From positions 62,001 to 126,000 of the forward strand of contig NZ_JACJSP010000009.1 in the NCBI RefSeq assembly GCF_014698235.1: 64,000 nt of DNA, written 5' to 3'. Position numbers and translations under genes: made by a program. The notes below the pieces were generated by a model, which searched no databases, was not told where the DNA came from, and worked only from the letters and a program-made list of their open reading frames with translations. Of the stretch, positions 1-64,000 are shown piece by piece. The DNA is from Limnothrix sp. FACHB-406. GTDB taxonomy: Bacteria > Cyanobacteriota > Cyanobacteriia > CACIAM-69d. Position 1 is the first letter of the stretch. The number at the start of each line of letters is the position of its first letter.

Positions 1-1511
1 GAAATAAAGTATCGATCGTGCGACACGATCAAGGCAGTGCCATCGAATTGCGTCAGGGCTGATTCGAGGGTTTCTTTTGCAGGAATGTCCAAGTGGTTGG
101 TTGGCTCGTCCAAAATCAGCAGATTAACGGGCTGAACGAGCATTTTGGCGAGGGCTAAACGCGCCTTTTCGCCCCCACTCAAGGATTCAACTTTCTTGAG
201 AACCGCTTCGCCACTGAACAGGAAACGGCCCAAGAGGCTGCGCACCTCTTCCTCTTTCCAGTCTGGGGCTTCGTCCCGCAGGGTGTCAATGACGGTTTTG
301 TGTAAATCCAGGGCTTCGGCTTGGTTTTGCTCAAAATACCCGGGGATCACGTTGTGTTGACCAATTTGGGCGGTTCCCTCGGTGGGGGCTTCCCGACCCA
401 TGATCATGCGCAACAGGGTGGATTTACCGCAACCATTGGGCCCAAGGAAGGCGATTCGATCGCCCCGTTCCACGGTCAAGTTCGCACCCAGGAACAGGAT
501 CTTATCGGCCCAAGCGTGGGTCAGGTCTTCAATTTTGACCACCTCGCGACCGCTGCGCGGGGCGGGCGGAAACCGAAACCGCAGGGTGCGCACATCGGCC
601 ACGGGAGCTTCGAGGCGCTCCACTTTTTCCAGTTGTTTTTCGCGGCTCTTGGCTTGGGTGCTGCGGGTGGCGCTGGCCCGGAACCGATCGACAAAGGCCT
701 GTTGCTTGTCTAGTTCCTTTTGCTGGCGATCGTAGGCCGCCTGGAGGGCGCTGCGATTTTCTTCTTTTTGGGCCAGGTATTGGGAATAGTTACCCAAGTA
801 GGTGGTGGACACACCGCGCTCGGTTTCCACAATCGTGGTGCAGAGTCGATCGAGAAATTCTCGGTCATGGGAAATCAGCACCAGCGGCTTGCCCAGTTGC
901 TTCAGGTAGCCTTCTAGCCACTCGATCGACTCGAGATCCAAGTGGTTGGTCGGTTCGTCCAACAGCAACAGATCCGGCTCTTGCAGCATCACCTTGCCCA
1001 AGCAGATCCGCATTTGCCAGCCGCCACTGAAGGAGCTGACCAGCCGATCGCCATCGTCCGGCTCAAACCCCAACTCCGGCAACAGTCGATCGACCCGGGC
1101 TTCTAGACCATAGCCATCCAGGGCTTCAAACCGGCGTTGTAGGTGGTCGAGATCGCGCAGCAAGGCTTCTAGGCGATCGGGATCCGCCGCGCCCATCTCG
1201 TTTTGCACCTGGTGCATTTGATCCTGCACCTCGCAAGCTTCCGTGAAAGCCGAGAACAGTTCTTCGCGCACCGTGCGGCAAGGATCCACATCAAACTCTT
1301 GGTTGAGATAACCAATGCGCAAATCAGCCGGGCGAATAATTTGCCCGGCCGTTGGCTCAATCTCACCCATGATGATTTTGAGTTGGGTGGATTTACCTGC
1401 CCCATTCACACCAACCAACCCAACCCGATCGCCGGGCTTGACCTCCCAGCTCACATCCCGCAGGACTTGGCCCGTTGGGTAAATTTTTTGGATGCGTTCC
1501 AAACGCAGCAC
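1..1511 (-). CDS. ABC-F family ATP-binding protein (3' end outside window)
   Basis: Soluble twin-ATPase protein of the ABC-F family (Uup/EttA type). These proteins bind ribosomes and act in translation; they are not transporters. The visible product is about 503 residues and starts VLRLERIQKIY. Walker A (GVNGAGKST) lies near residue 37. The second nucleotide-binding domain ends at the window edge with LSGGEKARLALAK, a Walker B followed by DEPTNHLD, and the H-loop IVSHDRYF. I chose the GTG at 1511 because it begins the conserved N-terminus and has GAGG just upstream. Family members are usually about 560-640 residues, so roughly the last tenth is missing. There are no transmembrane segments. 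The family call is firm; the subfamily and ribosomal role are inferred. Confidence 0.9.
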   Translation of the reverse strand, partial: MLRLERIQKIYPTGQVLRDVSWEVKPGDRVGLVGVNGAGKSTQLKIIMGEIEPTAGQIIRPADLRIGYLNQEFDVDPCRTVREELFSAFTEACEVQDQMHQVQNEMGAADPDRLEALLRDLDHLQRRFEALDGYGLEARVDRLLPELGFEPDDGDRLVSSFSGGWQMRICLGKVMLQEPDLLLLDEPTNHLDLESIEWLEGYLKQLGKPLVLISHDREFLDRLCTTIVETERGVSTTYLGNYSQYLAQKEENRSALQAAYDRQQKELDKQQAFVDRFRASATRSTQAKSREKQLEKVERLEAPVADVRTLRFRFPPAPRSGREVVKIEDLTHAWADKILFLGANLTVERGDRIAFLGPNGCGKSTLLRMIMGREAPTEGTAQIGQHNVIPGYFEQNQAEALDLHKTVIDTLRDEAPDWKEEEVRSLLGRFLFSGEAVLKKVESLSGGEKARLALAKMLVQPVNLLILDEPTNHLDIPAKETLESALTQFDGTALIVSHDRYFI

Positions 1512-2024
1512 GTTTGCCTCCCGGTTTCAGGTTTGCTGGTCGTTAACGTGGTTGAACTGGTTGAGCTTCAAACTGAAGGGAATCTTAGACCAATGCACGA
1601 AAGCGTAAAAGCCTTGAGCGTGAAACTCCCTTCGGTAGTGGTTCCGGCTTGAGGCTCATACCACAGTGAAATGATTGGGATCGATCGGGCGATCGAAGCC
1701 AAATGGGTATAGGACAGCTTGCCAACGTTATGGATCGCGCTTAATCGGTTATCCGGTTTTGCCGTTGCTCCGACCAATTGCCGACCCCTTTTAGGTTTTA
1801 TCCAGCTAGACTCAGCCAGACTCGGTGAGCAGCATCAATAAAGATGCGACCAGCAAACTGTTGTCTTTGTAACAAAACTTAGGCCGTATGGTAGCAGGGT
1901 CAGGCCCGATCGCCTAGTTTTTTTGTCAGGGAGTGACCATTAATTTTGCTCATAGGCTGACTCATGGGTTAGCCCATCGATCTACTTATCAGCCGATTTT
2001 TGTGATCAGCCGATTTTTGCGCAA

Positions 2025-2062
2025 GAAAAAACCTCGAGCTGGGCCAGCCAGCAATCGAGGTT
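2025..2062 (-). terminator. Rho-independent terminator, probably for serA
   Basis: Read on the minus strand, the arms AACCTCGA and TCGAGGTT enclose a GC-rich loop that can itself pair (GCTGGC/GCCAGC-like). The hairpin runs directly into a stretch of six T residues. This is the standard intrinsic terminator layout. It lies about 300 bp beyond the serA stop, with only the MITE-like element between. Confidence 0.7.
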
Positions 2063-2138
2063 TCAATCGGGGTGCATCTACATGGAGTGGTTTTCAGCCC
2101 TCCAGTCATTAGCTCCGGATAGTTTTTCAGCAAAGAAG

Positions 2139-2288
2139 CCTAGGGCGTGTCGTCAAATCGCCTGAAACCCTGCTTCCACCGTTGTCAGATCGTGGGGGAC
2201 AAGGGGCTTAAGCCCCTTGTTACGACGATTGGGGCATGAAAAATCAACCGTTGTTGTCTGATCTCAGGAAATGACGACAGGCCCTAGG
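2139..2288. mobile_element. MITE-like element, 150 bp, with terminal inverted repeats
   Basis: The left end CCTAGGGCGTGTCGTCAT-like (2139 on) and the right end, read on the other strand as CCTAGGGCCTGTCGTCAT, form an ~18-bp terminal inverted repeat with only one or two differences. The centre (2200-2219) is the perfect palindrome CAAGGGGCTTAAGCCCCTTG. There is no coding capacity. Related copies or fragments occur at 35484-35637, 42383-42402, 55977-56027 and 60220-60300. The ends read CCTAGG, so a CTAG target is possible. A transposase able to move it is not in this window. Confidence 0.7.
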
Positions 2289-2360
2289 ATCCGTCGTCAT
2301 TGCCACCGCCGTAGGGGTTGGGTTTCCCAACCCTAATCTGAACCCTAATCTGAGCGATCG

Positions 2361-3941
2361 CTAAAGCACCACCGTGAAGGCATCGCGGATACCCGGAACC
2401 TTCACAATCTCTTCGAGCAGGCCATCGGGCAGCAGATCATCAATGCTCAGCACCATCACCGCATCGCCGCGCACAATCTTGCGGCCCACCTGCATACTGG
2501 CGATGTTCACATTGAAGCTCCCCAGCAGCGAACCAATTTTCCCAATGATCCCCGGCATATCCCGGTGCTTGGTCAGCAGCATGTAGCGGGTGGGGGTGAC
2601 GTTAATCGGGAAATCATCAATTCCGGTGATGTGAATTTCCCCGTCACTCAGCAGGGTGGCCGTGGCCGAGTGCTCGCCCAACGAACCCACCGCCGACAGG
2701 TGCAGCGAGCCGGTGTAGTCCCGAACGGAAGAATCGCGGGTTTCAATTACCCGGATGCCCCGCTCCTTGGCTTCAATGCTGGCGTTGACGTAGTTCACCC
2801 GTTCCCGCAAAGCCTGGGACAACAAACCTTTCAGGGCTGCGATCGTGATGGGTTTGCTGTCTTTTTCTGCCAATTCCCCTTGCAGGCGCACCGTCAGGGA
2901 TTCCACCCGACCGCCAGCCAGTTGGCTCACCAAAGTGCCCAGGGTTTCCGCCAACTTCAGGTAGGGCCGCAGTTGCTCCATCACATCGGGATAAAGACCC
3001 GGAATGTTCACGGCCGATCGCGCTGGCAGCCCCAACAGTACATCGCGGATTTGCTCCGCTACGTCGATCGCCACGTTCACCTGGGCCTCTTCGGTGGAAG
3101 CACCCAAGTGCGGAGTCAGCACCACTTCCTTGCCCAAGCCCTTGAGGGGCGAATCTCCCAACGGCTCATCCAAAAACACATCAAGGGCCGCGCCGCCAAT
3201 CCGATTTTCCTTCAGGGCTTCGTAGAGCGCTTGCTCGTCGATGATGCCGCCCCGGGCGCAGTTAACGATCCGCACCGTGGGCTTCATCTTCGCCAGCGCT
3301 TCAGCATTAATCAGGTTGGCCGTTTCCGGTGTTTTCGGCATGTGCAGGGTGATGAAATCCGACTCACGGAACAGCAAGTCCAAATCCACCAAGCGACAAC
3401 CCAACTGCTCGGCGCGTTCCTTGGAAATAAAGGGGTCATAGGCCAGCAACTTCATGCCCATGGCCTTGGCACAGGAGGCCACATGGGAACCAATTTTGCC
3501 CAAGCCCAAAACCCCGAGCGTCTTTTTGTAAACTTCCACGCCCGTGAAGTTCTTGCGATCCCAGTTGCCGGCCTTGGTGGATTCGTTGGCGGCGGGAATG
3601 TAGCGCGACATGGACAGCATCATGGCCAGGGCGTGCTCGGCGGCGGCGATCGTGTTGCCTTCCGGCGAGTTCACAACCACAACCCCTTGGCGGGTGGCGG
3701 CGGGCACATCCACGTTATCGACTCCGACCCCAGCGCGGCCAACAATTTTCAGGCTTTGGCCGGCTTCGATCACACGGGCAGTGACGCGGGTACCCGATCG
3801 AATCATGAGCGCGTCATATTCACCGATGATTTGCACCAGCTCATCTTCGGGCAGGCCGGTGCGGACATCGACTTGGGCCACTTGCGACAGAATGTCGAGG
3901 CCGGCTTTGTCGATCGGGTCGGAGACAAGTACCTTCGGCAT
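2361..3941 (-). CDS. serA: D-3-phosphoglycerate dehydrogenase
   Basis: Oxidises 3-phosphoglycerate to 3-phosphohydroxypyruvate with NAD, the first step of the phosphorylated serine pathway, in the cytosol. The 526-residue length is typical of the long SerA form. Visible in order: N-terminal substrate domain with GRAGVGVDNVD, Rossmann motif GLGKIGSHVA near 145-155, ARGGIIDE with the substrate arginine, and catalytic histidine in HLGAST near 278. An allosteric substrate-binding domain follows (about 320-450), then a C-terminal ACT domain (RDMPGIIGKIGSLLG) that in this family can sense serine. The start MPKVLVSDPIDKAG fits the family. It is probably monocistronic, ending at the terminator near 2040. 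Confidence 0.97.
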   Translation of the reverse strand: MPKVLVSDPIDKAGLDILSQVAQVDVRTGLPEDELVQIIGEYDALMIRSGTRVTARVIEAGQSLKIVGRAGVGVDNVDVPAATRQGVVVVNSPEGNTIAAAEHALAMMLSMSRYIPAANESTKAGNWDRKNFTGVEVYKKTLGVLGLGKIGSHVASCAKAMGMKLLAYDPFISKERAEQLGCRLVDLDLLFRESDFITLHMPKTPETANLINAEALAKMKPTVRIVNCARGGIIDEQALYEALKENRIGGAALDVFLDEPLGDSPLKGLGKEVVLTPHLGASTEEAQVNVAIDVAEQIRDVLLGLPARSAVNIPGLYPDVMEQLRPYLKLAETLGTLVSQLAGGRVESLTVRLQGELAEKDSKPITIAALKGLLSQALRERVNYVNASIEAKERGIRVIETRDSSVRDYTGSLHLSAVGSLGEHSATATLLSDGEIHITGIDDFPINVTPTRYMLLTKHRDMPGIIGKIGSLLGSFNVNIASMQVGRKIVRGDAVMVLSIDDLLPDGLLEEIVKVPGIRDAFTVVL

Positions 3942-4161
3942 GGGGCGAGTGTGCGGTTGGCAGATAGGAAAGGTCTAGTTCGCTGCGGGTTGACGAAGCG
4001 AGGGGTTGGCCCAAAGTTGCCAGCCAAAATCGCGACAAATCACTGAGGATCTGCGATTGGGTGATTTAGGAGCGGGTTGGGCTAACTTGCAGCCTCCTAT
4101 TCTACAGGGGGTGATCACGATCACGATCGTCCCCTAGGGTTTCTTTGGGCTTAAGGAACGG

Positions 4162-5562
4162 TTAAGACCGCAATCGCGATAGCCAGGATAATTTGTTGTC
4201 GTCGTAGGGCGGATAGCGCATTGGAAATTCCGGCTTGGCCGATCGCCACAGGTGGCTGCGCTGATAGGAAAATAGCTCAAACCCAGCCCGGCCGTGATAG
4301 CGGCCCATGCCGCTGGCTCCCACGCCGCCGAAGGGCAAATCGGGCACGGTGGCTTGCACCAACAGATCATTCACACAAAGGGATCCCGAGGTGGTTTCCC
4401 GGCCGATCGCCCGGCTAATGGTGCGATCGTTGGCAAACACATAGCAAGCCAAGGGATGGGGCCGGGCGTTGATTTGGGCGATCGCCCCGTCCAGGTGGTC
4501 ATAGGCCAACACCGGCAAAATGGGCCCAAAAATCTCCTCTTGCATCACGGGATCGCTCCACTGCACTGCCGCCAACAGGGTCGGGGCCAAGTAGCGTTGC
4601 CTCGGATCCGCATCCCCACCGATCACCACCTGGCCCGAGCCGGGAATCAGCCGCAACAACCGTTCTAGGTGATAGTCATTGGCAATCCGGGCAAAATCCG
4701 GGCTGAGGCTGGGGGTGGGGCCAAAGAAGTCGGTAATGGCCGCTTGGGCCAACGCCAGAAACTCCGCTTCCCGATCGCGCGGCACTAACACATAGTCAGG
4801 AGCCAAGCAGCTTTGTCCTGCGTTGAAAAACTTGCCCCACACAATTCGCCGGGCCGAGATCGGGAAGTCGGCCGAGCGATCGAGAATGCAAGGATTTTTG
4901 CCCCCCAGCTCCAGGGTGACCGGTGTGAGTCGCTGGGCTGCGTAGGCCATCACCACCTTGGCTACCGTGGGGCCACCCGTATAGAAAATATGGTCGAAGG
5001 GTTCTTCCAACAGAGCTTGGCTGACCTGAATTCCCCCTTCCGCCACCGCCACATACATCGGGTCAAAGGCCCGACGAATTAAATCCGCGATCGCCCGGGA
5101 GCTTTGGGGGGCAACCTCTGAGGGCTTAATCACCGCGCAGTTGCCCGCCGCGATCGCCCCCACCAGCGGCCCCAAGGTCAACTGCACCGGATAATTCCAG
5201 GCCCCCATAATCAACACCACACCCAATGGCTCCCGCTGCACCTTGGCTCGACCGGGCCAGAGGGTGACGGGCAACCCGACCGATCGGGGCTTAGTCCAAC
5301 TCCGCAAATGTTTGAGGGCGTGGTCAATTTCCAGCAGGCAAAATTCCAACTCCGCCAGCACCGCTTCAAAGGGAGGTTTGCCCAAATCCACCTGCAAGGC
5401 CCGCAGGAGCTGATCCTGTTGTTCTTCAATGGCCCGGCGCAGATCCTGAAGCCGCCGCAGCCGATAATCCACATCGCGGGTGTAGCCCAACTTAAAAAAG
5501 TCGTGCTGGGTTTTCACCAGTTCCTGGGGCGAGGTGGCAGAAGGCGCGATCGGCTGGGGCAT
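4162..5562 (-). CDS. Aldehyde dehydrogenase, class 3-like
   Basis: NAD(P)-dependent oxidation of aldehydes to carboxylates. The 466-residue chain has the class-3-like short architecture: catalytic glutamate in VTLELGGKNPCIL, nucleophilic cysteine in FFNAGQSCLAPDY, and IFGPILPVL and the C-terminal PFGGVGASGMGRYHG typical of ALDH3 enzymes. Cyanobacterial relatives (Synechocystis slr0091 type) act on apocarotenals and aliphatic aldehydes. The substrate here is inferred. I chose the ATG at 5562 over an upstream TTG at 5589 because MPQPIAPSA begins the plausible chain and ATG is stronger. It is a single gene, divergent from the kinase at 5747. Confidence 0.92.
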   Translation of the reverse strand: MPQPIAPSATSPQELVKTQHDFFKLGYTRDVDYRLRRLQDLRRAIEEQQDQLLRALQVDLGKPPFEAVLAELEFCLLEIDHALKHLRSWTKPRSVGLPVTLWPGRAKVQREPLGVVLIMGAWNYPVQLTLGPLVGAIAAGNCAVIKPSEVAPQSSRAIADLIRRAFDPMYVAVAEGGIQVSQALLEEPFDHIFYTGGPTVAKVVMAYAAQRLTPVTLELGGKNPCILDRSADFPISARRIVWGKFFNAGQSCLAPDYVLVPRDREAEFLALAQAAITDFFGPTPSLSPDFARIANDYHLERLLRLIPGSGQVVIGGDADPRQRYLAPTLLAAVQWSDPVMQEEIFGPILPVLAYDHLDGAIAQINARPHPLACYVFANDRTISRAIGRETTSGSLCVNDLLVQATVPDLPFGGVGASGMGRYHGRAGFELFSYQRSHLWRSAKPEFPMRYPPYDDNKLSWLSRLRS

Positions 5563-5746
5563 AGGGGCAAAATCGGGCAAAGGCAGCAATCAAGCTTCAA
5601 CGTTAACCATTGATTCAACGACAAGCAATTACAAGCAATTTGCAATTTAGTTTGCAAGTTAATTGGCAATTGACTAACTAGCGATATGGGCAGGAATGAT
5701 GGGTCAGGATTGGGGCCTTGATGAACGATGGGCTAATCAGTTGTCC

Positions 5747-7087
5747 ATGGGCATTGACTTTGGAACCTCCGGGGCCCGAGCCATGGTGGTCGATCGACAG
5801 GGAGCCGTGGTGGCCCAGGCGCAGGTGAGCGCATCGGGGACGGGATCGGGGAGTGCAGCGGATTGGCTGTCGCAATTGACGGCGCTGCTGGCGGATTTGC
5901 CCCGATCGGTGCGGCAACAAACGGGAGCGATCGCCATCAATGGCACTTCGGGAACCGTGCTGCTGTGCGATCGCCAGGGCCATCCCCTGACCGATCCTCT
6001 CGCCTACGATGACGATCGGGGCCAATCCGTTTTGCCCCAAATTGCCGCGATCGCCCCGGCAGATCACGTCACCCACAGCGCCACCTCCAGCCTAGCCAAG
6101 CTGCTATGGTGGCGGGCCACAGAATATGGCGGTCAGTGGCCCACGGTGGATCCGCCCCAATTGCTCCATCAAGCGGATTGGCTCGGGGCCCAACTGCACG
6201 GTCAATTTGGCATCACGGACTATCACAACGCGCTGAAGTTGGGGGGCGACCCGATCCGCCAAACCTATCCCCAATGGCTGCGCCGTTTGGATATTGGGCC
6301 ATCGCTGCCCAAGATTGCACAACCGGGCCAGGCGATCGGAACCATTTTGCCCCTGTGGGCTGATCGCTGGGATTTCCCGATCGATTGCCAAATTTGCACC
6401 GGCACCACCGATAGCATTGCCGCATTTTTGGCCAGTGGAGTCCAGGAACCCGGCCAGGCGGTCACGTCCTTGGGGTCTACCCTAGCGATTAAATTACTGA
6501 GCGAGCAGCCCGTTGCCGATCGCGCCCATGGGGTCTATAGCCACTTTCTGGGGCGATCGTTAATGGCCCGCTTGGCCATGGCCTCCTTGGCCCCTGGGAG
6601 TGGCAACACGACCGCTAGCCCCCCCTCGGTCGATCGCTGGTTGGTGGGCGGGGCTTCCAATGCCGGCGGCCGGGTGTTGCGGCACTTTTTTTCTGACCAA
6701 GAGTTACAACGGCTCACTGCCCAAATTGATCCCCAGCAGCCCAGCCCCCTCGACTATTACCCCCTGCTGGAACCGGGCGATCGCTTCCCCATTTGTGATC
6801 CCCATTTGCCACCGCGCCTCACGCCCCGACCGGCGGATCCCGCCGCCTTTTTGCAAGGCATTTTGGAAGGCCTAGCCCGGATTGAGGCCCAAGGCTATCA
6901 GTTACTTCAGCAATTGGGAGCCAGCCCGCTGCAATCGGTGCAGACGGCCGGCGGTGGGGCAAAAAATGATGTATGGACGGCCATTCGATCGCGCCATTTG
7001 GGTTGCCCCGTGCGATCGGCAAAGCAGACGGAGGCGGCCTATGGCACGGCCTGGCTGGCTTGGGCCGGTTTGCTTGGGCCGACTTGA
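5747..7087 (+). CDS. FGGY-family carbohydrate kinase
   Basis: ATP-dependent sugar kinase of the FGGY/xylulokinase superfamily. The ATG at 5747 begins MGIDFGTSGARAMVV, the phosphate-1 loop of the actin-like ATPase fold. An upstream ATG at 5696 would add 17 uncharacteristic residues. Later landmarks are CTGTTDSIAAFLASG (about 215-230) and the adenosine motif TAGGGAKNDVW near 400-410. The 446-residue length suits the short cyanobacterial/plant branch, one member of which (Synechococcus elongatus) has been reported to phosphorylate D-ribulose. Substrate specificity here is inferred from that resemblance. It converges with the P450 gene, 36 bp between stops. Confidence 0.88.
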   Translation: MGIDFGTSGARAMVVDRQGAVVAQAQVSASGTGSGSAADWLSQLTALLADLPRSVRQQTGAIAINGTSGTVLLCDRQGHPLTDPLAYDDDRGQSVLPQIAAIAPADHVTHSATSSLAKLLWWRATEYGGQWPTVDPPQLLHQADWLGAQLHGQFGITDYHNALKLGGDPIRQTYPQWLRRLDIGPSLPKIAQPGQAIGTILPLWADRWDFPIDCQICTGTTDSIAAFLASGVQEPGQAVTSLGSTLAIKLLSEQPVADRAHGVYSHFLGRSLMARLAMASLAPGSGNTTASPPSVDRWLVGGASNAGGRVLRHFFSDQELQRLTAQIDPQQPSPLDYYPLLEPGDRFPICDPHLPPRLTPRPADPAAFLQGILEGLARIEAQGYQLLQQLGASPLQSVQTAGGGAKNDVWTAIRSRHLGCPVRSAKQTEAAYGTAWLAWAGLLGPT

Positions 7088-7123
7088 TCGCGGCCCCATC
7101 ATTCACCGCCCGATTGATCAGCC

Positions 7124-8557
7124 CTAGGCCACCGTTTGGGGCTTGGGCACTGGGGCAGGAGCCACCCGATCGCGCCGGGTCATCCGCAATCGCAGCGGCC
7201 CATCAGGCCCCACGGTCACCCCTCGGCGGGCCGGGCGGGGAGGCAACACCCCGGCATAGGCCACCGACCAGTCCATCAGCAGCGTTGCCAACACCAGCTT
7301 CATTTCAAACTGGGCAAAGGCCATGCCAATGCAGCTTCGGTTGCCGCCGCCAAAGGTCAAAAATTCCGAATTGCTGAACGATCGCTCCAAAAATCGTTCG
7401 GGTTGGAACTGGGTTGGGTTGGGATACAAATCCGGCCGACGGTGAGCGCTGTAAATGTTGGGCGAGACAATGGCCCCGGCGGGATAGTCATAGCGCCCGA
7501 TCATTGTGGGCTTCAGCAAGCGGCGCGGACTGCCAATCAGGGCCACGGGATACAGGCGCAAGGTTTCCTGGCAAAAAGCGTTCAGGTAGGGCAGTTTGGC
7601 GATCGCCATCGGTTCCGGATCCGGCCCCAGTTCGGCAATTTCCGCCCGGATTCGATCGCCCATGGCCGGAAACTGCGTCACCCACCACAGGGCCCAAGCC
7701 AAGGACGTGGCGGTGGTTTCATGGCCGGCCAGCAGCAGGGTCATTAATTCGTCGCGAATTTCCTCGTCGCTCATGGGCTGGCCCGCTTCATCGCGAGCCG
7801 CCAACAACAAGCTCAAAATATCGGTGCGATCGCTCGGCCCCCGATTGGTGGCTGGGTTCGGTTGAGCAGCGTCCTGTTGAGCTTGGACTTGCTCAGCGCG
7901 GCGATCGGCAATTTCCCCATAGAGCAAGACATCAAGCTGATTCCGCAACTTCAGAAAATAACCCCAAGGACTCCAGGGACCCCAATCCCGCTGCAAGGAC
8001 GGCAAAAACAACAGGCTAGAGGTGAAGGGCGATCCCAGCAGGTCTAGAATTTTGGCTGCCAAAACTTGGATTTGGCCATAGCGATCGCCATCCACCAGCC
8101 CAAACACCGCTTTCAGGATGGTTTTCAGCGTAATGACTTGGGTGACCTTGCGCCCAGCAATGACCTGCTGCGATCCCCAATCCGCCGCCTGTTGGCGGGT
8201 TAAGTCACAAATCAACCGCCCATAGGTTGTCATGCGTTCGCCATGGAACGGCGGCAACAGCAACTTGCGATGGCGACGGTGGGGATTACCATCCAACAAC
8301 AGCAGGGAATTGAGACCCACCAGCGGCTCCAGCAGATAATTCATGGAACCGCTTTCGATCTGGTTGGGATCCAGGGAAAACACATCCGCGATCGCCTCTG
8401 GATCCGCCACAAGGGTCATGCGCAACCCGGTGACCAGTCCCAGGGAAAACGTTGACCCCCATCGATCGGTGCATTGATCCAGAAAAGTTAGCGGATCAAA
8501 TAGCCAGCGAAACAGTTGCCACCCGGCGGGACTCGGCACAGGATTGGGAAAAAGCAT
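7124..8557 (-). CDS. Cytochrome P450 (CYP110-like)
   Basis: Heme monooxygenase of 477 residues. Diagnostic motifs are the I-helix oxygen-binding AGHETTATSLAW (about 272-283), the ExxR motif in ETLRLYPVAL, the PERF motif (QPERFLERS) and the heme loop FGGGNRSCIGMAFAQFE with the cysteine ligand. The N-terminal segment LLLLDGNPHRRHRKLLLPPFHG is characteristic of cyanobacterial CYP110, whose studied members oxidise fatty acids, alkanes or terpenes. There is no N-terminal membrane anchor. The substrate is unknown. The start MLFPNPVPSP is the only suitable one. A tandem repeat array lies just upstream, before the methyltransferase gene. Confidence 0.93.
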   Translation of the reverse strand: MLFPNPVPSPAGWQLFRWLFDPLTFLDQCTDRWGSTFSLGLVTGLRMTLVADPEAIADVFSLDPNQIESGSMNYLLEPLVGLNSLLLLDGNPHRRHRKLLLPPFHGERMTTYGRLICDLTRQQAADWGSQQVIAGRKVTQVITLKTILKAVFGLVDGDRYGQIQVLAAKILDLLGSPFTSSLLFLPSLQRDWGPWSPWGYFLKLRNQLDVLLYGEIADRRAEQVQAQQDAAQPNPATNRGPSDRTDILSLLLAARDEAGQPMSDEEIRDELMTLLLAGHETTATSLAWALWWVTQFPAMGDRIRAEIAELGPDPEPMAIAKLPYLNAFCQETLRLYPVALIGSPRRLLKPTMIGRYDYPAGAIVSPNIYSAHRRPDLYPNPTQFQPERFLERSFSNSEFLTFGGGNRSCIGMAFAQFEMKLVLATLLMDWSVAYAGVLPPRPARRGVTVGPDGPLRLRMTRRDRVAPAPVPKPQTVA

Positions 8558-8581
8558 GACTTGCGAGGAACGTCAGATTGG

Positions 8582-8675
8582 GCGATCGATTGGGGCGATC
8601 AACTTGGGCGATCAACTTGGGCGATCGACTGGGGCGATCGACTGGGGCGATCGACTGGGGCGATCGACTTGAGCG
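8582..8675. repeat. 13-bp tandem repeat built on the HIP1 core
   Basis: Eight consecutive copies of a 13-bp unit close to GCGATCGACTGGG. The GCG of each copy starts at 8582, 8595, 8608, 8621, 8634, 8647, 8660 and, degenerate, 8673. Every intact copy carries GCGATC. The array fills most of the gap between the P450 start and the methyltransferase stop. It has no spacers, so it is not a CRISPR array. Confidence 0.9.
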
Positions 8676-8686
8676 AGCCTTTTGCC

Positions 8687-9679
8687 TTAACGAGCGGTGG
8701 CAGTCGTGGCCGGTTGAGCCGAAACCGGAGCCGCCGCCCGCACTGCTCGGAACATGCCAAACCGACAAAGCCCGGCCCCAAAGGCCAAACGCATCAGCAG
8801 CAAGGTGGGCACTTCCCGCAAAGACTTCACCAGGCCCGGAATGCCAAACTTGATCAGGCCGGCGGGTCTGGCTACCCCTTGCCAGATGGAGTCAAGCCAA
8901 GAGGGCAAGGTTTCAGGAGTCCAATCAGCCGTCATCACATCGCCATCCGTGAGACCCGTGGCGGCCAGGTCTTCGGCAAAGCCTTCAATGCTGGCGAAGG
9001 CCGGGTGGGCCCATTGCTCCAGCAGTTGTTTCATGACGGGGCGCTCCCAGCCGTTGAGGGGCACTTGCCGATCGTCCCGCTGGTTCCAGTCAGCCACCAC
9101 CAGAATTCCGCCGGGTTTGAGCACTCGCAGCAGTTCCTTGGCGAAAACGGCCTTGTCGGGCATGTGGGGCCCCGCTTCGATCGACCAAACCACATCAAAG
9201 CTGGCATCGGGGAACGACAGGGCCATGGCATCATCCACCGCGAATTGTGCGGTCACATCCGGCGGGGTCAGGGATTGGGCCCGGGCCACCTGCTGGGGAC
9301 TGATCGTAATGCCTGTGACCTGGAAACCATAGTCCTTGGCCAGAATGCGACTGCTGCCGCCAATGCCACAGCCCACATCCAGCAGGGTTGTGCCGGCTGG
9401 CAGGCGATCGAGCTGGCCCCAACGCACCATTTCATGGACAAAATCCGCTTTGGCCGCCAAAAAGTCCTTGCGGCGCGGGGGAGAGCCATAGTGACCCAAG
9501 TGGATATGCTCACCCCAATAGAATTCCAAAATGCCGTCTGTGGTCCACTCGTCATAGGCGTTGGCGACGGAGTTGGCGGACTGGTACTTCCGAGGAGACC
9601 ACAGATACAACGCCAGACCCAAAAGGGGCAAACCAACGAACAGGCCAAGGGCGATCGGGAGGGATAGGGGCAGGGTCAT
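8687..9679 (-). CDS. MPBQ/MSBQ methyltransferase (plastoquinone/tocopherol pathway)
   Basis: SAM-dependent enzyme that methylates 2-methyl-6-phytyl- and 2-methyl-6-solanyl-benzoquinol, feeding tocopherol and plastoquinone synthesis. The N-terminal hydrophobic anchor (about residues 6-24) fits membrane association. The core matches Synechocystis sll0418 very closely as I recall it: TTLLDVGCGIGGSSRILAK (SAM loop), ITISPQQVARA, FDVVWSIEAGPHMPDK and LMRLAFGAGLCRFGMF near the end. The last ~17 residues are an Ala/Pro/Thr-rich tail that seems extra. I chose the ATG at 9679. The frame is open upstream to a TTG at 9709, which would add 10 residues. The enzyme call rests on strong family resemblance. 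Confidence 0.92.
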   Translation of the reverse strand: MTLPLSLPIALGLFVGLPLLGLALYLWSPRKYQSANSVANAYDEWTTDGILEFYWGEHIHLGHYGSPPRRKDFLAAKADFVHEMVRWGQLDRLPAGTTLLDVGCGIGGSSRILAKDYGFQVTGITISPQQVARAQSLTPPDVTAQFAVDDAMALSFPDASFDVVWSIEAGPHMPDKAVFAKELLRVLKPGGILVVADWNQRDDRQVPLNGWERPVMKQLLEQWAHPAFASIEGFAEDLAATGLTDGDVMTADWTPETLPSWLDSIWQGVARPAGLIKFGIPGLVKSLREVPTLLLMRLAFGAGLCRFGMFRAVRAAAPVSAQPATTATAR

Positions 9680-9766
9680 GGCAAAGGCAACCAAGCGGTC
9701 ATGAAGCAATGGACAGGATCTATCGAGTTGGGCTGTTGATTAACCCCTCCAAGGGGCGGCCCATGT

Positions 9767-10450
9767 CTAGCTTGCCAGATTTGGGGAGGGACGGCGGCGA
9801 GCGAGGGTCATCCCATCCCCGATCGGGACGAGGCTTAGATCCACCCGAGGGTCTTGGTGCAACCGAGCGTTGAATTCGCGAATCGCTTCCGTGTTGTTTT
9901 CCTGGTTGGTGGGATCGGCCACGCGCCCGGCCCACAGCACATTGTCAATGGCGATCAGACCACCGGGTCGAACCAGGGCCAGGCAGCGATCGAGATAGTT
10001 TGGGTAATTTTTCTTGTCCGCGTCAATGAAGGCGAAATCGAAGCAATCTGCCTGACCGTCCGCCAGCAATTGATCGAGCGTCTCGAGGGCCGGCGCAATT
10101 CGCAGATCGATTTTGTGGGCAACGCCGGCCCGCTGCCAAAATTCCTGGGCGATCGCGGTGTCGTTGGCGCTCACATCGCAGGCCACAATCCGCCCCCGAT
10201 CGGGCATGGCCAAGGCGACCGAAAGGGTGCTGTAGCCCGTGAAGGTTCCCACTTCGATCGCCCGCTCAGCCCCAATCAGTTGCACCAACAGGGCCATGAA
10301 CTGGCCCTGTTCCGGCGCAATTTGCATTTGGGCGGCGGGGTGGCGAGCGGTTACCTGCCGCAGTTCCTGCAAAATTGGCGCTTCCCGCAGGGACACGGCC
10401 AACAAATAGTCATAGAGGCGATCGCTCAGATCCAGCGTGCGAGGAGACAT
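9767..10450 (-). CDS. Class I SAM-dependent O-methyltransferase
   Basis: Cation-dependent O-methyltransferase of the CCoAOMT-like type, 227 residues. Motifs are VGTFTGYSTLSVALAMPDRG (SAM loop, about 63-82), the metal/substrate segment FIDADKKNYPNYLD with its aspartates, and IAIDNVLWAGRVADP. These are the canonical landmarks of the family to which Synechocystis slr0095 belongs. That enzyme methylates catechol-type phenolics in vitro; the natural substrate is unknown. No membrane segments. It follows the MPBQ methyltransferase gene on the same strand with an 87-bp gap. The gap does not establish cotranscription. Confidence 0.93.
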   Translation of the reverse strand: MSPRTLDLSDRLYDYLLAVSLREAPILQELRQVTARHPAAQMQIAPEQGQFMALLVQLIGAERAIEVGTFTGYSTLSVALAMPDRGRIVACDVSANDTAIAQEFWQRAGVAHKIDLRIAPALETLDQLLADGQADCFDFAFIDADKKNYPNYLDRCLALVRPGGLIAIDNVLWAGRVADPTNQENNTEAIREFNARLHQDPRVDLSLVPIGDGMTLARRRPSPNLAS

Positions 10451-10651
10451 GGCAGAAGAGGTCGGGCGAGATTACGGATGCCAAAGATATTAATGCTGGC
10501 AATAGGGCTGGCAATAGGGCTGCAACCAAAACCGGAAACAAGGTTGAAAAAGCCAGAAGTCCAAATACCGGAGACTCTGCGCCAGCAAGGAACAGGAGCC
10601 ACCGGGCAGCGGGGGCATCCACCGTTTTGGCTCCCCCGGCCCCGACAAGCC

Positions 10652-11569
10652 CTAGACGATCGCCCGTAAGGCCGCCGACAAATCCCCATAGTCAAATTGG
10701 AAGCCCGCCTGTTGGGCCCGATCGGGCAGCACACATTGACCTTCCAACACCACCTGAGCCGCTTCCCCCAGCAATAGATCCAGTGCAAAGGCGGGCACCG
10801 GTAACCAAGAGGGGCGATTCAGCAAACTGCCCAGCACCTGGCACAGTTCCCCCATCCGCACCGGTTTGGGAGCGGTGGCGTTGTAAACCCCGCTGAAGCT
10901 GGGATCCTTGAGCGATCGCTCAATCAGATTCACCACATCTATCAAGTGAATCCAGGAAAACCACTGTTGACCCGTGCCCAAGGGGCCGCCCGCAAAGGCC
11001 CGAAACACCGGCAGCATTTTACCCAGCGCACCCCCATCTCCCAGCACAATGCCCGTGCGCAAAATCACCAACCGGGTTTGCTGGGCCGTGACGGCCTGGG
11101 CTTCCGCTTCCCAAGCTTGGCAAACCTGGGCCAAAAAGCCCTGGCCAGCCGAGCTGGCCTCGGTGAAGGTGGCCGTTTCGCTGGGGCCATAGAACCCGAT
11201 CGCGGAGGAATTCACCAAAACGGCGGGTTTGGGATTGGCCGCCGCGATCGCCTCCACAATTCGCCGGGTTCCCAGTTGGCGACTGTCTAAAATTTCCTGC
11301 TTGCGGGCCGTGGTCCAGCGGCCTTCCGCGATCGGCGCACCGGCCAGGTTCACCACCCCATCGCACCCCGCGATCGCCTGTTGCCAATCGCCAGCGGCCG
11401 TGGGTTCATAGCCCACAATTGACAGGTTGGGAAAGGCCGATCGGGGAAAACAGCGCTCCGCCCTTGCCCGATCGCGACTGAAAAGCACCAGGGAATCCCC
11501 TTGCTGATTCAACCGCTGCACCAAGGCACGGCCAACGAAACCGGTTGCTCCAGTGATTGCAACTTTCAT
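10652..11569 (-). CDS. TIGR01777-family NAD-dependent epimerase-like protein
   Basis: Extended short-chain dehydrogenase fold, 305 residues. The N-terminal GATGFVGRALVQRL is the nucleotide-binding loop. GCDGVVNLAGAPIAEGRW and the catalytic-type YxxxK region replaced by SSAIGFYGP are typical of TIGR01777 proteins (YfcH, cyanobacterial slr1223-like). The C-terminal DUF1731-like tail (ALDLLLGEAAQVVLEGQCVLP) is present. These proteins are sometimes annotated as SulA-like division inhibitors, which rests on weak evidence. The biochemical role is unknown. In many cyanobacteria and plants the family is linked to chloroplast or cell division. Confidence 0.9.
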   Translation of the reverse strand: MKVAITGATGFVGRALVQRLNQQGDSLVLFSRDRARAERCFPRSAFPNLSIVGYEPTAAGDWQQAIAGCDGVVNLAGAPIAEGRWTTARKQEILDSRQLGTRRIVEAIAAANPKPAVLVNSSAIGFYGPSETATFTEASSAGQGFLAQVCQAWEAEAQAVTAQQTRLVILRTGIVLGDGGALGKMLPVFRAFAGGPLGTGQQWFSWIHLIDVVNLIERSLKDPSFSGVYNATAPKPVRMGELCQVLGSLLNRPSWLPVPAFALDLLLGEAAQVVLEGQCVLPDRAQQAGFQFDYGDLSAALRAIV

Positions 11570-11811
11570 GGGGGACTCTTCGCCAGAAAAACGGTAGAAA
11601 CGCGGGATCTGAATGGATGGATGGGCACAACGGATCTGAGTGATTTTGGCTGAGTGGCTTTGAAGGACTCAGATCCCGAGAACGCATCAGCCATGCCTAA
11701 AGATCGACTCATCCTATTGTCGATCCATTGTCGATTTGTCGATCAGCCCCCATGAATTAGCCGTGCATTAGCCGTTGATTCACCCACCCGATCGCCGGCC
11801 ATGGCGATCGC

Positions 11812-12207
11812 CTAGCGCGGGGCATAGCCCATTCCATTGGCATCGGCATAGCGATTCATGAACCGCATGAACCGATCCCACTGTTCCGGGATTTCAATCC
11901 GAAATTGGCATTCAAACCGCTCAAAATCATCGCCTTCGGGCCCGCCGAAGATAAACCGCACGCTGGAAGGTTCTACCAAAATGTCGCCTTCCTCGTCTCG
12001 CAGGCGCAGACTCCCGGAAAACCGATTGGTCACGGCCCGAAAGCGCTCAATGCAGTTCAGTTGCTCAAAAACCATCATTACGATCTTTGCGCCCGTGGCC
12101 GGATCCCGTCGCAGGCTCACGTTGCTGGGATCTTCAACCACCCCATCAAAAAACTCCATAGATGGGGCGATCGCACGGTTGATCGCGCCGCTGGTCGCAT
12201 CGCTCAT
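11812..12207 (-). CDS. Psb28-2, photosystem II assembly protein
   Basis: Small soluble protein that binds photosystem II assembly intermediates at the cytoplasmic side. It has 131 residues from the ATG at 12207, which sits six bases after a clear GGAGG. An upstream start at 12243 lacks this. Diagnostic stretches are SMEFFDGVVEDPSNVSLRRD, SVRFIFGGPEGDDFERFECQF and the C-terminal QWDRFMRFMNRYADANGMGY. The last is shared by all Psb28 proteins, while the N-terminal half resembles Psb28-2 (slr1739 type) more than Psb28-1. It follows accA on the same strand with a 106-bp gap. Confidence 0.88.
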   Translation of the reverse strand: MSDATSGAINRAIAPSMEFFDGVVEDPSNVSLRRDPATGAKIVMMVFEQLNCIERFRAVTNRFSGSLRLRDEEGDILVEPSSVRFIFGGPEGDDFERFECQFRIEIPEQWDRFMRFMNRYADANGMGYAPR

Positions 12208-12313
12208 AGATACCTCCAAGGCCCCTGCGAGACTGATCCCCACGGGAAAAATACAGGATGCTCATTTCTATGATCGGATACAGACGCTTAATTGGAGCTG
12301 CCCACGGCAACGA

Positions 12314-13318
12314 CTACGAAGCGGAGGTCGCCAGCGATTCGATCGGCCCCTCGGTGAATTGACCAATTTTGCGGAATTTCTGATAGCGGCGATCGCGCCG
12401 GGCTTGGGGTGACAGGCTCAGGAGTTGTTCCAAGGCCCGCACGATCGCCTGCTTCAGGGTTTCGGCCGTTTCCAGCGGGTTGGAGTGGGCCCCGCCCAAG
12501 GGTTCCGACAAAATTTCATCCAAAATTCCCAGATCCTTCAGATCACGCGCCGTGATCTTCAAGGCTTCGGCCGCTTGGGCCGCCTTGCCCGCATCTCGCC
12601 ACAAAATTGAGGCGCAAGCTTCCGGCGAAGCCACGGTGTAGACCGAGTGCTCAAACATCATCAGCCAGTCGCCAACGCCAATTCCCAGGGCCCCGCCGGA
12701 GCCGCCTTCGCCAATGATGGTGCAAAGGATGGGCACATTGAGCCGGAACATTTCCCGCAGGTTATAGGCGATCGCCTCGCCTTGGCCCAGCCGCTCGGCA
12801 TCGACCCCCGCCCAAGCACCGGGCGTGTCAATAAAGGTAATGATCGGCATTCCGAATCGATCGGCATGTTCCATCAGGCGCATGGCCTTGCGATAGCCGC
12901 CGGGGGTTGCCATGCCAAAATTCCGGGCCACATTGTCTTTGGTGTCGCGGCCTTTTTGGTGGCCCAAAATCACCACGGGCATCCCATCCAAGCTGGCCAC
13001 GCCGCCCACGATCGCTGGGTCATCTCCCCCGCGCCGATCGCCGTGCAACTCCAGCCAATCATCGGTCATGGCGTTGATGTAGTCCAAGGTGCTGGGGCGG
13101 CGGGGATGGCGAGCCACTTGCAACCGCTGCACCGCCGACAAACCGCCATAGACCTCTTGGCGCAACTGGTTCGATCGCTCCTCCAACTGCTGGATTTGAT
13201 CGCTCACATCCACCCCGTTCTCCTCCGCGAGGCGACGGATCCGCTCAATGCGCTCTTGCAGATCCACGAGCGGCTTTTCAAAGTCCAGATACAGAGGTTT
13301 TCGATTTGCAGTAGCCAT
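12314..13318 (-). CDS. accA: Acetyl-CoA carboxylase carboxyltransferase subunit alpha
   Basis: Alpha chain of the carboxyltransferase that moves CO2 from carboxybiotin to acetyl-CoA, giving malonyl-CoA for fatty acid synthesis. It partners with AccD, which is not in this window. The 334 residues include the coiled N-terminus ([21 protein letters not shown]), [32 protein letters not shown] and [26 protein letters not shown], then [15 protein letters not shown] for acyl-CoA binding. The ATG start is standard. It sits 97 bp after aar. The aar-accA neighbourhood is a known cyanobacterial arrangement and ties malonyl-CoA supply to acyl-ACP reduction. Confidence 0.97.
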
Positions 13319-13415
13319 AGGTCAAACACAGGCGCGATCGCGCAACGGTCGTGGTTGCCAACTTCGGCAGGGGCCCCGGTGGGCAACGGGGCCCCAAAGC
13401 TGGCGCGTGGGGTCT

Positions 13416-14447
13416 TTAGCCGACAGGATCGAGCAACAAGGGTTTGAAACCGTGCTTAATCGAGGCTTCTCCAATTTGCAGCATCTTCTCGATCGTGATT
13501 TGGTTGCGGTTCCACGAAAAGTTCGTGTACCACTTCTCAAATTCCAACAGCATCGATTCTCCAAAGCAGGCAAAGATGTGGCGCTTTGGGTTCACCATCC
13601 CGATCGCCCGCATGATCCGCGAGTCAATGTCCAGGGTGTGCTCCACAATACCACCGCTCAACACATGCACACCCGGCGCTTGGATTTTGGTGCCCATGTT
13701 TTTCGGATAGCCACCATCGATGATCAGGCAAGGCTTTTTCAGCATTGTCGGATCAATTTCTACTCCCTTGGGCATACTGGCCACCCAAACGATAATGTCC
13801 GCCAGGGGCAAAGATTCTTCCAAGGACAGGATTTTGCCGCGTCCCAAATCATCCCGCAGCGCTTGCAGGCGATCTTCCTGACGTGCAATCAACAGCAAAT
13901 CTTGGATATTTGTGCGGGCATTGAGCCACTGACAAACGGCGCTGCCAATATCACCCGTGGCTCCGCAAACGGCCACGGTCGCTCGGGACAGTTCCAGATT
14001 CAACCGCTTGGCCATCTCTTCCACTTGGCGGCAGATGATGTAAGCCGTGTGGGTGTTACCGGTGGTGAAACGAGCAAAGTCTAGCTCCACATTCCGCACC
14101 AAACGGGTTTGAGACAAATTGAAATTTTCAAACACGATCGAGGAAAAGCCCCCCAGCGCCGTCACTGACAACCCCAGCTTTTGGGCATGGGCCATCGCGT
14201 TCAGCACCTTGCGCACAGCGGTTTTCCCGCGATTGCTGGTGAGCATTTCCGGCAAAAATCCCGAGTCAATATACTGACCTTCGATTTCTTGTCCAGTGGC
14301 GCTCTTCACCCGCACGGTATCGACCGCTTGGGGCGGCGCACTGCACCAAAACTCCAAATCCCGATCGGCACATTCGGGAAGACCCAACTCGCGCGCGATT
14401 TCGTGCGTTCTTTCTAAGCTGGGGGAGTGACCGATAAGACCAAACAT
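13416..14447 (-). CDS. aar: Long-chain acyl-[acyl-carrier-protein] reductase
   Basis: Reduces fatty acyl-ACP to fatty aldehyde with NADPH, the first step of cyanobacterial alkane synthesis. The product is 343 residues from [12 protein letters not shown], the conserved family start. An in-frame ATG 90 bp upstream would add a non-homologous stretch. The C(G)[13 protein letters not shown] Rossmann motif is near residue 160-175. [27 protein letters not shown] is highly conserved, and the C-terminal [20 protein letters not shown] carries the cysteine implicated in thioester chemistry. It works with ado, encoded 381 bp upstream on the same strand. Confidence 0.97.
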
Positions 14448-14828
14448 CTCTTTGCTAAACGGGTTGAAGGGGGATAAGGAAACGAAGGGAACGAACAGGG
14501 AAGCGCAGGAATCCAACCCATTGCACAAGCCCATCACAGAGTGATCAAAGCAGCGGTTTGGGCCAGAATCAGCCGCTTTGGCTACTGATTTGGCCTTTTA
14601 CTGGTTCTGCCCTTTTGCAAGCCCTGTCAAGACGGGCCGGGCTGGGGTGACTGCGTTCAAGAACATGACCCCGATCGCCAAATCATCACGATCGAGGTCG
14701 GAGACTGCACAGCAACAGTCTTGGAAAATCATGGCCCCAAGCTGGGCGCAAATCTACAGCGATCGGGCGGCGGGAATTGGGCTGGGGGGCCCGGCGTGAA
14801 CTGGAATCCCCCAAGTCTGCCCTTCGCC
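14448..14828. other. 381-bp ado-aar intergenic region
   Basis: No gene is visible. It contains the aar leader and probably an aar promoter, because the gap is large for simple read-through. I found no hairpin with a T-run after ado. The sequence 14775-14795 is G-rich (TGGGCTGGGGGGCCCGG). Confidence 0.4.
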
Positions 14829-15530
14829 TTAGGCGGCAGCGGCTGCCAGGCCGGCCGTCAGCATTCGCAGGGTTTCACGGGTGGTGAAGCCAATGTTTTG
14901 CAGCGCTTCTTGGTAGGCGATCGTGAAGTCTTCCATCAAGGCTTCCTTCTCCATACCCAGCACCAGTGCGTCAGCGGCCACTTCGTCCAACATGCGCCAG
15001 ACGATCGCCAGGTTTTCGCGATTGGCACGCTCTAGCTCATCCTTAGCGCTTTCAAAGTTCGCCTTAAGCCATTGCTCGCCAAAGTTCAGGTGCAGATATT
15101 CATCCTTGACCACGTTTTCCGTGATTTTGCGAGCAAAGTCATCGGCGTGGGGGATGTAGACGTTGTAAGCCGAGATCGCAAAGGCTTCGATGATCAGCGC
15201 TTGGATCAACAAGCAGGTGACGATGTTGCCACCGGCCGCCGCCACTTGGAAGTTGCCGTGCAAATCCGAAAAGAACTTCTTGGCGAAGTCCATGTCGGGA
15301 GTCACGTTCAGGTTTTTGCCGCAGGCGGTGAAGCCTTTTTTGTGGCGGGCCTCCATCTTGGCCAGGTCAGCCAATTCTTCGGCATGGGTGGGCATCAGCT
15401 CGGCTAGACGCACGTAGTTGCTGGCGGCTTCGTCTTCGCCCTCAATCACGATCGCATTGATGCGGCTGTAGGCATCTTTGTAGGTTTCACTTTGGTAGTC
15501 GATCGCAGCGGGTGCCTCGAGTTGCGGCAT
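14829..15530 (-). CDS. ado: Aldehyde-deformylating oxygenase
   Basis: Non-heme diiron enzyme of the ferritin-like fold. It converts fatty aldehydes to alkanes or alkenes plus formate, using O2 and an external reductant. The 233 residues are a normal length. The helices carry the metal-ligand pattern: glutamate in [12 protein letters not shown] and H in [10 protein letters not shown], glutamate in [12 protein letters not shown], and E and H in [13 protein letters not shown]. The start [20 protein letters not shown] fits the family. With aar it forms the two-gene hydrocarbon pathway; accA follows on the same strand. Confidence 0.98.
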
Positions 15531-16170
15531 AGGTAGTTTTTCTCCTCGTGGGTAACGGTCGGAAAACGTTGACTGAGATCGGGTTGCTCATCACTGGAGG
15601 GCTGCACTGAGAGCTGCAACACCTACGCGCGGCTGCTTTCCGGCGCTGTCCCGAACAAATATTTGAAATTCTATCACCCTAGCCATAGGTTCCCAGGGGG
15701 GGAGCGCAGTCAGGATGGGGGGTAATCAGCGATTGAATTTGGCAAGCATCTGGCCCAGGGTAGGAGCCGATCGAGCCGGTCTGTGTTGATTCGGGCTGAT
15801 GGCGGGCTATGGGTCAGTGCCCCTTGAATTGGTCAGGAAGCGTCCTAGAACTGAGCCTAAAGATGAGCAGAACTAACCGGAAGGAATTACTACTATCAAG
15901 AGTGTTAATGATTTTATTAATTGTGCCCGCCATTGTGCCTGAATTTCGGCGAAATTGGTCTTGATTCAGGGAAGGGCCAGAAATTTTTGCCCCTCCCATT
16001 AGACCGCCCCAGGCCAGACCCCGCAACGCGAGATGACTTGAAAGACGACCATAGCCAAGGTTATGGCTTTTGCCATAGTCCCAGAGACTCTGGCAACTCG
16101 GAAGCACTCAGCCAACCTCAGGTCTAGGTCTGAAGACATCTCCGCCAGCGCAGGCCCAAAAATATCGGCC
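15531..16170. other. 640-bp region upstream of ado
   Basis: Contains the ado promoter and leader. No gene is supported. An open frame of 97 codons on the minus strand (15814-16107) has no family features. A small hairpin-forming stretch CCATAGCCAAGGTTATGG lies near 16050, without a T-run. Confidence 0.4.
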
Positions 16171-16899
16171 TCAGCGCACGTAGGCGAAGTAGGTGACCAT
16201 GGGGATCACGGTGGCCAAAATCAACAGCACCACGACCAGGATGGTGGAGCCATTGCGATCGGTCTCTTCAGCTTTTTTGAAGGTGCTTTCTACGGAAATT
16301 TTGCTGACGACAACCGGCGGGCCGGGATCCGGTTCGCCAGCCAAAACCACTGCCAGCCGATCTTTAGCTGCGATGAACGCTTCGTTGTAGTTGCCATCGC
16401 GGATTGGCACCAGCAGGGTTTCTTGGGCCACGCTGGTGGCAATGTCGGCGGTGAGGGTTGCTTGGGCGCTGCTGCCCACCTCGATCGCCGCATCGTTGGT
16501 GACCGCATCAAACACCATCAACACTTGGTTGGCTTGGTCTTCGGCTTCCGGAAACCAGGTTTCAAAAAGTTCTTGGGCAAAGCTATCGATCGTTTCGCCA
16601 TAGTCCAAGCGGCGGAACGTCACAAACCGAACTTCTGACCCCGTGGACTGGGCCACATCGCGCAGGGACTTCTCAAGACTGCCTTTGGTGAGGCGGCTGA
16701 ACAAATCGGCGCGATCGAGCACCCAAGTTTGCGGGTCAAAGGTCGGCATGTCATACACCCCCGTGGCGGCGGCAGGGGCGCTGGCACTAAACCAAAGGCC
16801 AACGGCGGCCACCAGCGCCAGGGTCAGGGCCCACAAACGGCGGCCCAAGGGGGGCTGTGAGTGACGGGGTGGGGGATTAAAGGAGCTGAGTGGGGTCAT
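16171..16899 (-). CDS. TPM-domain protein, Psb32-like
   Basis: Membrane-anchored, extracytoplasmic TPM-fold protein of 242 residues. An N-terminal hydrophobic segment (about 22-46, ending in ASAPAAATG) looks like a cleavable or anchoring signal. The TPM domain (about 48-190) starts VYDMPTFDPQTWVLDRADLFSRLTKG and contains TGSEVRFVTFRRLDYGET and QVLMVFDAVTNDAAIEVG. A C-terminal transmembrane helix follows (STILVVVLLILATVIPMVTYFA). This architecture matches cyanobacterial Psb32 (sll1390) and plant TLP18.3, which help photosystem II repair. The Psb32 identity is by resemblance; other TPM proteins look similar. Confidence 0.8.
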   Translation of the reverse strand: MTPLSSFNPPPRHSQPPLGRRLWALTLALVAAVGLWFSASAPAAATGVYDMPTFDPQTWVLDRADLFSRLTKGSLEKSLRDVAQSTGSEVRFVTFRRLDYGETIDSFAQELFETWFPEAEDQANQVLMVFDAVTNDAAIEVGSSAQATLTADIATSVAQETLLVPIRDGNYNEAFIAAKDRLAVVLAGEPDPGPPVVVSKISVESTFKKAEETDRNGSTILVVVLLILATVIPMVTYFAYVR

Positions 16900-17254
16900 G
16901 GATGATCAGAATTTATGACAAAGATTGGCAGCGTTGATAGTTGGCTCCCTGGCCCATTTTAAAAGCCGGTGTTTCCGCTGGCGCGGCCAAATTGCTCGCA
17001 ACTCATTCAAATAATTCAGAAATTGAATTCAGGGGATTCAGAAACTTGATTCAGGAACAGATTCAAAAGCTGGTCTGTTCACTGGCGCGGCCCAATGGCT
17101 CCCCAGCAAATCCTAAGCATGATCCCAATCAGCCCACCAATCAGCCCCTTGCGATCGCCTGAAATGGCCCTACGCTGGTCGATTGTGTTGCGCGATCGCG
17201 GCGTTCGCGCCCCCGTCTTCTCAACCTGCTCGCTTAACCTTCCCCGATCGCCCC

Positions 17255-17992
17255 ATGGCCCCCTTTAATCCCCTCAGCGGAACCATCATCAACATTGCCA
17301 CCATCTTGGTTGGCAGCGGCCTGGGTTTGCTACTGCGCAACTACTGGTCTGCCAACATGCTGCAAATCGTCACCCAAGGCGTGGCGCTGATTGTGATTTT
17401 GGTGGGGTTGCAAATGGCCCAAAGCCTGAGCCGGCTTCAGGGCATTGCGATCGATGGGATTGTGTTGGGGCTGGTGGCGCTGGTGGTGGGCGGCCTGGTG
17501 GGAGAAGCCTTGGCGATCGAACGCCGCTTGCAACAGTGGGGCGACTGGCTCAAGAGCAAAGTCAAGGGCGACGGTCAATTCACCGAAGGCTTTGTGGCCG
17601 CCAGTTTGTTGTTCTGCGTGGGGCCCATGGCCCTGGTGGGCTGTCTGAACAACGGTCTCACGGGCGACGATCGAATCTTGATTCTCAAGGCCTCCATGGA
17701 CGGCCTGGCGGCGATCGCCCTGGCCGGTAGCTCCGGGTTGGGGGTGGCCTTTTCAGTGTTGCCCCTGGGGATCTATCAAGGGGCCCTGTCCCTGGCGGCG
17801 GGCTTGCTGACCCAATTTGTGCCCAACCCAGCCACCGATCCCCAGGTGTTGGCCCTCACTGGTGTGGGCGGCTTGGCCATTGTGGCGATCGGGTTGAACC
17901 TGTTGGCGGTGACTCAAATTCGGGTTGGTTCGTTTTTGCCAGCCCTGGCGATCGCTCCGGCTATGTATGCTCTGCTCCGGGCGATCGGCTAA
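17255..17992 (+). CDS. DUF554 family membrane protein
   Basis: Integral membrane protein of 245 residues with about six or seven hydrophobic segments. The family starts with a motif like GTIINIATILVGSGLGLLL, seen here at residues 7-25 when translation starts at the ATG at 17255. The upstream frame to 17183 adds a poorly conserved, non-hydrophobic leader. Other hallmarks are LVALVVGGLVGEALAIERRL, SLLFCVGPMALVGCLNNGLTGD and KASMDGLAAIALAGSSGLGVAFS. DUF554 proteins are widespread and of unknown function, sometimes called putative transporters. No operon partner is seen. Confidence 0.9.
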   Translation: MAPFNPLSGTIINIATILVGSGLGLLLRNYWSANMLQIVTQGVALIVILVGLQMAQSLSRLQGIAIDGIVLGLVALVVGGLVGEALAIERRLQQWGDWLKSKVKGDGQFTEGFVAASLLFCVGPMALVGCLNNGLTGDDRILILKASMDGLAAIALAGSSGLGVAFSVLPLGIYQGALSLAAGLLTQFVPNPATDPQVLALTGVGGLAIVAIGLNLLAVTQIRVGSFLPALAIAPAMYALLRAIG

Positions 17993-18754
17993 CCGACCTG
18001 AAAACAGTCATAGCAGGGGCTGGGAAATGCTTTTCAATCATGCTTCCAAAATGAGCCTTCCAGGGCTGGACTATTTTGGTGGCATCAGCGATTCCCGAGA
18101 GGTATCAATAGTCACCGTCAGCGGCAGCCAGAACCAGGAATAGAAATCAGACAGCCTGTAATTTCAGCTTTTTTCAAGTATTTCAACTTTTTTCAAGTTC
18201 TAATTGTTTTAAGTGGGCATTTTTGAAGATTCAGAACATCTTCATCACGGTAGACAATGCCTTTTCGCCCTGTTAGCCTAGAAACCAGGGATTATTAAAA
18301 ATATTGGGACTGAGTGATTCGTTTCACCCATTAAGTTTTTTGTGGTCAGGACTTTCAAAACCCTGATCGTGGGAATTAATTCAGAAAGATTTTGAAACAT
18401 CGGTCACTCAGTCGCGACCATGTTCTTCAAAATCGAATTTTTAACGAATATTCAAGAAAACCATACTTGTGTAAATTAATACCTGATTTAACCCTGATTC
18501 TCCCTTGTTCACGGATCATCATCCATCAAAATTCATCTATCCTAGAAATAAGGAGAACGAACCCTGAGGGCAGCAAATAGCAAATTAGGGCTAGTTTTGA
18601 ACAATTTTCACCCTTTTTCAATTTTTCCACGTCTTTTGGAATTTCATCATGCTCGCCTGATTCGGTTGGGGTAGGAAGATTTTGCTCTGTGTGGCTTTCG
18701 CAAACCTCAGCGCAATCAACTCGCTCTCCCTAAATTACCGCGCTATCTTGATCC
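17993..18754. other. 762-bp AT-rich upstream region of the hybrid sensor kinase
   Basis: No gene is supported. The stretch 18140-18720 is clearly more AT-rich than its neighbours and probably carries the promoter and a long leader for the kinase at 18755. I see no clear intrinsic terminator for the DUF554 gene. Confidence 0.4.
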
Positions 18755-21700
18755 ATGAGCCAACTACGCCTCAATACCGCTGTTACTCCGCCGATGCAAT
18801 CACCGACAAAAGTTTTATTAATTGGGGCTTCTAAGAGCGAAGTAAAAGTTTATACCAGTTATTTGCAAGCGATCTTGCAGAGTGATTTCCATCGGCAATA
18901 TGAAATTTTGGTTCCGCCGAGTCGGGAACAGGGTGTTGAGTGGTGGCGATCGCACCGGCCCGATGTGGTGCTGTTAGATTTGATCGATCGCACGGGCATT
19001 CACGTGCTCGAAAGTCTCCACGAGGGCATCAAACGTCAATTGCCACTGCCGGTGATTGTGTTGATTCAAGCCCACCAAGAATCCTTGGCGGAACAGGCCC
19101 TGAAACTGGGGGCCATGGATTATTTAGTTAAAGAGCATTTAACCGGTTTGGCCCTCCGCAAAACAGTGGCCGCCGTGCTGTTGCATCGCAGTTTGGTTAA
19201 ACAGGCGATCGAACAAAAAGTTGAGCCAGAACCCAAGCCAGATCCTGAACTTTCTCAGCCACCAATTGCTCAATATGCTCAACAAGCTCAGTCTTTGATC
19301 GCTTCCTGCTCTGCATCTTCTGAATTATGCGCCGGGTCATATTCCCATCTCTCTCTTGATTTGCGCGATCAACAACACCTAAACGCAATTTTGAAGCAGC
19401 AATTAGCCGCCATTGAATGCGCCAAAGATGGGATCGCCATTCTCAAGGAAGATACTTACGTTTACCTCAACCAATCCCATTTGGAAATGTTTGGGTATGA
19501 TAGCCCAGAGCAGCTCTTGGGAAAGTCTTGGCGCAGTCTCTATAGCGAGGCAGAATTAGACCGCTTTAAACGAGACATTTTTCCAATTTTGATCCGCGAT
19601 CGGGCTTGGCAAGGGGAAGCTATTGCCAAGCGGTCTGATGGGAGTAGCTTTGATGAGGGCTTATCCCTCACCGTCACAGACGATGGATTATTAATTTGCG
19701 TTTGTCGTGATATCAGCGCCCAAAAACAGGCCGAGCGTGCGTGTCATGCATCCCAACAACTCCTGCAAGGGATTTTGGATACGGTTCCGATTGCTGTTTT
19801 TTGGAAAGATCAGCGCCTGAAATATCAAGGCATTAATAACTACAGTGCCACAATCATTGGCCTAAATTCTGCTGAGGAGTTAATTGGAGTCGGAGACGAT
19901 CAACTACCTTGGAATCCAGAAACTCTGGCACAGATCCAAGAAGAAGATCGACAAATCTTGCGATCGGGGGAAGCTGTTCTCCGCTGTGAATTGGAATATG
20001 GCTTGGTGGATGGCTCGACAATTTGGTTAGAAACCAACAAAATTCCGCTCAAAGATGCTCATGGCCGAACTTTTGGAATTTTGGGAACAGCTCAGGAAAT
20101 TACGAGACGCAAACAGGCCGAGGCTACCTTAAAAAAACAAGCCGAAAGTGAGCATTTAGCACTCATGATTGCTGAACGAATTCGGCAATCTTTGGATTTG
20201 CAAACTATTTTTGATGTGGCTTGCAATGAAATTCGAGCTGTATTAAAGGCTGATCGCGTTGGAATTTTTCGGTTTTATCCCCCATCTGACTACGACGATG
20301 GTTGCTTTGTGGCAGAATCGGTAATCCCGCCCTATTCTTCTGCCCTCAGTCTTCGTGTTCATGACCATTGTTTTGGGGATAACTATTCCCAGCTTTATGC
20401 CAATGGTCGCTATTTTGTGGTGGATGACATTTACAACAACGGTCTCACCAAATGCCACAGCGATATTCTGGCCCAATTTGAAGTGCGGGCTAATTTGGTG
20501 ATGCCGCTGCTTTGTGGTTCGGAACTGTGGGGTTTGCTGTGCATTCATCAGTGCGATCGCCCGCGCCACTGGTTGCCGGATGAGGTGGAATTGGCCCACC
20601 GGCTTGCTAATCAATTGGCGATCGCAATTCAACAATCCAGTCTCTATTACCAAGTGCAGCAAGAACTGGAGGTGCGTCAACAGGCCGAATTACGCATCAG
20701 CCGCCAGTTACAGGAACAAACTGTTCTGGCACAAATTACCGAACGCATTCGGCAATCCTTAGATTTGCACCAAATCTTAAACACCGTCACCCAGCAGGTG
20801 CAAGCGGTGATGCAGTGCGATCGGGTGATTGTGTTTCAACTGTTTGATGATGGCCGCAGCGCGATCGTCGAAGAAGCCGTCCTTGAAGGATTAGTTCACC
20901 TCAAGGATCGCCATTGGGAAGATGAAGTTTGGTCTTCGGAAATTTTGGAGTGGTATTGGCAAGGCAAGGCCAGAATTGTGGCCGACGTGATGGACGATCG
21001 CTGGACTGATTGTCTGCGGGAATATTCCCAAGAGGGCCAAATTCAATCCAAAATTGTGGCTCCGATTTTGCAGGAAGCCTTTGCCCACGAAGATCACCGC
21101 TGGGTTGCCCCTGCCGCACCCAACAAACTCTGGGGCGTTTTGGTGGTTCATGCTTGCCATGAAAAGCGGGTTTGGCAAGAATCTGAGGCTCAGTTACTGC
21201 AACAAATTGCTAACCAATTGGCGATCGCCATTCAGCAAGCCACCTTGGTCGATCGACTGAAACAGGAACTGACCCAACGGCAAGCCGCCCAAGCACAACT
21301 GACCGAGCGCAACCAACAGCTTGCCCTCAACAACGAAGAATTGGCCCGCGCCACCCGCCTCAAGGATGAATTCTTGGCCAATATGAGCCATGAATTACGA
21401 ACCCCGCTCAATGCCATTTTGGGCATTGTGGAAGGGCTGCAAGAGAATGTGTTTGGCCCCGTTTCCGAGCAACAAATCAAAGTGCTGCAAATTATTGAAC
21501 GCAGCGGCAATCATTTGTTGTCCCTGATTAACGACATTTTGGATTTGGCCAAAATCGAAGCGGGGCGAGTGGAATTGGCCTATAACGATGTGGAAGTGCG
21601 CCCCCTTTGCGATTCCAGTTTGGCTTTTGTGAAACAACAAGCCTTGGAAAAACGAATTCGTCTGAGCACCAAATTGCCCCGGGATTTTCCGCCCATCCGC

Positions 21701-22534
21701 ATTGATGAACGGCGGGTGAGACAAGTGTTGATCAACCTGTTAAATAATGCGGTGAAGTTCACCTCAGAAGGTGGCTCCATTTTGCTGGAGGTGGGCTATG
21801 CCAACCTGGACGGCTCGATCGACCAGCCCGACCCCAACAGCCCAAACCTTTACGAAGCCCTGCGGTTCAGCGTCACTGACACCGGCATCGGCATCAGCGA
21901 AGAAAACCTGAAACGGCTCTTCCAGCCCTTCATTCAGGTGGATAGTGCCTTGAACCGTCAATACGAAGGAACCGGCTTGGGCCTGGCCCTGGTGAAGCGG
22001 ATTGTGAACCTCCATGGGGGCATGGTGAACGTCACCAGCACCCTGGGCCAGGGCAGTTGTTTTTCCTTTACGTTGCCCCTCACGCAGGCCGTGTCGGCGG
22101 CAGCGGTCAGCGGCCAAGGGGCTGAGGTAACGGAAACCACATCGCTGCTGGATGGGCCCGAATCCGCGCCCCTGATTTTGTTGGTGGAAGACAACGAGGC
22201 GAACATCGTCACCGTGTCGTCCTATTTGGATACGAAGGGCTATCGGCTGTTGGTGGCTCGGGACGGGGCGGCCGCCGTGACCTTGGCTACCCTGGAGCGG
22301 CCCGACTTGATTTTGATGGATATCCAGATGCCTGGGGTGGATGGCATTGAAGCGATGCGGCAAATTCGCAACGATGAGGAACTGGCGGACGTGCCGATTA
22401 TTGCGCTCACGGCCCTGACCATGCCGGGCGATCGGGAGCGTTGCTTGCAAGCGGGGGCCAACGATTACCTCAGCAAGCCCATGCGCCTGAAGCAACTGAT
22501 GGAATTAATCCAAAAATGGTTACTCAATCGTTAG
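18755..22534 (+). CDS. Hybrid sensor histidine kinase with DXCF cyanobacteriochrome GAF domain
   Basis: Cytoplasmic signalling protein of 1259 residues without transmembrane segments. Domains in order: receiver-like domain (about 17-145, Asp75 present but the usual acidic pair after the first strand replaced by IGASKSE), PAS (210-330), PAS with PAC (335-455), GAF1 (470-630), GAF2 (655-830), coiled coil, HisKA with His879 in MSHELRTPLNAI, HATPase (VRQVLINLLNNAVKF, DTGIGI, GTGLGLALV), and C-terminal receiver with Asp1189 in LILMDIQMPG. GAF1 has DHCF (Cys539) and CH (Cys567-His568), spaced like the two bilin-linking cysteines of DXCF cyanobacteriochromes such as TePixJ. LWGLLCIHQCDRPRHW is also typical of bilin-binding GAFs. 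It is probably a blue/green or related light sensor. Confidence 0.9.
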   Translation: MSQLRLNTAVTPPMQSPTKVLLIGASKSEVKVYTSYLQAILQSDFHRQYEILVPPSREQGVEWWRSHRPDVVLLDLIDRTGIHVLESLHEGIKRQLPLPVIVLIQAHQESLAEQALKLGAMDYLVKEHLTGLALRKTVAAVLLHRSLVKQAIEQKVEPEPKPDPELSQPPIAQYAQQAQSLIASCSASSELCAGSYSHLSLDLRDQQHLNAILKQQLAAIECAKDGIAILKEDTYVYLNQSHLEMFGYDSPEQLLGKSWRSLYSEAELDRFKRDIFPILIRDRAWQGEAIAKRSDGSSFDEGLSLTVTDDGLLICVCRDISAQKQAERACHASQQLLQGILDTVPIAVFWKDQRLKYQGINNYSATIIGLNSAEELIGVGDDQLPWNPETLAQIQEEDRQILRSGEAVLRCELEYGLVDGSTIWLETNKIPLKDAHGRTFGILGTAQEITRRKQAEATLKKQAESEHLALMIAERIRQSLDLQTIFDVACNEIRAVLKADRVGIFRFYPPSDYDDGCFVAESVIPPYSSALSLRVHDHCFGDNYSQLYANGRYFVVDDIYNNGLTKCHSDILAQFEVRANLVMPLLCGSELWGLLCIHQCDRPRHWLPDEVELAHRLANQLAIAIQQSSLYYQVQQELEVRQQAELRISRQLQEQTVLAQITERIRQSLDLHQILNTVTQQVQAVMQCDRVIVFQLFDDGRSAIVEEAVLEGLVHLKDRHWEDEVWSSEILEWYWQGKARIVADVMDDRWTDCLREYSQEGQIQSKIVAPILQEAFAHEDHRWVAPAAPNKLWGVLVVHACHEKRVWQESEAQLLQQIANQLAIAIQQATLVDRLKQELTQRQAAQAQLTERNQQLALNNEELARATRLKDEFLANMSHELRTPLNAILGIVEGLQENVFGPVSEQQIKVLQIIERSGNHLLSLINDILDLAKIEAGRVELAYNDVEVRPLCDSSLAFVKQQALEKRIRLSTKLPRDFPPIRIDERRVRQVLINLLNNAVKFTSEGGSILLEVGYANLDGSIDQPDPNSPNLYEALRFSVTDTGIGISEENLKRLFQPFIQVDSALNRQYEGTGLGLALVKRIVNLHGGMVNVTSTLGQGSCFSFTLPLTQAVSAAAVSGQGAEVTETTSLLDGPESAPLILLVEDNEANIVTVSSYLDTKGYRLLVARDGAAAVTLATLERPDLILMDIQMPGVDGIEAMRQIRNDEELADVPIIALTALTMPGDRERCLQAGANDYLSKPMRLKQLMELIQKWLLNR

Positions 22535-23170
22535 GGTTTGCCCAAATTCGTTAAGCGATCGCTCGCTAACCAAGCCGAATTAGGTCGTTTTCGTAACTAA
22601 TTTGTCATGAAAACCCTTCACATTCGGGAATTTCGCGTTTTTGGGAGCCTATTCCCGAGTTTTTCGCCTTTAGCCGCTACCGTAGGCCCCCATCAGGGCA
22701 ATCCCGACCCTTGGTTCGCAGTTCGCAAGCAACGCGATTTGCGAGCGATCGCCACGTGGCCGCTTGCACCCCTCAAGACCCGCACCCACATCTCTCTCCC
22801 CCATCAGGCTGGCTGACTGACAAAATTACCAAAACTGCTCAATTGGTAGGTTGGCTTGAGGCCCGTGGCTTGCTTTCCGCAGGGTCATCCAACAACCACA
22901 AAGATTGCAAAAATTGCATGGATTGCGTTGGATTTTGCAAAGCTCAACCCAACCTACTGCTAGGGCAAATTGAGTATCAATGCCGACTTTTGAAATTCGG
23001 TTTTTGAGCCATCCTGCAACAGGATTCAAACCCCGATTAAGCACAAGAATGCCCGAGGCGACTCACTGGTTTTTTGGGTGTTTTTGTAGATGGCATTTTC
23101 GTGAATAGCGTTTTCGTGAATACAGATTTTCATTAGCACTCTGACCGAAACTCCACCGCATTCAATCCCT
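22535..23170. other. 636-bp region between the two sensor kinases
   Basis: No gene is supported. It holds a 112-bp inverted repeat (22846-22957) and presumably the promoter of the downstream kinase. Confidence 0.4.
22846..22957. repeat. Inverted repeat with GTAGGTTGG ends
   Basis: The left arm GTAGGTTGGCTTGAG (22846-22860) pairs with the right arm CTCAACCCAACCTAC (22943-22957) with one mismatch. About 82 bp lie between them. Inverted repeats with GTAGGTTGGG ends are familiar small dispersed elements in cyanobacterial genomes. Only one copy is in this window. Confidence 0.65.
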
Positions 23171-25135
23171 ATGAGCTTTGCGAATCCTGCAATCCACTCT
23201 CCTTTGATGGCTCCCGATCGCGCGACCTACTCTTGCTTGAGCGATCGCAATGCGCAGATGGTGATCACAGCCTTAAGCCAGTGGGCCTTGCTTGAAAACC
23301 AGCTCGATCGCTTGTTTGAGCGGGCCGTGCAGGCGGTGACAGAGGTACTGAAAGTCTCCTACAGCAGCATTTGGCGCGTGTTGTCCGATCGCCAATCCCT
23401 GCGGCGCGTGGCCACCATTCCCGCCGCCGCCAACGAACCCACAGAAGTGACCGTGGCTAACGTGCCCCTGGTGCAGTCGCTCTTCAGTGTGGAATCGCAA
23501 TTGCTGGCGGCGAATGTGCCCTTGGGTCATGATTTACAGAATTTTCCCCTTCCCTTGCCCGCCAACAGCCAAAGCGGTTTGCTGCTGGGCGTGGTGGGAC
23601 GCGATCAACTGCTGGGGCTGCTGGAAATTCATCACGAACAGCCTCGATCGTTCTCGGAAGATGACGTTTACTTCCTGCAAGCCGTGACCAATGTGCTGGC
23701 GGGGGCGATCGAACGGCGGCGATCGGAAGCCTTGATTGACACCCAAAGCCGCGTTCTCGGCTCGATCGCCCAAGGAGCCAAGCTGCAATTCGTTTTTAAT
23801 CAACTCTGTGAATTGCTAGAGCAGGAACTTCCCGGAGCCTATTGCTCAATTTTGGTGTTGGATCCGGAGCAAAAATGCCTGCGCGCCGGGGCCGCCCCCA
23901 GCCTGCCCAGCGAATTTGCCCGAGGGGTTGATGGGCTAATGATTGGCGAATGTGCCGGATCCTGCGGCACGGCGGCCTATCGCGGCGAGCCGGTCTTTGC
24001 CACGGACATTGCCACCAACCCCCTTTGGTCATCCTTTCGAGATTTTGCCCTCAGCCACGGTATCCGCGCCTGCTGGTCGTCGCCCTTTTTGGCCGCCAAC
24101 GGTGAGGTGCTGGGAACCTTTGCCCTGTCGCACCGGTTTCCCTGCCAGCCCACGGCCTATCACCGAGAGGTGATCAACACCGCCGCCAGCCTGGCTAGCA
24201 TTGCCATGGAAGCCCACCGCCGGGCCGAAGCCTTGCAAGCCGCCAATCTCTCCTTGGAACAAAAGGTGGAAGAACGCACCGCCAAGCTTCAAGACACCCT
24301 TCAACGATTGCGCCAGGCCCAAGCCCAATTAATCCAAGCGGAAAAGATGTCGAGCTTGGGGCAAATGGTGGCCGGAATTGCCCACGAAATTAACAACCCC
24401 ACAGCTTTCATTGCGGGGAATTTGTATCACATGGAAGCCTATTTCCATGATTTGGTGAGCATTATTCAGGCCTATCAAGCGGAATATCCCAATCTTTCGC
24501 CGGCCATGCGCGATCGCCTGGCAGACTTGGATTTCGACTTCCTCATTGCCGATTTACCGCAAGTGCTCGGCTCCTTACAATCCGGTTGCCAACGAATCAC
24601 CAATATTGTGTTGGGACTGCGGAATTTTTCCCGCTTGGATGAGTCCAGCATGAAGGCGGTGGATTTGCATGAAGGGCTGGACAACACATTGATGATTTTG
24701 AATCACCGGTTGATTGACCAGGGCGATCGCCCGGCGATTCAAGTGACCAAGGACTATGGCCCTTTGCCTCCGGTCACTTGCCATGCCAATCAGCTCAATC
24801 AGGTGTTTATGAATCTGTTGAGCAACGCGATCGATGCCTTGGCCGATCGCTGGGCCCAGGAAGGAGCCGGATTTGTGCCCCAATTGCACATCGCCACGCG
24901 CCTCAGCCAGCCCGATCGGGTGCAAATTTCCATCCAGGACAACGGCTTGGGCATTCCCGAAGCGCTGCGATCGAAGATTTTTGAGCCGTTTTACACCACT
25001 AAGCCGATCGGCCAGGGCACGGGGCTGGGTTTGGCCATCAGCTACCAAATTGTGCAGGAACAGCACCAAGGATCGCTCGGTTGCCATTCAACGGCCCAGG
25101 AGGGAACCACGTTCACCGTGGAAATTCCGATCTAG
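23171..25135 (+). CDS. GAF-domain sensor histidine kinase
   Basis: Soluble sensor kinase of 654 residues. It has two GAF domains: about 30-175, and about 185-345 with GECAGSCGTAAYRGEPVFATDIATNPLW and GIRACWSSPFLAANGEVLGTFALSH, a common non-bilin GAF subtype. A coiled coil (VEERTAKLQDTLQRLRQAQAQLIQAEKMSSLGQ, given here only as landmarks) leads to the HisKA helix with His405 in AGIAHEINNP. The HATPase domain shows the N box FMNLLSNAIDAL, DNGLGIPEA, FEPFYTTKPIGQGTGLGLAIS and a standard C-terminus. There is no receiver domain and no transmembrane segment. It is encoded directly after another GAF kinase; a functional link is only suggested by position. Confidence 0.9.
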   Translation: MSFANPAIHSPLMAPDRATYSCLSDRNAQMVITALSQWALLENQLDRLFERAVQAVTEVLKVSYSSIWRVLSDRQSLRRVATIPAAANEPTEVTVANVPLVQSLFSVESQLLAANVPLGHDLQNFPLPLPANSQSGLLLGVVGRDQLLGLLEIHHEQPRSFSEDDVYFLQAVTNVLAGAIERRRSEALIDTQSRVLGSIAQGAKLQFVFNQLCELLEQELPGAYCSILVLDPEQKCLRAGAAPSLPSEFARGVDGLMIGECAGSCGTAAYRGEPVFATDIATNPLWSSFRDFALSHGIRACWSSPFLAANGEVLGTFALSHRFPCQPTAYHREVINTAASLASIAMEAHRRAEALQAANLSLEQKVEERTAKLQDTLQRLRQAQAQLIQAEKMSSLGQMVAGIAHEINNPTAFIAGNLYHMEAYFHDLVSIIQAYQAEYPNLSPAMRDRLADLDFDFLIADLPQVLGSLQSGCQRITNIVLGLRNFSRLDESSMKAVDLHEGLDNTLMILNHRLIDQGDRPAIQVTKDYGPLPPVTCHANQLNQVFMNLLSNAIDALADRWAQEGAGFVPQLHIATRLSQPDRVQISIQDNGLGIPEALRSKIFEPFYTTKPIGQGTGLGLAISYQIVQEQHQGSLGCHSTAQEGTTFTVEIPI

Positions 25136-25292
25136 GCTCACGGGTTGCGGTGCAAGGTGGAGCCTGTGAAAGCACAACCAAAGCGCCCCGCAATGGCTGA
25201 TGGGTCACAGGGCGATCGCCACCCAACAGACCAGGGATGCTCGTTTCTTTGTGGTGGGTTGTGGCACGCGGAGATGGTCGTTGAATGGGGGG

Positions 25293-25335
25293 CGGCGCAT
25301 GGGAGGTGAATGGAGATTATTATTTCCTCCCAACC
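25293..25335. repeat. Degenerate REP hairpin beside the RAYT gene
   Basis: Diverged copy of the REP family. GCGCATGGGAGG (25295-25306) faces CCTCCC (25326-25331), giving a shortened stem. It is preceded by the same flank, ATGGTCGTTGAATG, that precedes the next copy at 25361. Confidence 0.6.
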
Positions 25336-25360
25336 GAATTATGGTCGTTGAATGGGTGGC

Positions 25361-25417
25361 GGTGCATGGGAGATGAACCCAAATTGTTGTTGATTTCCCA
25401 GCGCTCTCCCATGCACC
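25361..25417. repeat. REP hairpin abutting the RAYT stop codon
   Basis: Perfect 12-bp arms GGTGCATGGGAG (25361-25372) and CTCCCATGCACC (25406-25417) around a 33-nt loop. The right arm ends one base before the stop codon of the transposase gene (25418-25420). It may also act as a transcriptional end signal for that gene. Confidence 0.85.
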
Positions 25418-25903
25418 CTACGGGTCGATCGAGCGGTGGATGGTGGAATAGGGCCAGTCGGTGGGGGTGATGGCGTGGCCGTGTTTAACGGGGTTTTGGT
25501 GAATGTAGTGGATGTGGTTTTGGAAATCGGCCTCATCACGAATTTGGTGTTCCCAAAACCGACGTTGCCAATAGGGGTGATCGCCTCGGGTTTGACGCGA
25601 TCGACTGCTGGGTAAATCGATCGGTAATTGACGAGTGCAAACCCGAGTGGTGCGAGTTTTGATCAGCCGCCACCGGGTCGAAAAATCGTCGTCGCCTGTC
25701 GGTAGCGTCCAGATGCAATGGAGATGATCGGGCAGCAGCACCCATGCATCGATCGAAAACGGATAGGCGGCTTGGGTGGTGCGAATGGCTTGGCGCAGGG
25801 CTTGCCGGGCGATCGGCTCACAAAGCCACGGGTAGCGACCATAGGTGACAACCGTAAAAAAGTACGTGCCCCCCTCCGATCTCCAGCGCTGATAATTGGG
25901 CAT
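25418..25903 (-). CDS. REP-associated tyrosine transposase (RAYT, Y1_Tnp family)
   Basis: Single-domain HUH-type transposase of 161 residues, related to IS200/IS605 TnpA. RAYTs cut and join single-stranded REP hairpins. Visible: N-terminal GTYFFTVVTYGRYPWL, the HUH motif within LPDHLHCIWTLP (near 57-68), RRFWEHQIRDEADFQNHIHYIHQNPVKHG with the catalytic tyrosine on the final helix (HYIHQNP), and WPYSTIHRSI at the end. The length is normal, so the gene appears intact. The start MPNYQRWRSEGG is typical. It is flanked on both sides by matching REP hairpins, the expected arrangement for an active or recently active RAYT/REP set. Confidence 0.93.
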   Translation of the reverse strand: MPNYQRWRSEGGTYFFTVVTYGRYPWLCEPIARQALRQAIRTTQAAYPFSIDAWVLLPDHLHCIWTLPTGDDDFSTRWRLIKTRTTRVCTRQLPIDLPSSRSRQTRGDHPYWQRRFWEHQIRDEADFQNHIHYIHQNPVKHGHAITPTDWPYSTIHRSIDP

Positions 25904-25971
25904 CGCATCCCTCCCCGCAACAGATCACCCCATCCATTATTCACCACCCCACAAATCCCACCAATCCCGTA

Positions 25972-26173
25972 GGGTGCATGGGAGCAAGCCCCAATAGTCA
26001 CGAAACGGTTAATTCGTACTCCCATGCACCGCAGCCCGATTGTCACCCAACCGATCATGGTCGTTGGATGCGTCACAGGTGGCGGTGCATGGGAGATGAA
26101 CCCAAATTGTTGTTGATTTCCCAGCGTTCTCCCATGCACCCTACATTTGTATGGGAGCCTTTCGCCAGTTCTC
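25972..26173. repeat. BIME unit 1: two REP hairpins, 202 bp
   Basis: Contains two hairpins with the same 12-bp arms (GGTGCATGGGAG/CTCCCATGCACC): 25973-25984 with 26019-26030, and 26084-26095 with 26129-26140. The two have different loops. The whole unit is repeated almost exactly 319 bp further on (26291-26492). The loop of the second hairpin matches the hairpin at 25361, so two loop classes exist. Confidence 0.85.
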
Positions 26174-26285
26174 GGCGGCCAACGTTGAAGAAATGACCGT
26201 GAAGTTCAACGTCAAAATTGGTGGTCAAGGTGGGATTCCCTTCTTGGTGCGCGGCTCCATGGACTACGACTTTGGAATCGAGTAG
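26151..26285 (+). pseudogene. Remnant of a Trypco1/CU044_2847-like protein
   Basis: A 44-codon frame between the two BIME units, ATG 26151 to TAG 26283-26285. Its product (AFRQFSAANVEEMTVKFNVK then IGGQGGIPFLVRGSMDYDFG) resembles the C-terminal half of the small beta-rich CU044_2847 or trypsin-co-occurring domain 1 proteins. Those typically end in a similar VEFxVKxxGxAGIP pattern. The N-terminal half is missing: the REP unit ends just before residue 1. The second BIME copy (26469 on) repeats the first dozen codons and then stops, consistent with a broken and partly duplicated gene. The family assignment is from memory of the pattern and is tentative. Confidence 0.45.
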
Positions 26286-26290
26286 CCGTA

Positions 26291-26492
26291 GGGTGCATGG
26301 GAGCAACCTCCAATTGTCACGAAACGGTTAATTCGTACTCCCATGCACCGCAGCCCGATTGCCACCCAACCGATCATGGTCGTTGGATGCGTCACAGGTG
26401 GCGGTGCATGGGAGATGAATCAAGATTGTGATTGCCTTCCAAGCCTTCTCCCATGCACCCTACATTTGTATGGGAGCCTTTCGCCAGTTTTC
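26291..26492. repeat. BIME unit 2: two REP hairpins, 202 bp
   Basis: Direct repeat of 25972-26173 at a constant offset of 319 bp. Hairpin arms are at 26292-26303 with 26338-26349, and 26403-26414 with 26448-26459. The loop of the second hairpin has diverged from copy 1 (ATCAAGATTGTGATTGCC instead of a GTTGTTGATT type). It ends about 6 bp from the stop codon of the next minus-strand gene. Confidence 0.85.
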
Positions 26493-26497
26493 GTCCG

Positions 26498-27916
26498 CTA
26501 CGGTTGGTTGAAGGGGGTTGGGGCGGGGCCCAGGTCTTGGAGCTTGCGGGCGAAATAGCTTTCGCGGTGTTGCAACTGCTTCGCCAAAATCGCTGCCTGT
26601 TCGTAGGCAATGCGGGCCCGATCGCGCTGATTCAAACTGACAAACAAATCACCCAACTTTTCGTAGGTGTCCATCATTCCGTAGCCGTCCGCCGCCTCGC
26701 GGGCCAACTCCAACAGGCTGATATAAAGACTGGCGAGCAGATCAGGTTTGTCGGCAAAGGCGGGGCGGCTGCGATAGAGAGTGGCCAGGCGATCGAGCGC
26801 TTCTCGGGCAATGCCCAACTGCTTGATGGAGCGGGCGGCGGCGGCCGTTTCGCGATATTGCAACACCGCCTCTTCCACACGATCGGCCCGGTCAAAATTG
26901 GCAGCTAACTCGCTCATCAAGGGCGGAATGAGCCGCACAATCCCCAATGCTTGATAGACCCCCAACAAATCGCGCTGGGCGGCGATCGCCTCATCCCATT
27001 GGCGCGATCGATTCAGCAACATCACCAATTCCCGCGCATAGCGCACCTCGGCCTGGCGATGGAGCGGAATGGTGGGTTCTGTGCCCGGCGGTACGGGAAC
27101 CGCCACCCAACGACCCGCAGCAATTTTGGCCCGCTCGATCGCCAGCAGCTCCCGGTAGGCATCCACAGCCGCCGCATCCTCAAACAGGCTGGCTCGCAAT
27201 TGACCGATCGCCACCAGATATTTTTCAATTCCCGTGGGATCATCAGCCGTTCTGGCCATCAACAGGCGTGGTTCCAACACCGCCAAGGCTAACTTGGGCG
27301 CACGCACTTGGTAATAGGCCAAGCCCAGGGCCTCCAGCAGGGCCGGATCTTCAGGGATGGGCAGCGGTTGCTCGTCGGGCAAAACCGGCTTGGGGCCCGT
27401 TTGCCCCGCTTGGATCGCCTTGATTCGATCGGTCACCACCCGCGTTTCTTCCACGGCCCCTTCCCGCCAAGCCAGCTCGCCCACCCGTCCCAGGGCTGGC
27501 AACTCTTCAAACAGGCCCAAAAACCGCCGCAATCGCAGTTCTCGATTCCAAAGGGCGAAGGCTTCTAGGGTTTTGCCGGCCCGCAGGGTGGCCGCCGCCT
27601 GGAGGTTCAATTCATCGAGGGCCAAACGCAGCCGATCGCGCTCCGTGGGCGACAGTTCCCGCTTCATGGGAAACTCCGGCAGCAGCGGATCCGCCTCTAA
27701 CAGTTCCAGCGGACTGGGCGGAAATTCATCCCTGGCCGGCCGCGAAAAGATGTCAAAAATCGGCAGGTTATCCAGGAAAGGCAACTGGGCGCGAGCCACT
27801 TCCCCGGCGCTGGCCAAGACCAGGGCGATTGCCCCCGCTGACATTGCCCACCGCAGCGATCGCAGCAGTCCATTCAGGGAAAATTCAGCGCGGGAAGGAA
27901 CGCAACGGGCAGGCAT
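26498..27916 (-). CDS. Exported TPR-like protein of unknown function
   Basis: Not recognised as a named protein. It has 472 residues with an N-terminal basic region and hydrophobic segment (about 22-43) ending GEVARAQLP, a good signal peptide with an AxA site. The mature part is almost entirely helical. Repeated Ala/Leu-rich helix pairs occur (ALDELNLQAAATLRAGKTLEAFALWNRELRLRR, LGLAYYQVRAPKLALAVLEPRLL, EEAVLQYRETAAAARSIKQLGIAREALDRLA, YEKLGDLFVSLNQRDRARIAYEQAAILAKQL; only short parts matter), consistent with tetratricopeptide repeats. It probably acts as a periplasmic scaffold. It is divergent from the acyltransferase at 28048. Confidence 0.75.
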   Translation of the reverse strand: MPARCVPSRAEFSLNGLLRSLRWAMSAGAIALVLASAGEVARAQLPFLDNLPIFDIFSRPARDEFPPSPLELLEADPLLPEFPMKRELSPTERDRLRLALDELNLQAAATLRAGKTLEAFALWNRELRLRRFLGLFEELPALGRVGELAWREGAVEETRVVTDRIKAIQAGQTGPKPVLPDEQPLPIPEDPALLEALGLAYYQVRAPKLALAVLEPRLLMARTADDPTGIEKYLVAIGQLRASLFEDAAAVDAYRELLAIERAKIAAGRWVAVPVPPGTEPTIPLHRQAEVRYARELVMLLNRSRQWDEAIAAQRDLLGVYQALGIVRLIPPLMSELAANFDRADRVEEAVLQYRETAAAARSIKQLGIAREALDRLATLYRSRPAFADKPDLLASLYISLLELAREAADGYGMMDTYEKLGDLFVSLNQRDRARIAYEQAAILAKQLQHRESYFARKLQDLGPAPTPFNQP

Positions 27917-28047
27917 GGGTGAATTGTCCCCGGAAAAACTGAATGAAGAAAAACTGAATGAAAAAGAGACTGAACCGGGCGCGACGGGCGAGCAGCGGCG
28001 AACCGTAGTGTTACTTTACCGTAGTGTTTTGCTGGCGGCACTTGGCC

Positions 28048-29349
28048 ATGGTTGCTGATGGTTCTGGTTTGCGCCCGCCCAACCGTTGGGATGCATTGCT
28101 GACCTTGCGGGGGGTGGCTTGCTGTTTGGTGATTGTGGCCCACTGCGGCCCGCCGGCCCAAAGCTTGGTCTGGGCTGGACAGGATTGGAGTTGGCTGCTG
28201 TTTGCGCCGGGGGGCGTGGCAGTACGGGTGTTTTTTTGCCTGTCGGGCTACTTAATCGGTAAGGGATTTTATACCGAACGCTATCGGCTCGATCGACCTG
28301 GGATCATTCGATATTTTCAAAACCGCGCCACTCGAATTTTGCCGCTTTACTATGCCTGTATTTTGATATCGGCAGCGGTGTTTTATCCCCACAGTTGGCA
28401 ACCCAATCATTGGGGTCATTTGCTGCGGTTGCTGACTTTTACCTATGAGCATTCTTTGCCCTTTGAGTTTAATGCACCCCTATGGTCGCTTTCCACAGAA
28501 GTGCAATTTTATGCGATCGCCCCTCTTATTTTTTGGGCGAGTCGGCGCTGGCTGAAAACCGGGCAATTATTACTGGTGGCCATGGCAGCAGTGACCAGTG
28601 GATTAATGCTCTATCGGTTCGGAGTTTTTGAGTTAATTGAACAATTATTGGGCAGCACAGAGGGAAATCCCTATTTTATTCGCTATATCTATACTTTTTT
28701 GCCGGCCAATTTAGATGCCTTTCTGGTCGGTTTTTGGCTGAATCCGCTGATGCAAAAGCTGCACCAAAACCGACCCCCAACGATCGACCTGGCGGAGGGA
28801 CAAACAGACCCGATCGAGCCAGGGCAAGGGTTGCAAGTTCGGCCCTGGGTGGCCCTGGCTTGGGGCCGATCGATTCTGGGGTTGCCCTGGAAAGGCTGGG
28901 CGATCGGGGCGATGGTGTTGCTTTATGGGTTGGCCGCCTGGTGGAAATATCAAGGGAGCGATCGGGTGTTGTTGGTGGCTCCGGGGCTGACGGTGTTGGC
29001 GACGGGGCTGTTTATTTTTGCCTTTGAACGACGGGTTTATTTCAGCTCCGGGCGCAACCGGCCGCTCTCGCGGTCGGCCATGGCGGCTAATCCGCTCCGG
29101 GCTTGGGAATTGCTCGGGCTGTTGTCTTTTGGTCTTTATGTTTGGCACTATCCCTTACTGAAGGTGATCGGCCCGTTGATCACGAATCGATCGCCCTTGG
29201 TGGCCTATGGCGAACGGTTGGGGTTGGTGTTTTTAGGGTCGATCGCCCTGGCCAGCTTCACCTACTGGGCGATCGAAATTCCGGCAATCCGTTGGCGCAA
29301 AAAAGCCCAGCGATCGCCCGAACGATCCCTTAATGATTCCAATCGCTGA
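28048..29349 (+). CDS. Acyltransferase family 3 (OafA/NodX-like) membrane protein
   Basis: Integral membrane O-acyltransferase of 433 residues. Family landmarks: LTLRGVACCLVIVAHCG near the start, with the conserved arginine and histidine; PGGVAVRVFFCLSGYLIGKGFYTER; RYFQNRATRILPLYY; and WSLSTEVQFYAIAPL. About ten hydrophobic helices follow, ending FGLYVWHYPLL. Members add acetyl or other acyl groups to surface polysaccharides, peptidoglycan or lipids. The substrate here is unknown. The ATG at 28048 is preferred over a GTG at 28024. The 3' end overlaps the convergent P-type ATPase gene by 20 bp. Confidence 0.9.
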   Translation: MVADGSGLRPPNRWDALLTLRGVACCLVIVAHCGPPAQSLVWAGQDWSWLLFAPGGVAVRVFFCLSGYLIGKGFYTERYRLDRPGIIRYFQNRATRILPLYYACILISAAVFYPHSWQPNHWGHLLRLLTFTYEHSLPFEFNAPLWSLSTEVQFYAIAPLIFWASRRWLKTGQLLLVAMAAVTSGLMLYRFGVFELIEQLLGSTEGNPYFIRYIYTFLPANLDAFLVGFWLNPLMQKLHQNRPPTIDLAEGQTDPIEPGQGLQVRPWVALAWGRSILGLPWKGWAIGAMVLLYGLAAWWKYQGSDRVLLVAPGLTVLATGLFIFAFERRVYFSSGRNRPLSRSAMAANPLRAWELLGLLSFGLYVWHYPLLKVIGPLITNRSPLVAYGERLGLVFLGSIALASFTYWAIEIPAIRWRKKAQRSPERSLNDSNR

Positions 29350-31846
29350 GTTTGAAGCCCAAGAATCGATCGAACAATCCCGATCGCCAGATATATCGCA
29401 ACAGCAAACACCAACTCAGGGCGATCGCCCCAATCAGCAAATAGTCCACCGGTTGCAACAGCGCCAACTCAAAAAACTCGCGCGTTCCCGGCAGGGCCAC
29501 CAAACCGGCATAGACCCCCAACAATCCCAAGGCCAACAGGGAATAGCGGCGATCGCCACAGAGGGGTTCCGCTGCCACCCAAGGCCCCGCTGGCGGCTTC
29601 AAAAACGGCACAAGCAACAGGCCACAGCTTACCAACAGCGTCACCAGGGCGCTGCGGGGCACGGCCAAGAGCGCATCGTTCAAAACCACCAACTCTTCGC
29701 CCGTTTGGGTGGCGTTCCAAATGGTGGTGACCAAATAGCCCAAGTAAACCGCCACCGCGATCGGGGTGAGGGTCAAGGTCGCGGGCAAGGTGAAATTCAG
29801 CATGGACTTGAGGACGCTCTTTTGGCGCGGTTTCCCGGGCCGGGCCCACAGGGGAAATCCAAAGGTGGGCAGCCCCACCGCCACGATCGTCACCACAGCG
29901 CTGTGTTTATTCAGCAGCGGAAAGGTTCCCAGCACTTGCCCCGTACACAAAATCAACAGGGTGACGCAAAACACCCGCACCATAAACAGTTTCAGTACAT
30001 CGCGGATGCCGTTGCCGATCCGTTGCCCTTCCAAAAAGGTATAGGGCAGGGTCTCGAAGGAGTCGCCCAGCAACACAATATCGGCGGCGCTGCGGGTGGC
30101 TTTGCTGCCACTTTCCATGGCAATGCCCAGGTTGGCTTGCTTCAGAGACAACACATCGTTTACGCCATCGCCAATCATGGCCACATAATTGCCCGCACGT
30201 CGCAGGGCCGTGACTAAGCGGGCTTTTTGTTCCGGGACGATCCGCCCAAAGATTTGATGCTCGATCGCGGCTTGGGCAAATTCCGCCTCAGTCATGGCGG
30301 CCAGGTCGGCTCCGGACACAGCCGACAGATTTTCGCCCAAACCCACCCGAGCCGCGATCGCCCGCACGGTGTCGGGGTTGTCGCCAGAGATAATCTTCAG
30401 CCGAATGCCCGCCTCGGCAAATCCTTGGAGCGTTTCCGTCACGCTGGGGCGCAGCTCGTCGCTAAACACCAACAGGCCCAGGGGTTGCAAATCCTGGGGC
30501 AGGGGGGCGCTGTCGCGTTTGGCGGGTTTGGGCGGAATGGTGGGACTGACGGCAAACAGCAACACCCGAAATCCTTGGCGAGCCAGGGTCTGGGCCCGAT
30601 CGCGCCATTCCGGGGGCAGCGGTTCCGCCAGGCCCACGCTCACCATTTCCGGCGCACCCAGGACGTAATACCCCACCACGGGCCCGGCGGCTGGTGGGGC
30701 GATCGGGTCAGGCCCAAAGGCGATCGCGCTCCACTTGCGGGCTGATGAAAAGGGAATTTCATAGAGCGGTTCTTGGCCGGGAGCGGGGCAACCGAGGGCG
30801 ATCGCCTCGCTGGTGGCGTTGCCGGAACGGGTGCTGGCGGCATAGGTTCCCACCTGTTGGGTCAGGTTGGCCAAGTCCTGGCCGGGGGCGATCGGCCACA
30901 GTTCCGTGAGCTGAATTCGGTTCGCCGTCAAGGTTCCGGTCTTGTCCACACAGAGCACATCTATATTGCTTAGGGATTCCACAGCGTTGGCCTGTTGAAT
31001 CAGCACCCGCTTGCCCACCATTCGCACCGCCGCCAGGGCATAGGACAGGGTGACGGTTAAATACAAACCGCTGGGAACCAGACCGGCAATCACGGCCGAT
31101 CGCTGCACCGTTTCATTGAAGGAAATGGCTTTGGCAATGAACCCGATCGCCACCAGGGCCCAAAAAAAGCAGGCAATGATCATAAAAATCCGAATCACCA
31201 AATTCACTTCCGATTGCAAGGGCGTGAGCATTTGGCGAAAGGTGCGGGCACTTTCGGTGAGTTGGTGGGCCAAGCTGTTGCGGCCCACTTTTTGGGCTAA
31301 ATAATAGCCACTACCGCTTAAACAAATGGTTCCCGAAAAAACAGGGCTGCCGGTTTCCTTTTCAATGGGGTCTGACTCTCCTGTTAAGAGCGATTCATCG
31401 GCGGCAATTTCTCCGGCCATCAACTCCCCATCCACCAGAATTTGATCGCCCGATCGCAGCACTAAAACATCACCCGCCACGATTTCGCTCGGGTCAATAT
31501 CCTGTTCACGACCTTCGCGCACCACGGTGGCCTTGGGCCGGGTTAGAAGGGCAATTTCATCGAGTTTGCGCTTGGCCGCCACTTCTTGAATGGCGTTAAT
31601 CACCACGCTGCTCAAAATGACCGCCGCCACCAGGATGGCATCGCTAAAACTGCCTAAAAATAAGAAAACAACACTAATGGCAACGAAAACAAAATTAATA
31701 AAGGTAAAAATGTTTTCCCGGAGAATTTGCGCATAGGAGCGACTGGTTTTCAGGGGGGCATCATTACCCTGGCCGGCGGCCCGGCGCTCCAGCACTTCGC
31801 TGCGGGTCAGACCTTGGAGATGGGGCGGAAGATTCGGCTGATTCAC
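29330..31846 (-). CDS. Cation-translocating P-type ATPase (CtpE-like)
   Basis: ATP-driven ion pump of 838 residues. Visible: two N-terminal transmembrane helices (about 40-85), actuator domain with DESLLTGESDPIEK, phosphorylation motif DKTGTLTANRIQ near residue 305, hinge GDGVNDVLSLKQANLGIAM, and about six C-terminal helices. The membrane motif before phosphorylation is GLVPSGLYLTVTLSYALA, with PSG in place of the common PEG. There are no N-terminal metal-binding cysteine motifs, so a heavy-metal (CPx) type is unlikely. CtpE of mycobacteria, a calcium pump, has similar architecture. The ion is not determined here. The start is GTG at 31846. Confidence 0.9.
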   Translation of the reverse strand: MNQPNLPPHLQGLTRSEVLERRAAGQGNDAPLKTSRSYAQILRENIFTFINFVFVAISVVFLFLGSFSDAILVAAVILSSVVINAIQEVAAKRKLDEIALLTRPKATVVREGREQDIDPSEIVAGDVLVLRSGDQILVDGELMAGEIAADESLLTGESDPIEKETGSPVFSGTICLSGSGYYLAQKVGRNSLAHQLTESARTFRQMLTPLQSEVNLVIRIFMIIACFFWALVAIGFIAKAISFNETVQRSAVIAGLVPSGLYLTVTLSYALAAVRMVGKRVLIQQANAVESLSNIDVLCVDKTGTLTANRIQLTELWPIAPGQDLANLTQQVGTYAASTRSGNATSEAIALGCPAPGQEPLYEIPFSSARKWSAIAFGPDPIAPPAAGPVVGYYVLGAPEMVSVGLAEPLPPEWRDRAQTLARQGFRVLLFAVSPTIPPKPAKRDSAPLPQDLQPLGLLVFSDELRPSVTETLQGFAEAGIRLKIISGDNPDTVRAIAARVGLGENLSAVSGADLAAMTEAEFAQAAIEHQIFGRIVPEQKARLVTALRRAGNYVAMIGDGVNDVLSLKQANLGIAMESGSKATRSAADIVLLGDSFETLPYTFLEGQRIGNGIRDVLKLFMVRVFCVTLLILCTGQVLGTFPLLNKHSAVVTIVAVGLPTFGFPLWARPGKPRQKSVLKSMLNFTLPATLTLTPIAVAVYLGYLVTTIWNATQTGEELVVLNDALLAVPRSALVTLLVSCGLLLVPFLKPPAGPWVAAEPLCGDRRYSLLALGLLGVYAGLVALPGTREFFELALLQPVDYLLIGAIALSWCLLLRYIWRSGLFDRFLGFKLSDWNH

Positions 31847-32022
31847 GGGTGACAGGCGATGGACGGGCGATCGAACTAGCAGGCCATCATACCCGGCCCG
31901 ATTGGGTCTGGCTCGATCGGGGGCGATCGCCCTTGGTACAGCGGGTCAGTGCCGAATTTCGGGATAATGGGAATCGTTACGGTTCGTTACATCACCCCTT
32001 CGACAATTCACGCGATCGCCCC

Positions 32023-33534
32023 ATGCCCCGAGATTTACGCGGCTTCTTGAAGCTTTTGGATGAGCGCGGTCAACTGCGCCGGATTACGGTTCCCGTTGAT
32101 CCCAACCTGGAAATCGCCGAAATTGCCAATCGGATGCTGGCGGCGGGCGGGCCGGCCCTGCTGTTTGAAAACGTCAAGGGCAGCCCTAGCCCCGTGGCCG
32201 TGAACCTGTTGGGCACGGTGGAGCGCACCTGCTGGGCCATGAACATGGACTCGCCCGAGGAGCTGGAAACCTTGGGCCGCAAGCTATCGATGTTGCAGCA
32301 GCCGAAGCCGCCCAAGAAAATTTCCCAGGCGATCGAGTTTGGCAAGGTGCTGTTTGATGTGTTGCGCGCCAAGCCCGACATTGACCTATTTCCCGCTTGT
32401 CATCAGGTGGTGAAACGGGGTGAAGAGGTGAATCTCAACGAAATCCCGATGATTCGCCCCTATCCCGACGATGCGGGCCATGTGGTGACGCTCGGGCTGG
32501 TGATTACCAAAGATTGCGAAACCAAGATCCCGAATGTGGGGGTTTACCGGCTGCAACGGCAATCGAACAACACGATGACCGTCCAATGGCTGTCGGTGCG
32601 GGGCGGCGCGCGTCACCTGCGGAAGGCGGCGGAACAGGGCCAAAAACTGGAGGTGGCGATCGCCCTGGGGGCTGACCCGCTGTTGCTGATGGCGGCGGCC
32701 ACACCGATCCCCGTGGACTTGTCTGAGTGGCTGTTTGCGGGTCTCTACGGCGGTTCCGGCGTACACCTGACCAAGTGCAAAACCCTGGATTTGGAAGTGC
32801 CGGCCAACTGCGAAATGATTTTGGAAGGGACGATCGACCCCTCGGAAACGGCGATCGACGGGCCCTTCGGCGACCACATGGGCTACTACGGCCCAGCGGC
32901 TCCCGGCCCCCTGCTGCGGGTTCATGCCGTCACCCACCGCAAAGACCCGATTTACCTGACCACCTTCAGCGGCCGACCGCCCAAGGAAGAGGCGATGATG
33001 GCGATCGCCCTCAACCGGATTTATACGCCGATTTTGCGGACGCAAGTGCCGGAAATTACGGACTTTTTCCTACCGATGGAAGGGTTGAGCTACAAGGCGG
33101 CAATCATCTCGATCGACAAGGCCTATCCAGGTCAAGCCCGCCGGGCCGCCTTGGCCTTTTGGAGCGCCTTGCCCCAGTTCACCTACACCAAGTTTGTGAT
33201 CGTGGTGGACAAGTCCATTAATATTCGCGATCCGCGCCAGGTGATGTGGGCTGTTTGCTCCAAAGTTGACCCCGATCGGGATGTGTTTATCCTGCCGGAA
33301 AATCCTCTAGATTCCTTGGATTTTGCTACCGAAAAAGCCGGTCTCGGCAGTCGGATGGGCATTGATGCCACCGACAAGATTTACCCTGAAATTGATCGGG
33401 AATGGGGCAAGGTTTTGGAATCCGATCCGGAGGTGGCCGCCACGGTCGATCGGCGTTGGGCAGAATACGGCTTGGCGGATATTAACCTAATGGAAGTGGA
33501 TGCCAATTTGTTTGGTTACGACATTCGGAGGTAG
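32023..33534 (+). CDS. UbiD family decarboxylase
   Basis: Prenylated-FMN-dependent (de)carboxylase of 503 residues from the ATG at 32023 (MPRDLRGFLKLLDERGQ). The frame extends upstream to 31849, but that stretch lacks family similarity. Motifs: GGPALLFENVKG, GVYRLQRQSNNTMTVQW, RHLRKAAEQGQKLEVAIALGADP, the E-rich active-site region EMILEGTIDPSETAIDGPFGDHMGYYG and YTKFVIVVDKSINIRD. In cyanobacteria the single UbiD-like protein (sll0936 type) is linked to decarboxylation of the 4-hydroxybenzoate-derived precursor of plastoquinone. The exact substrate is inferred. The VOC gene follows after 6 bp and is probably cotranscribed. Confidence 0.92.
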   Translation: MPRDLRGFLKLLDERGQLRRITVPVDPNLEIAEIANRMLAAGGPALLFENVKGSPSPVAVNLLGTVERTCWAMNMDSPEELETLGRKLSMLQQPKPPKKISQAIEFGKVLFDVLRAKPDIDLFPACHQVVKRGEEVNLNEIPMIRPYPDDAGHVVTLGLVITKDCETKIPNVGVYRLQRQSNNTMTVQWLSVRGGARHLRKAAEQGQKLEVAIALGADPLLLMAAATPIPVDLSEWLFAGLYGGSGVHLTKCKTLDLEVPANCEMILEGTIDPSETAIDGPFGDHMGYYGPAAPGPLLRVHAVTHRKDPIYLTTFSGRPPKEEAMMAIALNRIYTPILRTQVPEITDFFLPMEGLSYKAAIISIDKAYPGQARRAALAFWSALPQFTYTKFVIVVDKSINIRDPRQVMWAVCSKVDPDRDVFILPENPLDSLDFATEKAGLGSRMGIDATDKIYPEIDREWGKVLESDPEVAATVDRRWAEYGLADINLMEVDANLFGYDIRR

Positions 33535-33540
33535 GCGATC

Positions 33541-33900
33541 GTGGCGGTAATCCGGGGGCTACATGTGGCATTGAATGTGACCGATCTCGATCGCGCCGCC
33601 AGATTTTACGGGGGATTGTTGGGGCTGGAATTAATCGATCGCCCCCTGAAATTTCCCGGTCTTTGGTATGCGATCGGCGATTGGCAAATTCACCTGATTG
33701 TTGCGCCCCGGGTGGTGAGTAGCATTCAGGACGATCGTTGGGGTCGCAATGCCCACCTGGTGATCGCGGTGGATGACCTAGAAACCCTCAAAACCCAACT
33801 CACCGAAGCAGGCATTTCCTGGCAAGCCAGCGCCTCCGGTCGCGCCGCCATTTTTGCCCCTGATCCCGACGGCAATTTATTAGAACTCCAGCAATCCTAA
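33541..33900 (+). CDS. VOC (glyoxalase/dioxygenase-like) superfamily protein
   Basis: Small 119-residue protein of the vicinal-oxygen-chelate fold with two beta-alpha-beta-beta-beta modules: GLHVALNVTDLDRAARFYGGLLGLELI and NAHLVIAVDDLETLKTQLTEAGI, then IFAPDPDGNLLELQQ. Potential metal ligands are His near residue 6 in the first strand, His in the second module (NAHLVIAV) and the C-terminal glutamate in LLELQQ. It starts with GTG at 33541, with GGAGG nine bases upstream inside the end of the UbiD gene. The substrate is unknown. Tight coupling suggests a role near the UbiD protein. Confidence 0.85.
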   Translation: MAVIRGLHVALNVTDLDRAARFYGGLLGLELIDRPLKFPGLWYAIGDWQIHLIVAPRVVSSIQDDRWGRNAHLVIAVDDLETLKTQLTEAGISWQASASGRAAIFAPDPDGNLLELQQS

Positions 33901-34032
33901 ATCCCTCTTGACTCGTCGCAAACCCGTGAATTATCGTCTGCGCTGATTGTGATAGTACTCACATCTCTGACAGTCAGTGCGGCTAAAATAGTGGGCAGCC
34001 TTCGCCATCATGGTCATCAGTGGAGCAGGAGT

Positions 34033-34389
34033 ATGGCAACTGATGCAATCTCAATTCAGAAAATTTACGATCGCCTAACTATCACTCCCGAACAGCTCAA
34101 GGATTTCTGCATTCGGTGGCAGATTGCCGAATTAGCCGTGTTTGGTTCAATTTTGCGAGACGATTTCTGCGATCGCGGAGATGATGTCAGTGATATTGAT
34201 TTGCTTTACAGCCTGAATCAGTCTTCAAGTCATAGCCTTTTCGACATCATGCAGATGCGCGAAGAACTAGAAAAGCTTTGCCATCGAAGAATTGACTTGA
34301 TTAGCAAACAAGGAATTAAAAATAGTCGTAATTGGCTGCGCCGCCAAGAAATCTTAAATTCAGAGATGATTCTATATGCCCAAAAATAG
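34033..34389 (+). CDS. MntA-type nucleotidyltransferase antitoxin (module 1)
   Basis: Minimal nucleotidyltransferase of 118 residues, antitoxin of the HepT/MntA system. Studied MntA enzymes add AMP to the HEPN toxin and inactivate it. The catalytic core is AVFGSILRDDF followed by DIDLLY: the GS and DxD are kept but separated by 14 residues rather than about 10. The C-terminal segment LEKLCHRRIDLISKQGIKN is typical. I chose the ATG at 34033, preceded by GGAGCAGGAGT, over an upstream start at 33949. It overlaps the HEPN gene by 14 bp. Confidence 0.9.
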   Translation: MATDAISIQKIYDRLTITPEQLKDFCIRWQIAELAVFGSILRDDFCDRGDDVSDIDLLYSLNQSSSHSLFDIMQMREELEKLCHRRIDLISKQGIKNSRNWLRRQEILNSEMILYAQK

Positions 34390-34732
34390 TGCATCTAGAG
34401 ATGATCAATCTTTACTGGATATTGCCGACTCCATTCAGTTAATCATGGAATATATCCCTAATTGGGGTGAGTTCCTGGAATCTGTCAAAAATCAAGATGC
34501 TGTCATTCGTCGTCTGATTGTTATTGGCGAGGCGACCAAACGATTGTCAATGACGTTTCGCAATGCTCACCCTGATATTCCTTGGAAAGAGATGGCAGGT
34601 TTAAGAGATGTGATCGTACATGACTATGATGGTATTGACTTTGAGCGACTGAAGCCCATCATTGAGGTCAAATTGCCTGATGTTTTGCGACAGATTGAGC
34701 CACTACTACCAACGCCACCTCAAAATTCATAG
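34376..34732 (+). CDS. HepT-like HEPN toxin (module 1)
   Basis: HEPN-domain ribonuclease toxin of 118 residues, all helical. The catalytic RxxxxHxY motif is RDVIVHDY near 79-86, including the tyrosine that the partner enzyme AMPylates in studied systems. VIRRLIVIGEATKRLS and HPDIPWKEMAGLRD are typical of the DUF86/HepT family. It overlaps its antitoxin gene by 14 bp and would be translationally coupled to it. It looks intact, so the module is probably functional. Confidence 0.92.
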   Translation: MPKNSASRDDQSLLDIADSIQLIMEYIPNWGEFLESVKNQDAVIRRLIVIGEATKRLSMTFRNAHPDIPWKEMAGLRDVIVHDYDGIDFERLKPIIEVKLPDVLRQIEPLLPTPPQNS

Positions 34733-34791
34733 CCCATTAATGATCTAAGTTAATGTCCCAGTTGTTATCACTAGTTCAGAGAGTAAATGAT

Positions 34792-35148
34792 ATGAAAACT
34801 GACACAATATCAATTCAAGAAGTCTACAATCGCCTAACCATCACACCCGAACAGCTCAGGGATTTTTGCATTCGGTGGCAGATTGCCGAATTAGCGGTTT
34901 TTGGTTCAATTTTGCGAGACGATTTTCGTTTGAATGGCGAAATTCCCAGCGATATTGACTTGTTATTTTCTGAACAAGTCAATGCTCGAAAAAATCTAAT
35001 CCTTCAAGTCAAGATGATGTTTGAGCTTGAAGAAATGCTGCATCGAAAAGTGGATCTAATCAGTAAAAAAGCAGTTTTAGAAGATCCTAATACTATTCGC
35101 CGTCAACATATCCTAGAGTCTGCCAAGGTCATCTATGTTGAGGGATAG
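34792..35148 (+). CDS. MntA-type nucleotidyltransferase antitoxin (module 2)
   Basis: Paralogue of the module-1 antitoxin, 118 residues. The stretch ITPEQLRDFCIRWQIAELAVFGSILRDDF is nearly identical to module 1 (short parts: CIRWQIAELAVFGSILRDDF shared exactly). The rest has diverged: RLNGEIPSDIDLLFS, MMFELEEMLHRKVDLISKKA. The catalytic GS...DxD is kept with the same 14-residue spacing. The ATG at 34792 (TATGAAAACTGAC) is preferred over 34753 because the product then aligns with module 1. It overlaps the next gene by 14 bp, exactly as in module 1. Confidence 0.9.
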   Translation: MKTDTISIQEVYNRLTITPEQLRDFCIRWQIAELAVFGSILRDDFRLNGEIPSDIDLLFSEQVNARKNLILQVKMMFELEEMLHRKVDLISKKAVLEDPNTIRRQHILESAKVIYVEG

Positions 35149-35473
35149 GGAATCGGTATTTGATATTGTTGATTCAATCAGTAAAATCCTGACCTATACA
35201 GCAGGAATGACAATGGCTGACTTTATGGCCAGCGACGAAAAGCAAGATGCCGTCCTCAGACGCATCTTAGTAATTGGTGAAGCAACAAAGCGGTTATCCC
35301 CTGAATTTCGTCAACGTTACCCAGAAATTCCTTGGAAAGAAATTGCAGGAACTCGAGACATCATTGTTCACGACTATCATCGTGTTGATGCTGAAAGAAT
35401 CTGGGATGTTGTGCAAAGTGACTTGCCGAATTTGCTGAATGTTTTGACTTCAGTAGATCAAGAGCTGCAATGA
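35135..35473 (+). CDS. HepT-like HEPN toxin (module 2)
   Basis: HEPN toxin paralogue of 112 residues. Catalytic motif RDIIVHDY. LRRILVIGEATKRLS and YPEIPWKEIAGTRD are shared with module 1, while the N-terminal third (SVFDIVDSISKILTYTAGMTMADFMASDEKQ; use for comparison only) and the C-terminus differ. Both toxin and antitoxin of each module diverge outside the core, suggesting an old duplication or acquisition of two related modules. A MITE-like element starts 11 bp after the stop. Confidence 0.92.
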   Translation: MLRDRESVFDIVDSISKILTYTAGMTMADFMASDEKQDAVLRRILVIGEATKRLSPEFRQRYPEIPWKEIAGTRDIIVHDYHRVDAERIWDVVQSDLPNLLNVLTSVDQELQ

Positions 35474-35483
35474 ATAGAATGGG

Positions 35484-35637
35484 CTTAGAGGTTGTCATCA
35501 AATCCCCAAAACCCTGATGCTTGCGTTGTTATGGGATTGTGGGGAGCAAGGGGCTTAAGCCCCTTGTCTAGGGCGGTTGAGCTGCGACAATTAGTCATTT
35601 CAGCTTCAACCAACTTCATTGGATGATATGCCCTAGG
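35484..35637. mobile_element. MITE-like element, 154 bp, degenerate ends
   Basis: Second near-complete member of the family seen at 2139-2288. Left end CTTAGAGGTTGTCATCAAAT and right end, on the other strand, CCTAGGGCATATCATCCAAT form an imperfect terminal inverted repeat. The central palindrome CAAGGGGCTTAAGCCCCTTG is at 35547-35566, perfect. It lies just after the duplicated toxin-antitoxin modules and could also serve as their 3' end. Confidence 0.65.
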
Positions 35638-35668
35638 ATTTCAGACTATTCATGCTTGAAAGCTGGCA

Positions 35669-35696
35669 TAAAAAATGGGCTGACAATTGCCAGCCC
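35669..35696 (-). terminator. Rho-independent terminator of the permease gene
   Basis: On the minus strand: GGGCTGGCAATTGTCAGCCC, a stem of about 6-7 bp, followed by ATTTTTTATG. It lies 37 bp after the permease stop at 35733. Confidence 0.85.
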
Positions 35697-35732
35697 GTAT
35701 TCTACTCGTTACTTTTAAGTTGGTAGACAAAC

Positions 35733-37094
35733 TTAGGACTGACCCGGTAGCAAAAACCGAATCATCATATACAAAGAAGCAGCAACTAGTTGGGCTAGCA
35801 TCACCGGAATTCCATACTTCAAAAAGCGGTGAAAAGAGATGCTTTTGCCGTGCAATTCAGCAATTCCAGCCGCCACAATGTTAGAAGAAGCGCCAACTAG
35901 GGTTCCATTTCCTCCCAAGGTTGCCCCATACATCATTGCGTAAAACAGGGGCAACACTTGTGGAGGAAAGCTCCCAGAATAATCCTGCGCCAAGATTTCT
36001 GGCCCAGCCATCCCTACATTCACCACATATTCCTTGAGCAGGGGAACCATTGCCACGACCAAAGGAATATTGGGAACGACGCTAGACACCAAGCCCACAA
36101 AGAAAATCAGGGCGATCGAACCCAAGAAAATATTGGTTCCGAGCATAGCTGCCAAGGCTCCTGACAAAAGACTGACCACGCCAGTTTTTTGCAAGCCGCC
36201 GATCAGCACAAAAATGGACATGAAAAACAGCAATGTGCTCCAATCCACATCTCGCAAAATGTTATTAACGGTGTCAATTTTGCTGTGATGGGCTAAGAGT
36301 AAGGCTAACGCAGCACCTAGGAGGGCAACGGCGGCGGGAGAAACAGGAATGGGCAACGACTCACCAATCACAAAAAAGACCAACACGAGCAGCACAATCA
36401 GACCACCAAAGGCTAATGTGCGCGGGTGATTAATTTTGGGGTGGGGCAAGTCGTCCAGATTTTTCAGCTCTTTCTTCCAAGTGGTTCGGAACAGAATAGG
36501 AAGCAGCAAAATAATCACCCCGATCGCCACAGCACCCCCTAGGCTAAGGCGAGTTAGGTATTCGGTGAAGGTTAAATTTACTGCGTCCCCAACAATGTAG
36601 GTGGCTGGGTCACCCACAATGGTTAAAAGTCCGGCACTGTTGGCCACAAAAACCATCAAAATCAGAAGGGGCACGAAATCTACGCCCACTTCTTCTGCCA
36701 ATGGGGGAATTAAAGGAGCCAACAACATGACTGTGGTGGCGTTTGGTAAAACAGCACAAATGGGCGTTGTGATGCCCACAATCCCTAACAGCAAATTTTT
36801 GCCTTTGCCTTGGGCCAAAATCACCATTTGGGTGGCTAAGTAGTCAAAAACTTTGGTGGGTTCAAAGGCCCGCACCAAAATCATGACTCCCAAGAAGAGG
36901 GCGAGGGTTCCATGGCTCTGGCTGATGTACCCGATCGCCTCTTTCAAGCTCATTACGTGGGCAAACACCAACACCAGCGCTCCCAAAAAGGCTGCAACCG
37001 TGAGGTGAATCCATTCCGTCATGATCACCACAATGACGGTGATGAAGACAATTCCGGCAATCCAAGCGTCTAGGTTTCCGATTTGCTCTAGCAT
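35733..37094 (-). CDS. SLC13/ArsB-NhaD type anion permease
   Basis: Polytopic membrane protein of 453 residues with about eleven to twelve helices, of the ion transporter (IT) superfamily that includes ArsB, NhaD and CitM. Conserved features: TTPICAVLPNATTVMLLAPLIPPLAEEVG, VANSAGLLTIVGDPATYIVGDAV in the first half, repeated in part by VSSVVPNIPLVVAMVPL and GATLGGNGTLVGASSNIVAAGIAE in the second. These inverted-repeat loops form the substrate site. The substrate (anion or Na+/H+ exchange) cannot be read from the sequence. The ATG at 37094 is favoured because GGAGAA precedes it; an ATG at 37112 adds six residues. Confidence 0.88.
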   Translation of the reverse strand: MLEQIGNLDAWIAGIVFITVIVVIMTEWIHLTVAAFLGALVLVFAHVMSLKEAIGYISQSHGTLALFLGVMILVRAFEPTKVFDYLATQMVILAQGKGKNLLLGIVGITTPICAVLPNATTVMLLAPLIPPLAEEVGVDFVPLLILMVFVANSAGLLTIVGDPATYIVGDAVNLTFTEYLTRLSLGGAVAIGVIILLLPILFRTTWKKELKNLDDLPHPKINHPRTLAFGGLIVLLVLVFFVIGESLPIPVSPAAVALLGAALALLLAHHSKIDTVNNILRDVDWSTLLFFMSIFVLIGGLQKTGVVSLLSGALAAMLGTNIFLGSIALIFFVGLVSSVVPNIPLVVAMVPLLKEYVVNVGMAGPEILAQDYSGSFPPQVLPLFYAMMYGATLGGNGTLVGASSNIVAAGIAELHGKSISFHRFLKYGIPVMLAQLVAASLYMMIRFLLPGQS

Positions 37095-37797
37095 TTCCGA
37101 TTCTCCTTCCATTGGCTGACGAGGTTAGCTGACGGGCTAGGCTTGGAAGTAGCCTTCTTGCAGCACAAGATTCGCCCCAAAATTTAGGCTGGTTCCCCCG
37201 CTCGATCGCCCTGCTTCAATTGGACTTAAAGACCAGAGCCGATCGATTAAGCGTTGACTACGAGATAGTGAAAGTTGCAATTTGTCCATGTCGTTTATCA
37301 ATGACATAAAGCGACTTAATCCAATCAAGTGTCTACTCAAAAAAATCCAAACTTGGTCTAATTGCCCTTCAGCTAGAAATGTCTGCCTTGAGGTTGGCTA
37401 ACCATGACTGATGAAATTTCTTGACGAATTGCCAAAAAGTTTCTTCATTTTGCTATTGGTTTTGGTGATTGCAAAATCAATAGCTCTAGGCATGTCATTC
37501 CAAGCATGGAGGCAATGCATGAAGACTCAGGTGGAATCAGCCTAAAGACTTTGGGCAACTGATAGATTTTGATGAATTTCTTTTGAGTTGGCTCGGTGGA
37601 TTTAAACCTGTGTCATGGATCACAGGTTATTTGGACAGACTGCCGTTTGACGCTAGCATGGATAACTTGGGTGGGTCAATCAAGGGGCGATCGCCTAGGA
37701 TTTGGCTCTAGGTACAATTCCCAAGTTCCGGTACTGTGAATAAACGAGTCAAACTCACCGTAAATTGAGTCACCAAATCGCCGTTAGACCCCGAGCA
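37095..37797. other. 703-bp divergent intergenic region, permease/cysK
   Basis: Holds the two divergent promoters. No gene is supported. A 67-codon minus-strand frame (37137-37340) lacks recognisable features. The part 37370-37660 is AT-rich. Confidence 0.4.
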
Positions 37798-38775
37798 ATG
37801 GATATCAAAAATGGATTCGTCGGGACAGTTGGTAATACTCCACTGATCCGGCTCAACAGCTTTAGTGACGCAACCGGCTGCGAAATCCTGGGTAAAGCGG
37901 AATTTTTGAACCCTGGTGGGTCGGTTAAAGATCGGGCGGCCCTTTACATTATTGAAGATGCGGAACGGCGCGGGTTGCTGAAACCCGGCGGCACGGTGGT
38001 GGAAGGCACGGCAGGCAACACCGGAATCGGCCTCGCCCACATTTGCAACGCCAAGGGTTACAAGTGTCTGATCGTGATTCCCGATACCCAGTCCCAGGAA
38101 AAAATCGACCTGCTGCGGACGCTGGGGGCGGAGGTGAAGACCGTGCCCGCCGTGCCCTACCGCGATCCTAATAACTATGTGAAGCTGTCGGGTCGGTTGG
38201 CGGCGGAAATCCCGAACGCCATTTGGGCCAACCAGTTCGACAACTTGGCAAATCGTCAGTCCCACTACGAAACGACGGGGCCGGAGATTTGGGCGCAAAC
38301 AGACGGCACGGTGGACGCTTGGGTGGCGGCGACGGGCACGGGCGGAACCTACGCGGGGGTGGCGATGTTCCTGAAGGAGCAGAACCCCCAAGCGCAAATG
38401 GTGCTGGCGGATCCGATGGGCAGTGCGCTCTACAGCTACGCGAAAACCGGGGAGCTGACGATGGAGGGCAACTCGATCACCGAGGGGATCGGGAATTCGC
38501 GGGTGACGGCGAATATGGAGGGCGTGCCGATCGATGATGCGATTCGGGTGACGGATCCGGAGGCGCTGGCGGTGCTGGCTCAGTTGATGAAAAAGGAGGG
38601 GCTGTTTATGGGCGGCTCTGTCGGCATCAATGTGGGGGCGGCGGTGAAGCTGGCGGAAAAACTGGGGCCGGGCCACACGATCGTCACGGTGCTGTGCGAT
38701 GGCGGGTCGCGGTATCAATCGCGGCTGTATAACGCGGAGTGGCTGGCCAGCAAGGGGCTGGTGATGCCGGATTAA
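37798..38775 (+). CDS. cysK: Cysteine synthase A (O-acetylserine sulfhydrylase)
   Basis: PLP enzyme making cysteine from O-acetylserine and sulfide. 325 residues from the ATG at 37798 (MDIKNGFVGTVGNTPLIRLN). The PLP lysine is in NPGGSVKDRAAL, the substrate loop is GTAGNTGIGLAH, and the phosphate loop is AATGTGGTYAGV. IPDTQSQEKIDLLRTLGAEVK is typical of the family. The gene is separated from pyrE by two copies of a G+C-rich repeat. The regulation is unclear from sequence. The gene name fits the CysK branch better than CysM. Confidence 0.93.
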   Translation: MDIKNGFVGTVGNTPLIRLNSFSDATGCEILGKAEFLNPGGSVKDRAALYIIEDAERRGLLKPGGTVVEGTAGNTGIGLAHICNAKGYKCLIVIPDTQSQEKIDLLRTLGAEVKTVPAVPYRDPNNYVKLSGRLAAEIPNAIWANQFDNLANRQSHYETTGPEIWAQTDGTVDAWVAATGTGGTYAGVAMFLKEQNPQAQMVLADPMGSALYSYAKTGELTMEGNSITEGIGNSRVTANMEGVPIDDAIRVTDPEALAVLAQLMKKEGLFMGGSVGINVGAAVKLAEKLGPGHTIVTVLCDGGSRYQSRLYNAEWLASKGLVMPD

Positions 38776-38794
38776 TGCAGGTTAAATCCCCGCA

Positions 38795-38876
38795 AGCCGG
38801 AGGTTGCAAGGCGTTGCGCTTAGTCCTCTCTGAGGCGATCGAACCGGAGGGCGCAAGGCGTTGCGCCCCTACGGAG
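38795..38876. repeat. Two direct copies of a GCGCAAGGCGTTGCGC-type repeat
   Basis: CCGGAGG followed by a GCAAGGCGTTGCGC palindrome occurs at about 38797-38820 and again at about 38843-38867. The second continues as CCCTACGG. The same GTAGGGGCGCA/TGCGCCCTAC type of sequence recurs between pyrE and fabG. It may act as a cysK terminator or insulator. Confidence 0.65.
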
Positions 38877-38998
38877 GTGGTGGTGCGATCGCCCGGTCAA
38901 CCAGTGGTGATCGGTGGTGCGTACCCGGCGCGGTAGGATAGGGAGTCGCAATTTTTGTTGCTATTCGTTTGCTTCGTCCTGTCGCTCCATCTGTCGCC

Positions 38999-39607
38999 AT
39001 GACCGTTACCGCTGGGAACTGGGCCGCCACTGCCGGTGAGGCTGAATTGCGCGATCGCCTGTTGGATTTGCTGTGCGATCGCGCCTACCGGGAAGGGGAC
39101 TTTACCCTTTCGTCGGGCCAAAAAAGCACCTACTACATCAACTGCAAACCGGTGACGCTGCATCCTGAGGGGGCATTGGCGCTGGGGCGGTTGCTGCTGG
39201 GGCAAGTGCCGACGGGGGCGGCGGCGGTGGCCGGGTTGACCCTGGGGGCTGACCCGTTGGTGTCGGCGGTGAGTGTGGTGTCGGCGCTGGAAAACCGCCC
39301 GATTTCTGCCCTGATTATCCGCAAGGAAGCCAAGGGCCACGGCACGATGGCCTACATCGAGGGGCCGGCGTTGGAGCCGGGTTCGTCGGTGGTGGTGCTC
39401 GAAGATGTGGTGACGACGGGGGGGTCGGCCTTGAAGGCGGTCGATCGCCTGCGGGAAGCGGGCTACCAGGTCGATCGGGTGGTGGCGATTGTCGATCGGC
39501 TCCAGGGTGGCGCGGAACTGTACGCGCAACATGGCTTGGCCTTTGAGGCGCTATTCTCGATCGCCGATGTGCAGGCCCATTACGCGGCGCGATCGACCCA
39601 ACCTTAA
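38999..39607 (+). CDS. pyrE: Orotate phosphoribosyltransferase
   Basis: Converts orotate and PRPP to OMP in pyrimidine synthesis. 202 residues from the ATG at 38999. An in-frame start 30 bp upstream is less likely. FTLSSGQKSTYYINCKPVTLHPEG marks the N-terminal substrate region, IIRKEAKGHGTMAYIEGP the flexible catalytic loop, and VVVLEDVVTTGGSALKAVDRL the PRPP-binding loop. The GGAELYAQHGLAFEALFS tail is standard. An inverted repeat follows the stop codon. Confidence 0.95.
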   Translation: MTVTAGNWAATAGEAELRDRLLDLLCDRAYREGDFTLSSGQKSTYYINCKPVTLHPEGALALGRLLLGQVPTGAAAVAGLTLGADPLVSAVSVVSALENRPISALIIRKEAKGHGTMAYIEGPALEPGSSVVVLEDVVTTGGSALKAVDRLREAGYQVDRVVAIVDRLQGGAELYAQHGLAFEALFSIADVQAHYAARSTQP

Positions 39608-39628
39608 GCGATCACCCAACCCGAATTT

Positions 39629-39707
39629 CCGTAGGGGCGCACCGCTGTGCGCCCTCCGGTTCGATCAATTCGGGTGGGGGCTGGGCGCACGCGGTGCGCC
39701 CCTACGG
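39629..39707. repeat. Perfect 17-bp inverted repeat between pyrE and fabG
   Basis: CCGTAGGGGCGCACCGC (39629-39645) is exactly complementary to GCGGTGCGCCCCTACGG (39691-39707). Each arm also contains a smaller internal hairpin (GGGGCGCACCGCTGTGCGCCC and its partner). The layout resembles a paired REP element. It could stop transcription from pyrE, but no T-run follows. Confidence 0.8.
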
Positions 39708-39757
39708 ATTCCGAAATTTGTTGATTGTCTGAAATCTGTTTTTGGGAGCTTTTAACC

Positions 39758-40507
39758 GTGACTGAAACCCGCCTGCAAAACCAAGTGGCTGTTGTGACCG
39801 GGGCTTCTCGGGGGATTGGCCGAGCCGCTGCCCTCGCCCTGGCCGCCGAAGGAGCCAAGGTGGTGGTGAACTATGCGGCCTCCAGTGGGGCGGCTGAAAG
39901 CTTGGTGGCGGAAATTGCCGGGAACGGGGGCGAGGCGATCGCCGTGAAAGCCGACATGTCCAAGCCCGATGAGGTAGACGCGCTATTGCAAGCCACCCTG
40001 GACAAATGGGGCCGGGTCGATGTGTGGGTGAACAACGCTGGGATTACCCGCGATACGCTGCTGCTGCGGATGAAGCTAGAAGACTGGCAGGCGGTGATCG
40101 ACCTGAACCTGACCGGCGTGTTTTTGGGCACGAAGGCCGTCAGCAAGGTGATGCTGAAGCAAAAGTCCGGCCGGATCATCAACATCGCTTCCGTGGCGGG
40201 GCAAATGGGCAATCCGGGCCAGGCCAACTACAGCGCTGCGAAGGCAGGTGTGATTGGTTTCACGAAGACGGTGGCCAAGGAACTGGCGGCGCGAGGAATT
40301 ACGGTGAATGCGATCGCCCCGGGGTTCATCAGCACGGACATGACCGAAGGCCTGGACAGCGAAGGCATCCTGAAGGCGATTCCGTTGGGTCGCTACGGCA
40401 AGCCCGAGGAAATTGCGGGCACGGTGGCCTTTTTGGCGGCCGACCCGGCGGCAGCCTACATCACGGGTCAAACGATTAACGTCGATGGCGGCATGGTAAT
40501 GGCCTAG
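39758..40507 (+). CDS. fabG: 3-oxoacyl-[acyl-carrier-protein] reductase
   Basis: NADPH-dependent reduction of 3-oxoacyl-ACP in type II fatty acid synthesis. 249 residues. It starts with GTG at 39758 (VTETRLQNQ), with GGGAG upstream. An upstream TTG frame is not conserved. Short-chain dehydrogenase motifs: TGASRGIGRAAA near 14, NNAGITRDTLLLRM (NNAG), catalytic serine in IINIASVAG, YSAAKAGVIGF (YxxxK) near 155-160, and the C-terminal YITGQTINVDGGMVM typical of FabG. recJ begins 37 bp downstream and may share the transcript. Confidence 0.95.
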   Translation: MTETRLQNQVAVVTGASRGIGRAAALALAAEGAKVVVNYAASSGAAESLVAEIAGNGGEAIAVKADMSKPDEVDALLQATLDKWGRVDVWVNNAGITRDTLLLRMKLEDWQAVIDLNLTGVFLGTKAVSKVMLKQKSGRIINIASVAGQMGNPGQANYSAAKAGVIGFTKTVAKELAARGITVNAIAPGFISTDMTEGLDSEGILKAIPLGRYGKPEEIAGTVAFLAADPAAAYITGQTINVDGGMVMA

Positions 40508-40544
40508 GGGTTGATTCGTTTTCTGCACAGTCCGGAGCTAAATC

Positions 40545-42707
40545 ATGAGAGCCACGCGCTGGGCGATCGCCCCGGAAGATGCCGATCGCGCCGCTGAGAT
40601 TGCAGCGGCCACGGGCCTGTCGCCGCTGTTGGCGCAGGTGCTGATTAACCGGGGTGTGGATTCACCGGAGCTGGCCGAGCTGTTTCTCGATCCGGATTTG
40701 GAGGCACTGCCCAGCCCGATCGCGGAGTTCCCCGACCTGGCCTCGGCGCTGGATCTGTTGGCGGAGGCGATCGAACGGGGCGATCGGCTCGGGATTTGCG
40801 GCGACTACGACGCGGACGGCATGACCAGCACCGCCCTGCTGATCCGCGCCTTCCGTCATTTGGGAGCCGATGTGACCGCCTCGATTCCCAGCCGGATGAC
40901 CGATGGCTACGGGATTAATCAGCGGATCGTGGAGGAGTTTCACCAAAACGGAATCAGCCTGATCCTGACGGTGGACAACGGGATCGCCGCCTACGAGCCG
41001 ATCGCCCGGGCCCGGGAGCTGGGGTTAACCGTGATCCTGACCGATCACCACGATGTGCCGCCCCGAATTCCGCCCGCCAACGCGATCCTGAACCCGAAAT
41101 TAATCGACCCGGCCTCGCCCTACGCCGGATTGGCCGGGGTCGGTGTGGCCTACGTGTTGGCCGTTGCTTTGGCCCAGCGGATGGAGCGATCGGCCCCGTG
41201 GAAATCCCTGTTGCAACTGTTCACCCTGGGGACGATCGCCGACCTTGCGCCCCTGACCGGCGTGAATCGGCGCTGGGTCAGGCGGGGCCTCAGTTTGTTG
41301 CCCTTTTCTACCGTGCCCGGAATTCGCGCCCTGCAACAGGTGGCGGGGATCAGCGTGGCCGGCGATGGGCAAGGGGACGGCAACGCCACGGCCAGCACCA
41401 GCAAAGGCCCCCTAAAACCGGAGGCGATCGGCTTTCGGCTCGGGCCGCGGATCAACGCCGTGGGGCGGATTCACCAGCCGAATGTGGTGATCGACCTGCT
41501 GACCACCGATGACAGTGGTGAGGCCCTAGAGCGGGCCATGCAATGCGAGGAAATCAACCAGAAGCGCCAACAAATTTGTAACCAAATTGAGCAGGAAGCC
41601 CACGCCTGGTATCAGTCCAGCGATTTGGATCTGAAGGCGGCGCGGGTGATGCTGGTGGTGCAACCGGATTGGCACCACGGGACGATCGGGATTGTTGCCT
41701 CGCGGTTGGTGGAGCGTTACGGTGCGCCCGTGTTCATCGGCACTTACGAAGAAGAAAACCCCGAGCAGGTGCGCGGTTCCGCCCGCAGCATCCCGGAATT
41801 CAACGTGTTTGAAGCCCTGGAATATTGCAAAGACCTGCTAACCAAGCATGGCGGCCACCGGGCGGCGGGCGGCTTTTCGCTCCCGGCGGCCAATTTGCCG
41901 GCTTTTGAGGCGCGGTTGCGGGAATTTGCCCAAACCTGCTTGCAACCGGAGCATATTTGCCCGCTGGTGCAGCCCGATGTGCGGGCCAGCCTGGGCGAGC
42001 TGGATGGGGAGCTGTACGAACAAATCGATATGCTGCACCCCTGCGGCATTGGTAACCCCGACCCGGTGTTTTGGTCGCCGGGATTGCAGGTGGTGGGTCA
42101 GCGGCAGTTGGGGCAGGATCGCAAGCATTTGCGGCTCACGGTGTCCGATGGGACGGGCCAAATGGAGGCGATCGCCTGGCGCTGGGGCGATGCGTTTCCG
42201 TTGCCGCCCGTGGTGGATGTGGCCTATCAGCTCAAGGAAAACCACTGGAACGGCGCGGTGAATTTGGAACTGGATGTGGTGGCGATCCGGCCCGCTGTCG
42301 CTGGTAGTGCCCCGGCTCGATCGCCCGTCCTAGCCGATCGCCCGGCCACCTACGATCCAGCCGTAACAGCCGCCGTACCAGACAAGGGGCTTAAGCCCCT
42401 TGCCCCCAATAGCCGCCAGCCTCTTGCTCCCCCAAGTCCCAAGCGGGCCAACTTTACCTTCCGCGATCGCCCCTACAACTGCGCCTGGGGCGATCGGGAC
42501 GGCCAGCCAGAATTACGGATCCGCAACCCCGAGGGCAAAGTGCTGGCCCTAGTGGACGGGGAACCCACCGGCCTGCTCGGCCCCAACCGGGAAACGGCCG
42601 AGCCAGTGGATTTGAATCATCCCTTTTTTAGATCGCTGATTGCCGCCGCCAAAGGGGCCCTAACTGGGGCTGATCCCGCTAATTCAGGCCTAACTGGGGC
42701 CGAATGA
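40545..42707 (+). CDS. recJ: Single-stranded-DNA-specific exonuclease RecJ
   Basis: 5'-3' exonuclease on single-stranded DNA used in recombination and repair. 720 residues. The DHH phosphoesterase part shows [27 protein letters not shown] and [23 protein letters not shown]. The DHHA1 part shows [32 protein letters not shown] and [13 protein letters not shown]. An OB-like C-terminal region contains [19 protein letters not shown] low-complexity linker (about 585-640) includes DKGLKPLAP, encoded by the 20-bp palindrome at 42383-42402. The last 29 bp overlap the convergent GGDEF-EAL gene. It starts ATG with GGAGC upstream. Confidence 0.95.
42383..42402. repeat. Palindromic MITE core inside recJ
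   Basis: The perfect 20-bp palindrome CAAGGGGCTTAAGCCCCTTG is present in the recJ frame, encoding part of the linker DKGLKPLAP. No frame disruption results. It is the same sequence as the cores at 2200-2219, 35547-35566 and 55979-55998. Confidence 0.85.
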
Positions 42708-45702
42708 CCGATAGCACCCGATCGCCCCTCAACAATTCCTCCGCCGCGGCCGCCTGCATGGGTTTGGCAAACAAAAAGCCCTGGCCATAGTCACAGCCCA
42801 ACTGTTCTAGGCATTGCAACTGTTCTGGGGTTTCAATGCCCTCGGCCACCGTGTGAATGTTCAAACTGCGGGCTAAGTTCACGATCGTCCGCACAATGGC
42901 AGCACTGTCTTCCGAGTAGGGCAGATCCTTCACGAAGGAGCGATCGACCTTCAGGGCATTGATCGGGAACTGCTGCAATCGGCTGAGGGAAGAATAGCCC
43001 GTGCCGAAATCATCAATGCAGGATTGCACCCCCAACGCCTTGAGCCGTGCCAGCTTATCCACCACCGAATCGACCCGCTCCGCAATCACACTTTCGGTCA
43101 CCTCAATCCGCAAACAGGCCGGCGGCAAGCCCGTTTCCATCAGGGTTCGTTCAATCTGCTGCACCAAATTCGCTTGGGCAAACTGTCGCCCCGCAATGTT
43201 GACGCTAATGGAGAGGGGGAGATGGCTATGATCCCGATGCCAGTGCGATCGCCACTGTTGCAGTTGGGCACAGGCCGCCGCCAACACCCATTCCCCCAAA
43301 TGCACAATCAAATCCGTTTCCTCGGCTGCGGCCACCATCACGGACGGCGAGATCCAACCCTGTTGGGGATGGTTCCAGCGCACCAGGGCCTCAAAGCCCA
43401 CCAACCGCCGATCTTGAATGCGGACGATCGGTTGGAAATAGACCTCTAAGCCGTTGTTGCTGAGGGCTTGGCGCAAATCGCTTTCGATTTGCAACTGCGT
43501 GAGGGTGCTGTGGTGCAACATTGGCTCAAAGACTTGGGAGCAGCCCTTGCCGTTGGCCTTGGCGCGATACATGGCAATATCCGCATCGCGCATGAGGTTT
43601 TGCCAGTTGGCGTAGGGCTGTTGGGTGGCGGGATCCTGGCTGAGGGCCACGCCAATGCTGGCGCTGGTGTAGAAGTCATGGCCATGGATATGAAAGGGCT
43701 GTTTCAGGTGTTCCTGCACCCGATCGGCCACCCAAAGGGCTTCCTCACTCGTGCCCACATCATCCAAAATCACGGCAAACTCATCGCCCCCCAGCCGGGC
43801 CACGGTGTCGTTGCACCGCAGGCAACTTTGCAGACGGCGGCCAATTTGCACCAAGAGTTCATCGCCCGCATGGTGTCCCAGGCTGTCGTTGACCACTTTG
43901 AACCGATCGAGGTCCACATACAACACCCCAAACATCCGATTGGCGTGGCGCTGGGATTGGCTGAGGCAAACTTTCAGCCGATCGACAAATAAGTTTCGAT
44001 TGGGCAGCCCGGTCAAGGCATCGTAGAACGCGTTGTAGGTTAGCTGTTCTTCCGCCTGTTTGCGGGCGCTGATGTCTTCAACCAGGGCCAGGGTGTAGGG
44101 TTGTGCGTCGCTGGCGGATTGCACCAGGGAAACGGTCACATTCACCCACTGGAGCTGACCGTCCTTGCGCAGGTAGCGTTTTTCCAGGGAAAAGGAGGAA
44201 ATGTCGCCTCGCCAAAGCCGCTGGGATTGTTGGAGGTTTTCGGCCAAGTCGCCGGGATAGGTCAAATCCTGGAAAGTTTGCTGCAAAAGTTCTGCTTCTG
44301 TGTAGCCCAGGAGGTTACAGAACCGCTGATTGACATGTAAATAGCGGCCGTTGGGGTCAATTTGGCAAATCCCGATCGCGGCCTGTTCCACAATTGCCCG
44401 AAACCGTTCTTCGCTTTCTCGGAGGGCTGCTTCTGAGCGCTTGCGTTTGTCAATGTCGGTAATGGATCCCACCATTCTTTGCACTTGTCCCCGGCGATCC
44501 CACTGGGCTTGACCCCGAGCCGAAATCCATTTGTATTGGCCATCGCGACATCGCAGCCGATATTCCATGGAATATTCATCGATTTTGCGGTTGACATAAT
44601 CGTCAAAGCCCCGCAAAACCCGACCCAAATCATCGGGATGCACTCTAGAAATCCATTCCGATCGGCGGTTGCCAATTTGATCGGCTTGATAGCCCAACAT
44701 GGATTTCCAGCGGCTGGAGTAGACCACTTCATCGGACTTGGGGTTCCAATCCCAAATGCCGTCATTGTTGCCCTGGAGCACCAGTTGCCAGCGGTCTTCG
44801 TTGGATTGCGCCCGATCGGCCAGGCGGGCGGGCAATTGCATCCAGCGATAGATCTGGATACCGCCAATGATCGCCAAGCCACAGCCGGTTAACCAAGTCC
44901 AGAGCGATCGACGCGAGTACAGCACCCAACCATCTCGGGGCAGGGCCGCCAGTTCCCAATGGCTGTTGCCCACTTGCAGGAACGATCGCACCGGTTGCTG
45001 GCGAGCCAAAATTAATTCCCCAAACTGCCGCTCCAGCGCTTGACCTCGCACCCACACGGCCAGATGCACCGACGATTGGCGATTGGCGCGCAAATCTTCC
45101 ACCACTTGGTTAACCTTGATTGCCACTTGCACCTGGATGGGGGGTTGACTCGAGGGGGCCAACTGGCGAATGGGCATGGTGGTGTTGATGAGAAGCAGAG
45201 GCCGGGGGCGATCGAACTGGAGACGGGGGAGGCAAACGGGATTTAAATCCCAGGGTAAATCCGTGGCTAATGTCCAAGAAGGGGCCCACGATCGACCCGC
45301 TGCGATCGATTGGGGCGGACAAGCGGCTGAAGTGGGAACTCGGGGGTTAATTTCGGTGGGTGACAACGGGGGATAGCGGTATAAAACCCGCGGCCCCTGC
45401 ACCACCTGCACCGCTTGAATGGCCGGATCATCGGCAATGATTGAACCGGCAAAGGTGTTAAATGCGGCGGTGTTGAGCCGCCCTTCGGTGGCAATGTAGG
45501 TGGCGAGGCTGTAGCCCAGCATGGCCCGCACCTTCAGGTTGCTTTGAATTTGGGTTTCCAGGGCCGTCAGCTCCGCCGAAATGCGTGATCGTCGATCGTA
45601 TAAACGGCGATCGCGATCGGCCTGATCAAACAGCCAAGTGCCGGCCAAAATCGCAACAACAGTTCCGCTCGCAACGATCGTGGGTAGCCAAGGCATCTTC
45701 AT
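42679..45702 (-). CDS. CHASE-PAS-PAS-GGDEF-EAL cyclic-di-GMP protein
   Basis: Membrane-bound sensor that could make and degrade cyclic di-GMP. 1007 residues from the ATG at 45702, which opens the first transmembrane helix ([19 protein letters not shown]). A longer frame to 45828 adds a poor leader. Order: TM1, extracytoplasmic CHASE domain ([18 protein letters not shown] near 75), TM2 near 265-285, PAS with PAC ([18 protein letters not shown]), a second PAS ([18 protein letters not shown]), GGDEF near residue 637 ([11 protein letters not shown]), and EAL near 769 (FEALVRW) with [10 protein letters not shown] and [11 protein letters not shown]. Both catalytic motifs are intact, so which activity dominates is open. 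Confidence 0.93.
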
Positions 45703-45799
45703 AGACAAAACCAAATAAGCACAAAGCGACTGGGCCGCCGCGTGATTGTTGGGGCTTCGGGGTGGGTGGTGACCTCCCGACAGACAGTTGGCAGGTGAG

Positions 45800-46060
45800 C
45801 GATCAACTGGGCGATCGAGGGCAATCAACGGGGATCGCTATCTGATCCACGGGCGATTGCCAAGCAGTCAACGGGGAATTGATAGGCATCAACGGGGGAT
45901 TAACAGGTGATTGACAGGTCGTCAACAGGTCGCTAGCAGGTCATGAACAGGGCAATTAACACACAGGCAACTAACACACAGGCAATGGGCGATTGACAGG
46001 CAATTAACGATTGACAGGCAATTAAGAGGCAATCAATAGGCAACCCATCGGCAATCAACA
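45800..46060. repeat. Degenerate short-unit repeat array (AGGCAATTAAC type)
   Basis: Many imperfect copies of AGGCAATTAAC, CGATTGAC and CAACGGGG-like units in one orientation. The clearest pair is two 15-bp copies of GGCAAYTAACACACA near 45955-45985. It sits directly upstream of the GGDEF-EAL gene. Copies vary too much for a simple recent tandem expansion. Confidence 0.6.
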
Positions 46061-46134
46061 GAAGAAATCTTGGCCATTCGTCACCGAGCAGACCGGATGC
46101 AATGCTGTGATCAAAGTGATGGCATAACAAAGAT

Positions 46135-46174
46135 CTTTGGAGGAATATCTTTGCTCAAGGGTATTCCTCCAAAG
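46135..46174. repeat. Perfect 13-bp inverted repeat hairpin
   Basis: CTTTGGAGGAATA (46135-46147) faces TATTCCTCCAAAG (46162-46174) across a 14-nt loop. Part of the sequence (CAAAGATATTC) continues the symmetry. There is no T-run on either strand, so it is not a standard intrinsic terminator. Confidence 0.75.
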
Positions 46175-46791
46175 ATATTCGCCCCTTCTTGCTTGGTGTT
46201 GAACAAGGTCACATTTTAGGTGATGAATGAGAATTGCACCCTTTCATATTTCGTCTGAGGTCTGGATCAAGGGGCTGGTGGCCGCTGGGCCGACGGTCGA
46301 TCGAGCCGGTTTAGCTCCGGGGCCCCTGCGATCGGTGACCGAGCAAACTAGTCAATCAGTGGCTGAGTGGGCGATCGGGATTGGGCCATTGCCACGGGAT
46401 GCGCTTAGGAAGTGGGTTTTGAAGTGGATTGGAAAAGGAATTTTGAAAAAAGCAGCAAAATGCCTTTAAAAAATGACTAAAGAAAATGACTAGAAAAAAT
46501 CACCCAAGAGCCGGTCGGCAAAATAACTTGAAAAGTGGTTCTAAAATACTTCAGAAATGGCTGAATAATGCTGGTGTTTGCCCAAAAGTCCCATGGGAGA
46601 CTGGGATAGCCTGAGCTAAGAGAGCTGGAACAGGATGGATCGAGATTGACCGATCCCACACCACTTTCACCCGCACCATTTTCAAAACCTGCCGACCGGG
46701 TGATGCGAGTCTTTTTCCATTCTTGGGCCGACGGGGCCGGTTTAACCTTGCTCTTCCAGAATGTGGGAAAGCAGGGGTTGCAGCGAGCATT

Positions 46792-48798
46792 CTAAGGGGT
46801 TTTGTTGAGATCATCTGGCTGCAAAGGTAACAGCACTTGATAGATATTTGTGGCCCGTTCTCGCCCCTTGAGGGTAACTGGGCCAATGAAGCGGGTGGGA
46901 AAGCGGTCGCGCACATGGCGATAGGTTTCTTCTTCAATGAAAATGCGACAAAGCCCCCCATCAAAGGACTTGTCATAACTTTCCAATCGGGCGGCTATGT
47001 TCACAGTGTCCCCAATAACGGTGTATTCCAACCGGCGGACATTGCCAATGCAACCACTCATCACGGGGCCCGAAGCGATGCCAATTCGGATGGCGGCGGT
47101 GGGGCGGCCCCGATCGCGCCACTGTTGATTTAATCGCTGGAGCCGTTGACCCATCTCCACGGCACAGGTGACGGCGGCGATCGCATCGTCACCCACCTGG
47201 TGATCGCGCGATTGGGGAACCGGTACGCCAAACAGGGCCATGATTGCGTCGCCAATGAACTTGTTCACGATGCCGTTGCGATCGAGCACGCTTTGGGTCA
47301 TGGACTGCATATATTCATTCAGCCAGGGAAAGATAATTTCCGGTGGGTTGGATTCCGCGATCGACGTGAACCCCACCAAATCCGCAAACATGACCGTGGC
47401 TGGCAAAATTTGCCCAATGAATTCTCCGCGCCGCACAATTTGATGGCGGCTTTGCCAAATCACCTGGGCCACCTGCGGTGTAACGTAGCGCTCAAACAGC
47501 TCGGTGATGGTTTGTCGATCGCGCCGTTCTTTGGCCGCCAACCCCAACGAGGCCCCAAAGGAACCGCCCACCAGCCCCAAAACCGGTGGCACTAGCGGAA
47601 TCCAAACCATCCATTGCAACGCTTGCCAAGCGGCCGCCAGAATGGCCACGATGCCCAAAGCCGTCATGGCAAACAACAGCAACGGTTGGCGCAGGGTCCA
47701 GCCCAGCAGCGTGCCCCCCACAGTCCACAACACAATCCAGCCCATTTCCCAGGAGTCGCTCCAAACCTGAAGAAGGGGCCAACCGTCGATCGCCGCCGAT
47801 AGCAGTTGACTGGCGATCGTGGCATGAATTTCCACGCCGGAGGTCAGTTGTGGGCCCTGGTCTGTGTCGCTGTAGGGGGTATAGAACCGATCGCCCAGAC
47901 TTTCCGCCGTGACTCCCACCAACACCAGTCGATCGTAGAGGGCATCCAGGGGCACTCGTCGATTCAAAACATCATTGGCCGAATAAACCTGGAACCCGCA
48001 ATTGCGCTGGCTGTCCGTGGGACAGGCCAAGCCGCGATAGTCCAACAGCAGTTGATAGCCATCATCGATCGCCCCCACATAGGCTCCGTCATTGCCCTGG
48101 AAGGGGGCGATGGTGGCGCGACCCAGTTGATAGAGGCCCGCTTCTTCATCAAGGGCTTCCAATGTGATCGGGTTGGGCTGGCGCTCCAGATAGTTCAGCG
48201 CCAATTGGGTTCCCAAACCAAAGACCGCTTGATCCTGCTGGTCAGCCAGGGACAAAATCGCCCGCCGTACCTTGCGATCGGGATCCAGCAGCAAATCCGA
48301 CGCGGCGATCGCCCCAGGTTTGTGGATGAGGGCCGGGGGCGGCGCGATGCCCTCGCCACTGACCTTGCGGATCCCCACCAGGCGATCGGACTGGCGCAGC
48401 AACTTTTCCAGGCGATCGTTGCCCGGGGGCATGGGAAAATCCCGCACCAAATCCAGCCCAATCATCCGGGGTTCATACTCTTCCAACGTTTCCAGCAAGT
48501 CCGCCAACTTTTCATCGGACAGGGGCCATTGCCGAAACAAGCGCAAGTCCGCTTCCGTCACCACCACCAACACCACCCGTTGCTCCAAACGGGCCGGCCG
48601 CCACCGCACCAGCAAATCAAACGCCGCCCACTCTGTCCCCTGCATCCAGCCCAACCCCCGCACCATCACCACCACCACCGCCACCAACAGGGCGATCGCT
48701 GTCCCATCGCGCCAAGACAGCAACACTGACCCGGCCCATAACCGATTCAGGAGGCGAATCCATTTCGTAAGGGTTTTAAGCAAGGGTTGAGCCAACAT
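46792..48798 (-). CDS. CHASE2-domain adenylate/guanylate cyclase
   Basis: Membrane protein of 668 residues. A short N-terminal helix leads into the extracytoplasmic CHASE2 domain (about 45-335; RPARLEQRVVLVVVTEADLRLF, RMIGLDLVRDF, GVTAESLGDRFYTPYSD). Three transmembrane helices follow (about 345-425), then a class III cyclase domain (about 460-640). Metal-binding aspartates are in MFADLVGFTSIAESN and IGDAIMALFG. The residues VNKFIGD (lysine) and YTVIGDTVNIAARLE favour ATP as substrate. It therefore probably makes cAMP, although cyanobacterial CHASE2 cyclases are not all characterised. The signal is unknown. Confidence 0.92.
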   Translation of the reverse strand: MLAQPLLKTLTKWIRLLNRLWAGSVLLSWRDGTAIALLVAVVVVMVRGLGWMQGTEWAAFDLLVRWRPARLEQRVVLVVVTEADLRLFRQWPLSDEKLADLLETLEEYEPRMIGLDLVRDFPMPPGNDRLEKLLRQSDRLVGIRKVSGEGIAPPPALIHKPGAIAASDLLLDPDRKVRRAILSLADQQDQAVFGLGTQLALNYLERQPNPITLEALDEEAGLYQLGRATIAPFQGNDGAYVGAIDDGYQLLLDYRGLACPTDSQRNCGFQVYSANDVLNRRVPLDALYDRLVLVGVTAESLGDRFYTPYSDTDQGPQLTSGVEIHATIASQLLSAAIDGWPLLQVWSDSWEMGWIVLWTVGGTLLGWTLRQPLLLFAMTALGIVAILAAAWQALQWMVWIPLVPPVLGLVGGSFGASLGLAAKERRDRQTITELFERYVTPQVAQVIWQSRHQIVRRGEFIGQILPATVMFADLVGFTSIAESNPPEIIFPWLNEYMQSMTQSVLDRNGIVNKFIGDAIMALFGVPVPQSRDHQVGDDAIAAVTCAVEMGQRLQRLNQQWRDRGRPTAAIRIGIASGPVMSGCIGNVRRLEYTVIGDTVNIAARLESYDKSFDGGLCRIFIEEETYRHVRDRFPTRFIGPVTLKGRERATNIYQVLLPLQPDDLNKTP

Positions 48799-49371
48799 GG
48801 AACGCAGGCGACGGTGGGCGGATGGTCATGGGGATGGCCGGGCCGGTCAGGTGCTAAATCATTGCTTCGTTGATCCGCTCAGATCTCTTTGAAGCTTCTC
48901 GGATCTCCTGAAATCTTCTCGGATCTCCTTGAACCTCCTTAGATCTACTCAGATCGCTGGATTGCTATGAATTGATGATGCTTGAGATCAGTAATTGAGT
49001 GAGAGTCGCCGCGATCACCCCCTACCTTAGCCTTGAATCCTCAGAATCGCTGATTCTGGAACATTTGTAGCCTGCTTGGCTGGAGAACGAGCAAGATCCC
49101 CGAATTAGAACGAAGAGGCGTTGCGGGCCAAGGCGGCGGCTGGTTCGTCAAAATTGATACTTGAATGGTCTCCTTCTTACCCCCTAGTCCCGTCGCGATC
49201 GGGATCGGGTCGGTGTTTGGTCGGCATCGGGTCAAGGCTTAGCAAATCCCGATCGACCCGTTTCATGGATTCTCTAAGGCTTTCGCCCTCTTCCGATGCC
49301 CTGGACAAGCCTCCCCCAAAGCCGGACAATCTGAGGCGGTCTTTTTGCGATCGCCCTTTCGATCACCCGCC
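48799..49371. other. 573-bp intergenic region with a 20-bp tandem repeat
   Basis: No gene is supported. It lies between the divergent cyclase and isoaspartyl peptidase genes, so it should hold both promoters. A 20-bp tandem array is at 48877-48955. Confidence 0.5.
48877..48955. repeat. 20-bp tandem repeat, four copies
   Basis: GATCTC or GATCTA recurs exactly every 20 bp at 48882, 48902, 48922 and 48942, within a unit close to TCTCGGATCTCCTTGAACCT. The copies are imperfect. It lies about 80-155 bp upstream of the cyclase start. Confidence 0.8.
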
Positions 49372-50346
49372 ATGAGTCAAGCATCTACACAACCCAACAC
49401 CCAACCCAAATTGATCATCCACGGCGGTGCGGGCAGCTCGCTCCAGGGCAAAGGGGGCGTGGCCGCCGTTCGGGCGCTGCTGTCCGGCATTGTGGAACAG
49501 GTCTATGAACGTTTGTTGGCCGGAGCCAGCGCCCAGGAAGCGGTGGTGCTGGGCTGTCGGTTGTTGGAAGATGAACCGCGCTTCAATGCGGGTACGGGAT
49601 CGGTGTTGCAGTCCGATGGGCAAATTCGCATGAGCGCATCCCTGATGGATGGCAGCGCCCAACGGTTCAGCGGCACGATTAATGTGTCGCGGATCCAAAA
49701 CCCGATCGAACTGGCGGCCTTTTTGCAAACCCAGAGCGATCGGGTGTTGTCGGATGTGGGATCGGCGGAGTTGGCGCGAGAACTAGCCCTGCCGATCTAT
49801 AACCCGCTGACGGATTTGCGGCTGAACGAGTGGATCGAGGAGCGCAAGGACAACTTCAGCAAGCGATCGATGGCTTCCACGATCGCCGAAGTTGAGGCCG
49901 GTGCGCGGTCGGACTCGGCGGGCCGCGGCACGATCGGGGTGGTAGCGCTGGATCAGCAAGGGCGCGTGGCGGCCGGCACTTCCACCGGAGGCAAAGGCTT
50001 TGAGCGCATTGGCCGGGTCAGCGACTCCGCCACCCCAGCGGGCAACTACGCCACGGCCCGCGCGGGCGTGAGCTGCACTGGCATTGGCGAAGACATTTTG
50101 GATGAATGCTTGGCGGCCAAGATTGTGATCCGGGTGGATGACGGCCTGGGCCTGGCGGCGGCCTTTGAAAAGTCGATGGCGGAGGCGGCCGATCGGGGTC
50201 GCGATTTGGGGGCGATCGGGCTGGATGCCACCGGGGCGATCTCCTGGGGCAAAACCAGTGAAGTCTTGCTGGCGGCTTACCACAACGGCGCGACCCTGGG
50301 CGATACGCTGGAGTTGCCCGACGGTTTGCAAGTGGGCAGTTGCTAG
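49372..50346 (+). CDS. Isoaspartyl peptidase / type 2 asparaginase
   Basis: N-terminal-nucleophile hydrolase of the plant-type asparaginase family (Synechocystis sll0422-like). It cleaves isoaspartyl dipeptides and asparagine after autoproteolysis. 324 residues from the ATG at 49372. HGGAGSSLQGKG and DEPRFNAGTGSVLQSDGQ lie in the alpha chain. The self-cleavage site is before the threonine of RGTIGVVALDQQGRVAAGTSTGGKGF, and GRVSDSATPAGNYA and SCTGIGEDI lie in the beta chain. All the expected catalytic residues are visible. It may have a role in recycling damaged proteins or cyanophycin-derived beta-Asp-Arg; this is inferred from the family. Confidence 0.93.
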   Translation: MSQASTQPNTQPKLIIHGGAGSSLQGKGGVAAVRALLSGIVEQVYERLLAGASAQEAVVLGCRLLEDEPRFNAGTGSVLQSDGQIRMSASLMDGSAQRFSGTINVSRIQNPIELAAFLQTQSDRVLSDVGSAELARELALPIYNPLTDLRLNEWIEERKDNFSKRSMASTIAEVEAGARSDSAGRGTIGVVALDQQGRVAAGTSTGGKGFERIGRVSDSATPAGNYATARAGVSCTGIGEDILDECLAAKIVIRVDDGLGLAAAFEKSMAEAADRGRDLGAIGLDATGAISWGKTSEVLLAAYHNGATLGDTLELPDGLQVGSC

Positions 50347-50439
50347 GGGCGATCGGCCCCGGCACGGCCCGTTGGGTTGGTTAAATGGAACTGGTTAAAG
50401 CTGGTTAAAATTGACTTAGCCAAACCGCGCCGCGCCGCC

Positions 50440-50991
50440 ATGATTGCCGTTCCTAATTACATCAGCCCTGCGGATTATTTAGAGCTAGAACAAGCCAGCC
50501 CCCACCGCCACGAATATCGTCAGGGGCTGGTTTATGCGATGGCGGGCGGCACGGATAACCACGATCGAATTGCCCTCAATTTGTTAACGCTCATTAATTT
50601 GCACTTGGGCAATTCGGACTGTCGGTTTCATTCGGGCAATGTCAAAGTTGCCTACCAAGATCAGTTCTATTACTATCCCGATATTTTTGTCACCTGTGAC
50701 CCGCGCGATCGCCTGGATCGCCAAGTCAAACGCTATCCCAAATTGATTGGAGAAGTACTTTCGCCTAGTACCCAATTATTCGATCGCACCCAAAAGTTTG
50801 AGGACTATCAAAAACTGGATTCGTTAATGGAATATCTGTTAATTGCACAGGATCAACCCCTGGTCAGTTGTTATCGTCGCCAGGTCGATGGTGCTTGGGC
50901 CTTAACAGTTTACCAAACGGGCGATCAAGTAATGCTAACCAGTTTGGATTTGGAGTTTTCAATCAGCGCCCTCTATCAAGGTTTGGATTAG
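50440..50991 (+). CDS. Uma2 family (DUF820) putative nuclease
   Basis: Protein of 183 residues with the PD-(D/E)xK-like Uma2 fold, abundant in cyanobacteria and of uncertain role. Features: ISPADYLELEQASPHRHEYRQGLVYAMAGGT at the start, YYYPDIFVTCDP with the PD motif, and LIGEVLSPSTQLFDRTQKFEDYQKL with the catalytic-type E. The ATG at 50440 gives the standard N-terminus. The frame extends upstream to 50377 without homology. It may be nuclease-active, but no target or partner is suggested by context. Confidence 0.88.
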   Translation: MIAVPNYISPADYLELEQASPHRHEYRQGLVYAMAGGTDNHDRIALNLLTLINLHLGNSDCRFHSGNVKVAYQDQFYYYPDIFVTCDPRDRLDRQVKRYPKLIGEVLSPSTQLFDRTQKFEDYQKLDSLMEYLLIAQDQPLVSCYRRQVDGAWALTVYQTGDQVMLTSLDLEFSISALYQGLD

Positions 50992-51037
50992 CCGCTCAAC
51001 GCTATTTGTTGATTAGCTGCTTAATATTATTTGCCAA

Positions 51038-52447
51038 TTATTTGCCAATACAAAAGCGGCTGAAAATTCGATCGAGCACGGATTCTGTGACCTCTTCGCC
51101 GGTGATTTCCCCCAGGGCTTGAATCGCATCCCGCAGGTCGATCGTCCAAAAATCCAGGGGCAATTGTTGATCCATGGTTTCGCAGACCCGCCCGATCGCC
51201 TGTTGGGCCCGCAGCAGGGCCGCCGCTTGCCGCTGATTAATCGCCACATCCAAATCAGCCGCCTGCACCCGACCCGATCGGGTAATTTGCAAAATCGCCT
51301 GCTCCAAATCGTCAATGCCGCGCCCTTCTGCCGCCGCCGTGTAAACCACCTGGGCAAAATCCTGGGGCAACAGAGATGAAATCGTTTCCGGAGCCACCAA
51401 ATCGATTTTGTTCACCACCAAAACGGTTGGCGGCAGAGGTCGATCGGGGTCGGCGGCGCGGATTTGTTCATAGATGGCTCGATCGCCCCCCGTCCAGCCC
51501 CGGGGCGCTTCAATCACCAACAGCAGCAGATCCGCTGATCGGGCCGCGGCCCGCGATCGCTCCACCCCAATTTTTTCCACCAGGTCATCGGTTTCCCGAA
51601 TCCCCGCCGTATCCAGCACTTGGATTGGGATGCCGCCCACCACCAGCCGCGATTCCACCACGTCCCGTGTGGTTCCCGGCAACTCCGTGACGATCGCCCG
51701 ATCGCTCCGGCTCCAGGCGTTCAACAGGCTGGACTTGCCCGCGTTCGGTCGCCCGACGATCGCCACCTTCAAGCCGCTGCGCAACAGCTCACCCCGATCG
51801 GCCGTGGCCAACCAGCGATCGATCTGGCTGGCGATGGTTTGCAGGGCCGCTGTCACGGCGGGCAAATCCAGCGGCGGCAGGTCATCTTCAAAATCAATGC
51901 GGGCCTCAATTTCCGCCAACCAGTCCATGCAGCTCGATCGCAAATCGCGAATCGGCCGGGCCAGCTTCCCTTGCACCCCCGCCAAGGCCGCCTGGGCCGC
52001 CTGGGGCGACTGGGCCCCCACCAAGTCCGCGACGCTTTCCGCCTGGGTCAGGTCAATCCGCCCATTCAAAAACGCCCGCAGCGTAAATTCCCCCGGTTGC
52101 CCCAGACGCGCCCCCTGCTGCAAACAGAGCTGTAGTGTTTGTTGCGCCACCATCATTCCCCCGTGGCAGTGGAGTTCCACCACGTCCTCGCGGGTGTAGG
52201 TGCGCGGAGCCGCCATCAACAACAGCAACGCTTCGTCAACGGTTTCGCCCGTTTGGGGATTGTGCAAATAGCCATACAAAATTCGGTGGCTTTCCCAGGG
52301 TTGGGAGCCAGGGGCCCGAAAAATTCGCCGGGCGATCGCCCAGGACTCGGGCCCCGACATCCGCACAATGCCAACGCTGCCCTGTTGCGGCACAATCGCC
52401 GTCGCGATCGCCACGATCGTGTCTTGCTTTGTGGCCGATGCACCCAT
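51038..52447 (-). CDS. mnmE: tRNA modification GTPase MnmE
   Basis: With MnmG it forms the carboxymethylaminomethyl group on wobble uridine 34 of certain tRNAs. 469 residues from the ATG at 52447; a TTG 18 bp upstream is an alternative. The N-terminal tetrahydrofolate domain has [22 protein letters not shown]. The G domain shows [14 protein letters not shown] (P loop), [18 protein letters not shown] and NKID. The helical C-terminus ends FSRFCIGK with the catalytic cysteine. The length is normal. It belongs to a long run of minus-strand genes. Confidence 0.96.
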
Positions 52448-52577
52448 AGGTTCGGTCTGTTGCAATCCTCTGCAATGGTTCTGTTTTCAGGAATCAGGGG
52501 ACTGATCTAGGACATGAATTCGCCCAAATTAGCCCATGAGTTTAGAAAACTCATTCAGGGGCTGAATGATCAAGAAA

Positions 52578-53240
52578 TTAACTCTCAGGAGTTGAATTCT
52601 CAGGAGTTGAATTCGAGAGCGTGGGGATCAATGCGGCCTGTTCCAAAGCCAGCTTTTGGGTCAATTGGGCCCGCAGGGTTTCGATGCGCTGGCGATTGAG
52701 TCCCAAGTCTGATTCTCCCAATCGCGAAGCCGATCGCACCTGAATTTGATTGGTTTCTCCATCTAGCAAAAATTCCACATCATCCACAAACCCCAGCAGC
52801 GGTGTGGCGAATTCTGCGTAGAGATAATCGGGCGATTCAGTAATCACGGTGGTGCGTTCCGTCGCTTTCACCAATTCGGTCAGGGCCGCAAAGACATGAT
52901 CAGCATCGCCCATAATCTGGAGCGGGGCGATCGTGTGTTGCAAATCCGTGATTGGGGTTTGGCTGCTGACGCAATTGGGACTGTTGGGACAGGGGCGAAG
53001 TTGACCCGCCACTGCGCCCAAGTTTTCGGGGCGATTGCCCGCAAACAAATTGCCAAAAACAGAACCCATGACCGGCCCGGGCGCGGCCCAGGCCGTGGTT
53101 GCCGGTAGCCACAGCAGCAGGGCGGCCACCCAAGCCAACCAGCCGGGGGCGTTGCCGTTGCCCGATCGCAGCGAATGGCTTTGGGTTCTGAACTGATTTT
53201 GATCTTGTGGTTTCCCCATCACCCCACCCATAGGTTGCAT
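52578..53240 (-). CDS. DUF1499 family protein, signal-anchored
   Basis: 220 residues. An N-terminal hydrophobic segment (WLAWVAALLLWLPATTAWAAP, about 33-53) looks like a signal peptide with an AWA site. The DUF1499 domain follows: LRPCPNSPNCVSSQTP, HTIAPLQIMGDADHVFAALTELV, YLYAEFATPLLGFVDDVEFLLDG and IQVRSASRLGESDLGLNRQRIETL. The function is unknown. In cyanobacteria these proteins are exported or thylakoid-lumenal. The C-terminal ALIPTLSNSTPENSTPES comes from a short duplicated sequence in the DNA (TCTCAGGAGTTGAAT twice, near 52583-52611). Confidence 0.88.
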   Translation of the reverse strand: MQPMGGVMGKPQDQNQFRTQSHSLRSGNGNAPGWLAWVAALLLWLPATTAWAAPGPVMGSVFGNLFAGNRPENLGAVAGQLRPCPNSPNCVSSQTPITDLQHTIAPLQIMGDADHVFAALTELVKATERTTVITESPDYLYAEFATPLLGFVDDVEFLLDGETNQIQVRSASRLGESDLGLNRQRIETLRAQLTQKLALEQAALIPTLSNSTPENSTPES

Positions 53241-53630
53241 CCGCCGTTTGTTAATTTTGGGTCTTGAATTGAATGAACTGAATTGGACGAACTGAGCTTA
53301 GCCAATTGAGTTGGATCGGCTCAGTTTTTAGCCTAGTTGAGCTGAATTTTGGTCAAGTCAATTGGGCAAATCTTCAGGCCAGCACTGTTGCAAAATCAGG
53401 GATGCATCTTCACGGAGCCAGCCCGACGCTGCGGAACGGATGCGTTCGATCGATTTCCCTGGCCCTAGAGTAACGATTTCCCAAAAAGTTGGCTGGCTGG
53501 GATCAGGGTTTGGGCAAAACCATGGGCGCAAACATGAGCGCAAAAAAGGGCGCGGTAGCTCCCACGCCCTGGCCCTTAAGTTGTTTTGGTTTGAATGGAA
53601 GCTCAAACCCCACTCGATCGAGCTTGGGAT
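53241..53630. other. 390-bp gap between rpsF and the DUF1499 gene
   Basis: It holds the rpsF terminator (53542-53569) and the DUF1499 promoter region. An 82-codon minus-strand frame at 53358-53606 spans the terminator and is not supported. The stretch 53265-53355 consists of short GAATTGA/GAGTTGG-like repeats. Confidence 0.45.
53542..53569 (-). terminator. Rho-independent terminator of rpsF
   Basis: On the minus strand GGGCGTGG pairs with CCGCGCCC across a 6-nt loop, immediately followed by TTTTTT. It lies about 60 bp after the rpsF stop. Confidence 0.9.
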
Positions 53631-53969
53631 TTAAGCAGCCGATTCCGCTTCGGCGGCGGCCTTCACCTTGCGAGGATCGAGCTTAATCGTCAGGTAGCGA
53701 ATCACGTCTTCGCTGAGGCGCATGGCCTTTTCCATGGGGGCGATGTGGCTGCCGGTGGCGTGTTCGTAGTTCATTTGGATGTACACACCTTCGCGGCAAC
53801 GGTTGATTTCATAGGACAGCCGGCGCTTGCCACGGTGTTGGATTTCGAGGCCGGTGGCTCCTTGCTCCGTCAGCATTGTCCGATATTTGTTGATGTTGGC
53901 ATCCACGGCCTCTTCGTTGAGGTCGGGGCGCAGGATGTACATCGTTTCGTAGAGGCGATTTGCAGACAT
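53631..53969 (-). CDS. rpsF: 30S ribosomal protein S6
   Basis: Small-subunit protein that binds the central domain of 16S rRNA with S18. 112 residues from the ATG at 53969 ([20 protein letters not shown]), the normal family start. The longer frame to 54056 is not. [23 protein letters not shown] and [19 protein letters not shown] are standard. In cyanobacteria rpsF is usually alone rather than with rpsR. It is followed by a strong intrinsic terminator. Confidence 0.96.
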
Positions 53970-54142
53970 GGATGGGTAGTTCCTTGCGGACAATAGAATG
54001 GTCGATCGGGCTGACTGGGGGGCAATGCTGAGGGCCCCGCTGTTGCCGATCGACAAGGATTCACGGGCTGTATATCATACCCCACCGAGGGGCTGCCCGA
54101 TCGCCCGAATTCTCCCGATCGCCCCAATGCTGTGAACAGCGA

Positions 54143-54625
54143 TTAGCGCACCTGCATATGCACCGCTTCCGAGAGGCTGGGAATTTCTGCCAAGCGCCCC
54201 AAAGCCGACTGAACGATCGAGTAAATGGCTGCCGCTACAACTCCTAAAAATACGGTGCTGCCCAAGGTCTCCTCAATGAACCCCCCCATTGGCTGGAAGA
54301 TCACGCCAATTACTAAGCTACAGAGTGACACCAAAATCGAAATCAGAATCGATTGCATGGTGTTGAAGCGAATGAAATAGCTGATGTTGCTGTTACGAAC
54401 CACCAACAGGAACAGCACCAAAAAGATGATGAAGCTCATGAAGGGAATTTGGTAGAGCTGAAGCAGGGGCAGCAGCGGCACATACAACACCTGCAAAAAT
54501 GGCAGTTCCCGGAAGATGGAGTCACTAAACCTCGCCACATCCACCAGCGGCAGGGCATAGACCAAAGCACCAAACAGGCGATCGCGCCAAGTTGTCGTCG
54601 TTCCGCGCCAGTTCACGATCGGCAT
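54143..54625 (-). CDS. Tic20 family membrane protein
   Basis: Integral membrane protein of 160 residues with four hydrophobic helices, homologous to the chloroplast inner-envelope import component Tic20. Typical stretches are RLFGALVYALPLVDVARF, YQIPFMSFIIFLVLFLLVV, SYFIRFNTMQSILISI and the C-terminal LVGVIF-like segment before SIVQSALGRLAEIP. The cyanobacterial function is not established. The Tic20 identity rests on helix order and the SYFIRFNTMQ motif. Confidence 0.88.
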   Translation of the reverse strand: MPIVNWRGTTTTWRDRLFGALVYALPLVDVARFSDSIFRELPFLQVLYVPLLPLLQLYQIPFMSFIIFLVLFLLVVRNSNISYFIRFNTMQSILISILVSLCSLVIGVIFQPMGGFIEETLGSTVFLGVVAAAIYSIVQSALGRLAEIPSLSEAVHMQVR

Positions 54626-54741
54626 CTCCCGAGAGCAATGAATTGATCTATTTTAGACGCTGGTTTTGGGCGGGCCATGGTGCGATCGCCCCACTTGATC
54701 GCGCTTCTGCTGGCGATCGCCCGTGGATCATGGGTGGATGC

Positions 54742-55968
<1,227 letters not shown>

Positions 55969-55976
55969 TTAATCCA

Positions 55977-56027
55977 GACAAGGGGCTTAAGCCCCTTGCT
56001 GCCCAAGACGATTGGGACTTGATCAGG
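55977..56027. repeat. MITE fragment with 20-bp palindrome
   Basis: GA followed by the perfect palindrome CAAGGGGCTTAAGCCCCTTG (55979-55998) and a right flank GACGATTGGGACTTGATC. The flank matches the one at 2221-2240 and, degenerately, at 60247-60266. The outer ends of the element are not recognisable here. Confidence 0.75.
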
Positions 56028-56191
56028 GCTTTAAGATACTTTTCAAATATTCTCCAAGTCCCTTATCCCGAAAACTCGGGTAGGTTCCTGAATTGAATGT
56101 TGAATTTAGCTTTGGATGAACGGTTGGATTGAGTTGGATTGAATTGAATTGGGAAAATTGAATTGGGTTGGATGGAGTTGGACTGGGGAAT

Positions 56192-57385
56192 TTAGCGTGC
56201 CGCCCGCACCAGTAGCCCCGTACCCAACGCCCCAACCACCAGCAAAGGTAACCAAGCCGCCACCATCGGAGACAGAAACTCTGTGCGGGCCAAGGCATCC
56301 ATCAGGAAAGCCAACAAATAATAGGCGAAAATGACCACCACGCTCACCCCAAAACTGGTGGCGCGGCCAAGGCGTTGATGGCGACGATTGGCCAGTGCTG
56401 AACCCACCAAACCAAAGCCTACGCAAATGAAGGGAAATGCGTATTTTTGCTGAATTCGCAGCTCTAACTTGGTGATTTCTGCTCGCTCGCCGCTCTGACG
56501 CAAAATGGCCAAACGTTCCTGGGCTTCGGCAATATTCAGCTCATTGGAGAAGCGATCGCGCACGGCCAAATCAAGGGGCGTTCGGGGTAGCTGCAACCGT
56601 TGTTGTTCAAAACGCAAAATATCGCGGTAGGAACCATCGGGAGCCACCAAATAAATCGTGCCATCTCGGAAATCCCAGGCCCGTTCTTGGGGATTCCAAA
56701 CGGCAGATTTGGCGGTCACAATCTGACTGATGCCCGCCTGGGAGCGATCGATAATCGTCAGGGACAGCATCTGCTTGCCGTCATAGCGCTCGGCATAAAA
56801 CACACGGCTGAGAATGCTTTTTTTCTCACCGTCCGGTTTTTCGACTTCGCTGAATTCCCGATAGAAAATATTTTCTTCCCGGAAAGAGGGTTGATTATCG
56901 TCGGTTCCTAGGGCCCGCTCCAAAATGGTGGTGGCTTGGTAGTTGGCAGCGGGCACTAATGCTTCGTTAAAAACAAAAGTTAAACCCGTGACAAACAGAC
57001 TGAGTACCAAGGCCGGCGCAACAATTCGATAAACCCCAATGCCGCAACTGCGGAGGGCCACCAATTCGCTGTCGTTGGACAGCCGCCCAAAGGCCATCAT
57101 GGAGGCCAACAGGGTGGACATGGGGAAAGACAGCACGATGAAGTAGGGCATTTGCAGCAACATCACCTGCATGGCCAGGTGAATGGGCAATCCTTCTTCT
57201 ACGACTTTGCGCACAAGGTCAAAAACCGTGCCGACGGAAACCCCGATCGAGGAGAATGCACCAACCCCAAACAGAAAGGGCATGGCCAATTCCTTGGCCA
57301 GGTAACGATCCATCACGCTGATTTGTGGCAGCCAGTTTTGCCAAGGGGGGGCGGAGGATGGCTGGGGTACGGTGTTGGAGGTCAT
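56192..57385 (-). CDS. LptF/LptG family permease
   Basis: Membrane component of the lipopolysaccharide exporter, 397 residues. Its shape is typical: two or three N-terminal helices (MDRYLAKELAMPFLFGVGAFSSIGVSVGTV..., short landmarks only), a periplasmic jellyroll domain of about 200 residues (YFTFVFNEALVPAANYQ, IFYREFSEVEKPDGEKKSIL), and three C-terminal helices (YAFPFICVGFGLVGSALANRRHQR, SVVVIFAYYLLAFLMDALA). Cyanobacteria often have a single LptF/G-like protein, so it may form a homodimer. It follows the ATPase gene by 81 bp on the same strand. Confidence 0.9.
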   Translation of the reverse strand: MTSNTVPQPSSAPPWQNWLPQISVMDRYLAKELAMPFLFGVGAFSSIGVSVGTVFDLVRKVVEEGLPIHLAMQVMLLQMPYFIVLSFPMSTLLASMMAFGRLSNDSELVALRSCGIGVYRIVAPALVLSLFVTGLTFVFNEALVPAANYQATTILERALGTDDNQPSFREENIFYREFSEVEKPDGEKKSILSRVFYAERYDGKQMLSLTIIDRSQAGISQIVTAKSAVWNPQERAWDFRDGTIYLVAPDGSYRDILRFEQQRLQLPRTPLDLAVRDRFSNELNIAEAQERLAILRQSGERAEITKLELRIQQKYAFPFICVGFGLVGSALANRRHQRLGRATSFGVSVVVIFAYYLLAFLMDALARTEFLSPMVAAWLPLLVVGALGTGLLVRAAR

Positions 57386-57466
57386 AGGGTGTCTGGTCGG
57401 GAATAGCGGCTGAGGGGCCTGCGAGAAGGCGAGGGTTGGAGTGGGGGCTGAGGCAGGGGTGGAACG

Positions 57467-58195
57467 TTAGGGCTGAAATTTGTCACCCAAGTAATATTGC
57501 CGCACCAAGGGGTTGCCATACAGCTCGGTGGCGTTTCCGGAGGCGAGGATCTGGCCTTCCCGCAAAATATAGGCGCGATCGACAATTTCCAGGGTTTCCC
57601 GCACGTTGTGATCGGTAATCAGAATCCCCATGCCCCGATCGCGTAGTCCGGCCACGATGCGTTGAATTTCGGCCACTGCGATCGGGTCGATGCCCGCAAA
57701 GGGTTCATCCAGCAACAGGAACTGGGGCCCCTCCAATCCCACGGCTAAGGCGCGGGCAATTTCCGTGCGGCGGCGCTCACCCCCTGACACCTGAATTCCC
57801 GGCGTGTGGGCCACTTTCTCCAGCCCAAAATCTTGCACCAACTGCTGGAGACGGCGCTCCTGCATCTCTCGGGGTAGCTTGGCTTGCTGCAACACCAGGC
57901 GCAAGTTATCCGCCACACTCAGGTGGCGAAACACACTCGGTTCTTGGGCCAGGTAACCAATGCCGAGGCGGGCCCGTTGGTGAATGGGTTGTTCGGTAAT
58001 GTCTTGGTCATCAAGCCACACATGGCCGCTGTCGGGCCGTTCCAACCCCGTGGCCATATAGAAAACGGTGGTTTTGCCTGCGCCGTTTGGCCCCAGCAGC
58101 CCAACCACCTCCCCCCGTTCCACCGTGAGGCTAACGCGGTTGACAATTAGACGCTCACCGTAGGCTTTCTGGACGTTTTCAAGAACAATCTTCAA
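57467..58195 (-). CDS. lptB: LPS export ABC transporter ATP-binding protein
   Basis: ATPase of the LptB2FG complex that extracts lipopolysaccharide from the inner membrane. 242 residues from a TTG at 58195 (LKIVLENVQKAYGERLIV), with a G-rich stretch upstream. The frame is open to 58273 but the extra 26 residues are not conserved. Walker A is GPNGAGKTTVFYMATGL, signature VSGGERRRTEIARAL, Walker B FLLLDEPFAGIDP and H loop ITDHNVRETL. The last part, LVRQYYLGDKFQP, is the family-specific C-terminus. It sits between LptA and LptF/G genes. Confidence 0.93.
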   Translation of the reverse strand: MKIVLENVQKAYGERLIVNRVSLTVERGEVVGLLGPNGAGKTTVFYMATGLERPDSGHVWLDDQDITEQPIHQRARLGIGYLAQEPSVFRHLSVADNLRLVLQQAKLPREMQERRLQQLVQDFGLEKVAHTPGIQVSGGERRRTEIARALAVGLEGPQFLLLDEPFAGIDPIAVAEIQRIVAGLRDRGMGILITDHNVRETLEIVDRAYILREGQILASGNATELYGNPLVRQYYLGDKFQP

Positions 58196-58253
58196 CGGTG
58201 TACCCCCACGAAAGGATGCAAGCCGGCCAGCGGCGATCGAACAGCGGTAAATT

Positions 58254-58814
58254 TTAGGGCGCGGTGGGGGCAAACAGCGAAGGCACGGCCGGCGCGGCAG
58301 GCAGTCCCCCCGCCGGCCCCGAAGACGAAGGCAAGACCGTGGGCGTGGTGGTGTCCAACACTAAGTAGACCGATTCCACTTGGCGGTTGGGCAAGGGCAG
58401 CGCGATCGATCGCCCTTCATCGACATAGTAGGTGACCGTTTCGGCCCGCAGGCTATTGCCGTCTTGCAGCACAAACACATCGCCCGACATCACCAAGCGG
58501 CGTTCGTTGCTGAAATATTGTGCCTGGGCGGCGGTGGCTTTGAGCATCCGAGCGGGATAGTCCACCTGAACGTTGCCCCGCGCCGTCACAATTCCCGCGA
58601 TCGAGTTGGCCTCTTGCACGTCGGAGATGACCGTCATCGGCTGGCGCACTGGAACCGGCTGCGTGGGGGGCGCTGGCTGGGCGATCGCCTGGGACACCTG
58701 CCCAATTCCCATCGCCGCCGCCATCAGACTGGCTCCCATGGCCCGCCGGGCCCGCTTGGCTGCGGCCCTTTGGCTCGATCGAGTTCTGCCCACTGGTTGA
58801 CCCACCATAGTCAT
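58254..58814 (-). CDS. lptA: LptA/OstA-like periplasmic LPS transport protein
   Basis: 186 residues. The signal peptide (about 20-45; MGASLMAAAMGIGQVSQAIAQP with an AxA-like site) is followed by a short LptA jellyroll repeat: VISDVQEANSIAGIVTARGNVQVDYPARMLKATAAQAQYFSNERR, where the parts AGIVTARGNVQVDYP and MSGDVFVLQDGNSLRAETVTYY show the alternating beta-strand pattern. The Pro/Ala-rich tail (PSSSGPAGGLPAAPAVPS) is extra. The proposed role is to bridge LPS between inner and outer membrane. The call is supported by position before lptB and lptF/G. Confidence 0.82.
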   Translation of the reverse strand: MTMVGQPVGRTRSSQRAAAKRARRAMGASLMAAAMGIGQVSQAIAQPAPPTQPVPVRQPMTVISDVQEANSIAGIVTARGNVQVDYPARMLKATAAQAQYFSNERRLVMSGDVFVLQDGNSLRAETVTYYVDEGRSIALPLPNRQVESVYLVLDTTTPTVLPSSSGPAGGLPAAPAVPSLFAPTAP

Positions 58815-59522
58815 TGGTTCAAAAACGAAGGTTTAAAGGCAAAGAAGAGACGGCTAATGCTAAAGATGGCTAACTCAACGATCACCCAGTAGCCCACTTA
58901 GCAACTGATTGGTTCGATCGCTGGATCGACGTTTCAGGGTGCTTGAGGGGGCTGCTGCTTCAGTGGTCTATTGAATTTGGCAACATACCAGAGACAACCC
59001 ACATTAACCCAAGAGGGGAGATCACCCGACGGCGATCGCGTAGCCTTGAGATCCGCAGCGTTGAGATGAATCGAGATCATAGGATCGCCCCAGATAGTTT
59101 AGCGAACGCTTGCAACGTCAACCGTTCGTCATTGCCCATTTGCCAAACGGTGGTGGCGGCCCATGTCTCAAAGGTTCGTGCGGTCGGTCATTTCGCCCCT
59201 GCCTCCCCGCCTCAGAACTCTAAAGATTCAGAACCGATCGCCCCGGTTCCCATTAGCGGCTGAATGTATCTGGCGATCGTTGTCTGTAGTTTGCCTCTAG
59301 TTTGTCTGTCGTTGTTGCTGGTTCGTTGCTGGTGGTTTTTGGGAATTGGCTTTTGATGACCCTGGCAGATGGTCGATGAACTACCTAAAAATCGTCTGTG
59401 CGTAATCTATGAATGGTTGCCTATGAATCGCGATCAATCAATTGCGATTTGTAAGTTGTTTTCTGACGATTAAATGCTCTAATTAATTGCTCTAATTAAT
59501 TTACCCAAGTCATTGATGATGC
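58815..59522. other. 708-bp region between lptA and the DUF3493 gene
   Basis: The lptA promoter should lie near 58820-58950. No confident gene is present. A 30-codon hydrophobic frame is at 59264-59356, and a 13-bp direct repeat GCTCTAATTAATT occurs twice near 59475-59501. Confidence 0.4.
59264..59356 (+). CDS. Possible 30-residue hydrophobic small protein
   Basis: ATG 59264 to TGA 59354-59356 encodes MYLAIVVCSLPLVCLSLLLV then RCWWFLGIGF, one continuous hydrophobic helix. Cyanobacteria encode many one-helix subunits of about this length. I do not recognise this one, see no strong ribosome-binding site, and list it only as a candidate. Confidence 0.2.
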   Translation: MYLAIVVCSLPLVCLSLLLVRCWWFLGIGF

Positions 59523-59786
59523 TTATTGATTTCGCTCCCGTCCCCGATCGATCCGAAATAACCAAACCATCAATGCCACCACACCCGCTTGCAGTGCCAA
59601 ATTAGGCAAAACATCCGCTGGGTTTTCGCCCGCTAACAGTTTCAGCAAAAAAATGAACCCACCCAGTGCTCCCGAAGCAGCAAAAGCACCATAGAACAAG
59701 CGTCGAAGACCTCGATAGGGAGCGGCGGCTTCTGCTCGCAGTCGAGCCATGGTTTCTGCATCTAGGGGGCGAGGACGATTGGCCAT
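59523..59786 (-). CDS. DUF3493 family small membrane protein
   Basis: 87 residues with two hydrophobic helices (about 31-50 and 60-78). The stretch LRAEAAAPYRGLRRLFYGAF and the C-terminal NLALQAGVVALMVWLFRIDRG are characteristic of DUF3493 proteins of cyanobacteria and plants; plant relatives have been linked to photosystem II accumulation. The function here is unknown. The ATG start MANRPRPLDAETMARL fits. It appears monocistronic. Confidence 0.88.
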   Translation of the reverse strand: MANRPRPLDAETMARLRAEAAAPYRGLRRLFYGAFAASGALGGFIFLLKLLAGENPADVLPNLALQAGVVALMVWLFRIDRGRERNQ

Positions 59787-60219
59787 GTTGGGGGATTGCC
59801 TGATGGAATTGGCGTTGATTTGGACTATTTGGACGGCTTTGGGAAACCGTTTGATTATTTTATCACCAGGTCACTCGATCGCCTGATCTGGTGACTTAAA
59901 GGATTGTTGATGATTGAAATTCTCTTAACTGCCGGTTGTGCTGATCAAGGATCGATTTGTGCTAATCAAGGGTTGATCGATGGCAGTTCAGTTATTAAAA
60001 ATTCTCAATTAATTTTTTTAGTTAATTTGATTTTTAGTTAATCTCTGTTTTTGATTTTTATGATTGCTTGCTTTGATCAATTCAAGAATTGTCTTTATTT
60101 TAAGCAAATTGGGGCTGGTTCTTGATTGGTTTTGGTGAATCCTTACAATGCAACTTGTAATACAACGAATGAATTTTAGAGTATCTGGTTTTGCTTTGCG
60201 GGTCTTACCCACTAACGAA

Positions 60220-60300
60220 GACAAGAAGCTTCAGTCCCTTGCCCTAACGACGATTAGTGCTTGATCTGTGTCCAAAAATACTGTTCAGACAGCCTCTGAG
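60220..60300. repeat. Degenerate MITE copy
   Basis: GACAAGAAGCTTCAGTCCCTTG corresponds to the family palindrome with several changes (split here: GACAAGAAGCTT and CAGTCCCTTG). It is followed by ACGACGATTAGTGCTTGATC, the shared right flank, and by GACAGCCTCTGAG, close to the family's right terminal repeat. Decay of the palindrome suggests an old copy. Confidence 0.5.
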
Positions 60301-60352
60301 AGAAATTTCAATCCCTTGGCGAAGCTACCTGGAAAAGGCTTTCAGAAAGTAC

Positions 60353-60381
60353 TTCAGTAAGAATATGCTATGCTTACTGAA
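60353..60381. repeat. Perfect 9-bp inverted repeat
   Basis: TTCAGTAAG (60353-60361) and CTTACTGAA (60373-60381) flank an 11-nt loop. It lies about 175 bp upstream of the proposed start of the lipoprotein gene. It could be an operator or simply a hairpin; there is no T-run. Confidence 0.5.
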
Positions 60382-60556
60382 ACTAATTCTCAAGGATCTA
60401 AATCCTACTCAACCTTAAAGCAGTTCGCTTATTGAGAAATCTTTGAGTTAAAACGGTTTTGGGAACACTTTCACGACTTCGGGTTTGGGCATGGGGCTTG
60501 GCATCAGAGGGGCGATTGTGGGCGATCGCGCGGCAACCGGTAAGAGGGAGCGCTCA

Positions 60557-61072
60557 TTGAAATGGGAACTTGGGGGCGCGATCGGGCGCGGAATGTTGCT
60601 CACGGTTTCGATCGCCCTGGGGTTGACCCTGAGCGGTTGCCCCACCCAGCCCACGGCCCAGCGATCGCCCGGAAACCCCAAGGACTGCCCGAGGTGTGAT
60701 TTTGCGGGTAAGGATCTGAGCAATCAAGACTTTGCCGGGGCGAACCTGAATGGAGCCAACTTTCAAAAGGCCAATTTGACCGGGGTGAACCTGAGCCAGG
60801 CCAAGCTGGACGGGGCCAATTTTCAGCAAGCGAATTTAACCAAAGCCGACCTGAGCCAGGCGGGCATGAACCAAGCCAAGCTGACGGGGGCGAACCTCAG
60901 CGAAGCCCGGCTCACCAAAACCTATCTTCGGGGGGCTGACTTGACCCAAGCCAAGCTGACGGGAGCCGACTTGAGCGGCGCAGATTTGCTGAACGCCAGC
61001 CCCTCCAAGCTTGATCTCAGCGGGGTCAAAACCCTGGGCACAACCTTGCCGGATGGGAGCCAAGGAAAATGA
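60557..61072 (+). CDS. Pentapeptide-repeat lipoprotein
   Basis: 171 residues from a TTG at 60557, which follows AGGGAG by six bases and gives the signal MKWELGGAIGRGMLL then TVSIALGLTLSGC. The lipobox LSGC puts the lipidated cysteine at 28. An open frame reaches back to 60485 but would bury the signal. The mature part carries about twenty A(D/N)LXX pentapeptides (ANLNGANFQKANLTGVNLSQ and so on), forming a right-handed square beta-helix. The function is unknown; exported pentapeptide proteins are common in cyanobacteria. Its last 4 bases overlap the next gene's ATG. Confidence 0.85.
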   Translation: MKWELGGAIGRGMLLTVSIALGLTLSGCPTQPTAQRSPGNPKDCPRCDFAGKDLSNQDFAGANLNGANFQKANLTGVNLSQAKLDGANFQQANLTKADLSQAGMNQAKLTGANLSEARLTKTYLRGADLTQAKLTGADLSGADLLNASPSKLDLSGVKTLGTTLPDGSQGK

Positions 61073-62082
61073 GCAGTAACCTTCCGGTTTCCGATCAGGC
61101 CTTGGTGACTGTGCGTTCAGAAGAAGTTCCTAGGACTGCTCGATCGGCGATCGTGGGGAGCCAGGGGCCCGATGCAGGGGCGATCGACCCGATGGAGGAG
61201 TCCCCGCCTAGCCATTCCCCCACCAGAAACCCATCACCCAGCAGCGCATCGCAACAAAACGCCCCCCCAAGGCGAGGGCCCGAGTTGGTGGACTGGTCTC
61301 CCAGTGCCAAAATCAGCCTTTGGGGGGCCATGGGCCTGGGCGTGGTGGTGTCCGTGGTGCTCCATGGGGCGGTGTTGTTGCTGCCAATGCCCAAGGAGCC
61401 GGACAAGGTGGCCCTGCCCCTAAGCGCCCAAGAGGCCCCCATTCGGGTCACCAATTTGCCGAAAACCACCCCGGCCCGATCGACCCCCTCCCCCAGCCCC
61501 GCGCGATCGACCCCGGCCCAACGCCGGGCCGATCGCGCCGCAACCCCAAAACCGAAACCGAAAGTCAATCAGCCCAATCGGGTGGTGGTTCCCAAGCCCC
61601 AAACCGCCAAACCGGCCCCGGCTCCGTCAGCAGCACCCAGCCCAAGCCCCAATCCCACACCCAGCCCCACGCCCAGCCCAAGTCCTAGCCCCGAACCTAG
61701 CCCTAGCCCCACGCCCCAAGGTTTACCGGCGTTGGCGGGGTTGAATGCTGGCGGGGCCGCTTGTGCCCCCGATCGCCCCGATGGGTGCTATTCCCTGCCG
61801 GAAAACCTCAGCATTCACAGCGTCACGCCAGAGGTGATCCAAAATTCCCTGGGCCCCGATGTGACGGTGGCCGAAATTCCCGCAATCTACGAAAACACGG
61901 AACAGGCTCGGGAATTTGTGGTGTCGGATCCCCGTCGCGATTCAGCCGATCAAGTGGTGGGTTATTACTACGTAATTTCCACTCAAGTGCGTGGTCAGGT
62001 GGGGGCCATCATTGTCGGCAGCCGCGATCGACTGCTATCCCTGGATGCTATCCAAGCGGCGGCGGGTGCGGAAATTAATTAA
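61069..62082 (+). CDS. TonB-like single-span proline-rich protein
   Basis: 337 residues. A cytoplasmic leader of about 80 residues precedes one transmembrane helix (about 84-106) that contains SVVLH, the S-x3-H pattern seen in the TonB transmembrane domain (S95, H99). A long Pro/Ser/Thr/Lys-rich spacer follows (about 130-235; PKPKPKVNQPN, PSPTPSPSPSPEPSPSP), then a compact C-terminal domain of about 100 residues with CAPDRPDGCYSLPEN and QVVGYYYVISTQVRGQVGAIIVGSR. The C-terminal domain does not show a standard TonB_C motif. It overlaps the lipoprotein gene by ATGA, so the two are translationally coupled. The TonB assignment is from architecture. Confidence 0.65.
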   Translation: MSSNLPVSDQALVTVRSEEVPRTARSAIVGSQGPDAGAIDPMEESPPSHSPTRNPSPSSASQQNAPPRRGPELVDWSPSAKISLWGAMGLGVVVSVVLHGAVLLLPMPKEPDKVALPLSAQEAPIRVTNLPKTTPARSTPSPSPARSTPAQRRADRAATPKPKPKVNQPNRVVVPKPQTAKPAPAPSAAPSPSPNPTPSPTPSPSPSPEPSPSPTPQGLPALAGLNAGGAACAPDRPDGCYSLPENLSIHSVTPEVIQNSLGPDVTVAEIPAIYENTEQAREFVVSDPRRDSADQVVGYYYVISTQVRGQVGAIIVGSRDRLLSLDAIQAAAGAEIN

Positions 62083-62242
62083 TGAGTTAATTAAAAAAAG
62101 AGTCTTGAAAAGAGATTGAGAGATTTTTAAAAAGAAATTCTCGAAAAGAGATTTTCGGAAAGCAGCTTGCTAGAAAAGCTTTGGGCAAAATTGCCATGGA
62201 AACGTTTCCACCAAGGCAAGGTTTCGATCAAAAATTGCCATG

Positions 62243-62277
62243 AAAAACTCCCAAGCCGAGACATAGCCTCGCTTGGG
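62243..62277 (-). terminator. Rho-independent terminator of futA
   Basis: On the minus strand CCCAAGC pairs with GCTTGGG, and the inner GAGG/CTCG-like part extends the stem. The sequence then runs AGTTTTTC. It lies about 75 bp past the futA stop at 62353. Confidence 0.8.
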
Positions 62278-62352
62278 ATAGATGCTTGCTGAACATAGAC
62301 AGTGGAACGCCGTGGGCCGATCGCGCAATCAGCCCCCGCTGGTCAACTGGCC

Positions 62353-63411
62353 CTAGCGCCAACCGGCCCGATCCATCAGCCGGAGGGCGCGATCGTTGTT
62401 GCCCCCAAACTCATTGGCACTGGCGCTAGAAGACTTGAACTGTCCAAAACTAGACAGGGTGGGATCCAATGCCACACCGGACAACACCGGATATTCATAG
62501 CCACTGCGGGCAAAGAGTTCTTGGGCCTTTTGGGTTGCCAAAAAGTCAAGGAACTTCACGGCTGCTTCCGGGTTCTTGGCGGTTTTAATCACGCCGCCGC
62601 CGCTGATGTTGACGTGAGTGCCGCGTCCCTGTTGATTCGGGAAAAACACACCCACCTTGGCGGCAATCTCCCGCTCAGCGGCATCTTTGGAATTGACCAA
62701 ACGGGGCAGGTAATAGGTGTTGGCGATCGCGATCGACCCTTGACCCGCTGCACAGGCCTTGATCTGAGCCGTATCGTTGCCTTCCGGGGGCCGAGCGAAG
62801 TTCGCCACCAGGCCGCGCACCCAGGTTTCCGTGGTGGGTTCGCCCAATGCGCCCACCAGCTCGCCAACTAGGGATTGGTTATACACATGGCTCGAAGTCC
62901 GCACCAAAATCTTGCCGCGCCAACGGCTATCGGCCAAGGCTTCGTAGGTGGAGAGGTCTGCGGGGTTCACCAAGTCTTTGTTGTACATGATCACGCGGGC
63001 CCGCTTGGACAGAGCAAACCAGTGACCATTGGGGTGACGCAGGTTGCTGGGAACCGCCCGATAAAGGTTGGGGGCAGCGCTTTGGGACACGGGACGGAAC
63101 AGACCGGCCTTGTCGGCTAACCAAAGGCGACCGGCATCCACAGTAATCAGAACATCGGCGGGACTGTTGACCCCTTCCGATTGGATGCGCTCGATTAGGG
63201 CATCGGCGCTGCCTTCCACCAGGTTGACTTTGATGCCGGTGGCTTGGGTAAAGGCTTCATACAGTTGGCGATCGCTGTCGTAGTGGCGACCGGAGTACAG
63301 GTTCACTTCCCCTGCACCTTGGGCGTTGGCCCGGTTCAGTCCGCTCAGGGCCACGGTGGCTAGGGCTGATCCCCCTGCCAAGAACACCCGCCGAGTCAGT
63401 TTACTCGTCAT
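62353..63411 (-). CDS. futA: FutA-type ferric iron ABC transporter substrate-binding protein
   Basis: Binds ferric iron in the periplasm, or intracellularly for some FutA paralogues, and delivers it to FutBC. 352 residues. The N-terminus [20 protein letters not shown] has a twin-arginine signal (TRRVFL), ending GLNRANAQG. Mature motifs: [69 protein letters not shown] and [30 protein letters not shown]. Several tyrosines available for iron binding (SGRHY, ANTYY) are kept. It is probably Fur-regulated (palindrome at 63471-63485). It converges on the TonB-like gene. Confidence 0.95.
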
Positions 63412-63470
63412 TTTTCGCTCTTAGGAATGCAGTAATTGAATTTTGGGTGGCGAAAGCAGTATATCAATAC

Positions 63471-63485
63471 TGAGAAATATTCTCA
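63471..63485. promoter_or_regulatory. Fur-box-like operator upstream of futA
   Basis: TGAGAAATATTCTCA is a perfect palindrome around its centre (TGAGAA-ATA-TTCTCA). It fits the consensus TGAnAATnATTnTCA with one mismatch. It lies 60 bp before the futA start, in an AT-rich segment, a suitable place for iron-responsive repression. Fur control of futA is known in other cyanobacteria; here it is inferred. Confidence 0.6.
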
Positions 63486-63638
63486 AAATTCTCTGGAATT
63501 TTTCCTAAGGACTCTCTGAATGGCTTGAACAATCTTGAGGTAGTTTCGGAACTGTCCTCGGTGGCGGGCGCGGTGTTTGAGGGGAGAGCCGCTGGGGAAG
63601 TGTTGAGCGAGCGAGCGAGCGGGGGCTGCAAAAGGAAA

Positions 63639-63673
63639 CGCCCGGCCCATCGAGACGATGGCCAGGCGCTTTT
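63639..63673. terminator. Bidirectional hairpin terminator after the EF-G-like gene
   Basis: CGCCCGGCCCATCG (63639-63652) pairs with CGATGGCCAGGCG (63656-63668) with one or two irregularities. It is followed on the plus strand by CTTTT and on the minus strand by TTTCCTTTT. It lies about 75 bp beyond the stop at 63747. Confidence 0.65.
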
Positions 63674-63746
63674 AAGGTTTCAAAAGGATCGATCGGAGTT
63701 TGGGAAATGGAAAGTTTTGGGAATGGATGGAAACGAGCGACCGTTT

Positions 63747-64000
63747 CTAGCCTTTGCCGGTTTGGGCCAAGACCCGATCGGCGAGTTTGTCGGGCACTTC
63801 CTGCAAGTGGTCATGCTGCCAAGAGAACGTTCCCACGCCCAAGGTGAGCGATCGCAATTCCAAAATCAGGCTCTGCATTTCCGCATGGGGCAGATAGGCC
63901 TGCATGGTGTCCCAGCCGGCCCAACCGTCCTTGGGCCCGTAGCCCATCAGTTGGCCGCGCCGCCCGGTCACTAGCTGCATGACCTTGGCGGTGAACTCGC
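63747..64000 (-). CDS. Elongation factor G-like protein, C-terminal end only
   Basis: The gene runs off the right window edge; 84 codons are visible. The translated end, VMQLVTGRRGQLMGYGPKDG then WAGWDTMQAYLPHAEMQSL, and LRSLTLGVGTFSWQHDHLQE then VPDKLADRVLA, matches domain V and the tail of EF-G-like translational GTPases. The GQLMGYGP...AYLPHAEM pattern resembles a paralogous EF-G-like protein of cyanobacteria rather than canonical EF-G. The rest is not visible. Confidence 0.8.
   Translation of the reverse strand, partial: EFTAKVMQLVTGRRGQLMGYGPKDGWAGWDTMQAYLPHAEMQSLILELRSLTLGVGTFSWQHDHLQEVPDKLADRVLAQTGKG

Follow-up and report, generated by a model that had tools for sequence, protein, structure and literature searches.

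The window analysed here is a stretch of 64,000 nucleotides from Limnothrix sp. FACHB-406. At 25418-25903 on its minus strand lies an intact open reading frame for a 161-aa REP-associated tyrosine transposase (RAYT), recognised by profile and structure-sequence matches and already described in an earlier note on this DNA as an intact HUH/tyrosine transposase. The NCBIfam model NF047646 matches the protein over positions 1-146 of 146 (E = 1.1e-57; 194 bits against a cut-off of 80), Pfam Y1_Tnp also matches, and Escherichia coli TnpAREP (4er8) aligns with it at E = 1.1e-38, with HxH and the tyrosine-containing motif YIxxNPVKHG both kept. GTAG recognition in E. coli TnpAREP involves W94, Q95, E100, H101 and R104 (PMC6006769), and these pocket residues (W, Q, E, H, R) are conserved in the window RAYT (WQRRFWEHQIR, compared with WQPRFWEHAIR in 4er8). 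An identity as an IS200/IS605 transposase was rejected, as NF033573 scored only 15.2 bits against a cut-off of 55.

Around the gene, the exact arms GGTGCATGGGAG and CTCCCATGCACC occur in five hairpins (25361-25417, 25973-26030, 26084-26140, 26292-26349 and 26403-26459) and a sixth, degenerate copy starts at 25294, in agreement with the identical 12-bp arms and single degenerate copy reported earlier. Read GTAG-first, the REPs have the layout GTAG-GGTGCATGGGAG-loop-CTCCCATGCACC and span 62 nt, with a loop of 33 nt (class A) or 34 nt (class B). The two classes are paired as inverted dimers with the GTAG tags outermost, and RAYT is placed between [B]-CTAC and GTAG-[A], so that two inverted GTAG REPs flank the gene.

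A class A REP with a 33-nt loop lies at 25360-25421 on the minus strand, and its tag at 25418-25421 supplies the RAYT stop codon TAG (the complement of 25418-25420), so a hairpin does touch the stop codon, as had been claimed. This REP stands in tandem (67 bp) with the degenerate class-A-like REP at 25274-25333. Upstream of RAYT, a class B REP with a 34-nt loop at 25969-26031 on the plus strand (GTAG 25969-25972) forms an inverted dimer with a class A REP at 26083-26144 on the minus strand (GTAG 26141-26144). A duplicated dimer follows, with class B at 26288-26350 (plus) and class A at 26402-26463 (minus). The duplication comprises two plus-strand tandem copies of 221 nt, 25967-26187 and 26286-26506, which are 91% identical and lie at the 319-bp offset given in the earlier note. 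Between the two dimers, at 26145-26285 on the plus strand, is a 3′ fragment of a Trypco1/CU044_2847-family gene, so the unit of 319 bp is made up of one REP dimer and some 140 bp from that gene. Apart from the duplicated 47 bp, a 150-bp query from the fragment had no further match in the genome.

At up to two mismatches, the arm 12-mer gave 18 matches in the window, compared with 9.1 ± 2.9 in shuffled sequences, none of 100 of which reached 18. The two loop classes and the BIME-like build from two orientations that had been proposed both held up: 22 REPs split 11/11 by class, and loop identity within classes exceeded that between classes by 0.161, a gap as high in none of 2,000 label permutations. 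Among these 22 REPs, identity was 100% in the GTAG, 98.1% in the arms and 48.8% in the loops. A search for conserved loop structure with RNAalifold returned only the 12 arm pairs and single folds shared no inner helix, so the loops look unstructured.

Two other identities for these elements were rejected: intrinsic terminators, because no T run follows the arms, and internal-deletion MITEs of the RAYT cassette, because the dimers read GTAG-A..B-CTAC and the cassette core reads B-CTAC-RAYT-GTAG-A. Elsewhere in the window, at 8580-8669, a 13-bp unit, GGGCGATCGACTG, is repeated 6.9 times with 93% matches.

REP families across genomes

In its own 4.5-Mb genome (G000), the arm 12-mer occurs 30 times exactly and 59 times at up to one mismatch, compared with seven times for the backwards pattern. 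A covariance model (22 REPs) was applied to this genome and to two other RAYT-bearing Limnothrix-group genomes, G001 and G002, and detected at least 21 REPs at 14 loci, at least 17 at 13 and at least 29 at 19, respectively; these are lower bounds, with 150 of the 1008-1465 candidates per genome scored. Loop classes and loci were tallied on GTAG-first rows at E ≤ 1e-3, leaving out other-strand rows of the same sites. The further copies on which the earlier note made its reading depend are thus present in the genome. Three genomes of the same family, G003-G005, gave 0, 1 and 2 model rows, all of them weak, so the REP family is nearly absent there, and a search of the same three at E ≤ 1e-15 found no RAYT.

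Across 88 matches at 39 loci, the two arms covary: 66 cells had changed on both sides, compared with 17.1 ± 2.9 in shuffled data (none of 500 shuffles as high) and 0-3 in slid controls. The arm variation behind this figure comes from two related arm subfamilies, II and III, and covariation is seen only when they are included; among the 22 best REPs, with their almost invariant arms, there was none. Dispersed cognate REPs, covarying arms and a match to a curated RAYT family together sustain the claim of a RAYT/REP system in a cyanobacterium.

Subfamilies II (GGTGTGTGGGAG) and III (GGTGCGTAGGGC) have the same tag and a similar loop length and stand as III-II dimers. This heterodimer, a second long-loop REP family with different arms, is present in the three genomes (L186, L188, L194, L195, L197, L205, L210, L212 and L213). 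Linking II and III to the additional RAYTs that G001 and G002 carry was rejected, since those RAYTs have short-loop REPs of their own nearby and no model match; no RAYT belonging to the III-II family was found. Another GTAG repeat family (GTAGGGGCGCATCGCCATGCGCC) was seen at about 3120-3225 of L040; it is shared with the same spacer of G001 and has matches at many places in G002.

Position of the RAYT cassette

RAYTs 89% and 92% identical to that of the window are encoded in G001 and G002, respectively. The G002 gene has a frameshift near residue 39 from a 2-nt deletion (L046, near 2616), which is either a recent pseudogene mutation or an assembly error. Ratios of dN/dS were 0.18 (own-G001), 0.10 (own-G002) and 0.13 (G001-G002). 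All three copies have the layout B-CTAC-RAYT-GTAG-A and take the RAYT stop codon from the GTAG of the neighbouring REP, yet the cassette GTAG-A..B-CTAC-RAYT-GTAG-A stands at a different locus in each genome. The neighbours of the window RAYT are a GAF/histidine-kinase gene and a TPR-like gene; those in G001 are a TPR gene and an HTH/Uma2-like pair, and those in G002 an FGE-like gene and a zeta-carotene-desaturase-like gene, the last two sets being named by eye from translations.

Homology between the window and G002 covers 25359-26144, a block of 786 bp at 85.9% identity that ends at the hairpin foot on one side and at the GTAG tag on the other. The block common to the window and G001 (86.9%) stops at that hairpin foot too, but its other end falls inside the dimer spacer. 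Non-REP flanks are common to none of the three pairs of cassettes, as far as these draft assemblies reach. A strain comparison for mobility, as suggested in the earlier note, thus places the cassette at different loci in congeners, with REP sites gained, replaced or rearranged.

From these comparisons, we consider it probable, at roughly 0.7, that the locus is a functional REPtron with RAYT under purifying selection and that a REP-bounded cassette including RAYT has been relocated or re-acquired, most likely by GTAG-guided cutting and joining.

The differences in neighbourhood could instead come from large-scale rearrangement, joins made in assembly or errors in MAGs around an ordinary static REPtron. 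In its favour, the assemblies of the three genomes are drafts, and the RAYTs of two of them sit close to a contig end (G001:C29:1300, and G002:C1, which is 7.5 kb in all). We nevertheless regard this account as quite improbable, because the kinase and TPR genes that flank the window RAYT lie together on one G001 contig (C27), separated by two FGE-like genes and with neither a RAYT nor a model match there, and because the own and G001 contigs around the G002 desaturase site are colinear over 5.4 kb with no model matches. Beside the two FGE-like genes at the G001 counterpart of the window site (L178, 4684-7151) are REP-like remnants. No clean empty site for the window cassette was found in G001 or G002: unoccupied counterparts carry other filler, and G002 aligns with the window site on one side only.

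Synonymous divergence bears on a further account, in which the cassette passed laterally between Limnothrix lineages, or old duplicates were differentially lost, and RAYT never moved within a genome. The own-G001 RAYT dS of 0.298 is roughly double the values for three genes, flanking or single (0.163, 0.158 and 0.133), and the own-G002 value of 0.341 falls below that of the desaturase gene (0.498); as RAYT dS is out of line with the genomic values, lateral transfer or duplicate loss may explain some of the pattern. Other RAYT lineages, absent from the window's own genome, are present in G001 and G002, which also fits such exchange. Against this, all three genomes agree in B-CTAC-RAYT-GTAG-A, down to the stop codon in the tag, and a cassette transferred or duplicated to new loci would still have moved. 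We find this account rather unlikely.

Changes at individual REP sites

Relocation or re-acquisition of a REP-bounded cassette, the reading we prefer, is accompanied by differences at REP sites between genomes that are about 0.15 apart in synonymous divergence. Six loci of the own genome carry REPs of family I, and C1 adds a hybrid REP. In G001, the counterpart of the window site gives no model match, the dimer at own C4 is missing from the orthologous spacer in G001 (G001:C80), and the C5 REP site is common to both genomes. At the C3 site, the sequence touching GTAG and CTAC is identical in own, G001 and G002, and between these edges the own genome has a family-I array where G001 and G002 have a III-II dimer; this reads as one REPIN replaced by another exactly tag to tag. 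Compared with G001, own C7 and C12 have rearranged neighbourhoods.

Rearranged neighbourhoods are what one would expect if host homologous recombination between dispersed REP arrays, and not RAYT activity, moved RAYT together with its neighbours; block borders would then fall at REPs because the REPs are the homology. The neighbourhoods of own C7 and C12 and of G001 C29 and C73 are indeed shuffled combinations of the same segments beside REPs, and the own genome has REPs beside the HTH gene that adjoins RAYT in G001. At own C2, a stretch of 556 nt adjoining a REP (L189, 2613-3168) reappears, 95% identical, beside a REP at a different locus, G001:C6 (L193, 1930-2484), which also favours such recombination. 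However, the exchange at C3 links families with arms that agree only over some 9 nt beside GTAG, which is short for RecA. We treat host recombination as a serious contender, if a somewhat doubtful one.

RAYT cassettes in other cyanobacteria

A second candidate for cassette movement comes from G043 (g27, f25), a genome of another family. Here, two RAYT cassettes on different contigs (L241, 3939-4653; L242, 3043-3757) are 98.6% identical over 715 bp; the copies extend from 12 nt before GTAG to 15 nt after CTAC, and immediately beyond these points the sequence differs. That the copies end outside the REPs, with short shared ends only, counts against host recombination. Two further partial cassette copies are 90-91% identical. 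Other segments of the two contigs are similar as well (95% over 528 nt and 87% over 401 nt), so the pair may represent a segmental duplication with later change. A HIP1-like sequence, GCGATCGC, lies near both ends of the G043 cassettes.

Flanks were compared for 39 of 40 fetched loci together with the Limnothrix trio: G154, the sole member of its genus, was left out, G123 gave no pair, and pairs with a RAYT core less than 74% identical were dropped. RAYT pairs of g84 keep their place (for example G204-G335, at 97%, with both flanks common), as do those of g82 (G235-G209, a 4.1-kb block at 90.6%). Pairs among G116, G157, G271 and G107 of g25 have a common downstream flank, and G054, also of g25, has no flank in common with any of five. 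The conserved place in g84 and g82 is as a static REPtron would have it and indicates that RAYT relocation is not general; by the same token, divergence does not simply account for the lack of common flanks in Limnothrix.

Discussion

In the mechanism that we envisage, extrapolated from the biochemistry of the family, RAYT would recognise single-stranded GTAG-hairpins with GTAG as the guide, cut at their feet and carry A-B dimers to sites that are new or already hold REPs; the same GTAG-guided reaction, acting on the outer tags, would take RAYT along. For TnpAREP, binding to GTAG-hairpins in single-stranded form, cleavage chiefly at a CT next to them and strand transfer are established (PMC8266576), and by analogy the REPs described here were probably copied around the chromosome by RAYT.

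The locus resembles the RAYT/TnpAREP REPtrons described in the cited parts of three reports (PMC2817692; PMC6006769; PMC8266576) in its Y1 HUH protein (which shares 46% identity with E. coli RayT), its GTAG-pocket residues, the two inverted GTAG REPs near the gene, a stop codon at a REP and dispersed cognate REPs. It differs from them in the size of its REPs (62 nt, with loops of 33/34 nt) and in the presence of the cassette at three loci, where those parts give no sign of gene movement. According to the sections cited here, RAYT genes are always flanked by two inverted REPs, and multiple RAYT copies or a changed chromosomal location were not found (Nunvar 2010, PMC2817692); RAYTs are likewise described as single-copy, vertically inherited and without self-copying (PMC8049555). 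In the Limnothrix trio, known from drafts only, the gene keeps its chromosomal place in none of the three pairs; immobility belongs to the behaviour described for REPtrons and does not define a RAYT.

In their 5′ GTAG and inverted dimers, the Limnothrix REPs are also like the cyanobacterial families GTAG-12, -15 and -16 (Di Nocera 2013, PMC3733652), and in that account GTAG often supplies the TAG stop to a flanking ORF. As the families are characterised in the cited text, most stems are 6-9 bp (12-13 in GTAG-24) and loops are mostly very short (9-15 in GTAG-15), with one Bradyrhizobium type having a loop of up to 27 bp whose inner bases are complementary; by that description, 12-bp arms, 33-34-nt loops and no conserved inner pairing set the Limnothrix REPs apart. 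Like REPINs and BIMEs as outlined in the cited portions of PMC3116915 and PMC8049555, they form two inverted REPs with the tags outermost and are dispersed together with a RAYT; unlike them, they form an A-B heterodimer with two loop classes, and other sites carry a III-II heterodimer with different arms. Marinomonas REPtron Ma (PMC8266576, in the part cited) likewise has long REPs and large loops with few conserved positions, but its REPs measure 38-42 nt with irregular stems, in contrast to 62 nt and perfect stems here. As the stated default maximum loop of RepRanger is 11 nt (PMC12306157), 33-nt loops would be passed over.

Our literature search found no paper on RAYT relocation or on Limnothrix REPs. 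What is new is a RAYT cassette at three loci in three Limnothrix-group genomes, with own-G002 homology ending exactly at the REP borders, together with the C3 replacement and the G043 pair. A bolder proposal, which we advance tentatively and at somewhat less than even odds from comparisons of sequence, is that some cyanobacterial RAYTs are not domesticated: the cassette would be a transposon moving through GTAG-guided strand transfer, and REPINs would be exchanged GTAG-to-CTAC.

The finding bears on how REPs spread and on why RAYTs, which the cited papers present as domesticated genes, persist without moving themselves. The shift of the Limnothrix cassette within a small divergence, the G043 pair and the C3 swap are natural experiments with defined unit borders, and these borders can be tested in vitro. 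If the bolder proposal is true, the stretch between the tags would be the unit exchanged.

Follow-up and report, generated by a model that had tools for sequence, protein, structure and literature searches.

The recJ gene of a Limnothrix genome contains, in frame and in the part encoding a linker predicted to be disordered, one copy of a short palindromic repeat that is dispersed through the genus. The block is best explained as a solo SDR/REP-type repeat of ca. 27 bp that was inserted into the linker in an ancestor of the genus and has been carried since as a tolerated passenger peptide (probability ca. 0.78). The window referred to below is the whole stretch of DNA that was analysed (64,000 nucleotides). 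Genomes are coded as follows: G000 is the Limnothrix genome studied, G001 and G002 are the other two species of the genus, G005 is a sister genus, and G003 and G004 are two members of another sister genus.

The palindrome and its dispersal

Four exact copies of the palindromic core were located in the window:

42383..42402, no strand assigned: palindrome in recJ, a perfect 20-bp CAAGGGGCTTAAGCCCCTTG, in frame, with the codons for DKGLKPLA
2200..2219, no strand assigned: exact intergenic copy, central in a foldback MITE
35547..35566, plus strand: exact intergenic copy in the canonical orientation
55979..55998, minus strand: exact intergenic copy

An earlier note, made from the sequence of the window, had placed the palindrome in frame in recJ at 42383-42402 and assigned it to a dispersed family; its sequence, coordinates and frame were all correct, and the family assignment is upheld by the copy numbers. 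Dinucleotide shuffles of the window gave an expectation of 0.01 matches with up to three mismatches, compared to the four exact copies observed (starts 2200, 35547, 42383 and 55979), and a chance match of the recJ block was ruled out. The G000 genome (4.50 Mb, 38 contigs) holds 109 exact copies, or 180 when up to three mismatches are allowed; a reversed-pattern control returned 0 matches. Exact copies numbered 238 and 272 in the two other species of the genus and 28 in G005, and none occurred in G003 or G004. Across the class, the exact 20-mer was present in 44 of 242 drawn genomes, with a patchy distribution and a maximum of 93 copies outside the genus. The sequence CAAGGGGCTTAAGCCCCTTG did not occur in any of the papers searched.

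The exact 20-mer was also seen in four IMG/VR viral contigs (L305-L309) with unrelated flanks; these are perhaps terminator-like hairpins that arose independently. Elsewhere in the window lie a c-di-AMP riboswitch (37098-37250, minus strand; RF00379, 67.1 bits) and, at 8573-8676, a 13-bp unit, repeated in tandem, that includes GGCGATC and is related to the HIP1 octamer.

The recJ copy and its linker

40545..42707, plus strand: recJ, single-strand exonuclease of 720 aa with DHH, DHHA1 and RecJ_OB domains
42303..42437, plus strand: region coding for the predicted disordered linker (residues 587-631, pLDDT <50)
42420..42433, plus strand: possible degenerate half-copy, CCTCTTGCTCCCCC (in G001, CCCCTTGCCCCC)

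The linker connects RecJ_OB (residues 478-578) to a small beta domain at the C-terminus. AlphaFold modeling (alignment of 40 RecJ) gave a mean pLDDT of 86 overall and values below 50 for residues 587-631, insert included; the predicted disorder agrees with the earlier suggestion that the region is flexible. Because the first base of the core is the last base of a GAC codon, it reads D-KGLKPL-A. The peptide had originally been given as DKGLKPLAP, of which DKGLKPLA is encoded by the codons of the core and the final P by the flank. The palindrome can be read through without a stop in two of its three frames, which yield KGLKPL or RGLSPL, the same peptide being obtained from either strand. Persistence of the recJ copy is attributable to the disorder of the linker, to the two open frames and to a total length that keeps the reading frame. 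The combination of a core and a possible half-copy resembles the core-plus-half-site layout of the copies in an MmeI-like methylase, described next.

Copies in other protein genes

The earlier note had called the recJ copy the only one in coding sequence 'here'. This holds for the window, where the other three copies lie outside long ORFs, but not for the genome, in which a 5-oxoprolinase gene also carries the palindrome. A search for further in-gene copies, as proposed at the outset, yielded at least three genes in the genus among the copies sampled: those for the 5-oxoprolinase, an MmeI-like restriction-methylase and a glycosyltransferase fusion. In the 5-oxoprolinase, the palindrome lies in frame between Hydantoinase_A and Hydantoinase_B (the HyuA-HyuB linker), with one exact and one degenerate copy in G000 and two exact copies in G002. 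The methylase has an in-frame copy in both G001 and G002, read in the RGLSPL frame; the glycosyltransferase fusion has one in the same two species, read as KGLKPL and situated in a loop. All in-frame copies that were found (recJ and the three further genes) sit in linkers or loops.

In the methylase of the sister genus G005, the site is empty, with well conserved surroundings (LIPQWETRADTLDEQ); this is the clearest evidence that the palindrome family inserts within genes. In G005 itself, a degenerate copy is present in a different, second linker of the methylase, and an exact copy at a G002 contig end apparently occupies that same second linker.

Only two of 56 sampled G000 copies fell inside long ORFs, although ORFs of at least 350 codons by themselves make up ca. 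58% of the 146 kb of contig C9 that were sampled (28,468 codons counted). Genes thus hold far fewer copies than their share of the sequence, the pattern to be expected if insertions into genes are mostly avoided or lost. The sampling of copies was blind to genes; the in-gene count excludes ORFs that merely start at a copy and leaves out L222, an ORF of 313 codons whose coding status is doubtful.

MITEs carrying the palindrome

2140..2287, no strand assigned: MITE with ends CTAGGGCGTGTCGTCA and TGACGACAGGCCCTAG, the palindrome at 2200 being central

Many of the intergenic copies form the centre of foldback elements of 130-170 bp with terminal inverted repeats. One type, with ends TGTCGTCA..TGACGACA, was found in G001 at C100:42041 with an imperfect core; this element (L109, about 1970-2115) ends in TTAGGGCCTGTCGTCA and TGACGACAGGCCCTAA, and the matching site in G000 is empty and bears marks of a TA target, which suggests mobilisation by an IS630/Tc1-type route. 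Another type, with GAGGATGTCTGA ends, is located at C100:114441 in G001 and is missing from G000. The central unit is thus common to at least two MITE families. Some of the core-bearing MITEs are absent at clean sites of sister species. At the site of the MITE at 2140-2287, G001 holds the opposite orientation, as if the element had been flipped in place or replaced. Whereas the intergenic copy at 2200 has terminal inverted repeats, the copies in protein genes consist of the central unit alone, and neither the recJ copy nor the others in genes possess such repeats.

Unrelated palindromes in the same slots

In three of the four genes, the species that lacks CAAGGGGCTTAAGCCCCTTG at the site in question has a palindrome of unrelated sequence there instead, which likewise keeps the frame. 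The G000 glycosyltransferase slot contains GTAGGGGCGCACCGCCGTGCGCCC (VGAHRRAP), the G000 methylase slot contains GCGCAGGGCTGTGCGTCCCTAC, and the G001 5-oxoprolinase slot contains a CTCACCCC..CTCTCCCA-GGTGGGGAGAGG element (CTCACCCC..CTCTCCCAGGTGGGGAGAGG). At an intergenic site upstream of recJ, a GCGCA palindrome is present in G000 and G002, and a one-mismatch core is present in G001.

These four sites, at which the CAAGGGG palindrome of one species corresponds to an unrelated palindrome in another, raise the alternative that genes and intergenic regions contain hairpin slots, and that repair or recombination at an extruded hairpin swaps one palindrome family for another, the recJ slot being one in which all three species happen to share a single family. 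Such exchange would also account for the MITE at window position 2200, which sits in the opposite orientation at this site in G001, and it has a parallel in Xanthomonas, where the recB genes of two species carry unlike REPs at roughly the same position (PMC3733652). By simple parsimony, the 5-oxoprolinase and the intergenic site require a replacement on the G001 branch; however, the three species form a near-trichotomy, which makes the direction of change uncertain. Tolerant linkers are few, so independent insertions into one linker are plausible. In the methylase, the left flank found in the outgroup (QWE) is kept in G000 but not in G001 or G002, a pattern more in keeping with two separate insertions than with a swap. 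As it was the CAAGGGGCTTAAGCCCCTTG palindrome that led to the slots, their number is not an unbiased rate. Given the near-trichotomy and the discovery of all four sites through one family, exchange is considered unlikely, if the strongest of the alternatives; the general proposition that short hairpins of different families replace each other at fixed slots, in frame within genes too, by an exchange that a hairpin or cruciform directs, and not by loss followed or preceded by new insertion, is, at a similar level, doubtful.

A second palindrome family, AGGGGCGCAC..GTGCGCCC, is represented in the window at 38837-38875 and 39628-39703. In other parts of G000 it also occurs in frame in genes, among them a 900-codon ORF with three copies 81 bp apart (L300 12529-12712).

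Extended unit, hairpin and strand polarity

42380..42407, minus strand (antisense to recJ): extended unit, canonical GGGGG-core-TCT, with columns conserved across the genome copies

All 109 exact copies in G000 have a purine 5' and a pyrimidine 3' of the core. When copies were set in one orientation, the conserved columns were G, G/C, G/A, G, core, T, C/T and T/A (ca. 27 nt), for a consensus of approximately GGRG-CAAGGGGCTTAAGCCCCTTG-TYW. Base pairs were counted in 221 of the 619 exact copies across the three genomes of the genus. The outer pair was G.T in one orientation in 194 of these 221. The next pair outwards (-2/+21) was G-C in 74 and A-T in 71, i.e. Watson-Crick in 145 compared to 96 expected; two subtypes supply much of this pairing, so shared descent may add to the covariation. 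The core stem is nearly invariant, the imperfect copy types comprising three compensatory changes, 48 broken pairs and four wobble pairs. The RNA fold of the canonical strand was calculated at -24.1 kcal/mol and that of the opposite strand at -15.2 kcal/mol. The purine and pyrimidine flanks, the G.T polarity and the unequal folding together indicate that the element has a direction, unlike a plain palindrome.

A directional hairpin could be a selected DNA or RNA signal (a terminator, a processing site or a protein-binding site), with the recJ copy kept for regulation. The core is much more conserved than its flanks, and this conservation, the apparent covariation and the strand polarity of the hairpin, the mostly intergenic location of the copies and the recurrence of the exact 20-mer across the class would all suit such a role. 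Against it, the recJ transcript runs through the weaker-folding strand, a U-run is absent, and a search of the window for Rfam structured RNAs returned no family at the palindrome. Copy number, moreover, varies more than two-fold among the species of the genus, and two relatives have no copies. Regulatory retention of the recJ copy was accordingly judged improbable.

Probable insertion history of the recJ copy

The intact 20 bp occupy the same recJ position in G000, G001 and G002, with indels and substitutions directly alongside. The RecJ linker is 69-72 aa long in these three species; in G005, which is ca. 67% identical over RecJ, it is 58 aa long and the block is absent. The core peptide was sought in ca. 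80 further cyanobacterial RecJ sequences, and none had it except the G002 protein's own record (L027); the linkers of these proteins are mostly 30-50 aa, and a few are much longer. The earlier note had reasoned that conservation of the peptide in distant RecJ proteins would place it before the repeat family, and the ca. 80 cyanobacterial sequences gave no sign of such conservation. It had also proposed that absence of the block from close relatives would show insertion: the sister genus and the distant RecJ proteins lack the block, but all three species of the genus are filled. The idea that the peptide is an old feature of RecJ, to which the repeat match would be secondary or coincidental, is ruled out for practical purposes: the peptide is present throughout the three species, but the sister genus and the ca. 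80 other RecJ proteins lack it, and identity at 20 of 20 bases to a family of 109 genome copies is not chance.

Because all three species carry the block, it most likely entered recJ before their split. A precise empty recJ site was not found among these relatives, the three species being filled and the G005 linker being too diverged to define boundaries; insertion before diversification is therefore the likeliest history rather than a demonstrated event. Divergence at four-fold sites among the three species is ca. 15%, and the core covers a handful of third positions, so the identity of the core in the three species is by itself uninformative. No case can be made for additional selection on the core sequence within recJ, as too few changes are expected at this divergence.

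For the preferred reading, solo insertion of the repeat, the following course is proposed. The unit, along with a few flanking bases, would have been inserted into the linker that joins the RecJ OB domain to the C-terminal beta domain, in an ancestor of the genus. It may have spread as a hairpin of RNA or single-stranded DNA, an intermediate that was moved in trans; neither a target duplication nor a transposase was identified for the solo unit. The inserted residues would constitute a passenger peptide with no RecJ-specific function.

Comparison with known repeats

The SDR of Nostoc punctiforme and its relatives, reportedly described by Elhai et al. in 2008, are said to be dispersed, hairpin-forming sequences of ca. 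21-27 nt with covarying pairs, often inside minitransposons; in-frame copies within protein genes were reportedly not the focus of that work. The Limnothrix unit is of this size (ca. 27 nt, with 109-272 exact cores per genome), and it is nested in the same manner, being central in MITEs with TGTCGTCA and GAGGATGTCTGA ends. The likeness, drawn from the described features of the SDR, lies in size, hairpin and nesting.

A GTAG/CGTC tag defines two large REP superfamilies. Near the 221 sampled copies, GTAG was seen 28 times compared to 29 expected, and CGTC/GACG was enriched only at +24, within one MITE arm. The unit differs from these REPs in having no GTAG beside the hairpin and CGTC/GACG in one MITE arm only, and membership in these superfamilies was rejected on the tag. 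These REPs are palindromes of 20-40 bp that are mostly intergenic, with a few in frame in genes, and many of the intragenic ones reside in DNA repair genes in several bacteria (PMC3733652). The Limnothrix repeat is like them: a short palindrome, mostly intergenic, with a few in-frame copies that include one in a repair gene.

The palindromic elements of Rickettsia (Ogata et al. 2000, reviewed in PMC2229807 and PMC10969869) form in-frame fusions with protein genes that have no relation to one another, and are tolerated there. The in-frame inserts in recJ and in the 5-oxoprolinase, MmeI-like methylase and glycosyltransferase genes are comparable, and the resemblance to Rickettsia proposed in the earlier note is apt for the outcome, an in-frame insert that a linker tolerates. 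It does not extend to the element itself, for those of Rickettsia are ca. 100-150 bp and frequent in genes, whereas the Limnothrix unit is ca. 27 bp and rare in genes; the SDR and the intragenic REPs are closer.

A genus of cyanobacteria is hereby added to the known cases of protein-coding palindromic repeats, its unit being only ca. 27 bp long, and the four genes allow insertion history to be compared across close species. The recJ case alone fits a known kind; the part that merits follow-up is the occupancy of the same slots by unrelated palindromes. It makes the movement of very small repeats testable, as hairpin exchange and repeated insertion would leave different junctions.
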